IMG/VR virus record: IMGVR_UViG_3300027909_000045
Location: 1-37,079 of that record
Reading direction: 5' to 3' (one strand)
Source of the DNA: a virus
Length of the DNA stretch: 37,079 nt
The position numbers and the translations under genes are program-made. The notes under the pieces were generated by a model, which searched no databases, was not told the origin of the DNA, and saw only the letters and a program-made list of their open reading frames with translations. Positions 1-37,079 of the stretch are shown here, piece by piece. Position 1 is the first letter of the stretch; each line of letters begins with the position of its first letter.

Positions 1-312
1 CTCGTCCTGCCGGACCAGCCGGTCAATTTGCCGCACTGCCCTGGCCACCCTCCGGTCCTTCGGCCACCCAGGCTCCAGCCACGGGTGCGCGGGTGTGGGC
101 TTCGGGAGCGGCTGCTCGTAGACCTGCATCCTGATCCACAGCCGTGCCCATTCGGGTAGCTCGATGAAGTGGCGCTCCCCAGCTACCTTGCGGGTCTTGC
201 ACCACTCCGCCACCGTGGATAGCGGACGCCCCATTGCGAACGCCAGGGCCGTCTTGTTCCCGAACCGGGTGATGGCATCCTGAAGCATCTTTCGCTGCTC
301 AGTCTGACTCAT
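1..312 (-). CDS. Cro/C1-like HTH regulator (3' end outside window)
   Basis: The frame is open from the start codon to the left edge, so the C-terminus is missing. The segment around GNKTALAFAMGRPLSTVAEW has the spacing of a Cro/YdaS-type helix-turn-helix, with a turn after a Gly and a recognition helix ending in a Trp. I chose the ATG at 310-312 because AGGACG lies about 8 nt upstream. An in-frame ATG at 346-348 would add 12 residues but has no such site. It is the only leftward gene at this end and it diverges from a small HTH gene at 472, the usual layout of a phage repressor/Cro switch. The role as repressor or Cro is inferred from fold and position. Its likely targets are the inverted repeats between 386 and 457. 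Confidence 0.7.
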   Translation of the reverse strand, partial: MSQTEQRKMLQDAITRFGNKTALAFAMGRPLSTVAEWCKTRKVAGERHFIELPEWARLWIRMQVYEQPLPKPTPAHPWLEPGWPKDRRVARAVRQIDRLVRQDE

Positions 313-348
313 CTTCGTTCGTCCTGTCCGGGGGCCACTGTCAGTCAT

Positions 349-471
349 GTGAGAGTCGTAACACGCGCCCCTCGATTCGTGTGAAGCAAGATTTCAATTG
401 ATCTTGCAGCCCTAGTGCCAGTTCTGGCGCCTGCGTGAATCCCTACGGGTCCCCGTACCGTCTCTATCTAC
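349..471. promoter_or_regulatory. Divergent control region with three inverted repeats
   Basis: This gap lies between the leftward HTH gene and the rightward HTH gene. Three dyads are readable: GCAAGAT/ATCTTGC at 386-392 and 401-407 (perfect 7-bp arms, AT-rich 8-nt centre), GCCAG/CTGGC at 417-428 (2-nt centre), and TACGGG/CCCGTA at 444-457 (2-nt centre). The third sits in a 19-nt element (443-461) that recurs at 29263-29281. The AT-rich centre of the first dyad resembles phage operators. I see no convincing -35/-10 pair on either strand, so promoter positions are not assigned. Confidence 0.65.
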
Positions 472-663
472 ATGAACACGGAAACCCCAAGTCCCACGCA
501 CCTGACGCTGGACGAAGCCGCCGCACGCCTGCGCCTGTCAAGGCGGTCGATGTACGAGGCCGCATGGAAGACGCGGCTGCGAGCGGTGAAGGTCGGCGGT
601 CGGCTGCTGGTGCCTGCGACGGCGGTAGAGGCGGTACTCAACCCACAGGAGGCAGGAACATGA
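472..663 (+). CDS. Small MerR/Xis-type (HTH_17) DNA-binding protein
   Basis: This 63-residue protein begins with a Thr/Pro-rich stretch and then has LTLDEAAARLRLSRRSMYEA followed by a basic wing (AVKVGGRLLVPATAVEAVL). That is the pattern of excisionase/AlpA-type helix-turn-helix domains: aligned Ala-rich helix, Ser-Arg-Arg turn, then a GGR hairpin. The ATG at 472 gives exactly this domain. The stop overlaps the next ATG (ATGA). It is the first gene of the rightward block and faces the leftward HTH regulator. It could be an excisionase, an AlpA-like activator or a terminase-small-subunit-like DNA binder; the sequence does not separate these. Confidence 0.75.
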   Translation: MNTETPSPTHLTLDEAAARLRLSRRSMYEAAWKTRLRAVKVGGRLLVPATAVEAVLNPQEAGT

Positions 664-1004
664 GTGACGAGAGGAAGCGCGCAGCAGCAGGAGCGGCGCT
701 CTTGAAGGACATGCTGAACGCCCTGATGACGCCCGAGCAAAAGGCGGCGTTGAGGGTGGCAACAGCGAACGCGGTCATTCGCGATCTCGTGGCGCTGGCG
801 GGTGGCACGGTCGTGCTGGACCCGTTCAGCGATGTCGTCAAGGCGGCGCAGGGCAAGGTCCTGAACCGACATTTCGACCCCAATACCTGCGTGCTCACCA
901 TCAGTCTGGCGGACGCGCCAGCCGAGGACACTGCCGAGCCCACGCAGACCGAGAAGCCCCTCACCCTTCCTGCGGTGCCTGTCGTGCCGCCGATCAAGGT
1001 CTAG
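660..1004 (+). CDS. Hypothetical protein, early operon
   Basis: The ATG at 660 overlaps the previous stop and is preceded by AGGAGG, so the 114-residue reading is preferred over the longer open frame that begins at 435. The N-terminal two thirds looks helical and mixed-charge. The C-terminal part is Pro/Thr-rich (TEKPLTLPAVPVVPPIKV) and probably flexible. I recognise no domain. It is coupled to the HTH protein upstream and to the sigma-like gene downstream, so a regulatory or host-modifying role is possible but not shown. Confidence 0.6.
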   Translation: MSDERKRAAAGAALLKDMLNALMTPEQKAALRVATANAVIRDLVALAGGTVVLDPFSDVVKAAQGKVLNRHFDPNTCVLTISLADAPAEDTAEPTQTEKPLTLPAVPVVPPIKV

Positions 1005-1008
1005 CGCC

Positions 1009-1380
1009 ATGAGCGAGGGGGACCTGGGCACGCTCCGCCAGCAGCTCATCGCGTCCTTTGACGAGGACGTAGTGCAGGACACGCTGCTGGCCCTGCTACG
1101 GCAATCGGAGGAGCCCAGGGTCCCCCTGCACTGGTGCCGGGCCGTGGCCCGGAAGATTCGCCTGCGCCGTCTGCGCGACCTGGGGCGACGCGCGACGGTG
1201 GCCCTGCCGCCCTCCCTTTCAACGAGCCCGCCCCAGATGCGGCTCCTGCTGGCCAAGGAGGCCCTGTCAGATGCCAACCTCGATCTCCTCCGAGACGGAT
1301 TCGGCGCCCCCGGGAGACTCGCCCGGCAGCGACGTAGCGAGCACAGGATCAAGCTCCGGCTGGCCCACGGTGACGTGTGA
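1009..1380 (+). CDS. Compact ECF-sigma-factor-like protein
   Basis: Residues about 11-61 match the shape of ECF sigma region 2: an acidic EDVVQDTLLALLR core (compare the family's EDLVQETFLRLWR), then W-x-RAVARKIRLRRLRDLGRR, equivalent to the WLxRIARNxxxDxLRRxRR helix. After a Pro/Ser linker, residues about 84-121 (LSDANLDLLRDGFG, then RLARQRRSEHRIKLRLAHG) resemble a shortened region 4 HTH. The protein has only 123 residues, against about 160-200 for typical ECF factors. It may redirect host RNA polymerase to phage promoters, but this is inferred from residue pattern alone. Its last 110 nt overlap the next gene in another frame. It could instead be a degenerate or anti-host relative of sigma factors. 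Confidence 0.5.
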   Translation: MSEGDLGTLRQQLIASFDEDVVQDTLLALLRQSEEPRVPLHWCRAVARKIRLRRLRDLGRRATVALPPSLSTSPPQMRLLLAKEALSDANLDLLRDGFGAPGRLARQRRSEHRIKLRLAHGDV

Positions 1381-1498
1381 GGACTGTGGTGGACGCGGCT
1401 GGTACTGGGCTCCAGTGAGCATCTACGACCTGATCCGCGAGAAGTGCGATCACTGCCAGGGGCATGGGTGGCACTACAGGATTGAGGTGGGGCCATGA
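1271..1498 (+). CDS. Zinc-finger miniprotein with two CxxC knuckles
   Basis: A perfect AAGGAGG (1255-1261) lies 9 nt before the ATG at 1271, which supports this start despite a 110-nt overlap with the sigma-like gene. The first 30 residues are Ser/Pro/Gly-rich. The rest carries TCEDCGGRGWYW and KCDHCQGHGWHY, two CxxCxGxG-type knuckles like those of the DnaJ zinc-finger domain. It probably binds one zinc ion; partner and role are unknown. A GTG at 1370 would give only the zinc domain but has no ribosome binding site. The stop overlaps the next ATG. Confidence 0.6.
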   Translation: MPTSISSETDSAPPGDSPGSDVASTGSSSGWPTVTCEDCGGRGWYWAPVSIYDLIREKCDHCQGHGWHYRIEVGP

Positions 1499-1596
1499 CG
1501 CACTGCCTACGCTGCGACTGCCCTCTGGACCCAGCGTGGTGGGTGTGCTGGAACTGCGGGCTCGAACTTGAACGAGACGAGGGAGGCGAGGCATGA
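1495..1596 (+). CDS. 33-residue zinc-ribbon miniprotein
   Basis: ATG at 1495 to TGA at 1594-1596, overlapping the neighbours on both sides by 4 nt. The protein has HCLRCDCPLDPAWWVCWNCG, giving two CxxC pairs about 12 residues apart, a minimal zinc ribbon, followed by an acidic tail. Coupling to flanking genes and the ordered cysteines make it a credible gene despite its size. No function can be assigned. Confidence 0.5.
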   Translation: MTHCLRCDCPLDPAWWVCWNCGLELERDEGGEA

Positions 1597-1772
1597 GCCT
1601 CTGTCCCATGTGCGGAATTACTGTCATGACGGGGGACGGCATCTGCCCCTGGCACACCAGGTCCAACGACACCACCTGGGCCGAGGGGAACCGCGTCATG
1701 TGCGACTTCTTCCACCGGGGCATCCTGCGGCCCGTGGAGCCCGAGCGATACGGAGGGTACAGCCATGAGTGA
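1593..1772 (+). CDS. 59-residue Cys/His zinc-binding miniprotein
   Basis: Starts in the previous stop (ATGA) and ends inside the start of the next gene. The N-terminus has LCPMCG, then CPWH and a later MCDFFH, so a CxxC...CxxH zinc site is likely. GAGGGAGGCGAG precedes the ATG. Third in a run of consecutive Cys-rich small proteins. Function unknown. Confidence 0.5.
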   Translation: MSLCPMCGITVMTGDGICPWHTRSNDTTWAEGNRVMCDFFHRGILRPVEPERYGGYSHE

Positions 1773-2421
1773 GCCGAGGCCGGAGGCGCAGGCGCGGGAG
1801 ATCGTCGAGGTGTGGTACGCCGACGCGCGAGCACACAAAAAGGAACTGATTGATGCGGTCGCCGCCGCCCTCTCGCGCGCAGGCCAGGGGGAGGCGCTGC
1901 TGCCGATGCTGCGCGACCTGATCTACGACGCTTCGTACTTGCTCCAGTACCACGCAGACGATGCCGCGAGTCTTGCGTGGCGCGAACGCGCAAAGCAGGC
2001 ACTCGACGCGATCGACGGCGTGCGCCCCCCGGAGCGCCGCGAGGCCCCCAAGAGCGATCCGCAAGCGGTGCGGAACTACATCGCTGCTGGCGGCAAATGG
2101 CCGCCTGAATGCTGCTTCTGCCTGATGGGCGGGCCAGGGTTTGAGGCTTTAGATTGCGGCTGTGCCTGTCACAACAAACACGCGCCGCCCGAGGCGGGGG
2201 AGCGCCGCGAGGCACGGATCGAACGTGACGGCGCCAACGAATACTTGGCCGCCGCCGCCCGTCGCGAGGCGGACGCCCTGCGGGGGGCGCTGCGCGAGAC
2301 CATTGGCGTGATCGAGATTTACTGGCCGGAACAGATGGCGGGCGCTCACGCGGAGTGGCGAAAGTCTCGTTTGGCTGCATGGCGGGCCCTGGCGGCGCCG
2401 CCCCCAGCGGAGAGCCAGTGA
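1765..2421 (+). CDS. Hypothetical protein with central Cys cluster
   Basis: This 218-residue protein is mainly helical and charged. Residues near 116-136 hold ECCFCLMGGPGFEALDCGCA, then CH, a dense Cys cluster that could bind zinc. The flanking helices are rich in Arg, Glu and Ala and could form coiled coils. The start codon is coupled to the previous gene, and GGAGGG lies about 8 nt upstream. I do not recognise a family. Context suggests an early accessory protein. Confidence 0.6.
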   Translation: MSEPRPEAQAREIVEVWYADARAHKKELIDAVAAALSRAGQGEALLPMLRDLIYDASYLLQYHADDAASLAWRERAKQALDAIDGVRPPERREAPKSDPQAVRNYIAAGGKWPPECCFCLMGGPGFEALDCGCACHNKHAPPEAGERREARIERDGANEYLAAAARREADALRGALRETIGVIEIYWPEQMAGAHAEWRKSRLAAWRALAAPPPAESQ

Positions 2422-2669
2422 AGCGCAAAGAGTTCGCTTTCTGGATCGCGCTCGTCGTGATCGCGGGCGCGTGCATGGTGTACGGCCTGACGCCTCCACG
2501 CGACTGCGAGACGGTGCGCGTCGTCTTCGAGGCTCAGCAGGGATGGATCACGCTTGACCTAGACGCGCGCAACGTCGTGGCGGTGTCGGTGACTGATTCG
2601 GTCGGGTCCGAATGGGTTCCGGTGGGTTGGAGCAGAGTGCCGTGCGGGCCGCCACCGGAGGGCCAGTGA
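2418..2669 (+). CDS. Small single-pass membrane protein
   Basis: I use the GTG at 2418, which overlaps the previous TGA (GTGA). The longer frame from 2355 reads through the upstream gene. The 83-residue product has KRK, then a hydrophobic segment at about residues 7-24 (FWIALVVIAGACMVYGL), then a short soluble beta-rich domain with two cysteines. The topology suggests an N-in anchor with a periplasmic or extracytoplasmic domain. Function unknown. Confidence 0.55.
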   Translation: MKRKEFAFWIALVVIAGACMVYGLTPPRDCETVRVVFEAQQGWITLDLDARNVVAVSVTDSVGSEWVPVGWSRVPCGPPPEGQ

Positions 2670-2740
2670 TGCGCCTGTTGCTGTGCGGGCTCTGTGGGGC
2701 GCTATTCGCGCTCCTCATGCACTTCCTAAACAAATGGTGA
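2669..2740 (+). CDS. 23-residue hydrophobic peptide
   Basis: ATG at 2669 overlaps the preceding TGA, and the ORF encodes MRLLLCGLCGALFALLMHFL plus NKW. It is a single hydrophobic helix with a basic N-terminus. GGAGGGCC lies about 9 nt upstream. It could be a tiny membrane effector or a chance ORF; only coupling and composition support it. Confidence 0.35.
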   Translation: MRLLLCGLCGALFALLMHFLNKW

Positions 2741-2940
2741 AGCCCTTCACAGGCGAGTGGGCCGAGTGTCACAACCCAGCCTGTCGGGCTGGTTTCACCC
2801 GGGACACCCCTACCCGCCACCACTGCTCCGAGTCCTGTGCTGCTGCCTGCCTCAGGCGGCGTCGTCCCACGGACCATCCTCGCCCTGCTGAAGGGCCCAC
2901 CGCTTCCCCTCCGAGCCCAGCCGGTAGTCCTTCTCGCTGA
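2734..2940 (+). CDS. Small zinc-finger-like protein, 3' overlap with antisense gene
   Basis: From the ATG at 2734 (overlapping the previous stop) the product has a CHNPAC pair and HHCSESC within its first 35 residues, a plausible Cys/His zinc site. After about residue 43 it becomes Arg/Pro/Ser-rich, and there (2852-2940) it lies antisense to the end of the RepA-like ATPase gene. The N-terminal half is probably real; the tail may be only a read-out to the next stop. Function unknown. Confidence 0.4.
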   Translation: MVKPFTGEWAECHNPACRAGFTRDTPTRHHCSESCAAACLRRRRPTDHPRPAEGPTASPPSPAGSPSR

Positions 2941-3610
2941 GTCCGTAGCGCCCGGTGACACGCATGACGGCGTGCCCGGGCTTCCCCTGGAGCCCCACGA
3001 TCACCGACGCCTGGCCCTGAATGACGTGGTGGCCGCTGATCTTGTCCTTCCAGCCCTTGTCTCCGGCCTTGTTGGTGTGGTGGAGGATGACGTGGGTGGT
3101 CTTGCTGGCCTCCCGCAGAGCCTTCAGGGCCGTGAGCTGGCCCTCCAGGGTGTTCAGGTCCATCTTCCCGGGGTCCACCAGGCTCTCCAGCGCGTCCCAG
3201 ATCACCACCCGGGGCTGCCTGGCTGCCAGCTCCGCCTTCAGCTTGCTCCAGGCCACGACGTTCCAGGGGGCCATGAGGTTCCTGGGGGCCACCACGGAGG
3301 CGAACCCAGCCGTGGGACAGACCTCGGCGCAGTGCGCGTACCACTCCCCCACGGAGCAGTCGGCCTGGACGTAGAAGACCGAGACCAACTTCTGGGGGAC
3401 CCACTTCCCGTCCGGGCCCCCGTCCAGGAACGGATGCCCCAGGGTGAGGGTCTCTGCCATCTGCGTGGCCAGCGTAGTCTTCCCCAGCTTGGCCCCGGCG
3501 CTCAGCAGCACGAAGGCCGCAGGATCGGCCGGGATGAAGCCAGGGAGTAGGAACGGGTCCCCTGGGGGCTTGTCCGCCACGAGGGCGGGGACGTTCGGCC
3601 AGACCTTCAT
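2852..3610 (-). CDS. RepA/AAA_25-like P-loop ATPase (replicative helicase type)
   Basis: This 252-residue protein has a Walker A motif AGAKLGKTT at about residues 38-46, a Walker B strand VVIWDALESL, and a VILHHTNKAGD segment like motif 3 of RepA/DnaB-type RecA-fold hexameric ATPases. The family loads or acts as a helicase on DNA in phage and plasmid replication. The first P-loop position is Ala instead of Gly, which occurs in AAA_25 members. It is on the strand opposite to the early genes around it and is coupled (4-nt overlap) to the small gene at 3607-3816. Its 3' end overlaps the zinc-finger ORF at 2734-2940 tail to tail. A role in phage DNA replication is likely; helicase activity is inferred. 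Confidence 0.75.
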   Translation of the reverse strand: MKVWPNVPALVADKPPGDPFLLPGFIPADPAAFVLLSAGAKLGKTTLATQMAETLTLGHPFLDGGPDGKWVPQKLVSVFYVQADCSVGEWYAHCAEVCPTAGFASVVAPRNLMAPWNVVAWSKLKAELAARQPRVVIWDALESLVDPGKMDLNTLEGQLTALKALREASKTTHVILHHTNKAGDKGWKDKISGHHVIQGQASVIVGLQGKPGHAVMRVTGRYGLSEKDYRLGSEGKRWALQQGEDGPWDDAA

Positions 3611-3816
3611 GCCTGGGGTGGCTTCCGGGGCCTCTCTGCGTACTCCTCCTTCACGAGGGCCGCCAGCTCCCGGGCCTTGGTCTCCCCAAGCTGGAGCAGG
3701 GCCAGCACGCCAGCGATGACCACCTGGCGCTGGCTCAGGTCCAGAGCCTCGACCAGGCGCCCCATCTTCTCGAAGATGGTCTTGGGTAGGGACGGAATGC
3801 GGAACCAGTACGCCAT
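3607..3816 (-). CDS. Small RHH-like putative DNA-binding protein
   Basis: Sixty-nine residues. A short strand-like start (AYWFRIPSL) is followed by two helices (EKMGRLVEALDLSQRQVVIA, then a Leu-rich helix) and a basic tail. This strand-helix-helix order fits ribbon-helix-helix proteins such as CopG/Arc, though the match is only by shape. It is the first gene of the leftward pair with the RepA-like ATPase, as in plasmid-style replication control. AGGAGG lies about 5 nt before the ATG. It may autoregulate through the dyads at 3881-3930. Confidence 0.5.
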   Translation of the reverse strand: MAYWFRIPSLPKTIFEKMGRLVEALDLSQRQVVIAGVLALLQLGETKARELAALVKEEYAERPRKPPQA

Positions 3817-3982
3817 GCGTCCTCCTGACGCCTTGGAAGTACCCGCACAGGGCTCACCGACCGGCCTGGGTGTGTGATGCGGCCGACGCGCCAGCGTCGG
3901 CCCTTATACCGATCCGAAGGATCGGATATATAGGGCGGTCAGTCGGCCCCGTCCGGGAACTACCTGGGCGTGGAGGGACGAG
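3817..3982. promoter_or_regulatory. Divergent intergenic region with two strong hairpins
   Basis: This 166-bp gap separates the leftward RHH/RepA-like pair from the rightward replication block. It contains GGCCGACGC/GCGTCGGCC (3881-3889 and 3894-3902, perfect, 4-nt loop) and CCGATCC/GGATCGG (3909-3915 and 3919-3925, perfect, GAA loop). TATA-type bases extend the second stem on both sides (3905-3908 and 3927-3930) and provide an AT-rich GATATATAG. A divergent promoter, operator or replication origin would fit. No good -35 was found. Confidence 0.5.
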
Positions 3983-4429
3983 ATGCTACCGAGTGATCCC
4001 AAGGAACGGAAGGCGATTCCCATTGCGCGGGGCGTACTGGACTACTTCCCGGATGCCATCGCAGCCGTGGCCGAGGTGTCCAGGGTCGGGAACGAGCAGC
4101 ACAACCCGGGGCAGCCGATGCACTGGGCCAAGGAGAAGTCCACGGACCACGCGGACTGCGTGGCGCGGCACCTGATCGAGCGCGGGAAGCTCGACGTGGA
4201 CGGCCTGCGCCATTCTGCCAAGCTCGCGTGGCGGGCTCTGGCGCTGCTCCAGACAGAGCTGGAGGCGGAGGGGTCAGTGAAGGGGCAGCCGGTGCTGGGC
4301 TCTAAGCTGGACGGGGCGGTCACGGACTGCGGGCCGAAGAATCACATCTGGGTCGCGTCCTTCGAGAATCCCCTCGCTACGCCACGCTGCAAGGTCTGTG
4401 GCATGGCGATGTCAGCGGTGAGGTCTTGA
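3983..4429 (+). CDS. dATP/dGTP diphosphohydrolase-like (DUF5664-type) protein with zinc-binding tail
   Basis: The central part has GNEQHNPGQPMHWA, then DHADCVARHL, then LRHSAKLAWRALALL, matching the order in the phage DUF5664 / dATP-dGTP diphosphohydrolase N-terminal family (metal-site RH, then an HxA helix). RH is at residues 62-63 and the second His at 77. Members of this family are thought to hydrolyse dNTPs and so shape the nucleotide pool. The last 35 residues add Cys at about 116, 136 and 139 (CKVCG), a likely zinc ribbon. Start: ATG preceded by GGAGGGACGAG. The stop overlaps the next start. Family assignment is by eye and should be treated as probable. Confidence 0.5.
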   Translation: MLPSDPKERKAIPIARGVLDYFPDAIAAVAEVSRVGNEQHNPGQPMHWAKEKSTDHADCVARHLIERGKLDVDGLRHSAKLAWRALALLQTELEAEGSVKGQPVLGSKLDGAVTDCGPKNHIWVASFENPLATPRCKVCGMAMSAVRS

Positions 4430-5430
4430 TGTGCGCCCCGGGTGGAGTGCAGCCGTGTGGTGGCATGCTGGAAGGGCTGTCCTCGGGACCGGGCGCTGCG
4501 GTAAGTGCGCTGGGCTCGCTGTCCCCCAGTACGAACGCTGTGCCGCTGGCCGAGTCCTCGTCCGTCGCTGCCTCAACTGCGGCGAGCGAGTCCACTACGT
4601 CGTCCAAGAGTCCGGATACCACCCCGTCGTCCTCCAGCCCTGCCTCGGTTTCGCTCCCGGTATTCTCACCGTCAAGGACGGAGCGGTTTCTTCTCTGCCC
4701 GATGCGGGAGAGCTACGAGAGGACCTGGCGCCCGCTGGCGCAGCGGGAGGCGCCGTGGGCTCCGCACCTGGTCCTGGGGAACGCGATCCACGCGGGGCTG
4801 GCGCACTACCACAGCCAGATGAGTGGGTCATACCTGGGAGAGGCGTCCAACATCCTGGAACGGGAGTTCGAGGAGGGCGGAGCCTGGACGCTCACGGGCC
4901 TCATGAAGCTGGTGGAGAAGGGTATCCGAGCCTCTCTGGACTCGCCGCTGCTGGGGCCGAATGACACGGTGGTGGCCACGGAGGACACCATCGGGGAGCA
5001 CCGGGCGGACCTGGTGTTCCGCACGCCTGGCGTGGGCCTCCACGTCTGGGACTACAAGACGAAGCTGGAGCTGAAGACCGACTGGGTGCCGCGTGAGCTG
5101 GCCCAGTACGAGGAGTCCTGGCAGCTCAAGCAGACGGCCTGGGCGGTCAGCCAGAAGTACGGCGAGCCTGTGGTGGAGACTGGCGTGCAGCTCATCGTGC
5201 TCTCGCCACGCTGCAAGGCGTACCCCGTGAGCCAGCGCCTCGACGCCGAGATCATGGCGAATTGGCTCCGGTCAGCGGAGCGGGTCTGGGTACTGATGGC
5301 CATGAAGCAGCCATTCATGAACACCTGGGCCTGCCGGAAGTTCGGCCCGTGCCCGTATATCCCGGCGTGCTTCGTCATGGCCGGGGACGAGGCGAAGTTC
5401 CCCGCGCTCTACGAAAGGATCGGCCAGTGA
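4429..5430 (+). CDS. Cas4/RecB-like PD-(D/E)XK nuclease with Fe-S cysteines
   Basis: Counting from the ATG at 4429, residues 79-320 form a Cas4/PDDEXK_1-like nuclease. FSPSRTERFLLCP contains the first cluster Cys (90), LGNAIH carries the motif I region (117-121), HRADLVF gives Asp194, and WDYKT gives Asp208 and Lys210, the D-x-K catalytic pair. Cys 302, 308 and 314 (CRKFGPCPYIPAC) complete a four-Cys Fe-S site as in Cas4/AddB. Such phage exonucleases resect DNA ends for recombination, which fits the Sak4-like neighbour. The first 75 residues are Ser/Thr/Pro-rich and lie over a second open frame with a zinc ribbon, so the true start may be further downstream (GTG 4540 is another option). Confidence 0.8.
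   Translation: MCAPGGVQPCGGMLEGLSSGPGAAVSALGSLSPSTNAVPLAESSSVAASTAASESTTSSKSPDTTPSSSSPASVSLPVFSPSRTERFLLCPMRESYERTWRPLAQREAPWAPHLVLGNAIHAGLAHYHSQMSGSYLGEASNILEREFEEGGAWTLTGLMKLVEKGIRASLDSPLLGPNDTVVATEDTIGEHRADLVFRTPGVGLHVWDYKTKLELKTDWVPRELAQYEESWQLKQTAWAVSQKYGEPVVETGVQLIVLSPRCKAYPVSQRLDAEIMANWLRSAERVWVLMAMKQPFMNTWACRKFGPCPYIPACFVMAGDEAKFPALYERIGQ
4431..4964 (+). CDS. Possible overlapping zinc-ribbon ORF
   Basis: In the frame starting with GTG at 4431, residues about 21-54 read RCGKCAGL, then ERC, then RRCLNCGERV, with Cys at 23, 26, 37, 47 and 50. That is a convincing zinc ribbon and looks more protein-like than the Ser-rich reading of the nuclease frame over the same bases (up to about 4690). 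After roughly residue 85 the frame is Gly/Ala/Pro-rich and looks like a shadow of the nuclease gene. GGTGAGG precedes both candidate starts. Either the region is dual-coding or an indel has fused or hidden a small zinc-ribbon gene. Confidence 0.3.
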   Translation: MRPGWSAAVWWHAGRAVLGTGRCGKCAGLAVPQYERCAAGRVLVRRCLNCGERVHYVVQESGYHPVVLQPCLGFAPGILTVKDGAVSSLPDAGELREDLAPAGAAGGAVGSAPGPGERDPRGAGALPQPDEWVIPGRGVQHPGTGVRGGRSLDAHGPHEAGGEGYPSLSGLAAAGAE

Positions 5431-5627
5431 CCACCTACGTCACGGTCTGCAAGAACACGATCCTGTCGAACCTCAAGAATGGAACCCACAAGCCTGCGAT
5501 CCGTGTGAGTCAGGGGAAGTACGGGAAGCCGAAGCGGGTCCATCAATTCCAGACGGAGGGCCGTATCGCCGTGCGGAGTGGTGGACCGCTACCCTGGGGC
5601 GCTCGCGTCTGGCTGGAGATTGACTGA
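5427..5627 (+). CDS. Small hypothetical protein
   Basis: Sixty-six residues from a GTG overlapping the nuclease stop (GTGA). The protein starts TTYVTVCKNTI and has a basic centre (GKYGKPKRVHQF) and a short beta-rich end (GARVWLEID). Net positive charge and position between a nuclease and a recombinase-like gene make nucleic-acid binding possible. No family recognised. It is coupled by a 1-nt overlap to the next gene. Confidence 0.6.
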   Translation: MTTYVTVCKNTILSNLKNGTHKPAIRVSQGKYGKPKRVHQFQTEGRIAVRSGGPLPWGARVWLEID

Positions 5628-6463
5628 TGCCCTTCAAGCAGCTCGACGTGGAGCAGTGGAAGAAGGCGTTCCGGCGCACGGCCATCATCGGCCTGCCCAA
5701 CTCCTGGAAGACGACCTCGATCTTCCGGGACCCCGAGGGGAAGCCGGATGGCGCCTGGCCCCGGCCGATCCACCTGATGGTCTACCCCGGGGAGCAGGGC
5801 TCGGCCACCGTGAAGCCCGAGGAGGGCCTGTCCGCCTACGTGTGGGAGACCAACGTGGTGGAGAAGCAGTCCCCCGCACAAATCCTCAAGGAAGTGAAGA
5901 ACGAGACGGTGGCGATCCTGGCGGGGAAGTACGGGCCCGTCACGGTGTTCGCGGGCGACGGCCTGCACAAGCTGTACGGCCTGATCTATGACGTGAAGTT
6001 CAAGGAGCTGACGGACACCTACTCCCAGGCGGACGAGGATAAGCTGCGTGGCCGGGCCTTCGGCCTGGCGCACGGTGAGTTCCTGGATTACGTCCACCTG
6101 GTGACGAGCAGCAGCGTCCCCTACGTGGTGATGACGCTCTGGAGCGGCCGGGACAAGGACAACCCGGAGGACAAGAACAGTGCGAGCCACATCTGGGCCG
6201 ACCTGCCGGGCCAGCTCGCCGTGAAGATCATGGGCGAATTCGGCTCCGTGCTGTACGCCGAGCCCGGTCAGCAGGTGGGCCCAGGGAAGTTCAGTGCTGG
6301 AACGTGGCAGGTCCGGAAGTATGGGAAGGTGTGGGGCGCCGCCATCAAGTGCCCGCCCGACATCGCCGCGAAGATTCCGACGACCGTACCACAAAGCTGG
6401 AGGGCCCTGGAGGCCCTCGTACTCGGGTCAGTGCAGGCGCCCAAACCAAAGCCTGCCGCATAG
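5627..6463 (+). CDS. Sak4/AAA_24-like RecA-fold protein with altered P-loop
   Basis: This 278-residue protein has IIGLPNSWKTTSIF at residues 20-33, in the place of a Walker A motif, and a VTVFAGDGLH strand typical of Walker B in phage AAA_24/Sak4-type single-strand annealing ATPases. The usual Gly before Lys is Trp27 (codon TGG at 5705-5707, one base from GGG). The C-terminus ends in Lys/Pro (APKPKPAA). The family pairs ssDNA strands in phage recombination and often sits beside an exonuclease and SSB, as here. With Trp in the P-loop, nucleotide binding is doubtful unless the base is an error or the family tolerates it. Confidence 0.6.
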   Translation: MPFKQLDVEQWKKAFRRTAIIGLPNSWKTTSIFRDPEGKPDGAWPRPIHLMVYPGEQGSATVKPEEGLSAYVWETNVVEKQSPAQILKEVKNETVAILAGKYGPVTVFAGDGLHKLYGLIYDVKFKELTDTYSQADEDKLRGRAFGLAHGEFLDYVHLVTSSSVPYVVMTLWSGRDKDNPEDKNSASHIWADLPGQLAVKIMGEFGSVLYAEPGQQVGPGKFSAGTWQVRKYGKVWGAAIKCPPDIAAKIPTTVPQSWRALEALVLGSVQAPKPKPAA

Positions 6464-6472
6464 GAGGAGCAG

Positions 6473-6988
6473 ATGACGACAGAGACGATCTACCCCGAAG
6501 CGAACCCCCTGGCGGACGCCCTGCCGCCCGACGAGGCGCACGCCGCCCCCATGGACGGCGAGGCGTGGAGTGAGGGTGTCGATCACGAGGGCGTGAACGC
6601 AACGCGGAAGGACAGCCAGCTTCCGGGCGGCAGCTACAACACCGTCCCATCGCTCTCGCTGTCCCGCAAGAAGTACGACGACGGGCGCCGCGTGGCGAAC
6701 TTCTTCGGCCAGATCATCGGCGTGGAGAGCAAGAACGAGGGCGTGGAGGGGCGCATCCGCTTCGCCATCAGCCCCGACCGCCGCGACAAGCTGGAGGAGG
6801 AAGGCAAGCCCGACCTCAAGAGCCGCCTGTACGCGCAGGCGGTCACCACCTATGAGCGTGTGATGGGCGTGCCCGCTGCGACCATCGAGGACGTGCTCCA
6901 GTTCGTGGCGAACAACCCGGTGCGCCTCCGCCTGATGCAGGGCGACGAGGACAACGTGGTCCTGAACATCGGGGCCATTCGGGAGTAG
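6473..6988 (+). CDS. Candidate ssDNA-binding / recombination accessory protein
   Basis: 171 residues. An acidic, disordered-looking N-terminus (about 1-50) is followed by a compact domain with alternating strands: NTVPSLSLSRKKY, VANFFGQIIGVE, GRIRFAISPDRR. A helical part and a strand ending (NVVLNIGAIRE) come after it. Position directly after the Sak4-like gene, with AGGAGG about 5 nt before the ATG, suggests an SSB-like partner, as in many phages with Sak4. Sequence alone does not prove an OB fold. Confidence 0.4.
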   Translation: MTTETIYPEANPLADALPPDEAHAAPMDGEAWSEGVDHEGVNATRKDSQLPGGSYNTVPSLSLSRKKYDDGRRVANFFGQIIGVESKNEGVEGRIRFAISPDRRDKLEEEGKPDLKSRLYAQAVTTYERVMGVPAATIEDVLQFVANNPVRLRLMQGDEDNVVLNIGAIRE

Positions 6989-7127
6989 GCTTCCCTATAC
7001 CTAAAGTGGTAGTGACAGCGGTGTGGGAAAAGTGTTATCTATGCCGCTGTCGCTACCTGGGAAGTTCGTCTCACGCTCACCCATCGGTACGGCCTGGTAG
7101 TAAATTCGGCGAGAAAGCGGAGGTTGT
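6989..7127. promoter_or_regulatory. Intergenic region with long nested inverted repeat
   Basis: Arms at 7008-7021 (GGTAGTGACAGCGG) and 7044-7057 (CCGCTGTCGCTACC) pair over 14 positions with one G-T mismatch around a 22-nt AT-richer loop. An outer pair CTTCCC (6990-6995) and GGGAAG (7059-7064) extends the symmetry. The loop holds GTGTTATCTATG, and GTGACA (7012-7017) lies 18 nt before TATCTA (7036-7041), a weak promoter-like pair. This is one of few real gaps in the rightward block, so a promoter with operator, or a terminator/antiterminator hairpin, is plausible. The downstream gene has its own GGAGG. Confidence 0.5.
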
Positions 7128-7547
7128 ATGAGGCTCAAGAACCCCTACGCCAAGGGCTACCGGAATGAGAAGCGGTCGCGGGAGCTGCTGGAGAGTGAAG
7201 GCGCCGTGGTGATCGAGGCGCGAGGCTCGCATGGCCTCTGGGACCTCGTGGCCATGTGGCCCGACACTGATCGTGCTGCTGTGGTTCAGGTCAAGAGCAA
7301 TCGCGGCCCGAGCCGCACTGAGACGCAGGCGATGACCGCGCTGCGCCTCCCCTCGTTCTGCCAGAAGCTCGTTCACATCTGGTGGGACCGCGCGAAGCTG
7401 CCCGACATCGTCACCATCCCCAAGGCGCTTGTCTACGCCGCGCTCGCTGCGGCCGTGGGCGTGGCGCTCATTGCCGACCCTGCCAACTCCTGCGACTCGT
7501 GGGCGGAGCTAATCTACGGGGAGTGCCGCATCCAAGCTGAGATTTAG
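7128..7547 (+). CDS. Holliday-junction-resolvase-like PD-(D/E)XK nuclease
   Basis: 139 residues. The N-terminus YAKGYRNEKRSRELLESEG is typical of the first helix of Hjc/VRR-type nucleases with its acidic residue. GLWDLVAMW gives Asp39 and VVQVKSNRG gives Lys56; the usual Glu of E-x-K is Gln here, as in some phage relatives. The end holds a hydrophobic stretch (VYAALAAAVGVALIA), which could be a membrane helix or a buried strand-helix. Role: structure-specific nuclease in recombination or packaging. GGAGG precedes the ATG by 5 nt. It follows the 7008-7057 dyad, so it may start a new transcript. Confidence 0.6.
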   Translation: MRLKNPYAKGYRNEKRSRELLESEGAVVIEARGSHGLWDLVAMWPDTDRAAVVQVKSNRGPSRTETQAMTALRLPSFCQKLVHIWWDRAKLPDIVTIPKALVYAALAAAVGVALIADPANSCDSWAELIYGECRIQAEI

Positions 7548-7557
7548 TTCCGGGAAC

Positions 7558-7581
7558 CCCGGTCAGCGCCCCCTGACCGGG
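7558..7581 (+). terminator. Perfect hairpin without T-run
   Basis: CCCGGTCAG/CTGACCGGG, 9-bp perfect arms at 7558-7566 and 7573-7581 with a 6-nt loop. It lies 10 nt after the stop of the resolvase-like gene and 11 nt before the next start. No T-tract follows, so a factor-independent terminator is not clear. It could be a weak terminator, an mRNA-processing site or an operator. Confidence 0.4.
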
Positions 7582-7592
7582 TACTTCCGGGC

Positions 7593-7850
7593 ATGAAGAC
7601 CTTCGAGGAGATTGACCGCCCGCCGAAGAATCGCCGCAGCATCCACGATGACCTGGCCTGGGACCGAGAGCTAGAGGCGGCGCTACGAGCGACGCAGCAG
7701 AGTGGGAAGGCAGTTATCGTCCCACTCGCCAGGTTTCATTCCAGCCCGGCAAAGGGACGGCTCTGGAAGGCCGGGCTCAAGGTCCATCATCGCGTCTGTT
7801 TGGACCGAGAGCACGTCGCCGCTTGGGTAGACGATGCTCCGCAAGCCTGA
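7593..7850 (+). CDS. Small hypothetical protein
   Basis: 85 residues, rich in charged and aromatic residues, with no recognisable motif. The middle (KAVIVPLARFHSS) and end (VCLDREHVAAWVDD) look like a small alpha/beta fold. The ATG at 7593 has no clear ribosome binding site, unlike its neighbours. It follows the hairpin at 7558-7581 and overlaps the polymerase-module start by 17 nt. Confidence 0.5.
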   Translation: MKTFEEIDRPPKNRRSIHDDLAWDRELEAALRATQQSGKAVIVPLARFHSSPAKGRLWKAGLKVHHRVCLDREHVAAWVDDAPQA

Positions 7851-9180
7851 CTCCTGCCGGGGCTGCCCCTTCTACCAGAACGGGTACGGGTTCGTCCCGG
7901 ACGAGCTGCGTGAGAGCGCCCCGCTGCTGATCGTCGGCCAGAATCCTGGCCACGAGGAGGAGGCTGCCGGGCGCCCCTTCGTCGGCAAGACCGGGGAGGC
8001 CATGGAGAAGGACTTCCTGCCTCTGACCGGCTTCAATCGCTCCGAGGTCTCCCTGGGGAACGCCCTGCGGTGCCGCCTGAACGGCTCCAACGAGCTGCCC
8101 CCGCTGAATGACGTGGCTACGCGTCAGGCCATCGCGCACTGCCACCGGGCGCACTTCCAGATGCCCCCAGGGACGCAGCTCGTGCTGACGCAGGGGGCCT
8201 ACAGCATGTGGGCCCTGACGGGCGAGGGTCTGGCCAAAGGCCGCACCGTCAACTCCTGGCGGGGCTACCTGCTACCGTACAACCCACCGCCAGCTCCGCC
8301 CCTCCTGGCCAGCGACATCTGGACTCCGGGGCCCGAGGAGCTGCCGGTCCTGGTGAGCCTGCACCTGGCGGCGATCTTCCGGGACCCGGCCATGAAGGTC
8401 CCGGCCCGCCGCGACTGGAGCAAGGTGCCGCTGATCCTGGCCCGGAAGTGGCCCCTGCCCCTGGTGCCAATCCGCCAGGAGCCGCTGGAAGCCATGAAGG
8501 GCACATGGAGTTTCGACACCGAGTATGACCCGGCCACGGGGCACCTGATCCGCTACTCCATGTCCGACGCCCGGGAGGTGCGGGTGGTGGAGCGGGAGGA
8601 CATGCGGACGGTGCAGGCTATGCCCGGGTCCACGCTCGTTATGCACAATGCGCCAGCCGACCTGCCCTACGTGGACCGGGACCTGTTCCAGGGGCCCTAC
8701 GACCTGGAGGACACGATGTACGAGCACGCGGTGCTCTGGCCCGGGGCCACCGAGGACGATGAGGAGAAGTCTGGGGGCATTCGACACACTCTGGAGTTCC
8801 TGGGCTCCATGTACGCCCGGACGAACCGCTGGAAGCACCTCATGCAGATCAATCCCCTGGTGTACTCCGCTGGCGATGCCCTGGGCACCATCGACGCCCA
8901 CAACGCCATGGCGGCGGAGTTCCGACGCGACGACCGGAGCTGGTGGTACTACCGCCAGGTGGTGCTGCCCCAGGCGCGGGTGATTGCCCGGGCCAAGCGG
9001 TACGGCCTGGCGCTGGACCAGCCGAAGGTCCGGGAGTTCTACGAGGACCTGGCCGTGCGGGCGCACGACGCAGAGCTGAAGGCGCAGGCGGCCGTGGGGT
9101 GGCCCATCAACCTGAACAGCAACCCGCAGCTCGTGGCGCAGCTCTACGAGCGGGAGCAGGTACACCGGAGGCGTCGCTGA
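7834..9180 (+). CDS. UDG-like domain fused to 3'-5' exonuclease (N-terminal half of split family A polymerase)
   Basis: 448 residues. 1-185 is a family 4 uracil-DNA-glycosylase-like domain with Fe-S cysteines 8, 11, 80 and 103 and motif 1 VGQNPGHEEE followed by GRPFVGKTG. The position of the catalytic Glu is Gln36, and the second motif is HLAA (His177) instead of HPSA, so glycosylase activity is doubtful. From about 222 a DnaQ-type exonuclease follows: FDTEY (Asp228, Glu230), MHNAPADLPYV and a YSAGDALGT segment. The end (INLNSNPQLVAQLYE) is the thumb start of a family A polymerase, and the ORF then stops. Phage SPO1 DNA polymerase is a known UDG-like/exo/pol arrangement, normally in one chain. 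The remaining polymerase is the next ORF. Confidence 0.85.
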   Translation: MLRKPDSCRGCPFYQNGYGFVPDELRESAPLLIVGQNPGHEEEAAGRPFVGKTGEAMEKDFLPLTGFNRSEVSLGNALRCRLNGSNELPPLNDVATRQAIAHCHRAHFQMPPGTQLVLTQGAYSMWALTGEGLAKGRTVNSWRGYLLPYNPPPAPPLLASDIWTPGPEELPVLVSLHLAAIFRDPAMKVPARRDWSKVPLILARKWPLPLVPIRQEPLEAMKGTWSFDTEYDPATGHLIRYSMSDAREVRVVEREDMRTVQAMPGSTLVMHNAPADLPYVDRDLFQGPYDLEDTMYEHAVLWPGATEDDEEKSGGIRHTLEFLGSMYARTNRWKHLMQINPLVYSAGDALGTIDAHNAMAAEFRRDDRSWWYYRQVVLPQARVIARAKRYGLALDQPKVREFYEDLAVRAHDAELKAQAAVGWPINLNSNPQLVAQLYEREQVHRRRR

Positions 9181-10280
9181 TGCCTGGCCGACGCAAGAAC
9201 CCCTTCAACATCAGCCTCGACCGCCTGGCGGAGCTGAAGAAGCAGGGCGCGCAGTCCGCCGTCCTGGATGCCCGCCTGGAGTTCGTCGGCGCCGACAAGT
9301 ACCGGGGGACCCTGGAGAAGCTGCTGGGCCTGGAGGTCTGCTACCCGGACATGAAGCCCACGCAGGCTGGGGGCCGCTGGAGCACCACGGACCCGCCCGC
9401 CCCGGGCTTCCCCACCGACGCCCGAGCCAAGGAGTCGAACCTCCCGCCCCTGCGCCACTGCTTCCGGCCCCACAGGGGCTTCTACTGGCTGGCCTGGGAC
9501 TTCGACGCCATCGAGGCCAAGATCGTAGCGCTGCTCAGCGGGGACGAGGCGGACATTGAGGCGTTCAACCGGGGCTGGGACATCCACACCCTGACCGCCT
9601 GCGGGATGTTCCGGCTGGAGCGACCCCCGGACCTGACGAACGCCCTGCACAAGGCCGAGAGCTGCGCGGAGTGGCGCCGTGCCGTGCGCTGGGAGGGCAA
9701 GGACGACCTCCGCCGCAACCTGGCCAAGACCGGCCGCTACGCCTGTAACTACGGCCCGGACGAGTACGCCATGCTGAACGCCCGGGGGATCGAGAAGCTC
9801 GGGCTCAGCCACAAGGAGCTGCTGGCCGCTGGCCGGGCCTACCTGGCCTCCAAGCCGAAGCTCGTGGCCTGGAAGCAGGCGACCTGGAACCGCTGCAAGC
9901 AGGACCGGATGGCCCGGACCTTCCTGGGGCTGCGCCGCATGCTGTTCGGGAAGCCGGACGAGATGGCGCGGGAGGGGCTCAGCCACGAGGTGAGCGGGTC
10001 GGTCTCCGGGATCATGAACCTGACGCTGGCCACGCTCGTCGGGGAGAGCCCTTGGGGCGAGCCCACGGGTCTACTGAACCGCCTGGACCCCCGCGTCCAC
10101 CTGGCCATGAACGCCCACGACGGGGTGAAGCTAGAGCTGCCGGAAGACGTGCCAGTCCGCCAGGCGTTCGAGCTGGCGAAGCCCGTGGTCGAGAAGGAGT
10201 GGGAGGTCGGGCCGCACAAGATCGTCTTCACGGCGTCCTACGAGATCGTCCGGTCAGATGGCTCGCACGAGGCACTGTAG
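9180..10280 (+). CDS. Family A DNA polymerase, palm/fingers (C-terminal half of split polymerase)
   Basis: The ATG at 9180 overlaps the preceding TGA, and GGAGG at 9167-9171 sits 8 nt upstream inside the first gene, so separate translation is likely. The 366 residues hold motif A (WDFDAIEAKIVALLSGD, Asp107), DIHT at 134-137, motif B (RRNLAKTGRYACNYG) and motif C (NAHDGVKLE, Asp314). Tyr187 aligns with E. coli F762, like T7 polymerase, predicting poor dideoxy discrimination. Motif C has HDG where HDE is usual. The N-terminal 50 residues continue the thumb that the upstream ORF begins. This is the replicative polymerase of the phage, probably working as a two-chain enzyme. Confidence 0.85.
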   Translation: MPGRRKNPFNISLDRLAELKKQGAQSAVLDARLEFVGADKYRGTLEKLLGLEVCYPDMKPTQAGGRWSTTDPPAPGFPTDARAKESNLPPLRHCFRPHRGFYWLAWDFDAIEAKIVALLSGDEADIEAFNRGWDIHTLTACGMFRLERPPDLTNALHKAESCAEWRRAVRWEGKDDLRRNLAKTGRYACNYGPDEYAMLNARGIEKLGLSHKELLAAGRAYLASKPKLVAWKQATWNRCKQDRMARTFLGLRRMLFGKPDEMAREGLSHEVSGSVSGIMNLTLATLVGESPWGEPTGLLNRLDPRVHLAMNAHDGVKLELPEDVPVRQAFELAKPVVEKEWEVGPHKIVFTASYEIVRSDGSHEAL

Positions 10281-10283
10281 GGC

Positions 10284-10790
10284 ATGAAGGTTTACATCAG
10301 CGCAGGCTTCACCTCTCAGAAGCGGCTCCGCCAGTACCGGGACGAACTGTGGAAGATGGGGCACCAGGTGGTGTCGTCCTGGCTGGACGAGACGGCGATC
10401 CCCGAGGGCATGGACACTGTGGCCTTCGGCCGCAAGCTCGCGGTGAAGGACATTGCGGAGATCGTCGCCGCCGATGTGTTCGTCAGCGACAACCACGAAC
10501 CCTCCACCACCGGGGGCCTCTACATCGAGCTAGGCGTGGCCCTGGGCCGGTTCCAGCACATCCAGGTCTGGGAGGTCGGCCCCCATGGCCGGAGCCCGTT
10601 CCACGAGTTAATGGATCGGCGGTTCGAGTCCTGGGACGACCTGCTGAACCATGTGCGGAGCTTCCAGGTGATCGCGAAGGAAGTCCCTTTTTCTTGCCCG
10701 CCGTCTACGGAAAGCCGTGGGAAAATGAAGGTGGAGGCTCCGGGGAGCCGTTGCTACTGCTACTCCTTCCCGTGTACCTGCCGTGGGTAA
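10284..10790 (+). CDS. Nucleoside 2-deoxyribosyltransferase-like protein
   Basis: The N-terminal 100 residues fit the family: MKVYISAGF start, KDIAEIVAADVFVSDN (Asp56, Asp64) and GGLYIELGVALGR with the nucleophile-position Glu82. Family enzymes exchange or remove bases from 2'-deoxynucleosides or their 5'-phosphates, for salvage or base modification. An extra C-terminal tail ends with CYCYSFPCTC, a Cys knot-like stretch not in the core family. It follows the polymerase by 3 nt. Together with the dNTP-hydrolase-like gene it suggests control of the nucleotide pool. The exact substrate cannot be read from sequence. Confidence 0.7.
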   Translation: MKVYISAGFTSQKRLRQYRDELWKMGHQVVSSWLDETAIPEGMDTVAFGRKLAVKDIAEIVAADVFVSDNHEPSTTGGLYIELGVALGRFQHIQVWEVGPHGRSPFHELMDRRFESWDDLLNHVRSFQVIAKEVPFSCPPSTESRGKMKVEAPGSRCYCYSFPCTCRG

Positions 10791-11040
10791 GACCTCCAAG
10801 CCGCTGCGCCTGCTGGTGCATCCCGAGATCGCCGCACTGCCTGAGTTCGAGGAGCTGCGAGCGAAGGGGCACACGGTCCTCGTCATGGATGACGTGTGGG
10901 CCGAGTCGCTCAGGTTGACCGACTTCGACGCCATCCTCGGTCCCACGACCTGGCGCATGACGCCCGCGCACATCAAGTACCTGCCCCTCGCCGTCGAGGA
11001 GGCCCGCAAAGCCCGCTACCCCAAGGAGCAGAAGCCATGA
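10783..11040 (+). CDS. Small hypothetical protein
   Basis: 85 residues from a GTG at 10783 that overlaps the end of the deoxyribosyltransferase gene. Sequence such as LRLLVHPEIAALPEFEELRA, HTVLVMDDVW and FDAILGPTTWRM shows alternating strands and helices of a small Rossmann-like or flavodoxin-like half domain. No catalytic motif recognised. The stop overlaps the next ATG. Confidence 0.55.
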   Translation: MGKTSKPLRLLVHPEIAALPEFEELRAKGHTVLVMDDVWAESLRLTDFDAILGPTTWRMTPAHIKYLPLAVEEARKARYPKEQKP

Positions 11041-11375
11041 AGTGGATGAACGCCACCTTCGATTCGATCTTCAAGACCTTCGTCATCATCGCGGCCGGGC
11101 TCGCGCTCACGGCCGCTGCCGTCAGCCTCGGCGAGCCCGTCGAGCCCCAGGCCCAGGTCGAGGTCTTCCTCATCTGGACCGTCGTGGACGGCGAGCTGCA
11201 CGACGTAGACGCCTTCCGTTCCGCCGAGCTGTGCGCCAAGGGCCTGGAGGAGTGGCAAAAGATGGCGGAGTACGCCCGCCAGACCCGCAAGGACCTGAAC
11301 ATCGCCTTCGTGGGCTGCGTGCCCGTGAAGACCCTGGCCCCGGCCGCGCCTGCGCCGAAGACGCAGGGCATGTGA
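11037..11375 (+). CDS. Small membrane-anchored or exported protein
   Basis: 112 residues, ATG at 11037 with AAGGAG 9 nt upstream. The hydrophobic segment at about 11-30 (IFKTFVIIAAGLALTAAAV) is an N-terminal anchor or signal. The rest is a soluble domain with two cysteines (ELCAKG, VGCVPVK) that could pair outside the cytoplasm, then an Ala/Pro tail. It precedes another small membrane gene, a zinc ribbon and a muralytic enzyme, so it may belong to a lysis or superinfection cassette. Not proven. Confidence 0.6.
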   Translation: MKWMNATFDSIFKTFVIIAAGLALTAAAVSLGEPVEPQAQVEVFLIWTVVDGELHDVDAFRSAELCAKGLEEWQKMAEYARQTRKDLNIAFVGCVPVKTLAPAAPAPKTQGM

Positions 11376-11506
11376 GCCGAGCCGAGAAGATCGCCCTGGT
11401 GGCCCTGCTGGTGTCCTTCGGCATGTTCATCGGGGGCCTTCTGGAGTGCCCTGACTCCTGGCTGGCGCATCGGCTGATGCCCGCGATCTGGGACTCGGCG
11501 CCATGA
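11372..11506 (+). CDS. 44-residue single-pass membrane protein (holin-like size)
   Basis: The GTG at 11372 overlaps the previous TGA. The product has SRAEK, a hydrophobic helix IALVALLVSFGMFIGGLL, then a short tail with Trp and His. Its size and position two genes before the muralytic enzyme would suit a pinholin, but evidence is only topology and context. Confidence 0.45.
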   Translation: MSRAEKIALVALLVSFGMFIGGLLECPDSWLAHRLMPAIWDSAP

Positions 11507-11607
11507 AGTGCGCCATCTGCGGCTGCAACCCGAAGAACTACCTGTGCTCACGCTGCCGATCCAAGGCGGAAGGAGGCCGGGGCGATTGCCCCCGGTGCAA
11601 CCCATGA
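11503..11607 (+). CDS. 34-residue zinc-ribbon miniprotein
   Basis: ATGA-coupled on both sides. The product MKCAICGCNPKNYLCSRCRS is followed by a second CPRC near the end, giving three CxxC pairs in 34 residues. This is one of several stand-alone zinc ribbons in the window. Function unknown. Confidence 0.5.
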   Translation: MKCAICGCNPKNYLCSRCRSKAEGGRGDCPRCNP

Positions 11608-11960
11608 ACGAGGTCATCGAGATCGCTGAGGCTGCCCAGAAGCACGGGGTCCCGGCTGCCGCCCTCTGCGCCCTGCGGATCGCGGAGAACGGGCGCCCGG
11701 GACGCGAGTTCGGGGTGCTGTCGGTCAAGGCCGCGAGCTACGAGGAGCAGGTGGACGTGGCCGCGCAGAGCTTCAAGAACTCCGAGGCCCGGTACTCCAA
11801 GGCCACCGGGAAGTCCGCCCGCAAGGACGGCCGCTACACCACGGACTTCCTCACCTTCTTCTCCGCCCGCTGGGCGCCCATCGACGCCGACAACGATCCC
11901 CAGGGCCTCAACTTGAACCACGCTCGGAACCTCATCGCTGCCTACGGGTGGTTCGCGTGA
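11604..11960 (+). CDS. Lysozyme/transglycosylase-like muralytic enzyme
   Basis: 118 residues, ATG at 11604 overlapping the previous stop. The sequence ALCALRIAENGRPGREFGVL, then a YEEQVDVAAQS helix, and a C-terminal FTFFSARWAP..DADNDPQGLN block resembles phage glucosaminidase/transglycosylase proteins, which carry a catalytic Glu in the first helix (ENG) and RWAP-x-x-NDP near the end. It is therefore the best candidate for cutting peptidoglycan in this window. No signal peptide, so release would need a holin, or the protein may be virion-associated. Small membrane genes lie just upstream. Confidence 0.55.
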   Translation: MNEVIEIAEAAQKHGVPAAALCALRIAENGRPGREFGVLSVKAASYEEQVDVAAQSFKNSEARYSKATGKSARKDGRYTTDFLTFFSARWAPIDADNDPQGLNLNHARNLIAAYGWFA

Positions 11961-12706
11961 AGACCCTTCTCCTGGACATCGAGACCGCCCCCAACAAGGC
12001 ATACGTCTGGGGGCTGTGGGACCAGAACATCGCCATCAACCAGGTGGAGGAGAGCGGCTACGTCATGTGCTGGGCGGCCCAGTGGCTCGGCCAGGCCAAG
12101 GTCTACTTCGCGGCAGACTGGCAGCACAAGGCCGCGTCCAAGATGCTGCGCCCGGTCCACGAGCTGCTGGGCGAGGCGGATGCCGTCGTCCACTACAACG
12201 GCCTGAAGTTCGACATCCCCACGCTCCAGAAGGAGATGCTGAAGCACGGCCTCCAGCCCCCTGCCCCGTTCAAGCAGGTGGACCTGATGCTGGCCGTGAA
12301 GCGCGCCTTCCGGTTCGAGAGCAACAAGCTGGACTACGTGGCGCAGGCCCTCGGCCTGGGGGCGAAGGTGCGGCACCCGGGCTTCGAGATGTGGATTGCC
12401 TGCATGAAGGGTGATCCGGCTGCGTGCCGCCTCATGGAGAGATACAACCGGGGCGACGTGGCGCTGCTGGAGAAGCTCTACAAGCGCCTCCTGCCGTGGC
12501 TCGACCGCCACCCGAACATGAGCGCCCTCGCCGCCGGCCGCGACGTGTGCCCCAAGTGCGGCAGCGCCAACACGCAGGCTCGAGGAACCGTCGTCGCCAT
12601 CACGCGCCGGTATCGGCGCTGGCAGTGCCAGAGCTGCGGGGGCTGGTTCCGCAGCACCCGCTCCATCGAGGGCCAGTCGGCCCGCACGACGCACATTGGA
12701 GGCTGA
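11957..12706 (+). CDS. DnaQ/YprB-like 3'-5' exonuclease with C-terminal zinc ribbon
   Basis: GTG at 11957 overlaps the previous TGA and gives 249 residues beginning KTLLLDIETAP (Asp7, Glu9). VVHYNGLKFDIPTL (Asp86) and YNRGDVALLEKLY provide the later acidic motifs of the RNase H-like exonuclease family (PF13482-type). Residues about 197-225 add CPKCGSAN and WQCQSCGGWF, a zinc ribbon for nucleic-acid binding. It may proofread, repair or degrade DNA alongside the polymerase exonuclease domain. Confidence 0.8.
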   Translation: MKTLLLDIETAPNKAYVWGLWDQNIAINQVEESGYVMCWAAQWLGQAKVYFAADWQHKAASKMLRPVHELLGEADAVVHYNGLKFDIPTLQKEMLKHGLQPPAPFKQVDLMLAVKRAFRFESNKLDYVAQALGLGAKVRHPGFEMWIACMKGDPAACRLMERYNRGDVALLEKLYKRLLPWLDRHPNMSALAAGRDVCPKCGSANTQARGTVVAITRRYRRWQCQSCGGWFRSTRSIEGQSARTTHIGG

Positions 12707-12707
12707 G

Positions 12708-13568
12708 GTGGAGAAGAAGCCTATCCTCGTTCTGTACCACGGGAACTGCCCGGACGGCTTCACCGCTGCCTGGGCCGTCCACAAGGCCCTGGGCGAGGCC
12801 GCCGAGTACCGCCCCTGCAATTACGGAGAGCCGCCCGTGCCCGAGGCGGAGACGCGGGACCGGGACGTGATCCTGGTGGACTTCTCCTACCCCCGGCCCA
12901 TCCTTAACGGCTACGCCGTGCAGGCCCACAAGGTCGTCGTCCTGGACCACCACAAGACGGCCGAGGCGGACCTTCGGGACTGGAAGGGCGGGCGGGTCTT
13001 CTTCGACATGGAGCGCAGCGGTGCTGGGATCGCCTGGGACCACTTCCACGGCAAGCCCCGCCCGGCCATCGTGAACTACATCGAGGACCGGGACCTCTGG
13101 CGCTTCAAACTGCCCCACAGTCGCGAGGTCTCCGAGTTCCTGTTCTCCGTGCCCCGCACGTTCGAGATGTGGGACGAGGCGGCGGCGGACCTGGAGCAGC
13201 ACTTCGACACGGTGGTCCACACCGGGACGATCCTCCTGCGCTCCAAGCAGGAGCGCGTGAAGGCCATGTGCAAGCACGTCCGCTGGCTGGACTTCGGCGG
13301 CGTGGCGCTGCCAGTAGTGAACGCCTCCGTGGACTTCTCGGACGTGGGGGAGTACCTGGCGGAGCGGCTGTCGGCACCCGCTGCTGGCTACTACTTCGAC
13401 CGGGCGGACAAGCGCCAGTGGGGGTTCAGGAGCAAGCCTGGTTTCGACGTGAGCGAGCTGTGCAAGCGGTACGGTGGGGGCGGACACGCGACGGCAGCGG
13501 GCTTTCAGTCCGAGATCGGTTGGGAGCCGCCGAGGGCTGCCGCCCTCCCGGACGGGACTGACGGCTAA
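12708..13568 (+). CDS. DHH/DHHA1-family phosphoesterase
   Basis: GTG at 12708 with GGAGG 5 nt upstream is preferred over the TTG at 12696. The 286 residues start VLYHGNCPDGFTAAWA (metal-binding His11, Asp16), then VILVDFSY (Asp58), LDHHKTA (80-82) and near the end GGGGHATAAGF of DHHA1. The family cleaves nucleic-acid phosphodiesters, as RecJ exonuclease or NrnA-type nanoRNase do. In this replication block, recycling of short oligonucleotides is the likely job; substrate is inferred only. Confidence 0.85.
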   Translation: MEKKPILVLYHGNCPDGFTAAWAVHKALGEAAEYRPCNYGEPPVPEAETRDRDVILVDFSYPRPILNGYAVQAHKVVVLDHHKTAEADLRDWKGGRVFFDMERSGAGIAWDHFHGKPRPAIVNYIEDRDLWRFKLPHSREVSEFLFSVPRTFEMWDEAAADLEQHFDTVVHTGTILLRSKQERVKAMCKHVRWLDFGGVALPVVNASVDFSDVGEYLAERLSAPAAGYYFDRADKRQWGFRSKPGFDVSELCKRYGGGGHATAAGFQSEIGWEPPRAAALPDGTDG

Positions 13569-13715
13569 ATGGCACAGCCCCGCTGGCTCCGCTGCCTGGG
13601 CTGCGACGGGCCCCGCACGGTGGCGCCGACGAAGTTCCAGCGCCTCAACGGGGTCCTGGTCGTGATGCCCGGAGCCGTGTGGCGCCTGGTGTGCCCGAGG
13701 TGTGACCGTGGGTGA
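13569..13715 (+). CDS. 48-residue zinc-ribbon miniprotein
   Basis: ATG directly after the DHH gene stop. RCLGCDGPR near the N-terminus and VCPRCDRG at the C-terminus give two CxxC pairs separated by a beta-rich middle, a classic rubredoxin-like zinc ribbon. The stop overlaps the next gene. Function unknown. Confidence 0.55.
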   Translation: MAQPRWLRCLGCDGPRTVAPTKFQRLNGVLVVMPGAVWRLVCPRCDRG

Positions 13716-14091
13716 GATTCAGGGCGTGTTCAAGGGAGTGGCGGCGGAGCACCCCTACGAGAAGATGAAGGCGGAGCTGTCGCAGAAGGTCACCCTCGCG
13801 CTGGACGGCTGGCCGAAGAAGGTGCCCCTCAAGCTGCTTGGGGTCCGCTGCGTCATCGTGGACGAGTACGGAGACGTGGAGGAGGAGAAGTGGTATCCGA
13901 AGCCCCCAGAGGTGCTGTTCCGACTCCAGCCGGACACGCCGCCTGTGACCTTGGACGGCCAGTTCCCGAAGAACTGGGAGCCCACGGAGCCCCGTGAGTA
14001 CCGTCCTTGGAAACTGGACCCCGACAACCCGGATGTGGTGACCTACATCCCGGTGAAGCCCAAGAAGAAGAAGAAGAAGAACCCCTCCTAG
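13708..14091 (+). CDS. Hypothetical protein with Lys-rich tail
   Basis: The GTG at 13708 has GAGG 7 nt upstream; a GTG at 13702 is also open but too close to that site. 127 residues with an amphipathic start, a Pro/Trp-rich middle (KWYPKPPEVLF, KNWEPTEPREYRPW) and a C-terminal run of six lysines from an AAG repeat at about 14062-14080. The tail could bind nucleic acid. It is the last gene of the rightward block, just before the convergent late genes. Confidence 0.6.
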   Translation: MGEIQGVFKGVAAEHPYEKMKAELSQKVTLALDGWPKKVPLKLLGVRCVIVDEYGDVEEEKWYPKPPEVLFRLQPDTPPVTLDGQFPKNWEPTEPREYRPWKLDPDNPDVVTYIPVKPKKKKKKNPS

Positions 14092-14162
14092 AAGCCGTCC
14101 ACCTGTACACCCAGATGTCCCCCAGGAGGACCTGGTTCTCAGGCGGTAGGTGCAGCCAGACC
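14092..14162. other. Junction of the two convergent transcription blocks
   Basis: Only 71 bp separate the early stop from the last late stop. A short hairpin CCAGG/CCTGG (14122-14126 and 14131-14135, loop AGGA) is present, without a T-run on either side, so no convincing terminator is visible. A GTG-started leftward ORF (14170 to 13853) crosses this gap and begins inside the late zinc-ribbon stop, but most of it is antisense to the Lys-tailed gene. Confidence 0.35.
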
Positions 14163-14351
14163 CTATTCACGGGGGCGCGTCTGCGCGATCCGGCCGCCGT
14201 ACCAGGTACGGACCACCGTCACGTCGAAGGGCCGCTCACAGCGCCGACAGCGGATGCTGCCATGGGTGCCCGCGTCCCACTCCGAGACGGAGAAGTGCTC
14301 CCCGCACTCAGGGTTGGGGCACTGGGCCAGGACGACGAGGACCTTCCTCAC
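14163..14351 (-). CDS. 62-residue zinc-ribbon protein, last late gene
   Basis: GTG at 14351 overlaps the stop of the connector-like gene (GTGA). KVLVVLAQCPNPECG and IRCRRCERPF give CxxxxC and CxxC pairs around a beta segment; the end is basic. It closes the leftward late block. The gene contains a perfect dyad CCGTACC-A-GGTACGG at 14197-14211, which may just reflect codons for Arg-Thr-Trp-Tyr-Gly. Confidence 0.6.
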   Translation of the reverse strand: MRKVLVVLAQCPNPECGEHFSVSEWDAGTHGSIRCRRCERPFDVTVVRTWYGGRIAQTRPRE

Positions 14352-15037
14352 TGCGGGACGGTCGAGCCCATCCAGGAGTCCCGGCCGCCTCCGCTCCGCA
14401 CGAAGCTCTCCCGGTCCAAGGGGATGCGATCATCCTCCGGCTCGTTGGCCAGGCCAGTCTGCCGCAGTGCGGAAATTTCCTTCCTGGCGTACTCCATGGC
14501 GCTGCCAGGCGCGAGGGCCTGGAGCCACTCCCGAGCCCGCAGGCGCACGAACTCCACGAGCACCCAGTCCGAGGGGAAACTTGGGATGGAGCCCGCCTCC
14601 ATGACGTTCGGTAGGGCGTAGTAGACGAGGGTGGCTGAGGTCGAGGTCCGGGGTCGGGGATGGACGCGCAGACCTGGCGGCGTCACGGTGTAGATCACCG
14701 GGTCCCCGACCTGCCCCGTGACGCGGAAGTCCAGGGTGCGCTGGAAGCTCCGGCGCCCCAGGCGAGCCTTGTTGATGATGACGCCATCCCGGACATCTAG
14801 GATGAAGTTCGCTGGCAGAGTGGCAACGCCGTCCGTATTGATGGAGATGGGAGTGTCTGTGAGAATCCCAGCCCACGGGAAGGTATTGTGGAACAGGTCC
14901 AGGGCATCCTGGAGCCAGCCCACGGCCATGCAGTCGTCCACGATGGTCCCGTTGGGGCGGCACTTGGAGTTCAGGCTCGGACTGTCGCTCATGTCCAGGG
15001 CCCGAATGATGATCTGGTCGCGGCTCAGGCGGTTCAC
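14348..15037 (-). CDS. Head-tail connector/adaptor-like protein
   Basis: 229 residues from GTG 15037, with GAGGAG upstream. The start NRLSRDQIIIRALDMSDSPS, a following WLQDALDLFHNTFPWA helix, then a beta-rich middle and a long helix (LVEFVRLRAREWLQALA) are typical of podovirus/siphovirus adaptor proteins that sit below the portal. No catalytic motif. Its place at the far end of the late block, away from the portal, is unusual for an adaptor, so this call is a fold-by-pattern guess. Confidence 0.45.
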   Translation of the reverse strand: MNRLSRDQIIIRALDMSDSPSLNSKCRPNGTIVDDCMAVGWLQDALDLFHNTFPWAGILTDTPISINTDGVATLPANFILDVRDGVIINKARLGRRSFQRTLDFRVTGQVGDPVIYTVTPPGLRVHPRPRTSTSATLVYYALPNVMEAGSIPSFPSDWVLVEFVRLRAREWLQALAPGSAMEYARKEISALRQTGLANEPEDDRIPLDRESFVRSGGGRDSWMGSTVPQ

Positions 15038-15050
15038 TCGGCTCAGCTCC

Positions 15051-15236
15051 TCATAGGAGTTTCAGGATGGCGTCCAGGGCGTCTCGGGTGGCCCCGGCGC
15101 CGACAAGGCCGACCTTCGTCCGGGCGTCTGTGGGGTCCCCGTTCAGGGCAGCGTGCAGGCGCCCCAGGTAGTCGTAGAGGACCTTGAGGGCGTCCTCTGG
15201 GTCTGGGGGCATGTTGGGAACCTGGGGCAAGCTCAT
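15051..15236 (-). CDS. Small hypothetical protein
   Basis: 61 residues, ATG at 15236 overlapping the stop of the ferritin-like gene. A Pro-rich start (LPQVPNMPPDPEDA) leads into two helices (LKVLYDYLGRLHAAL and RDALDAILKLL). Compact all-helical protein with no recognised family. Coupled to the genes on both sides. Confidence 0.55.
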   Translation of the reverse strand: MSLPQVPNMPPDPEDALKVLYDYLGRLHAALNGDPTDARTKVGLVGAGATRDALDAILKLL

Positions 15237-15787
15237 CGGACCACGTTCTCCAGAACCAGGGGTGCGTACACACGCCGGGCCGCCTGGAAGGCCAGGTGCT
15301 CCATGCGGCGAAACGTGGGGTCCTTCTCCGCAAGGCGTGCGGTGATTGCCTTGTTCGCCCAGACATGCATCGACTCGTCCTGGGCGATTTGGAGGTAGTC
15401 GGAGGCCATGGGCCTGGTGGCCGCAGCCAGGCGGAAGACCCGCGCCAGCTTCGTGAACCACCGCTCGGCCTGCTGCTCCACGACCCGCAGCGTGGCCAGG
15501 GTGTGCGCCGTCCGCAGGGGCTCCGGGAGGTGGCTGATGAGTAGGCAGTCGCGCTCCGCCAGGGCCGCGTGCGGGGTGATCCCCTGCTGCGGTTCCCAGC
15601 CGAGCTTCACCGCCCAGGCCGCCGAGGTCTCCCCGTGGGCCCGTTCCTGGGCCACGATGGTCTCCCGATAGAGGCGCTGCTCCTTGTCCGTGAGTAGAGG
15701 GCTCCGCGAGAGCCACCCGGAGGCGATAGCTGCGATCTTGTCCGCCACGCCGAAGCTGGCGATGATGACCGGAAGGTCGTGCTTCAT
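15233..15787 (-). CDS. Ferritin-like (di-iron carboxylate pattern) protein
   Basis: 184 residues, all-helical. Two ExxH motifs, ERAHGE (Glu48, His51) and ESMHVWA (Glu138, His141), lie about 90 residues apart with further Glu (42, 105, 108) in helices between, the pattern of ferritin-like four-helix di-iron proteins. That superfamily includes rubrerythrin-, MiaE- and ribonucleotide-reductase-type oxidases. A rival reading is a helical structural protein with chance ExxH motifs. It neighbours a 2OG-Fe(II) oxygenase two genes upstream, so iron-dependent chemistry in this late segment is a consistent idea. The substrate is unknown. Confidence 0.45.
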   Translation of the reverse strand: MKHDLPVIIASFGVADKIAAIASGWLSRSPLLTDKEQRLYRETIVAQERAHGETSAAWAVKLGWEPQQGITPHAALAERDCLLISHLPEPLRTAHTLATLRVVEQQAERWFTKLARVFRLAAATRPMASDYLQIAQDESMHVWANKAITARLAEKDPTFRRMEHLAFQAARRVYAPLVLENVVR

Positions 15788-16452
15788 CAGTAAGCTCCCT
15801 TGAAGTCCGGCCTGTCCGGCATGTCGAAGCTGACCACGGCATAGTGACCGGGGTGGTGGCGTTCCCAGACCTCGCTGGGGCGCACCTGGAACCGCTCGTC
15901 TCGCTCCCACTTGTTCAGGAGTGGGTGCGTCATCAGACTCTTGAAGCACACCCGGCGCACGCCGATGTCCCACAGGGCCTCCACGAGGCTGTGGCTGCCC
16001 TGGGTGAAGACCTGGGAGCCCACCACCCACTGCACCCAGACCTCCTGGGGGCCTACGGAGCGGTCCAAGAGTCGGGCATGAGCGGGCCTGCCACCCCGGT
16101 ACCCGATCCACCAGGCCGCGTTTGGTGCGTCTGGGGCCTTCTGCTGGACGTGGTAGGCGAACTTCGCCGCGTCGTCCAGGGCCAGCCAGGCTGCTCGCTG
16201 CTCGGTCTGGTCGGGGTGGTCATGGCGAACTGACACGATGTCCTGCCACACGTCGCTGGCCCAGACTTCCTTCTCCGTGTTCAGCGCAAGAACCGCCTCC
16301 AGGGCCTCCGGTTCATCCCGCTCGAAGACCCGCACGTCGTCCCCAGCCTTGTCCACCGGGGCTCGCTTCTTGGGGACGCGCTCCTGGTGGTCAGAGTCCA
16401 AGACCGGCTCCGTCTCCAGAGCGTTTCGCAGCTCGTCCGCGAAGGTCATCAT
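15787..16452 (-). CDS. Hypothetical protein between two putative iron enzymes
   Basis: 221 residues. The N-terminal 60 are acidic and probably disordered. The rest is an alpha/beta domain rich in Trp (AAWWIGYRGG, VWVQWVVGS) with a conserved-looking end (FKSLMTHPLLNKWERDERF, then RPSEVWERH). It overlaps both neighbours by a few bases. No family recognised. Its strand order faintly recalls the GNAT-like genes at 25055-25995, but I cannot support that. Confidence 0.55.
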   Translation of the reverse strand: MMTFADELRNALETEPVLDSDHQERVPKKRAPVDKAGDDVRVFERDEPEALEAVLALNTEKEVWASDVWQDIVSVRHDHPDQTEQRAAWLALDDAAKFAYHVQQKAPDAPNAAWWIGYRGGRPAHARLLDRSVGPQEVWVQWVVGSQVFTQGSHSLVEALWDIGVRRVCFKSLMTHPLLNKWERDERFQVRPSEVWERHHPGHYAVVSFDMPDRPDFKGAY

Positions 16453-17066
16453 CGGAACTTCGGGCCTCCCAGCCAGCCGATCAGGATGCGCCGCTCGCCC
16501 TTCGTAACCGGCAGCGCCCGGTGCTGGATGAAGCTGGGGAAGACGTAGGCCGTCCCCTGATCCCGGGCCAGGATGCGATTCGGCTCGGCGTCGAAAATCT
16601 CGAACTCCCCGCCCTCGTACTCCTCACCGGGCCTGGAGAGCTGAAGAATCACGGCCAGCTTGCGCTGGAGGCGCCGCCAGTTGTCGCCCCGATCCTGGTG
16701 CCAGGCGAAGTGCCCGGCCTCGTCAGCGGAGTACCGGACGTAGTGCAGGTTGTCCTGGAAGCCCCACACGTCGTACTGCCAGAAGTGCGCGTTGGCCTCC
16801 TGGGCGATGTCCCCAAGCATGTCGTACAGGGGCTTCACCGCTGGGTCCTCGTGGGGCCAGGGCAGCCACACCGCCTGGCAGCTCCTCCGGGAGCGATCCT
16901 CCCGCATGCCCTCGTGGAAGCCGACCTGCCCTGGGGCGCCCTTCCGCGCCAGGTACTCGTCCCCGATGCGGCGAATCTCCGCGAGCTGCTCGGGGCGCAG
17001 GAACGGCGCGGCGATGCGGATGTTCGGGTCCGTCATCGCGGGGAACGGCGCAATCGGGTACGTCAT
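16449..17066 (-). CDS. 2-oxoglutarate/Fe(II)-dependent oxygenase (prolyl-hydroxylase type)
   Basis: 205 residues. The cupin core shows FAWHQDRG (His123, Asp125), GGEFEIFD, and VFPSFIQHRALPVTKGERRILIGW (His182 and the 2OG-binding Arg at 192/193). These are the HxD...H iron triad and cosubstrate Arg of P4H/PKHD-like oxygenases. The family hydroxylates protein side chains, nucleic acids or small molecules. Lying between tail genes and a ferritin-like gene, it could modify a virion protein or a host surface component; target is inferred. The ATG overlaps the previous stop (TAATG). Confidence 0.85.
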   Translation of the reverse strand: MTYPIAPFPAMTDPNIRIAAPFLRPEQLAEIRRIGDEYLARKGAPGQVGFHEGMREDRSRRSCQAVWLPWPHEDPAVKPLYDMLGDIAQEANAHFWQYDVWGFQDNLHYVRYSADEAGHFAWHQDRGDNWRRLQRKLAVILQLSRPGEEYEGGEFEIFDAEPNRILARDQGTAYVFPSFIQHRALPVTKGERRILIGWLGGPKFR

Positions 17067-17560
17067 TAGACACCTACCTTCGTGATGGTCCCAGCGCTGT
17101 CAACAATCCAGACGAGGCTCCCGCCTTCGACCCACCGGGACCCGATGAGGCCACCTGGGGGCACCGCGCCGAAGTTGATCGTGTGGTCCAGGAAGCGCAG
17201 GACGCCGCTGGCGTCGATGTAGCGGAACGTGTTCGAGACGATCCCGTGGTCCCAGACTGAGCCTGCGAGGGCGCCGGGAGGCGTGCCCTGGGAACTCCCC
17301 GTGCGGGCCTGGTCCACGCCGTTAGCGTCGATCCAGTGGATGTTCGAGCCGTCGATCCAGAGGGAGCCCTTCACGGCGCCACCGGGAGAAGGCGGAGGTG
17401 GCGGAGGTGGGGGTGGGGGTGCCGGAGGCTCGCTGGGTGGCGGGCTGCCCATGCCGTTGCCACCCATCCCCATCCCTTCGCCCATGGCGCCAGTCACAGG
17501 GTGCTGGAGCGTCTGGCGGTCACCGAACCAGAACAGGGGAAGGTCCCCAGGGCGCCGCAT
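17066..17560 (-). CDS. Tail-associated protein with polyproline linker and repeats
   Basis: I use ATG 17560, which overlaps the upstream stop (TAATG). 164 residues: a 40-residue Gly/Met-rich head, then about ten consecutive prolines, then three tandem units of about 33 residues with the pattern GSxWxxGxxxxWIDxxG (WIDGSNIHWIDANG; VWDHGIVSNTFRYIDASG; RWVEGGSLVWIVDSAG). Repeats of this type often trimerise or bind ligands in phage fibres. Position after the fibre-like gene supports a tail or adhesin-tip role. Confidence 0.55.
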   Translation of the reverse strand: MRRPGDLPLFWFGDRQTLQHPVTGAMGEGMGMGGNGMGSPPPSEPPAPPPPPPPPPPSPGGAVKGSLWIDGSNIHWIDANGVDQARTGSSQGTPPGALAGSVWDHGIVSNTFRYIDASGVLRFLDHTINFGAVPPGGLIGSRWVEGGSLVWIVDSAGTITKVGV

Positions 17561-18567
17561 TACGTCGCCCACTTATTGCTACCGACTGGGAGCACCACTC
17601 GCGCGGTGCTCTCGATGTCCGCTCGGAGCTGGCCCGAGACGACGATGTTGCTGCTGCCTCCGGGACCGACGACCACGCGATTCTGGTTGTCCACCTGGGC
17701 CACCGCCACGTCGGCGGTGTTTGCAGCGTTGCGGCCCATGATGGCGGCGGCGTTCGGCAGGCGCAGGGCACCCGAGGCCGCGGGGTTCGCCCCCAGCTCC
17801 AGGAAGGTTAGAGCCGCGTGGAACGGGCTTACCTGGCGCCAGTTCCCTGCACCCTCAGCGACGAAGAACAGTGTGTCCCCCGCCTCGGTGATGTAGTTCC
17901 GGCCCTTCTGGAGGATCAGAGTGGTGGCGTTGTGGGTGATCTGGAGGGCCGCCTCGAACTCCAGGACGATGAGCTGGCCTGGCTGCCGCGTAGCCATGGC
18001 CGTGATCGCCGCCGTGCCGGTGACGTGGAAGAAGGTGCCGCTGGACGGGATCGGTAGGGTGGTGGCCGAGGCAATGTCCGCACCCTTGGAGAAACCGCCC
18101 CCGCTCCCAGAGGTCAGCAGCAACCCCACGACCGTCCCGGCGCCGCCCGCGCCTGTAAGGGCCACCGCGACCGCGCCCGAAGGCGGTGGGTTGCTGGCAG
18201 CCGAGAGGCCCGTGTCGTAGAGGGCCTTGGACGTACCGGACTTCGCAAGATAGTTCCCACGCACCACGGCACTCGCAACCTTGACCGTCCAGGCACCCAC
18301 GGCGGCGAACAGGCCCGCTGCCGTGTCCGCGATGGTCTCCATGGCGACGACGAGCTGGCGCGTGGTGTCAGGCGTGTCCGCCAGGACAACGCTCTCGTCG
18401 TTGGCCGCACTGAGGCCCACGACATCGCCGCTGACGAGGCCACCGCCCGTGCGGTTCGTCAACTCGACGCCAGCTCGATGGCCCGCGTTCCAGTTTGACG
18501 GCTGGACGAGCGTTGGGTCCGCGCCGTCAGACTTTGGAGACGTGAACGGATGGACGACCTTGTTCAT
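17560..18567 (-). CDS. Tail-fibre-like protein
   Basis: 335 residues, ATG 18567. The start VVHPFTSPKSDGADPTLVQPSNWNAGH is typical of phage fibre/baseplate-wedge N-termini that attach to the virion. The remainder is Ala/Gly/Thr/Val-rich, beta-prone, with G-rich turns and an aromatic-poor shaft. The C-terminal part (NAAAIMGRNAANTADVAVAQ, then VVVGPGGSSNIVV) suggests a head domain. No enzymatic motif seen. Probably a receptor-binding or fibre protein. Confidence 0.55.
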   Translation of the reverse strand: MNKVVHPFTSPKSDGADPTLVQPSNWNAGHRAGVELTNRTGGGLVSGDVVGLSAANDESVVLADTPDTTRQLVVAMETIADTAAGLFAAVGAWTVKVASAVVRGNYLAKSGTSKALYDTGLSAASNPPPSGAVAVALTGAGGAGTVVGLLLTSGSGGGFSKGADIASATTLPIPSSGTFFHVTGTAAITAMATRQPGQLIVLEFEAALQITHNATTLILQKGRNYITEAGDTLFFVAEGAGNWRQVSPFHAALTFLELGANPAASGALRLPNAAAIMGRNAANTADVAVAQVDNQNRVVVGPGGSSNIVVSGQLRADIESTARVVLPVGSNKWAT

Positions 18568-18569
18568 AC

Positions 18570-20132
18570 CTACGCCACCCTCCCGAGTGGGGCCCCCGGC
18601 TCGATGCGCCGAGCAGCCAGACGTGCTCCGTAGTAGCGGAGCGTGATCGGTGTCGTGAACTCGAACCGCACAGCCAGGAAGCGCCCGGTCACGTCGCCGC
18701 CACGTGGCTGCGAGGGGACGATTTCTGCCAGGTCGATGTCCTGGGAACTGACGGCAGCCTGGGCATTGGGGTCTTCCAGGAGGTCGTTCTTGACGACCTT
18801 AGCCCGCAAGAGCCCGTAGCCGGGACCCCGCTCCGCGAAGACCTCGAAGCCTTCCAGACGGTGCGGGTCGAAGGACGGAACGTTGATGAAGCCGTGCTGC
18901 CAGAAGCCGGAGAAGGTCATCACGTCGTCCAGGCCGCCCGGGACCGGGTTGATTGACAGCGCCCGCTTCGTGGCGTCATCGAACAGGAGCGTCTGACGGG
19001 TGTCGGTACGGTTATCCAGACCGACGCTGATGGCCACGCCCAGAGCGCCCCGGAAGGCAATGGGCTCCGCGAGCCCCTCGGCCTTGTTCGGGACCTTGAT
19101 GCTCACCAGGCCCTTGCAGAGCCCGGCATCCCCGAGGCGCGGGTAGTAGAAGTTGACTTCCCGGGCCTGGGGGTCGAAGACCCCGTGGATGTGCTTGGCG
19201 TAGAGCTGGTCCAGGTCCTTCTTGACCTGGGGCCACACGCCGTCCGCCACCCAGTCCTGGCGGGCCCCGTCGAAGTAGCCCACCCGGCCGATGTCGGTCA
19301 TGTAGTAGTGCGCGCCGTCCACGTCCACGACGGCGGCGGGGCTGGCGGGACCGTCCCAGAAGCCCCTGATGGTGAAGGCGAAGTAGGTCGCGTTCGTCTG
19401 GCCGCCAGGCTGGCCGATCCAGATGGACCTCTCCTTATAGACTACCACTCCGAGGGTGCCCAGATTGCGGACAGCGACCACCTTGTCCAGGGTGTCCGCC
19501 AGGGTGCGAAAGTTCAGCGAGGGCCAAGTGGAGAGGTCCAGGGCGTTCCCCCACTGCACGGTGTACGGCGGGACGATGCCAATGATCCGGTCGCTGGCGG
19601 TGGTCACGTCCGTCCACTTCGGCGGGCTGCCGCTGATGGTGCTGGTCGTGGCCGCCACCGAGTCCCAGCTCCGGGGCACGTCCACCCCGTTGCTGATGAC
19701 CACGAAGATGTTGGAGCCGATCTGGATGCCGGTCATACGGGCAAAGTCGTGGTCCCCAGCCGTCAAGGCGGAGCCCGTAATGTCATGCCAAGAACCGCCA
19801 TAGAAGGCCCACACCTTGCGGGCTGTGGCCGCTACGAGCATCGAGCCCGCGCCAGTCGTCACCACGAAGGCGGTGTTCTCGAACGAGGCCGGGTCGAAGG
19901 CAGCGGAGCCCAGGGCTGCGATGGCGATAGCGCCGGTCACGCGCCGCCCGAGGCTCTGCGGGTTGAACTGGGTGATGCCAGGCCGGGGCACCAGGGCCCC
20001 CTCCCGCAGCGCCACGTTGAAGCCGTCGTAGAGGGCGTCTTCAGGCAGCGCGTAGGGCGGCAGCCCGCGCAGGACGCCACGGAGCGGGGAGCGCCAGGCC
20101 CCGAGAAGGTTCTCTCCCTTGACGGTAATCAC
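18570..20132 (-). CDS. Tail nozzle/tube-like structural protein
   Basis: 520 residues from GTG 20132, coupled (GTGA) to the holin-like gene. It is almost entirely beta-rich with repeated Trp/Gly/Phe turns (WAFYGGSWHDITG, SIWIGQPGG, RGFWDGPAS, VGYFDGARQDW), as in the beta-propeller nozzle proteins of podovirus tails such as P22 gp10 and T7 gp12. The order after the ejection-protein candidates and before the fibre gene fits. Assignment is by composition and context, not by a motif. Confidence 0.5.
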   Translation of the reverse strand: MITVKGENLLGAWRSPLRGVLRGLPPYALPEDALYDGFNVALREGALVPRPGITQFNPQSLGRRVTGAIAIAALGSAAFDPASFENTAFVVTTGAGSMLVAATARKVWAFYGGSWHDITGSALTAGDHDFARMTGIQIGSNIFVVISNGVDVPRSWDSVAATTSTISGSPPKWTDVTTASDRIIGIVPPYTVQWGNALDLSTWPSLNFRTLADTLDKVVAVRNLGTLGVVVYKERSIWIGQPGGQTNATYFAFTIRGFWDGPASPAAVVDVDGAHYYMTDIGRVGYFDGARQDWVADGVWPQVKKDLDQLYAKHIHGVFDPQAREVNFYYPRLGDAGLCKGLVSIKVPNKAEGLAEPIAFRGALGVAISVGLDNRTDTRQTLLFDDATKRALSINPVPGGLDDVMTFSGFWQHGFINVPSFDPHRLEGFEVFAERGPGYGLLRAKVVKNDLLEDPNAQAAVSSQDIDLAEIVPSQPRGGDVTGRFLAVRFEFTTPITLRYYGARLAARRIEPGAPLGRVA

Positions 20133-20287
20133 CGGGCACCACCGCCTCCGAGCCAGCCCATGATGACGGACACCACGGCAGAGATACCGGCCACGGCCCC
20201 CAGGACCCAGGTCCGGAAGTCCAGGAGCTTGTCCACCTTGGCCTCGACACGCGCGAGGCGCTCCTCCAGGGCGTCCAGGCGGCTCAT
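20129..20287 (-). CDS. XhlA-like holin candidate
   Basis: 52 residues. The first 24 form a Leu-heptad coiled coil (MSRLDALEERLARVEAKVDK), followed by FRTWVLGAVAGISAVVSVIMGWL, one membrane helix, and a GGGGAR tail. This is the layout of XhlA/haemolysin-type holins and of some small virion membrane proteins. Both ends overlap neighbours by 4 nt. It sits in the tail/ejection cluster, not beside the muralytic gene at 11604. Confidence 0.5.
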   Translation of the reverse strand: MSRLDALEERLARVEAKVDKLLDFRTWVLGAVAGISAVVSVIMGWLGGGGAR

Positions 20288-21783
20288 TCCTTGACCCTCG
20301 GGTTGTTCCGAAGGGGCTCGCGCTCGCGGGGGTAGACCTGCCGCGACGCCTCCCCGAACAGTGGCACCAGGGGCGCCGTGAAGGGTGAGGGACTGGTCTG
20401 GAAGGGCCGCCCCACGTAGCTGGGGAGCTGGCGCGGGATTGGGACCATACCCATGTTCAGCCACTTCGAGGAGGGCACGTCCTGCTTGGCGAGTGGACCC
20501 TCTCGGGTGATCCAATCCAGGACAGCATCCACTTCCTCGGGCTTGAGCCGCTTGTCGAGGTCCTTGAGTTGGTCGATGGTGGCGGCGCGCATACGGAGCA
20601 TGTCGATGCTTCCGTCCGGGCGCGTGAACTTCGCCGGGTCAGCCGTCTGGAGTACGCGCTCCACGGCCTTGAAACGGCTGTAGTTCTCCAGGGCCCCGCT
20701 GAAGACATCCCCCATGTTGGCCTGGTCGAACATCTGGGTGAGTTCCTTCTTGGCCGCCTCGCGAAGCTGGGCGATCTGCCCAGAGTCACGGGCCCCCTTG
20801 AGGGCTCCGTCCTTGAACGCCTGGGGGCCGAGGCTGGAGAACAGGTCGAGAGCTTCACCCACGCGGAGCTGTGTGCCCGGGGCGAGCCCATAAGCTTTCC
20901 AGAGCGAGGGTACGTCCGCTGGGAAGACGAGACCCCGGTGATTCGGCTCCGCCATCCATGCCTGCTTTAGGAGCCCAAGGTGGTTCTGAAAGGCTTGATG
21001 AGCCTCCGCGTCGCCCCGTCCGGCCGCGAACTTGATGAGGTCGTCGGCGGTGTTCAGGGGGAGCTGCGTGCCGGTGATGTCCTTGACGACGTTGGTGCCG
21101 GTGGGTACGTCCTGCGGCGGGCGCCGGAAGATGCGCTGACCGACCTCCCCGACCTTGGCGATGGCCTCGCCTGCGCCTTGCACTGCAACACCCTGCCCCG
21201 CGCCCTGAGCTGCGCCCATCGGGATGCTGCCGCCTTCCAGCGCCGCCTCCGCGCCGCCGCCGACGGCCCCCGCGCCGCCCGTCAGGAGCATGCGCGTGAG
21301 AGGACGCAGGCGTCCGCCGAGGCCGAGGGTGCTGAGGTCCACGGCCAAGTCCGCGCCGGTCTGTGGCAGGAGCGTCTCCGCCAAGGCCCGCGCAGGCGTC
21401 CGCGAGTCCCCGGCAGCCTTCTGCTCCGGTGTGCGCCGGTCGATGAGGTTTACGCCGAGACCCCGGTCGAGCATCGTCTCCCCGACCTGGGTGAGAGGCC
21501 CCAGGAGGTACTTCTTGAGCGCAGAGGGCTCCGCCTTCGGCTCCTGCTGCGCGATCTCGTCCGCGCTCTTGTACTTCCCTCCGCGCAGGCCCGCCAGGAA
21601 CAGCGTCGCCTGGCCGTCTGACATCTTGGTGTTCGACCACAGATTCTTGAGCTGGTCGATGTAGGGACGGTCCTCCTCGCTGATCCGGCCTCCGGCGTCC
21701 ACGGCCTGCGTGACGGCCTGGGCAGTCCTCGGGTCGGGCTCGTAGCCTGCGTAGGAGCGGGGCGGGCGCTGCGGGTCGGGCAC
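20284..21783 (-). CDS. Candidate internal virion (ejection) protein
   Basis: 499 residues from GTG 21783. A soluble N-terminal part is followed at about 165-205 by a Gly/Ala-rich hydrophobic patch (LLTGGAGAVGGGAEAALEGG) and then a long helical region. Large helical proteins with a Gly/Ala-rich membrane-active patch between capsid and tail genes are typical podovirus ejection proteins. No catalytic site noticed. Confidence 0.45.
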   Translation of the reverse strand: MPDPQRPPRSYAGYEPDPRTAQAVTQAVDAGGRISEEDRPYIDQLKNLWSNTKMSDGQATLFLAGLRGGKYKSADEIAQQEPKAEPSALKKYLLGPLTQVGETMLDRGLGVNLIDRRTPEQKAAGDSRTPARALAETLLPQTGADLAVDLSTLGLGGRLRPLTRMLLTGGAGAVGGGAEAALEGGSIPMGAAQGAGQGVAVQGAGEAIAKVGEVGQRIFRRPPQDVPTGTNVVKDITGTQLPLNTADDLIKFAAGRGDAEAHQAFQNHLGLLKQAWMAEPNHRGLVFPADVPSLWKAYGLAPGTQLRVGEALDLFSSLGPQAFKDGALKGARDSGQIAQLREAAKKELTQMFDQANMGDVFSGALENYSRFKAVERVLQTADPAKFTRPDGSIDMLRMRAATIDQLKDLDKRLKPEEVDAVLDWITREGPLAKQDVPSSKWLNMGMVPIPRQLPSYVGRPFQTSPSPFTAPLVPLFGEASRQVYPREREPLRNNPRVKE

Positions 21784-21786
21784 TGT

Positions 21787-23655
21787 CTATCGTCCCTTCG
21801 GAATCTGCGTGTTGAGGAAGTCGATGCTCGCGGCCTTCTTGGCGTCGGGCGAGGCACCTTTGCTGTACGTCTTGAGGATCGTGTCGTACTTCTGGTGGAA
21901 CTCCTTCGCGGCCTTCGCTGCTTCTTCCTTGTTGCCTGCAATGCCCGCCCGGATCGCCCGGGTGAACGTCTCCATGACCGCCACCTTGAGCTGGGCCGTG
22001 GCCTGGCTGTCGGTCGGCGTGAGGATGAGGCCCTCCACTGACTGCACGTCCCGGTCGGAGAGCTGCGCGCCTGCGCCCTGGAAGATGCGACCCATGGCGA
22101 GCTTCATCGGCATGAGGGCGTCGAGGACGCCACCAGGCGTGGGCACGCCGATGGCGTTCCCGAACTTCGTCTGGAGGTACTGTAGGACGTTCCCGCCAGG
22201 GGCGTTCGCCAGGTCGGGGATGATCTCCTTGTAGATCATCGCCACGTTCTCGATCTGGGTCATGTTGTTCCACATCTTCACGTCTTCTTGCGTGTCCAGG
22301 GTCTTGTAGCGGCCCGGGGTGGCCTTGATCGCGCCCGTCGTGAGGGCCATCTTGTCCACTTCCGTGACGGCCTTCCGGTCCAGGACGATCTTGTTCTGGA
22401 AGCCGGGATGGAGGCCGATGGGGGTGGCATCCTCGCGAGCCAGACGGCGCTGCTCGGCGAGGTCGCCCTGCGCGGCCGACACATCGACCTTGCCCTGCTG
22501 GATGAGCTTGCGGGCGGCCCCGAGCACCGGAGCCCCGAGCGGGCCTGCGGCTGCCGCTTCCTCCGCCGTCTTGAACTTCCCTCCGGACACCTCGCTGACC
22601 GCTGCGTCCAGGTCCCCGATCTGGCCGGTGTTCGGCCGGGTCACGAGGCCGACCCACTGGAGGGCCTGCGCCTGCGCCGGGCCTGGGGTCCGGGCGGCCG
22701 TGAGGAGGCCCCGGAAGTCGTACTGGCCCTGGGTGATCTGCGCCGCCCGGGCCTCCTGCTCTGCCGTGGGCTTCGGGATGCCGGTGGCGCCAGGGATCGG
22801 GATGGCCGAGACCGCACCGCTGGCCGGGTTCGTGACGAGGACCATGCCGAGGTCGCTGTTCACATGGAAGCCGAACTTGTTGCTGATGGCCGGGATGAGC
22901 GCCTTGGACACCTCGGGGTCGAGGTAGTCGTTCAGCGTCAGGACGATCTTCAGGGGGTCCGTCTCCCCGTTCAGCGACGTGAGGGCGGCGTTGACGCCTG
23001 CCCGCTTCGTAGCGCGCTCCCCGAGCTGGAGGCGCGTGGTGAGCAGCGCCTTCATGACCTCCGGTTGGAGGTTGGGGTTGGCGGCCAGGTGGGCGTCGAT
23101 GGCCTTCGCGGCCCCCGCCAGGTCGTTCTTCTCCATGGCCGCCCGCACGGGCTCCATGGCCGTGTTGAGCTGGCGCAGGGCCCCCGCTTGGGTGTAGGGC
23201 TCCGCCGCCTTGAGTAGCTCCGAGGCTGCCTCCCGGTTGGGGTTGACGATGGCGCCCTCGCGGATGAGGCGCGCTGCGCCCTCCGGGTCCTGGCCGCGCA
23301 TCTGCTCCGCGCGCCGCAGGAGGAACTGGGCGTCTGCCGCACCCTGCCGCAGGCGCTCGTCCTGCTGGACGGCGAGGTAGCCCTGGGGGTGCCCGCCGAG
23401 GGCTCCGATGATCCCGGCGCCCTTGAGCCACCACGGGGCGCCCTCGACCTGCGGGGCCTTCTCCGGGAGAGGTGCCTGGGCCGGGGCCTGGACGACGGGC
23501 TGCGGGGGCGCCTGGGCGACAGGCATGCCGCCAGGGATTGTCCCAGGCACCATCTGCGTCGGGGCGGCCTGCCCCTGCTGCTGGGCGAGGTACTGCTCAT
23601 ACGCGGCCTTCAGCCGCGCCATGGTCTCCTGGTCGAACAGGACTGGCTCAGCCAT
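21787..23655 (-). CDS. Large candidate internal virion protein
   Basis: 622 residues, ATG 23655 overlapping the upstream stop. A short helix and Gln/Pro/Ala-rich stretch (about 20-70) lead to an Ala-rich helical body with tetratricopeptide-like helix pairs (ADAQFLLRRAEQMRGQDPEG, AASELLKAAEP, MEKNDLAGAAKAIDAHLAAN). The C-terminal half is mixed. It lacks a signal peptide or enzyme motif. The neighbours suggest a DNA-ejection or core protein packaged in the head. Confidence 0.45.
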   Translation of the reverse strand: MAEPVLFDQETMARLKAAYEQYLAQQQGQAAPTQMVPGTIPGGMPVAQAPPQPVVQAPAQAPLPEKAPQVEGAPWWLKGAGIIGALGGHPQGYLAVQQDERLRQGAADAQFLLRRAEQMRGQDPEGAARLIREGAIVNPNREAASELLKAAEPYTQAGALRQLNTAMEPVRAAMEKNDLAGAAKAIDAHLAANPNLQPEVMKALLTTRLQLGERATKRAGVNAALTSLNGETDPLKIVLTLNDYLDPEVSKALIPAISNKFGFHVNSDLGMVLVTNPASGAVSAIPIPGATGIPKPTAEQEARAAQITQGQYDFRGLLTAARTPGPAQAQALQWVGLVTRPNTGQIGDLDAAVSEVSGGKFKTAEEAAAAGPLGAPVLGAARKLIQQGKVDVSAAQGDLAEQRRLAREDATPIGLHPGFQNKIVLDRKAVTEVDKMALTTGAIKATPGRYKTLDTQEDVKMWNNMTQIENVAMIYKEIIPDLANAPGGNVLQYLQTKFGNAIGVPTPGGVLDALMPMKLAMGRIFQGAGAQLSDRDVQSVEGLILTPTDSQATAQLKVAVMETFTRAIRAGIAGNKEEAAKAAKEFHQKYDTILKTYSKGASPDAKKAASIDFLNTQIPKGR

Positions 23656-24122
23656 CAGTAGCCCCTATTCCGGAGCCAGGAGCCCACCAGGAGGCTCGTA
23701 GCGGGCGAGGGCTGGATCGAGGGGCGCATCCCGCCTGGGACCCCACTGCTCATGAGGGGCGCGGGGGCCGCCACGGCAGGCGCTCCTGCCGGGAGGGGCG
23801 CGATGCCCGGAGCCCCAGGGTTCTTGCCCCGGAGGCTCATGGGCGCCACGGACTCAGCGACCTGGGCTGTCGCAGGGCTGGCGCCGAGGGCTTCGGCTGC
23901 CGCGCCGGTCATCCCCGCCCCGCCGCTGCCATAGAGGCTCTGGAGAGCTGCGAGGACCCCCGAGCTGGCTGCCGCGCCACCGGCAGCGGCTCCGGCACCT
24001 GCGGCCCCAGCCGCGCCTGCTCCGGCCGCCCCGGAGGCTGCCGCCGAGCTGGCTGCTGCGCCTTCCGCCGCTGCCGCGCCGCCTGCTGCCGCCCCCGCAC
24101 CCGTCCCGAGAAGCCAGGCCAT
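23655..24122 (-). CDS. Ala/Gly-rich small virion protein
   Basis: 155 residues from ATG 24122 (a GTG at 24125 would add one residue). Residues about 6-60 are almost only Ala, Gly and Ser, and the rest is Pro/Ala-rich. Such low-complexity, weakly hydrophobic proteins are common among podovirus ejection proteins, which insert into the host envelope. The low complexity is encoded by GC-rich repeats at about 23940-24110, which may also reflect replication slippage. Confidence 0.5.
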   Translation of the reverse strand: MAWLLGTGAGAAAGGAAAAEGAAASSAAASGAAGAGAAGAAGAGAAAGGAAASSGVLAALQSLYGSGGAGMTGAAAEALGASPATAQVAESVAPMSLRGKNPGAPGIAPLPAGAPAVAAPAPLMSSGVPGGMRPSIQPSPATSLLVGSWLRNRGY

Positions 24123-25048
24123 CACGCCACCGCCAGGGCCGTCTGGGCCCTACGCACAGCAATGTCGAAGACCGGGCGTAGCCATCGCCGCACGCACGAG
24201 GACCGCTTGGCCAGGGCCGCCACAGGGCGGCCAACCATTGCGTATCCACAGCGCGCGATAGTCGCCACCGGCCCCTGCCAGCCGAAGCTGATCCAGTACC
24301 GGGCCAGGCTCGCCTCGGGGCTGTCCACCCCATAGATCGCATCCGCGATCCAGCACAGGCCGAAGTTCCAGGACGAGCCGCTCTGCCGCCCGGTGCTCTG
24401 AGAGGTCGCTGCCAGCGTCGGGAGGCCCGTGAGGAGCTGCATGAGGATGTTTAGGGGGTTCTGGACCTCGCCCTCGTACTGCGCGCGGCGCCCGGCGCCT
24501 GCGGCGTCCAGAGCGGCCATGAGGCGGTCCAAAGTGCGCTGCTCGGTCAGGCCCCCGAGGCCGAGCTGCGTCTGCCCGTACAGGGTCCCCGCCTGCTGCG
24601 CCTGCTGGAGGATCGGCAGGGCGAGCTGGGCTCCGGCGTTCCCGAAGGCTTCTGCCTGGGCGCCTGAGCGGCCCATACCGGAACTGATGAGGCTGTTCAT
24701 GATGCTCGGCCCCGCGATCCGCTCCAGGTAGTCCCGGCTGGCGGCGATCTGGGGCTCCGGGTTGGAGAGGCCCCGAAGGGTCTCCAGTCCGGCCGCCTCG
24801 TAGGGGTTCACCAGGGGCTCATTGACCCGGCCCTGGAGGGTCGAGAGGTAGCCCTGCTCGGCGGTGTTCGGCAGCGCGAGCTGCGCGCCCCGGGCCGAGA
24901 GCGCAGGTGCGCCTCCGGTGCTCCCGATGAGCCCCTGGAGCTGCCCCGCGCGCATCTTGTTGACTTCGAGCGAATACGGGTCGTAGGAGCTGCTGCTATC
25001 CTGCCTACCCGAGGAGCTGGAACCGCCACCTGTAATGAGCCCCGACAC
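24122..25048 (-). CDS. Internal virion-like protein with CxIAxAxYG C-terminal motif
   Basis: 308 residues. The Ser/Gly-rich N-terminus and long Gln/Ala/Leu helices (about 30-190) are followed by a C-terminal domain beginning LCWIADAIYGVDSPEASLAR, close to a CxIAxAxYG-x-LR block found at the end of some phage and bacterial surface proteins. After it comes YWISFGWQGPVATIARCGY and a basic tail. It heads the set of internal virion candidates. The conserved C-terminal block suggests a specific contact or processing site. Confidence 0.5.
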   Translation of the reverse strand: MSGLITGGGSSSSGRQDSSSSYDPYSLEVNKMRAGQLQGLIGSTGGAPALSARGAQLALPNTAEQGYLSTLQGRVNEPLVNPYEAAGLETLRGLSNPEPQIAASRDYLERIAGPSIMNSLISSGMGRSGAQAEAFGNAGAQLALPILQQAQQAGTLYGQTQLGLGGLTEQRTLDRLMAALDAAGAGRRAQYEGEVQNPLNILMQLLTGLPTLAATSQSTGRQSGSSWNFGLCWIADAIYGVDSPEASLARYWISFGWQGPVATIARCGYAMVGRPVAALAKRSSCVRRWLRPVFDIAVRRAQTALAVA

Positions 25049-25054
25049 TCTGCC

Positions 25055-25531
25055 TCAGTCCTCTCGTGCGCGGCGGAGCGGAGCGCCGAGCGTCCGTTCC
25101 ATGACCACGCGAGTCGTCTTGAATCCGTACAACCGTTCCCAGACCGCAGCATCGCGGCTGGTGCCCATGAGCATCTGTGTGGCGCCGTAGGACCGGCCCC
25201 ACGAATCCATGAAGTCGATACACGCCTGGCGGAGCCGCTTGCCCACCACCACATCCGTCTTCGCCTGGAGGACTAGAACCCACTGGCGGCCGTGGGCACC
25301 ATCCAGGCAGCACAAGCAGTGGCCCACGAGGCGGCCCGAGCCCTCTACGAAGGCCAGGAGGAGAATCCCGGGGTCCTGCGCGATGAGCCGTCGCACCCAC
25401 TGCTGGGCCAGGGCCTCGCCGTTGTACTCGGTCGGCGTCTCCCGGGCCATCTTCAAGATGCGCTGCACCGCGAAGGGCATCAGCAGGCCGGTCTCCTTGC
25501 TCAGGGGATCGACCTTGAGGAGCCGGATCAC
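25055..25531 (-). CDS. GNAT-like protein, copy 2 of a tandem pair
   Basis: The GTG at 25531 overlaps the preceding stop (GTGA) and gives 158 residues. The sequence LLLAFVEGSGRLVGHCLCCL, a central beta strand pair, AATQMLMGTSRDAAVWERLYGF and a final basic strand follow the GNAT acetyltransferase order. The Q/RxxGxG/A coenzyme A loop is not clear. It is a paralog of the next gene upstream (25528-25995), sharing RVDP/KVDP starts, GLLMP, LLLAFV, VGHCL/AGHCL and the TSR motif. It may modify a virion protein or be a structural derivative of the fold. Confidence 0.5.
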   Translation of the reverse strand: MIRLLKVDPLSKETGLLMPFAVQRILKMARETPTEYNGEALAQQWVRRLIAQDPGILLLAFVEGSGRLVGHCLCCLDGAHGRQWVLVLQAKTDVVVGKRLRQACIDFMDSWGRSYGATQMLMGTSRDAAVWERLYGFKTTRVVMERTLGAPLRRARED

Positions 25532-25995
25532 GCCGTGGCGCCGTCCAGGGCTGGGAGTTCCCGCACCAGGATGCGTCGGTACTCCCGGAAGCCTGCCGCC
25601 TTCTCCCACGCCTTCTCGCTGCGGGAGGTGGTCATGACGATGGCTGCGACCTGGTGCTGGCGGCCGAATGCCTCCACGGTCTCCAGGGCCAGCCGCAGGG
25701 CGTCCCCGACGTTCCCATCCGCCTTGAGCTGGTGGATGAAGGCCACGCGGGTCCCGTCCTCGATGGAGGTGATGTTCGCCAGGCAGTGCCCTGCCACCGC
25801 GCCCTTCTCGTCCACGAAGGCCAGGAGCAGCGAGCCCTGGGCCGCCGCCCACACGGGCAGGAGCAGCTCCTTGGTCACGATCACCGCGTTCAGCTCCGGG
25901 GAGAGCTGCTTGCTGTACTCGATCATGCGCTGCGTGATCTGGGGCATCAGCAGCCCCGCCACAGGGTGATAGGGGTCTACCCGGACCACCTTCAC
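25528..25995 (-). CDS. GNAT-like protein, copy 1 of a tandem pair
   Basis: 155 residues, ATG 25995, coupled to its neighbours. MKVVRVDPYHPVAGLLMP, then GSLLLAFVDEKGAVAGHCLA, GTRVAFIHQLKAD and VAAIVMTTSRSEKAWEKAAGF. The match with the downstream copy runs along the whole length, so the pair arose by duplication. The usual CoA-binding loop is not obvious in either. Acetyltransferase-like genes do occur among podovirus head genes; their virion role is not known to me. Confidence 0.5.
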   Translation of the reverse strand: MKVVRVDPYHPVAGLLMPQITQRMIEYSKQLSPELNAVIVTKELLLPVWAAAQGSLLLAFVDEKGAVAGHCLANITSIEDGTRVAFIHQLKADGNVGDALRLALETVEAFGRQHQVAAIVMTTSRSEKAWEKAAGFREYRRILVRELPALDGATA

Positions 25996-26357
25996 GACTG
26001 CACTCCGCCGTCGAGCAGCTCCAGCTTCTGGCGCCGCTCCTCCTGCTCCGGCGTCACGGGCGCGAGGTCCTTCTGCGCGGCGGCGCGCTCGAACTCGGCC
26101 ATGGTCTTGGCGCCGAGGAGCACGTCGATCACGTTCCGGACCTTCATGGCGATCTCAGGACCGTACTTCCGCTCCAGCTCCATGGCGTCTCGGACCCGGT
26201 AGTTCAGGTCCACGAGGCGGCGATCTAGAAGGGCGGCGAGCTGGTTGAAAATCTGCTCGGCCTTCGTCATGTCCTTGGGGTCCACATGCGCCTCGGCCTG
26301 GAGCGTCTCACCGAGCGCACAGTCCTTCTGAATCCGCAGCGTGATCGGTTGCATCAT
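25992..26357 (-). CDS. Small helical hypothetical protein
   Basis: 121 residues, ATG start, overlapping the next stop. A beta start (MQPITLRIQKDC) is followed by long charged helices with Leu/Arg/Glu spacing (AEQIFNQLAALLDRRLVDLN, MELERKYGPEIAMKVRNVID). It looks like a structural or chaperone-type helper in the head block. Family not recognised. Confidence 0.55.
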   Translation of the reverse strand: MMQPITLRIQKDCALGETLQAEAHVDPKDMTKAEQIFNQLAALLDRRLVDLNYRVRDAMELERKYGPEIAMKVRNVIDVLLGAKTMAEFERAAAQKDLAPVTPEQEERRQKLELLDGGVQS

Positions 26358-26362
26358 CCCTC

Positions 26363-26821
26363 CTAGAAGTGGCTGAGCGGCACGGGCGCCGCATTGCCGT
26401 AGTGGTAGTCGAACGAGTCATACGGAATTTCCCGGCGAGCACCGCGCGCCCCGATGATGAAGGCTCGCTTGTGGCCAGGATCGAAGTTCCGCTCAGCCTC
26501 CGTGGCGTAGCGGTCGAGGTCCATGAGGGTCCGCGCCATGGGTCCGGGGACCCGTACTCGGCCCGGGCCGTACATACGGCCGTTGATGTAGCACGGCTGC
26601 GACAGGATCACGTCCACAGGACGGTTCGCGTCGAGCGCGGCGAGCGAGGCGGCCTTGACCTTCTTGGGCTTGCCCTTCTGCGAGGGCTTGGGCTTCTTCT
26701 TCGGGGCAGGTTGCGGCTTGCCGGTCCAGCTCGTCGCGTGGACGGTGGGCTTCGGCTTGCGCTTCTTGGCGGGCTTGGGCGGCTCCGGCGAGTGAATCGC
26801 TGAGCCCTCGAACAGTGGCAT
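26363..26821 (-). CDS. Basic Lys/Pro-rich hypothetical protein
   Basis: I use ATG 26821, which has AGGA about 8 nt upstream; GTG 26836 has none. 152 residues: about 15-65 is Lys/Pro-rich (PKPAKKRKPKPTVHA, KKKPKPSQKGKPKKVK), a likely nucleic-acid-binding or disordered tail. The C-terminal half is a small beta domain (CYINGRMYGPGRVRVPGPMARTL). Directly follows the capsid gene, so a minor head or DNA-condensing protein is possible. Confidence 0.55.
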   Translation of the reverse strand: MPLFEGSAIHSPEPPKPAKKRKPKPTVHATSWTGKPQPAPKKKPKPSQKGKPKKVKAASLAALDANRPVDVILSQPCYINGRMYGPGRVRVPGPMARTLMDLDRYATEAERNFDPGHKRAFIIGARGARREIPYDSFDYHYGNAAPVPLSHF

Positions 26822-26912
26822 CTGTGCGTCCTGCACTGGTGGAAGAACCCTTTCTGGGCTTGCCGGTCTCCGATGAGAGGGTTAGGCAGCCGCTTGAAAG
26901 TAGGTGGCCGGG

Positions 26913-28181
26913 TTAGGCCGGAAGCTCCGAGGCGAAGCTCGAACCCGTCTCGATCCGCGCGAAGTAGGCGTTGTCGAGGAGGAAGCACTTCCACATCAGC
27001 TTGGAGCCCACCTTCCTGCCCTGTGCCAGTGGGTTGGCCCACGAGCTACCGGCCGGGGTGATGTACGACTCCAGGCTCATGCCGTTGAGTTCCACCCGTC
27101 CGAACGCATCCTTCCCGAAGACCCATGCCACGTAGACCTCCACGCCGCTCGCGGGGTTCGCGGGCGGGTTGAGAGTCTCCGTGCTGGCCGTGTACAGGCC
27201 GTCCAACGCGGCACTCACGAAGCCCGCCGCAGCGTTCTTGATGACACGCTTGAAGGCACCGGAGCCGTTGTTGTCCGTGTACACGTCGTAGACGTAGTTG
27301 GTGCTCGAAGGCATCGTGATCGTGGCCGTGTTCGCCACCACCGCGCTCTGAACAGAAATCTTCCGCTCGTAGAACGAGTTGGCGTCCTTCGCCACAACCG
27401 TCACCTTCCGCGCACCCGCGACCGCCGAGACCTGAGCCTTCTCCGCCGTAGTCGCGCTGGTATCCGGGGCGGGAACGCCCTTGAACACGGGGAGGTAGTT
27501 CCCCCGCTTCCAAGACACGTCCATCCACTTACCGATCTCGGCGTACTCCAGCTTGCGAACCTCGGAGAACTGCGCCGCACCCTGGAACAGCGTGTCGGAG
27601 CCCACGATGTCACCCTCTTGCTGAGGAGCCATCACGCCTCCGTACAGACCGCTCTGGTACTGAGCAGCACCCTTGGCGCGCAGAGAGACCGTAGCCTTGA
27701 GCACGACCGCTGAGGTCAGCTTATCCGTCGCTGCGAGGTTGCCCCGCGCAGTGATCGCACCCGGGAAGTAGACCGAGGTGCCACCGAGGAGAACCTGAGC
27801 GATTTCCCGCTCCAGGCACTCCGTCATCGCCAGGCCCGTTCGGTCGATAGCGACCTGGAGGGCTGGGTGAGTCGTGGTGATAAGCGCAACGTCCGTGAGA
27901 AGGGCCACGATGCCCCACTGCTCGACAGTCACGTCCACGTTCTCGATAGCCAGGGCGACCGCATCAGGCGGCACGCCTTCGGTCAGCGGCGCGTTCGGCG
28001 CGGCCATCCGCTTGTGCCGCACGACACGGAGGGACTTACCCATCCGCTGCGGGAGCGAGTAGCGCGTGGCGAACGAACCGAGAACCATCTGGCGCTCCGC
28101 GATCCGGAACGTCTGGCGCTCGATGTAGACGTTCGGCGCGTCATTCGACAACGCCGAAAAGTTTGTTACTGCATCTGCCAT
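26913..28181 (-). CDS. Major capsid protein (N4-gp56 family)
   Basis: 422 residues, ATG 28181. Features typical of N4-gp56 capsids are the N-terminal arm, FRIAERQMVLGSFATRYSLP, APLTEGVPPDAVALAIENVD followed by VTVEQWGIVALLTDVALITTT, LAMTECLEREIAQVLLGG, and a C-terminal strand block. Residues about 240-320 (VSAVAGARKVTVVAKDANSF and following strands) look like an inserted Ig-like domain exposed on the shell. There is no clear ribosome binding site before the ATG; a 231-nt structured leader precedes it. Confidence 0.85.
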   Translation of the reverse strand: MADAVTNFSALSNDAPNVYIERQTFRIAERQMVLGSFATRYSLPQRMGKSLRVVRHKRMAAPNAPLTEGVPPDAVALAIENVDVTVEQWGIVALLTDVALITTTHPALQVAIDRTGLAMTECLEREIAQVLLGGTSVYFPGAITARGNLAATDKLTSAVVLKATVSLRAKGAAQYQSGLYGGVMAPQQEGDIVGSDTLFQGAAQFSEVRKLEYAEIGKWMDVSWKRGNYLPVFKGVPAPDTSATTAEKAQVSAVAGARKVTVVAKDANSFYERKISVQSAVVANTATITMPSSTNYVYDVYTDNNGSGAFKRVIKNAAAGFVSAALDGLYTASTETLNPPANPASGVEVYVAWVFGKDAFGRVELNGMSLESYITPAGSSWANPLAQGRKVGSKLMWKCFLLDNAYFARIETGSSFASELPA

Positions 28182-28412
28182 TGTTTTCTAGTCACACCCG
28201 CCTTTGCAGGGCGTAGGATCGAGCTGCGTTCGCTAGGGACCCCCGCGCTCATCCGGCTCGTGCGCGCAGCTCGTCGCACTCACCGCTCGCGGGGTCTTAG
28301 CGGCACCGCTCCCGCTGGGCGCCCTCACAGCGGGCGGCGATGCCTGGGTTTGATCGGTCCCGAAGCCCGGCTTCAGATAGAGAGGCCGGGGCTTACTCGG
28401 GTCCGCTGAAAG
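28182..28412 (-). promoter_or_regulatory. Structured leader upstream of the capsid gene
   Basis: No gene is visible. In the sense of transcription (leftward) four hairpins follow one another: 28363-28371 with 28385-28394 (AAGCCCGGC/GCCGGGGCTT, one bulge), 28311-28317 with 28328-28334 (CCCGCTG/CAGCGGG), 28299-28303 with 28306-28310 (AGCGG/CCGCT), and 28220-28228 with 28265-28273 (CGAGCTGCG/CGCAGCTCG, 36-nt loop). An alternative dyad GAAGCC/GGCTTC (28362-28374) competes with the first. No T-run is present, so this is not a simple terminator set. It may be an untranslated regulatory leader, a processing site or a packaging-related element. Confidence 0.5.
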
Positions 28413-28595
28413 CTACTGAGGCTTCTTGGGATCGAAGATGTCGATGACCTCACCGAGACGGCCAGACGCTTTGCCAGCGGCCTGGGCTCGCTCGAGGTCT
28501 TCGGGAGCGTCCTTGCCGGTCACAATCGGCGCCGTTTCCGCCGCGATGTCCGCCAGGAGCCCGAGTGCGCGCAGAATCTTCTTGAACCACTCCAC
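28413..28595 (-). CDS. Small helical hypothetical protein
   Basis: 60 residues from GTG 28595 with AGGAG 8 nt upstream. An amphipathic start (MEWFKKILRALGLLADIAAE) is followed by a charged helix ending in IFDPKKPQ. It lies between the scaffold and the capsid leader. Could be a decoration, holin-like or assembly helper; nothing decides between them. Confidence 0.5.
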   Translation of the reverse strand: MEWFKKILRALGLLADIAAETAPIVTGKDAPEDLERAQAAGKASGRLGEVIDIFDPKKPQ

Positions 28596-28606
28596 GGGAT
28601 CAGCTC

Positions 28607-29215
28607 CTAGAAAGAGATGTTCGACAGGCCCTTTTGCAGGTCGTCGTCGCTGAGGTCGCGGGCGTTGAGCACGCGGGTCGTCTGCGGGCGTCCGCCACCA
28701 CCGGCCGTGCTCGCGTCGTTCGCGTTCTGCACAGCGTCAGAGCGGCGCTTGATCTCGTCCTCGACCATTTCCTTCCACATCGGCCCGCCGCGCATCCAGT
28801 TCTTGATGTCCTCGCGGGGGACCGGGCGGCCGGAGCGCATGGTCTCCGAGAACTTCTCCTCGATCTTGTCCTTGAACTTCACCATGTCCGGGTTCGTGGC
28901 GTAGAACGTCGCGGCGTCCATGGCAGCCTGCGCCTGGAGGCTGACGTGCTGGAGGGCCGGGGCCACGATGGGGGCGACGAGCTTCGTCACCGGGTCCTGC
29001 TCCTGGCCGTGCTGGCCACCGAAGCGGGGCTCCTCGTAGCGGGGCTCCTGCTGCTGCTGCGCCGGGCGCATGCCCTCGAAGCCCGCCTTGATGCTGTCCT
29101 GGATCGTCTGCTGGAGCGCGGCCGGGTCGAACGCGGGGGCCGCTGGAGCTGCGCTGCCGCCGCCCTGAGCCTCTCCGCCGCCCTGTGCGCCCTGTGCGCC
29201 TTCGCCTTCCGGCAT
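28607..29215 (-). CDS. Scaffolding-protein candidate
   Basis: 202 residues, ATG 29215 with GGAGG 6 nt upstream. A Gly/Gln/Pro-rich acidic N-terminus (about 1-70), a helical centre (VSLQAQAAMDAATFYATNPD, then MVKFKDKIEEKF) and a charged C-terminal tail (RDLSDDDLQKGLSNISF) match podovirus scaffolds, which are acidic, helical and end in a coat-binding hook. Position between portal and capsid is the usual one. It is the first gene after the candidate promoter at 29257-29286. Confidence 0.6.
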   Translation of the reverse strand: MPEGEGAQGAQGGGEAQGGGSAAPAAPAFDPAALQQTIQDSIKAGFEGMRPAQQQQEPRYEEPRFGGQHGQEQDPVTKLVAPIVAPALQHVSLQAQAAMDAATFYATNPDMVKFKDKIEEKFSETMRSGRPVPREDIKNWMRGGPMWKEMVEDEIKRRSDAVQNANDASTAGGGGRPQTTRVLNARDLSDDDLQKGLSNISF

Positions 29216-29256
29216 GAGGTCCTCCGTGGTGGGAATCGGTACTGCCTATAGGTCCA

Positions 29257-29286
29257 TCATACTACGGGTTTCCGTACCGTACCAAA
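29257..29286 (-). promoter_or_regulatory. Candidate promoter with operator in the spacer
   Basis: On the minus strand, TTGGTA (29286-29281) and TATGAT (29262-29257) are separated by 18 bp. TATGAT matches the -10 consensus at five of six bases. The spacer carries the 19-nt element that also occurs at 443-461, with a TACGG-4-CCGTA dyad. The start of transcription would lie near 29250, giving a 35-nt leader to the scaffold ATG. It would drive the scaffold, small protein and capsid genes. Confidence 0.5.
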
Positions 29287-29472
29287 CTACTCTTGAGCCA
29301 GGACCGCGAACTTCTGGGGGAGGTTCAGCAGCTCCTCCAGGAGTTGAGCCTTTCCGCGTAGTTCGGCGGCCTTCTCGCCCTCTGCGCGCCGGAGCTGCCG
29401 GTCTACCTGTCCCAGGCGCGTCTCGAACTCCGTCTTGAGGTCCTCCCAGGAGAAGCCCTTCGGAACGTCCAT
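29287..29472 (-). CDS. Small coiled-coil protein
   Basis: 61 residues, ATG 29472, with GGAGG at the end of the portal gene 6 nt upstream. Nearly the whole sequence (WEDLKTEFETRLGQVDRQLR to LLEELLNLPQKFAVL) is a charged helix with hydrophobic spacing for a coiled coil. Probably a head-assembly helper. Family unknown. It ends just before the candidate promoter. Confidence 0.55.
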   Translation of the reverse strand: MDVPKGFSWEDLKTEFETRLGQVDRQLRRAEGEKAAELRGKAQLLEELLNLPQKFAVLAQE

Positions 29473-31347
29473 CTATCCCTCCGTGGGGCTGGCCGCGAGG
29501 GCCCGCCCGATGATCGCAGCGGCATCACCTGGGCTCCCAGGGACGCTAGGCCCTCCAGGGCCCGGGGGCGGCCCGCCAGCCTCGTTGAGGGCCTGGGCCC
29601 GCATCAGAGCCAGCCGGTCGGGGGACATGGGGCGCACGATGTTCTCCAGGCCCCGCTCGCCCAGGCCGTCCCGCCAGGCCCGCTTGATGAGGTCCGGCCA
29701 GTTCAGCTCGAAGCCCTGGGCGTTCAGGCCCGGCTCCGCCTTGACCAGGAGCGTCAGAGCCCCCACGAGCTTCTGGGCGCGCATCTGCTGGTCCTGGGAC
29801 TGGAGGGTCCCGGTCCACCGGAAGCGCCAGGAGCCCGCCAGGTCCTCCACGGTCATGGTGGCGGGCGGGTAGTCGGCCGTGCCGGGCACCCGCATGATCT
29901 GCATTCGGGGGACGAACATGAGGGTGTTCCGGTAGTGGTCCCCCAGAGAGGGCGTCATGATCTCCTGCTCGATGATCTCGGCCAGGTCCTTGATGTCGCC
30001 CATGGCCAGGGAGATGAGGCCCGTGACGGCGAAGCCCGCTCGGGGCATGCCGCGCGTGGGCTGACCCTCGGAGTAGCCACCGCCACCGCCGAGGCTGTTG
30101 ATGAGCGCCAGGGTCTCCTGCTTGGCCCGCACGGCCGAGAGGCTCACGTCCGGGACGTTCAGGACCTTGGCGCCCTCCACGGACTGCATCTGCCACTTCT
30201 TCCGGGGCCCGAAGACGAGGGAGTCAGCACGGGCCACCTGGTTCACGTCCACCACGACCGGGGGCACGGAAGCGATGACCCGAGACTCCTCCCCCTGGTT
30301 CACCTGGTCGTTGTAGAGGACCTGGAGGGGCTCCAGGTCGTCCATGATGCCCGTGGTGTGGTGCTCCCCCGGGATCGGCCGTCCGAGAGCCATGCGGTAG
30401 GGCGGGATCGGGTAGCGGGCTCGCTGGAGGCGGGTGATCCTGGGCGCCTTGGGGACGTTCCAGACCAGCCACGCCTTGCACTGGGCCCCGTTCATGGGGA
30501 ACCAAATCTCCGTGAGGGCCACGAAGCCCTGTGGCGGCATGGACGCCTTCTGCTCGCCCTGGCCAGCGAAATCGGGCTGAATGCCCTGACTCACTGCGTC
30601 AGGCTCCGTGAGGCCCTGGTGGGCCAGGCGGGTCTTCCAGTGGTGCGGCCACTCGGGCTTCCCTAGCTCCGAACGGTCGATGGGGTCGCAGTGCCCTTTG
30701 GTAACGTGCTCCTCGTACTCACCCCAGGGCATCATTACGTCCTCGAACTGAATCTGGGCGTCGGTGACCGAGGTGACGGTCTCCGGCCATACGTAGAACT
30801 GGAAGGGGTCCACGACCCGCTGGACGGGCCAGACCTCCTGGATGCGGCCGATCCGCCCGGCGAAGCTCACGGGCACGTCGATGACCTGGACGGTGTTCTT
30901 CACGATGGCCCGGTCGTAGAGCTGAAGGCACCGAAAGAGCTGGGTGATGTTCCTGCGGGCCGGGATGCGGTCGGCGTCGGTGTGCAGGTAGGCCATGAAG
31001 ACCCGCACGGCCTGGGCCTGCCGTCCGGCCGCCAGGTCGAAGTCGTCCCCGGGGTACACCTCGAAGAAGTCGGGCGACGGCATGAGCATCTGGGTGCCCC
31101 GGATGACGTTGCGCTCGATGGCCCTGCGCGCCACAGGGATGTAGTGCTTGAAGTCGTCGGACTTGTACTGGGCCCGGCCCTGCTCCTTGGCCATCCACGC
31201 GGCGTGGTTGTTCAGCCAGGACAGCTCCCGGTCCTTGCGCCGGTTCCGAACCTGGGTGCAGAGGTCCCCCAGGCGCTCTGCGAGCTGCTCCCTCAAGGCG
31301 GGTGAGGAACCCGTCTCCTGCTTGTCCTGTCCTTCGGCCGTGGCCAT
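29473..31347 (-). CDS. Portal protein (podovirus type)
   Basis: 624 residues, ATG 31347 overlapping the terminase stop (TGATG). The start is helical and basic (RNRRKDRELSWLNNHAAW), RGTQMLMPSPDFFEVYPGDD and the central stem/wing region with MDDLEPLQVLYNDQVNQGEESR and ALGRPIPGEHHTTGIMDDL follow podovirus portals, which keep such a Gln/Asn/Glu-rich helix before the tunnel loop. Position directly after the terminase gene supports the call. Disordered Pro/Gly tail at the C-terminus. Confidence 0.7.
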   Translation of the reverse strand: MATAEGQDKQETGSSPALREQLAERLGDLCTQVRNRRKDRELSWLNNHAAWMAKEQGRAQYKSDDFKHYIPVARRAIERNVIRGTQMLMPSPDFFEVYPGDDFDLAAGRQAQAVRVFMAYLHTDADRIPARRNITQLFRCLQLYDRAIVKNTVQVIDVPVSFAGRIGRIQEVWPVQRVVDPFQFYVWPETVTSVTDAQIQFEDVMMPWGEYEEHVTKGHCDPIDRSELGKPEWPHHWKTRLAHQGLTEPDAVSQGIQPDFAGQGEQKASMPPQGFVALTEIWFPMNGAQCKAWLVWNVPKAPRITRLQRARYPIPPYRMALGRPIPGEHHTTGIMDDLEPLQVLYNDQVNQGEESRVIASVPPVVVDVNQVARADSLVFGPRKKWQMQSVEGAKVLNVPDVSLSAVRAKQETLALINSLGGGGGYSEGQPTRGMPRAGFAVTGLISLAMGDIKDLAEIIEQEIMTPSLGDHYRNTLMFVPRMQIMRVPGTADYPPATMTVEDLAGSWRFRWTGTLQSQDQQMRAQKLVGALTLLVKAEPGLNAQGFELNWPDLIKRAWRDGLGERGLENIVRPMSPDRLALMRAQALNEAGGPPPGPGGPSVPGSPGDAAAIIGRALAASPTEG

Positions 31348-32855
31348 CAGCGGATGCTCCCTTTCACGCGGGCGATCTCAGCGTCGATCTGCTCTGGGGT
31401 GGCGTGGCCGCCCATCCAGGCCCACCCGGGGGACGGCGCACCGTCGCGGCGGGGGGAGTTCTGGCGGGCCAGCTCGTCTAGTAGCCCGGGATCGAGCAGC
31501 TCCATCGAGATGTAGTTGAGGAACACGTACCTGACCGAATCCATGTAGTCGTCGTAGAACCCGTCCTTGACCGGCTTGTCCTGCGGCCGGTTCTTGGGCA
31601 GGTGGTAGCCGCCCGCGAAGCCCTCGATCACGTTCCGGCACTCGCGGTTGACACCCACCACCGGGAGCCCGCACTTGCAGGTGGGCAGCCGCAGGAGCTT
31701 CCGAATCTGCTCCAGGCCCGGGTCCAGGTTCGTGATCTTCCGGAACCGAAACTTCAGGTTCCACGGGGGCCGGGAGAGCCGGATGATGGCCCCGGGGCCC
31801 TTGTCGCTCACGGCGGCCCCTGCCGCGTCCCCGCAGTCGATGACCATGCTGGCGCTCACACCGGGGAACCGGAGCTTCGTCTCAGCCAGCACCAGGTCCC
31901 CGAGGGCCTCGGCCTCTGTCTGCTTGGCGTCCATTTCGTGGTGGATCATCCAGTGCAGCAGGCCGACCTTGCAGCGCCAGCACTGGTGCCAGGTCACGGC
32001 CGGGTGCCGGTAGCCGAAGTCCCAGCCCCGGATCAGGGGCGACGGGTGCAGCCCCGGGGCCCCCACATGCTTCTCGCGGCGGAAGGGCTCGTACACGGGC
32101 GGGCCCTCCGGGGTGAACCCGAAGTCCCCATCCACGACCCGCTTCACGTCCGCCTCTGGCAGGCCCATGAGGTCCGCCAGGTAGCCCGGGGGCAGGTGCG
32201 GGTTCGCCTTCGTGCTGCTCTTGATGAGCCGGAAGGAGGTCTCGACCTTCTTCCCGAACAGCTCCACCGAGGTCGTGCGGACGCCCGGCTCCTCCCCGAA
32301 CCACTTCACGATCCAGTGCTGCCGGTTCGGCGGGTTCGTGGTCAGCAGGCCCTTCAGGTACTTCCCAGCGTGGGGAAGCCGCAGGCGCCCCATGAGGCCA
32401 GTGAACGTATCCTCGGGCTCCTGCTGGGCCTCCTCCAGGTGGAACCAGCCGTACTCCGGGCCCAGCCAGCGCCCGATGTCCTTGGTCTCCCGGAACAGAA
32501 TCTCCGAGTCATTCGGCAGGATGATCCGGTGCGGGTAGCCGTCCCGGTTCTCTCGGCCCTTCCACTCGACCCCAGCCCGCTCCAAGCACTGGAGGTACAC
32601 GGGCAGCGGCGAGTCGTGCATCAGGGAGTAGCTGCGCCGTCCGACGAAGCCCCGGTTGCCCTTGATCGACAGGGACAGCAGGACCGCGAGCGCCACTGTG
32701 GGCAGCGTCTTGGCCGAGCCGTACCCGCCCACCGAGGCCACGAACTTCTCGGGGGCCTCGATGATCTCCGTCTGGTGCAGCAGCGGATGCTTGTGAGTGC
32801 CCCGCTTGGGGCAGCCGTCCGCCTGGCAGATCGGGAACAGGTCCAGGACCTTCAC
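31347..32855 (-). CDS. Terminase large subunit
   Basis: 502 residues. Walker A VGGYGSAKT (about 42-50), Walker B with catalytic Glu in WFHLEEAQ (about 137-144), motif III LLTTNPP, then nuclease motifs GWDFGYRHPAV, VIDCGDAAGA and YDDYMDSVRYVF with the metal-binding Asp residues. It also carries an N-terminal C-x4-C/His site (CQADGCPKRGTHKH) and a C-x-C insert (PTCKCGLPVVG), a zinc-like addition. It packages DNA through the portal encoded next. The small subunit is not obvious; the genes just upstream are small and unassigned. Confidence 0.85.
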   Translation of the reverse strand: MKVLDLFPICQADGCPKRGTHKHPLLHQTEIIEAPEKFVASVGGYGSAKTLPTVALAVLLSLSIKGNRGFVGRRSYSLMHDSPLPVYLQCLERAGVEWKGRENRDGYPHRIILPNDSEILFRETKDIGRWLGPEYGWFHLEEAQQEPEDTFTGLMGRLRLPHAGKYLKGLLTTNPPNRQHWIVKWFGEEPGVRTTSVELFGKKVETSFRLIKSSTKANPHLPPGYLADLMGLPEADVKRVVDGDFGFTPEGPPVYEPFRREKHVGAPGLHPSPLIRGWDFGYRHPAVTWHQCWRCKVGLLHWMIHHEMDAKQTEAEALGDLVLAETKLRFPGVSASMVIDCGDAAGAAVSDKGPGAIIRLSRPPWNLKFRFRKITNLDPGLEQIRKLLRLPTCKCGLPVVGVNRECRNVIEGFAGGYHLPKNRPQDKPVKDGFYDDYMDSVRYVFLNYISMELLDPGLLDELARQNSPRRDGAPSPGWAWMGGHATPEQIDAEIARVKGSIR

Positions 32856-33169
32856 GTCGTGGCCCAGTCAGTAGCCCAGTTATGAAAGGGCTTCGGCAAC
32901 CTCCGCCGTAGCGGAATGATCTCCTGAATCATCCCGGCCGGGATCGACGTGTGCTCCATCGTGCCGTACCCGTCCCCGCCGTCATCGTCCGTCAGCAGCT
33001 CACTGGCGAGCTTCACGTACTGCTTGCCGTCTTTCTCCCCGACCTCCACCACCCAGCCCACGGAGAGGCACGGCACCGGATCGGCTTCCTCTCGGTCCCG
33101 GTGGCCAGCGGCATCGAGCCAGCGAACGAGCACGAGGTCGCCGCCGTGCAGCTTCTTACCCTTGGCCAC
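32852..33169 (-). CDS. Small beta-rich hypothetical protein
   Basis: 105 residues from GTG 33169. LHGGDLVLVRWLDAAGH, SVGWVVEVGEKDGKQYVKLA and GMIQEIIPL are strand-turn-strand repeats of an SH3-like barrel. A Trp-rich end follows. Overlaps the terminase gene by 4 nt. Function unknown; not an obvious small terminase. Confidence 0.55.
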   Translation of the reverse strand: MAKGKKLHGGDLVLVRWLDAAGHRDREEADPVPCLSVGWVVEVGEKDGKQYVKLASELLTDDDGGDGYGTMEHTSIPAGMIQEIIPLRRRLPKPFHNWATDWATT

Positions 33170-33428
33170 TGGGCTTCTCCTTCGCGGTCTGCTTCAGGGT
33201 GAAGTCCTCGGGCAGCGGGACGCTGGTCTTCTTGGGCGGCTTGAGGCCGATGATCCAGTGCCAGTGCCGCAGCATGTCGCTGAAGCCTGGTTGGCCTGCC
33301 GCGATAGCCTGGCCGTTCTCCAGGATCGCCTTCCCGCCCGAGCTGATCTCGTTCAGGCAGCGCCGGGCCTCGTCCTGCTGGGCCTCCAGCCACTCGTCGT
33401 AGGCTTGGACTTCCGGGTCCTGGGCCAC
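33156..33428 (-). CDS. Hypothetical protein before terminase
   Basis: 90 residues from a GTG at 33428, chosen because the frame further upstream would read through the previous gene. The sequence begins AQDPEVQAYDEWLEAQQDEA, continues with helices (RRCLNEISSGGKAIL, SDMLRHWHWIIGL) and a basic end. Helical, charged and one gene away from terminase, so it could be a small-terminase or adaptor, but no HTH is visible. Confidence 0.5.
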   Translation of the reverse strand: MAQDPEVQAYDEWLEAQQDEARRCLNEISSGGKAILENGQAIAAGQPGFSDMLRHWHWIIGLKPPKKTSVPLPEDFTLKQTAKEKPSGQG

Positions 33429-33432
33429 CGCC

Positions 33433-33624
33433 CTAGTCCTTGTCGATGAACAGGGCGTTGTCGTCCTGGCAGTACCAGACATCGAAGGTGCCGCCACCGT
33501 GCTGCTGGGGGATGGCCACGGCGCCCACGCGCGTCATGCGGTGGCCTGCGCGGCGGTGCGAGTTGTGGAACACGTCGGTCGCCCCGGTGCTGGTGACGCT
33601 GGGGACGTTGATGACTTTGGGCAT
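33433..33624 (-). CDS. Small hypothetical protein
   Basis: 63 residues from ATG 33624, which overlaps the previous stop (TGATG). The longer open frame upstream is a shadow of other genes. MPKVINVPSVTSTGATDVFH, then basic RRAGHRMTRVG and FDVWYCQDDNALF. Probably a small beta protein. Unknown. Confidence 0.5.
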   Translation of the reverse strand: MPKVINVPSVTSTGATDVFHNSHRRAGHRMTRVGAVAIPQQHGGGTFDVWYCQDDNALFIDKD

Positions 33625-33731
33625 CAGTATTTGCCTCCCTTCGGGGGCTTCGGCTTCTGCTTCGGGGAAGGCTTCAGGACCGAGTGGTACAGGACCTTCC
33701 CGCACTTGGGGCACGTCAGGTAGGAGGGCAT
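33624..33731 (-). CDS. 35-residue zinc-knuckle miniprotein
   Basis: ATG 33731, one-base overlaps with both neighbours. MPSYLTCPKCGKVLYHSVL followed by a Lys/Pro tail. Only one CxxC plus His is present, so it may bind zinc as a dimer or with His. The basic tail suggests nucleic-acid contact. Confidence 0.45.
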   Translation of the reverse strand: MPSYLTCPKCGKVLYHSVLKPSPKQKPKPPKGGKY

Positions 33732-34015
33732 CAAGTCAGCGTGAAGCCGCCACTCTTGGTGCGGCCCACGCCTCCGGCATCGGACGCCACGAACTCTGTT
33801 GCCCAGAACCCCTTGGCGTCGCTCGCCTGGGTCTGGTGCTGGTAGGCAAAGGTCCCCGTGGCGAGGTTCGTCATGGTCACGGCGTTGAGGGCCACCGTAC
33901 CGTCCGGCTTGAACAGGGTCAGCTTGACGCCCTGCGTCGGGTTGAATAGCTGCGGCGGCTTCTGAAGGAAGTCGTAGACCTGGACCTGGATGTAGAGCTT
34001 CGTCCCCGCCCTCAT
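33731..34015 (-). CDS. Small beta-sandwich virion-like protein
   Basis: 94 residues: alternating strands such as KLYIQVQVYDFLQKP, VKLTLFKPDGTVA and TGTFAYQHQTQ, then ASDAKGFWATEFVASDAGG. This resembles Ig-like or bacterial-adhesin-type modules found in phage decoration proteins. Coupled by ATGA to the gene above and by TGATG to the zinc knuckle. Confidence 0.5.
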   Translation of the reverse strand: MRAGTKLYIQVQVYDFLQKPPQLFNPTQGVKLTLFKPDGTVALNAVTMTNLATGTFAYQHQTQASDAKGFWATEFVASDAGGVGRTKSGGFTLT

Positions 34016-34167
34016 GTGGCTGCCACTCCCCTGATGTCAACCTTCATCTGAATGATCTCCACGATGTACGGGCTCGCGATCACGGGCAGCGTTGGCGGGC
34101 CTTGTAGCTCTGGCGGGCCTGGCGGACTCGACGTGGACGTGATGACCGGAAAGACGACAACCGGCAT
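34012..34167 (-). CDS. 51-residue Pro-rich hypothetical protein
   Basis: ATG 34167 to TGA 34012-34014, both ends overlapping neighbours. MPVVVFPVITSTSSPPGPPE, then a short strand-forming end (SPYIVEIIQMKVDIRGVA). Too short for the usual ORF cut-offs but in tight register with its neighbours. Function unknown. Confidence 0.45.
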   Translation of the reverse strand: MPVVVFPVITSTSSPPGPPELQGPPTLPVIASPYIVEIIQMKVDIRGVAAT

Positions 34168-34344
34168 CTAGTCCACCAGCTTCCCGTTCAGCATGATGCG
34201 TTGCGAGTGGTTCACGGTGAGCGTGGGTGGCGTCGTGCTGCGATCAGTCTTGCGCCGTACAACCTCAACCGTGATGCCGTCCGGCGCCGTGATGACGATA
34301 GGCTCGACCGTGCCAGCCACGACCGGCAGCGTCGCCGCAGGCAT
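34168..34344 (-). CDS. 58-residue beta-rich hypothetical protein
   Basis: ATG 34344 overlaps the stop of the secreted protein gene; TAG is followed directly by the next start (TAGATG region). MPAATLPVVAGTVEPIVITA, EVVRRKTDRS and LTVNHSQRIMLNGKLVD look like a small beta hairpin set. Starts like the next small protein (MPxxxxPV), which hints at duplication. Function unknown. Confidence 0.45.
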   Translation of the reverse strand: MPAATLPVVAGTVEPIVITAPDGITVEVVRRKTDRSTTPPTLTVNHSQRIMLNGKLVD

Positions 34345-35099
34345 TACTGAATCAACCCACCGCCGCAGACGTGGAAGCCTGGGCTACAGCTCCCCACTGT
34401 GACTGGGGCCTTCACGTCGATGGCCAACCCACGAATCTGCTGGGACGACGAGAACGAATAGAACGGAGTCGTATCGGTCGTGTCGTCGCGCCACCACGTC
34501 GAGTAGTGCTGCCCGTCCGTGCCGTCGTTGGTGTCCGCCAGCGAGGTCCAGCCGCTCTCGACCGTCTGCGTCCCGGAGGCTGAGGCCTTCCACGTCACGT
34601 AGGGCCGGTTGCTCGCACTGGAGAAGCCGGACATATTCACGGTCAGCGAGCTGGCAACCTGCTCGGCGGGGTCACACTGCCCCGCCGCCGCGCTGCCGTT
34701 GGTGCCACCGGTATCGACACCGGTCCACTCAACGATCGACCAGCCACCGTTCGTCGCGCCCTCGCCGCCCGGCATCGTGATCGTCACGGCGCCAGTCTGG
34801 TTGCTGCTGACCATCGTGCGATAGACGAACAGGCGCCGACCCACCTGACAGTGCAGCACCCACGTCGCGCCCGTGCTCGTGACAGCCGGGTCCCCGGTGC
34901 AGCAGGCCGACAGGCCGATGCTCAGCAGCTCAAGCCGGTTCGCCGTCAGCGTGACGGAGGACGTGACGTAGGTTCCGCCAAGCCCGGTGTCGGTGGAGCT
35001 GGCGGCGGCGGAGCCCGAGACCAGCGCACCAGCAGGAGCCGCGTCTACGACCGGCGCAAGCGCCAGGACGAGGAGCAGCGCAAGGAGTACGTGCTTCAT
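34344..35099 (-). CDS. Secreted Cys-containing beta-rich protein
   Basis: ATG 35099 gives 251 residues; the open frame further upstream reads through the next gene. Residues 1-22 are a signal peptide by composition (MKH, then LLALLLVLALAPVVDA). The mature part is Ser/Thr/Gly-rich and beta-prone with cysteines as CC, LHC, GQC and a final SCSPGFHVCGGG, suiting disulfides outside the cytoplasm. A signal peptide on a late phage gene is unusual. It may be an exported enzyme, immunity factor or adhesin. No catalytic motif found. Confidence 0.6.
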   Translation of the reverse strand: MKHVLLALLLVLALAPVVDAAPAGALVSGSAAASSTDTGLGGTYVTSSVTLTANRLELLSIGLSACCTGDPAVTSTGATWVLHCQVGRRLFVYRTMVSSNQTGAVTITMPGGEGATNGGWSIVEWTGVDTGGTNGSAAAGQCDPAEQVASSLTVNMSGFSSASNRPYVTWKASASGTQTVESGWTSLADTNDGTDGQHYSTWWRDDTTDTTPFYSFSSSQQIRGLAIDVKAPVTVGSCSPGFHVCGGGLIQ

Positions 35100-36622
35100 G
35101 ACTTGCACCCCGCTGGGATGGTGCCGAGGAGGGTTTCGACATCGGCCGTCACGTTTGCAGTGCCCGAGCGCGTCGAGCGCCCTCCGGAGCAGCTCGTGCA
35201 GGGGCCGGTATACGTGCCAGCGATCGCGAGCGCGTCGATGATCCGCTGGTTCATCGGCCACGGCCAGAGCGGCGCCGCCGTGGTTCCACCCGTCCCGTCC
35301 TGGCGCACGCCGTCGATGTAGCGCCAGCAGAGGTTGGCGCCGCCCGCATCAGACCAAGGCGAGGCGACACTTCCCGCCGTAGACCCGGTAGAGTGCTGCG
35401 TCACCGCATAGGCCGAGGTATTGATGCTGTTACCGCCCTGCGTGACAGATGTGATCCGCGTAGCCACACCACCGGAAGGCGTCGGGCTACAGGGCCAATC
35501 TCCGAGCTGGAACACCGGGATACCCCCAGCACCAGCAAAACCGCTCGGCACGATGCCGTAGACATCTCGCAGCGTGACGTTGTTCTCGCGGCGAAGGTTC
35601 ACCAGCACGCTCGGGTTGGATTGCGAGGAGATTGAGTCGCTGCTTCGCAGATAGAACAGGCTGCCCAGAAGCCGAATCTGCTGGTTCTCACCGCAGTTGG
35701 CTTCTGAGCCCAACGGACCTACGGCTTGAAAAATCTCGGCGTTGTTCCGGACGACGTTCGGCGGGGAGCCGCCCGTGTACGTCGTCGGCATCGAGAGCGC
35801 GTACCACGTCCCGATGACGTTTTCCATGAGCGTCTGCGAGTTGGTCGCCACGCTGCCGTAGGCTGGCTGGAAGGCGTGTGTCGGCCCGTCGTCGTACATA
35901 TTGCCTTCGGTGCGTGCAAAGCAGCGGCGGCAGATGTTGCCGACGTTGCCGTTGAAGACGTGCCAGCTGCTGCGGCACATACCGAAGATCGCGATGTCTT
36001 CAAAGAGATTGAGCTGCCCGTGCGCGATCTCCACACACGAGGAGTTGGAGTTGCCCGTGTTGTCCCAGAAGATCGACCGCCGAACGATATTGCTGTCGGA
36101 GCCTGGAGGGGTGTTATCGTCGATGCAGTCACCGAAGACGGCGACCTGCGGCCCTCCGTGCTTGAAGTTCACTCCCTGAATGACGAAAAAAGAGTTCTGA
36201 CAGAACTTCAACGCGGGACGAGCGAATTGGCCGTCAATCAGTGCGCCACCGTCGTTCAGGGCTTTAACGGTGATCCGCGCCGAGCTTGTGCCCGTCATGC
36301 CCGCCGTAGGAGCAATCATGAAGTTGGCGCCCTGATAGGTCCCGTCCATGAGGCAAAGCGTCTTGCCTCGGACTTGCGACTGGCCGAGCGCCCAGAAGTC
36401 AACGGGCCGGAACGGTGAGCCCTGCGACAGCCCGCTATGCGCGGGGTCGCCATCAGGCGCCGGGGCAGCGAAGTAGTCACACGAGACCGGGGGCGCGAAG
36501 ACGGGCGGCGCAGGACGGATACCCGTACCTGGCCGGTGCCCGCGCATCGGGCGCGACAGCGGCGCCTCGACGGTGCCCAGAAGCAGTGCGAACAGGATGG
36601 CCAGACCGAGAAGTCGCTTCAT
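35096..36622 (-). CDS. Secreted right-handed beta-helix protein (spike/depolymerase-like)
   Basis: 508 residues with an N-terminal signal peptide (MKRLLGLAILFALLLGTVEA). The body is a right-handed parallel beta-helix by pattern: ITVKALNDGGALIDGQFARP, FFVIQGVNFKHGG, IVRRSIFWDNTGNSN and VVRNNAEIF show repeated strand-turn rungs with Asn ladders. There are about a dozen cysteines (for example SSC, NICRRC, GPCTSC), consistent with export. Tailspikes and polysaccharide lyases use this fold but normally lack a signal peptide. It overlaps its neighbours by 4 nt. Confidence 0.65.
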   Translation of the reverse strand: MKRLLGLAILFALLLGTVEAPLSRPMRGHRPGTGIRPAPPVFAPPVSCDYFAAPAPDGDPAHSGLSQGSPFRPVDFWALGQSQVRGKTLCLMDGTYQGANFMIAPTAGMTGTSSARITVKALNDGGALIDGQFARPALKFCQNSFFVIQGVNFKHGGPQVAVFGDCIDDNTPPGSDSNIVRRSIFWDNTGNSNSSCVEIAHGQLNLFEDIAIFGMCRSSWHVFNGNVGNICRRCFARTEGNMYDDGPTHAFQPAYGSVATNSQTLMENVIGTWYALSMPTTYTGGSPPNVVRNNAEIFQAVGPLGSEANCGENQQIRLLGSLFYLRSSDSISSQSNPSVLVNLRRENNVTLRDVYGIVPSGFAGAGGIPVFQLGDWPCSPTPSGGVATRITSVTQGGNSINTSAYAVTQHSTGSTAGSVASPWSDAGGANLCWRYIDGVRQDGTGGTTAAPLWPWPMNQRIIDALAIAGTYTGPCTSCSGGRSTRSGTANVTADVETLLGTIPAGCKS

Positions 36623-37079
36623 CGGATCATCGCGTTGAAGGTCACCTCATCGACGGCCGTGTTCCCCGTCCCGCCGATGGCGGTGTGGATACCGACGCCG
36701 ATGCCGACCGAGAAGTCGATGCCGTCCGCTGGGAGCGGAGGACAGATGCCCGCGCCCGAGGCGTTGCCGGGGATCAACCACGGCGCCCCGTACACGGTGT
36801 CCGTGCCAGGCACAGGTGGGTTGTTCGTGTTGTTGTAGAACGTCACCCACCGGGGCGAGGCGTTCGTGTTGACGACGCAGAAGCCGTACAGGGTGCCCGG
36901 GCTCGCCTTGAGCCGGTTCCCGTTCGTGGAGGCCGCTGAGCGGAAGCCGACCAGCGATGTGCCGTTCTCGTACACCGTGATGAACGGGCGGGTCGTGGTG
37001 GCGCGCAGGGTCCCGTTCGCCGTGCCCGAGGTGAACAGGGACACGCAGACGCGGGCGTGAGTCGCGGAGCCGAACCAAC
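36619..37079 (-). CDS. Virion-like beta-rich protein (5' end outside window)
   Basis: The frame is open to the right edge (WFGSATHARVCVSLFTSGTA before the GTG at 37044), so the N-terminus is missing. The visible 153 residues are beta-rich with FITVYENGTSLVGFR, RWVTFYNNTNNPPVPGTDTV and IPADGIDFSVG-like turns (here LPADGIDFSVG), as in small phage capsid-decorating or tail-tip proteins. It also holds several cysteines. Coupled to the beta-helix gene. Confidence 0.55.
   Translation of the reverse strand, partial: WFGSATHARVCVSLFTSGTANGTLRATTTRPFITVYENGTSLVGFRSAASTNGNRLKASPGTLYGFCVVNTNASPRWVTFYNNTNNPPVPGTDTVYGAPWLIPGNASGAGICPPLPADGIDFSVGIGVGIHTAIGGTGNTAVDEVTFNAMIR

What the first reader, a model, noticed from the sequence alone, without database searches (positions are those of the whole stretch)
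34344..36622. Late phage genes with signal peptides and many cysteines
Two adjacent late genes have clear signal peptides, and the larger is a beta-helix protein with about a dozen cysteines. Virion spikes are not normally exported. They may be secreted or surface-displayed during infection, as immunity, depolymerase or competition factors, or be a bacterial gene moved into the phage.
Basis: partly seen in the sequence, partly recalled or inferred. Interest (0 to 1): 0.6.

Follow-up and report, generated by a model that had tools for sequence, protein, structure and literature searches.

The report
Phage adhesion-type proteins exported as disulfide proteins
This phage carries a row of three or four late genes whose proteins start with export signals and are rich in paired cysteines, and unrelated environmental phages do the same with tail-fibre-type proteins, which suggests these viruses fold part of their host-contact equipment outside the cytoplasm, something not usually expected of tailed phages.

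Summary
Genes A (35096-36622, 508 aa, 14 Cys, beta-helix) and B (34344-35099, 251 aa) have textbook Sec signal peptides (SPs). A near-identical longer contig adds two more upstream, C (335 aa) and D (87 aa), so four consecutive SP genes precede terminase in one operon. A is a well-modelled right-handed beta-helix (pLDDT 81), closest to secreted polysaccharide lyases. Its roughly 35 relatives sit in phages with unrelated terminases and in bacterial chromosomes, two of them beside exopolysaccharide genes, and most keep the SP.

Real export is supported by cysteines: SP proteins of these phages, outside family A, have even mature Cys counts in 33 of 36 cases, against 81 of 152 for non-SP proteins. 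In family A, Cys pairs are gained and lost together. A tail-fibre-type family exists with and without the SP, as an exact ~20-aa add-on; the Cys pair appears in two SP forms and in no SP-less one. The nearest GenBank relatives, two spring-water phages, export proteins matching a head-spike-fibre domain and a tail-fibre family.

Best reading: late, Sec-exported, disulfide-bonded, glycan-facing adhesion or depolymerase proteins. Whether they join virions after lysis or act free is undecided. Enzyme activity is unproven.

The parts
35096..36622 (-). Gene A: 508-aa Sec-signal right-handed parallel beta-helix protein, 14 Cys
36563..36622 (-). Signal peptide of A, residues 1-20 MKRLLGLAILFALLLGTVEA, AxA-type site (V-E-A)
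   Evidence: 0 of 5000 shuffles reach its score; SP kept in most relatives
35333..36487 (-). Beta-helix of A, about residues 46-430, including covarying Cys48-Cys90
   Evidence: (matches span residues 46-466)
35240..35269 (-). Family signature LWPWPMNQRI (residues 452-461), in a C-terminal cap bracketed by Cys432 and Cys506
34344..35099 (-). Gene B: 251-aa Sec-signal protein, 6 mature Cys, predicted all-beta (low-confidence model)
   Evidence: weak single-sequence similarity to SP genes next to family A in L004, L006, L026, L033, not confirmed by profile
35040..35099 (-). Signal peptide of B, residues 1-20 MKHVLLALLLVLALAPVVDA
36619..37077 (-). Gene C, 3' part; full length in L002:7671-8678 (335 aa, signal peptide MKKFLAVLALAVAALTGAAEA, 4 mature Cys)
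   Evidence: C-terminal 134 aa are 36% identical to L004:4853-5803, which has no SP and lies just upstream of that phage's family A gene
34012..34344 (-). Two small operon genes (58 and 51 aa) between B and the packaging genes, no signal peptide
31347..32855 (-). Terminase large subunit, same operon (context)
29473..31347 (-). Portal / head-tail connector (context)
   Evidence: weak phrog_332 match; matched to the annotated portal of MW202477 at 3.6e-22
26913..28181 (-). Major capsid protein (context)

Best explanation
Genes C, A and B (with D upstream) are a late cassette of host-contact proteins that are made with the virion proteins but sent through the host's Sec system. Signal peptidase removes the first ~20 residues and the mature proteins fold in the oxidising periplasm with disulfides. 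A is a secreted-lyase-type beta-helix that most likely binds or cleaves an acidic surface polysaccharide. At lysis the matured proteins are released together with the virions, and either attach to them as adhesion/depolymerase appendages or act free on capsule and matrix. Shown here: the genes, the SP sequences, the operon position, the fold of A, the Cys pairing signatures, and the SP/no-SP pairs in related families. Inferred: actual export and cleavage, disulfides, glycan activity, attachment to virions. I put export with disulfides at about 0.85; given that, virion attachment of at least some of the set at about 0.5.
For: SPs far above shuffles, and four contiguous SP genes. Most family A members in unrelated phages and in bacterial chromosomes keep an SP. 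Outside family A, SP proteins with 2 or more Cys are even in 33 of 36 cases versus 81 of 152 non-SP proteins, Fisher p 8e-6; Cys density is about double. Covarying Cys pairs in family A: C48-C90 14 of 14, C65/C71-equivalents 9 of 9 and 11, C432-C506 20 of 21. The LKQSTA tail-fibre-type family: SP forms (L009, L065, L007) against SP-less forms (Microcystis phage PP496355, L068), with an exact N-terminal extension; the Cys pair is in L009 and L065. Nearest relatives by TerL/MCP, MW202477 and MW202637, encode ten SP-like genes among their late genes, all with even mature Cys; one matches NCBIfam GTA_spike_fiber above cut-off and is homologous to annotated SP-less tail proteins of RcapMu and S-WAM2, another matches phrog_3484 tail fiber. 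Fold of A: alginate/pectate lyase-like, Z about 26-27. Bacterial homologues L050 and L051 lie beside glycosyltransferase, YdjC and DegT genes.
Against: No SignalP run, no host and no proteomics. The SP detector and gene caller are home-made; some loci share homologous SP genes, so the counts are not fully independent. Among SP-bearing family A members parity alone is only 10 of 15 even. L007's SP form of the LKQSTA family lacks the N-terminal Cys, and L074's SP gene has 11 Cys. D has one mature Cys. A has helix caps and no visible trimerisation domain, so it looks more like a free enzyme than a virion spike. The mostly conserved Lys218 is Ser in A. B has no reliable fold.
Confidence: 0.65

Rival explanations
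1. Free secreted depolymerase / conversion genes: the cassette is a set of secreted enzymes and adhesins, exchanged with bacteria, that never attaches to virions. It is secreted during infection or from lysogens to thin capsule or matrix, or to alter the host surface, like lambda lom in the tail region.
For: Family A is shared with bacterial chromosomes, twice beside exopolysaccharide genes; secreted-lyase fold with helix caps; integrase in the longer contig; lambda lom, an outer-membrane protein, is an SP gene just after tail gene J.
Against: Genes are overlapped into the packaging/head operon, with no extra promoter or terminator signal above chance. Relatives export proteins of virion-type families. 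Homologues occupy tail modules next to tape-measure or J genes.
Confidence: 0.3
2. The N-termini are not functional SPs: hydrophobic N-terminal segments that act as virion anchors or are removed by a phage protease, with the proteins made and assembled in the cytoplasm.
For: Tail-type homologues exist without SP; signal-like N-termini on P. gingivalis phage capsid proteins are thought to be cut by the prohead protease (PMC10367356).
Against: AxA sites, paired and even cysteines that track SP presence, +1 Gln enrichment 12 of 45 against 3.8% background, and SP-bearing bacterial chromosomal homologues.
Confidence: 0.07
3. Chance or annotation artefact: ordinary cytoplasmic tail spikes whose start codons or N-termini only resemble SPs.
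For: High-GC ORFs rich in Ala/Leu can mimic SPs; A has a second in-frame Met at residue 26.
Against: 0 of 5000 shuffles; conservation of the SP in distant relatives; overlapping ATGA start; Cys statistics.
Confidence: 0.03

Closest known systems
PL9 pectate lyase Pel9A (1ru4), PL6 alginate/chondroitin lyases (1dbg, 7o7a) and alginate lyase 6kfn
   Same: Right-handed beta-helix with N-cap; profile match over the N-terminal third (1ru4 E 5e-10); fold Z about 26; typically secreted enzymes (own knowledge).
   Different: Whole-length match only by fold; Pfam Chondroitinase_B below its cut-off (13.4 vs 24); catalytic residues not shown; own C-terminal LWPWPMNQRI cap with a covarying Cys pair; phage-borne.
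Phage beta-helix tailspikes (Sf6, CBA120 TSP2, Dettilon)
   Same: Beta-helix fold (Z about 22), phage late genes, glycan-facing.
   Different: No recognisable virion-binding N-domain (SP plus Pro-rich linker instead), many cysteines, helical caps, no obvious trimerisation domain.
GTA/phage head spike fibre domain proteins (NF048003), RcapMu58, S-WAM2 tail protein
   Same: Family of the SP-bearing protein in relative MW202477.
   Different: The cultured-phage homologues have no SP and only 2 Cys.
Lambda lom (exported protein gene inside the tail region)
   Same: SP gene directly after tail gene J.
   Different: Single outer-membrane protein without mature Cys; here there are rows of several disulfide-type adhesin/lyase genes.
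SP-bearing proteins of Porphyromonas gingivalis phages (PMC10367356)
   Same: Phage genes of unknown function with Sec SPs adapted to the host signal peptidase (Q-rule).
   Different: No link to tail-type families, disulfides or beta-helix was made in the passages read.
SP endolysins such as fOg44 Lys44 (PMC6116005)
   Same: A phage protein uses host Sec.
   Different: Lytic enzymes for host lysis, not adhesion-type proteins.

Membership tests
PL6 / PL9 polysaccharide lyases | Right-handed parallel beta-helix | tested here: met
PL6 / PL9 polysaccharide lyases | Family profile above curated cut-off (Pfam Chondroitinase_B) | tested here: not met
   13.4 bits against 24
PL6 / PL9 polysaccharide lyases | Catalytic Lys/Arg base and Ca-binding acids in place | tested here: inconclusive
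   Invariant D209, R233, Y255, N268 and near-invariant E208, R217 exist, but Lys218 (18 of 26) is Ser in A; the sequence match to PL6/PL9 covers only the N-terminal part
Phage tailspike | Virion-binding N-terminal domain | tested here: inconclusive
   Residues 1-45 are SP plus a low-confidence linker; no domain match found
Phage tailspike | Homotrimer present in the virion | not testable with these tools
   needs proteomics or structure
Sec-exported protein | n-, h- and c-regions with AxA-type cleavage site | tested here: met
   (own scoring, not SignalP)
Sec-exported protein | Disulfide-type cysteine pattern | tested here: met
Lambda Lom-type outer-membrane conversion protein | Outer-membrane beta-barrel | tested here: not met
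   A is a beta-helix
SP endolysin | Peptidoglycan-degrading domain | tested here: not met
   no such Pfam, PHROG or NCBIfam match in A or B

The most novel reading that the evidence does not exclude
A group of tailed phages matures part of its receptor-binding or spike apparatus outside the cytoplasm: Sec export, oxidative folding in the periplasm, and attachment to finished virions only at or after lysis, which would give disulfide-hardened appendages.
Probability: 0.38. Interest if true: 0.88.

Novelty: new variant of a known kind. Interest (0 to 1): 0.66.

Why it matters
Tailed phages are thought to assemble all their particle parts in the cytoplasm, a reducing compartment. A recurring set of tail- or spike-type proteins with cleavable export signals and paired cysteines would mean either that some particles are finished outside the cytoplasm or that phages deploy secreted versions of their host-contact proteins. 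Both are testable, and both would change how receptor-binding and depolymerase genes are predicted in viromes, where such proteins are now labelled hypothetical or read as auxiliary metabolic genes.

Tried and rejected
Alignment A1 and profiles with fragments gave no searchable block. No relative of A, B or L003's 1546-aa lyase-like protein in 50,697 GenBank phages. B: only identical hits in IMG/VR; profile comparison with neighbour SP proteins not significant; AF2 pLDDT 45, not used. TerL scan of IMG/VR found only the same phage, so its upstream synteny could not be followed in close relatives. No host could be assigned: 0 tRNAs, nearest TerL 30% in spring-water phages of unknown host. Catalytic assignment to PL6 or PL9 abandoned for lack of catalytic-residue evidence. 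Disulfide distances could not be measured because model coordinates are not readable. An early notebook line that D has even mature Cys is wrong: one of its two Cys is in the SP. Ten literature searches found no description of exported tailed-phage tail proteins; that is a limited library, not proof of absence.

Full report
Observation. The two ORFs exist as stated. A (35096-36622) and B (34344-35099) lie on the minus strand and overlap as ATGA. Each begins with a classical signal peptide; no residue shuffle out of 5000 reaches either score. A has 14 Cys, B has 6. A second IMG/VR contig of 45,296 bp (L002/G001), identical to the window over the 7,080 bases compared, continues past the window edge: gene C (335 aa) and gene D (87 aa), directly upstream, also have signal peptides. 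Downstream on the same strand come small genes, then terminase, portal and capsid. Four contiguous SP genes among 70 is unlikely by chance (about 8e-5). No promoter or terminator signal above chance separates them, so they look late.

What A is. A is unmatched in Pfam, PHROGs and NCBIfam at their cut-offs and absent from GenBank phages, but has about 30 further relatives in IMG/VR and 12 in bacterial or archaeal MAG contigs. Shared features are ACTHYASPSG near the start, GTYTG, ALNDG, and a C-terminal LWPWPMNQRI block. Most intact members keep an SP; clear exceptions are L035 and L042/L043. The AlphaFold2 model (26-sequence alignment) is a right-handed beta-helix with pLDDT 81. Nearest solved folds are secreted alginate and pectate lyases (6kfn, 1ru4, Z about 26-27), with phage tailspikes lower at about 22. 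The profile matches 1ru4 and chondroitinase B over the N-terminal part only. Catalytic residues are not established: a mostly conserved Lys218 is Ser in A.

Is export real? Three lines independent of the SP sequence say yes. First, parity: outside family A, SP proteins of these phages with at least two Cys are even in 33 of 36 cases, non-SP proteins in 81 of 152 (Fisher p 8e-6); within family A parity alone is not significant. Second, covariation inside family A: Cys48 and Cys90 are present or absent together in all 23 sequences with both columns; two further pairs behave nearly as well. Third, matched pairs: the LKQSTA tail-fibre-type family begins directly at its domain in a cultured Microcystis phage and in L068, but has an exact ~20-residue SP in L009, L065 and L007. 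A Cys pair (QC...CYVV) is found in L009 and L065 and not in the SP-less forms; L007 lacks the N-terminal Cys. The residue after the cleavage site is Gln in 12 of 45 phage SPs against a 3.8% background, reminiscent of the Q-rule reported for P. gingivalis phage proteins (PMC10367356); the window's own proteins do not show it.

Generality. Carriers of family A have no detectable window-type terminase. The family lies in tail modules next to tape-measure or J-type genes in several of them and is often flanked by further SP genes: lyase-like, Ig/LamG/Kelch, beta-helix. L074 has four SP genes around 2.4-7.8 kb and was reached through a different protein. The nearest GenBank genomes by terminase and capsid, spring-water phages MW202477 and MW202637 (complete), carry ten SP-like genes among late genes, all with even mature Cys. 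One belongs to the head-spike-fibre domain family NF048003 and is homologous to SP-less tail proteins of cultured phages; another matches tail fiber phrog_3484. Six cultured control phages have 3 such genes in 230 by the same score; these two genomes have 7 in 82.

Origin. Bacterial family A genes are chromosomal in appearance; L050 and L051 lie beside glycosyltransferases, YdjC and DegT genes. In the tree bacterial members fall among phage ones and two phages fall inside a bacterial group; A pairs with L004 (97/97), whose upstream neighbour is an SP-less homologue of C. This shows exchange, not direction.

Interpretation. The safest statement is that A, B and C are exported, disulfide-bonded, late, host-contact proteins, and that A is a polysaccharide-lyase-type beta-helix. 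Whether they attach to virions at lysis or act free is open. For attachment: virion-type families carry SPs in relatives, and the operon and module position. For free action: the lyase-like caps of A, homology to bacterial chromosomal genes, and the lambda lom precedent of an exported gene in a tail region.

Limits. SP and gene calls come from my own scripts; related loci are not fully independent; no host is known; no wet data. The literature search was limited to open papers and found no report of this pattern.

Noticed in passing
window 7834-9180 and 9180-10280: Family-A DNA polymerase split over two adjacent genes: the first has a uracil-DNA-glycosylase domain (Pfam UDG) and matches the middle of phrog_17, the second carries DNA_pol_A. 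A separate RNase H/exonuclease-like gene lies at 11957-12706.
   Followed up: partly
window 25055-25531 and 25528-25995: Tandem paralogous ~155-aa proteins next to the capsid genes that look acetyltransferase-like by eye; no Pfam match.
   Followed up: partly
L002:3247-4077 (-), outside the window: Phage-encoded protein with a tyrosine-phosphatase-type CxxGxGRTG loop and Cys-rich tail (Pfam Y_phosphatase 2.5e-4).
   Followed up: partly
window 16449-17066: 2OG-Fe(II) oxygenase gene in the late region (phrog_61 1.7e-26).
   Followed up: no
window 12708-13568: DHH/DHHA1 phosphoesterase (phrog_4771 7e-85).
   Followed up: no
L011:2895-13504: Six consecutive signal-peptide genes (130 to 1129 aa) on one viral contig, including two beta-helix proteins.
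   Followed up: partly
L003:11530-11889, L005:14071-14412, L010:5439-5783: Small SP-bearing fibronectin-like protein with two mature Cys shared by three family A carrier phages.
   Followed up: no
viral loci, 45 strong signal peptides: Gln at +1 after signal peptidase cleavage in 12 of 45 phage SPs, which may hint at hosts with a Bacteroidetes-like Q-rule for some carriers.
   Followed up: partly
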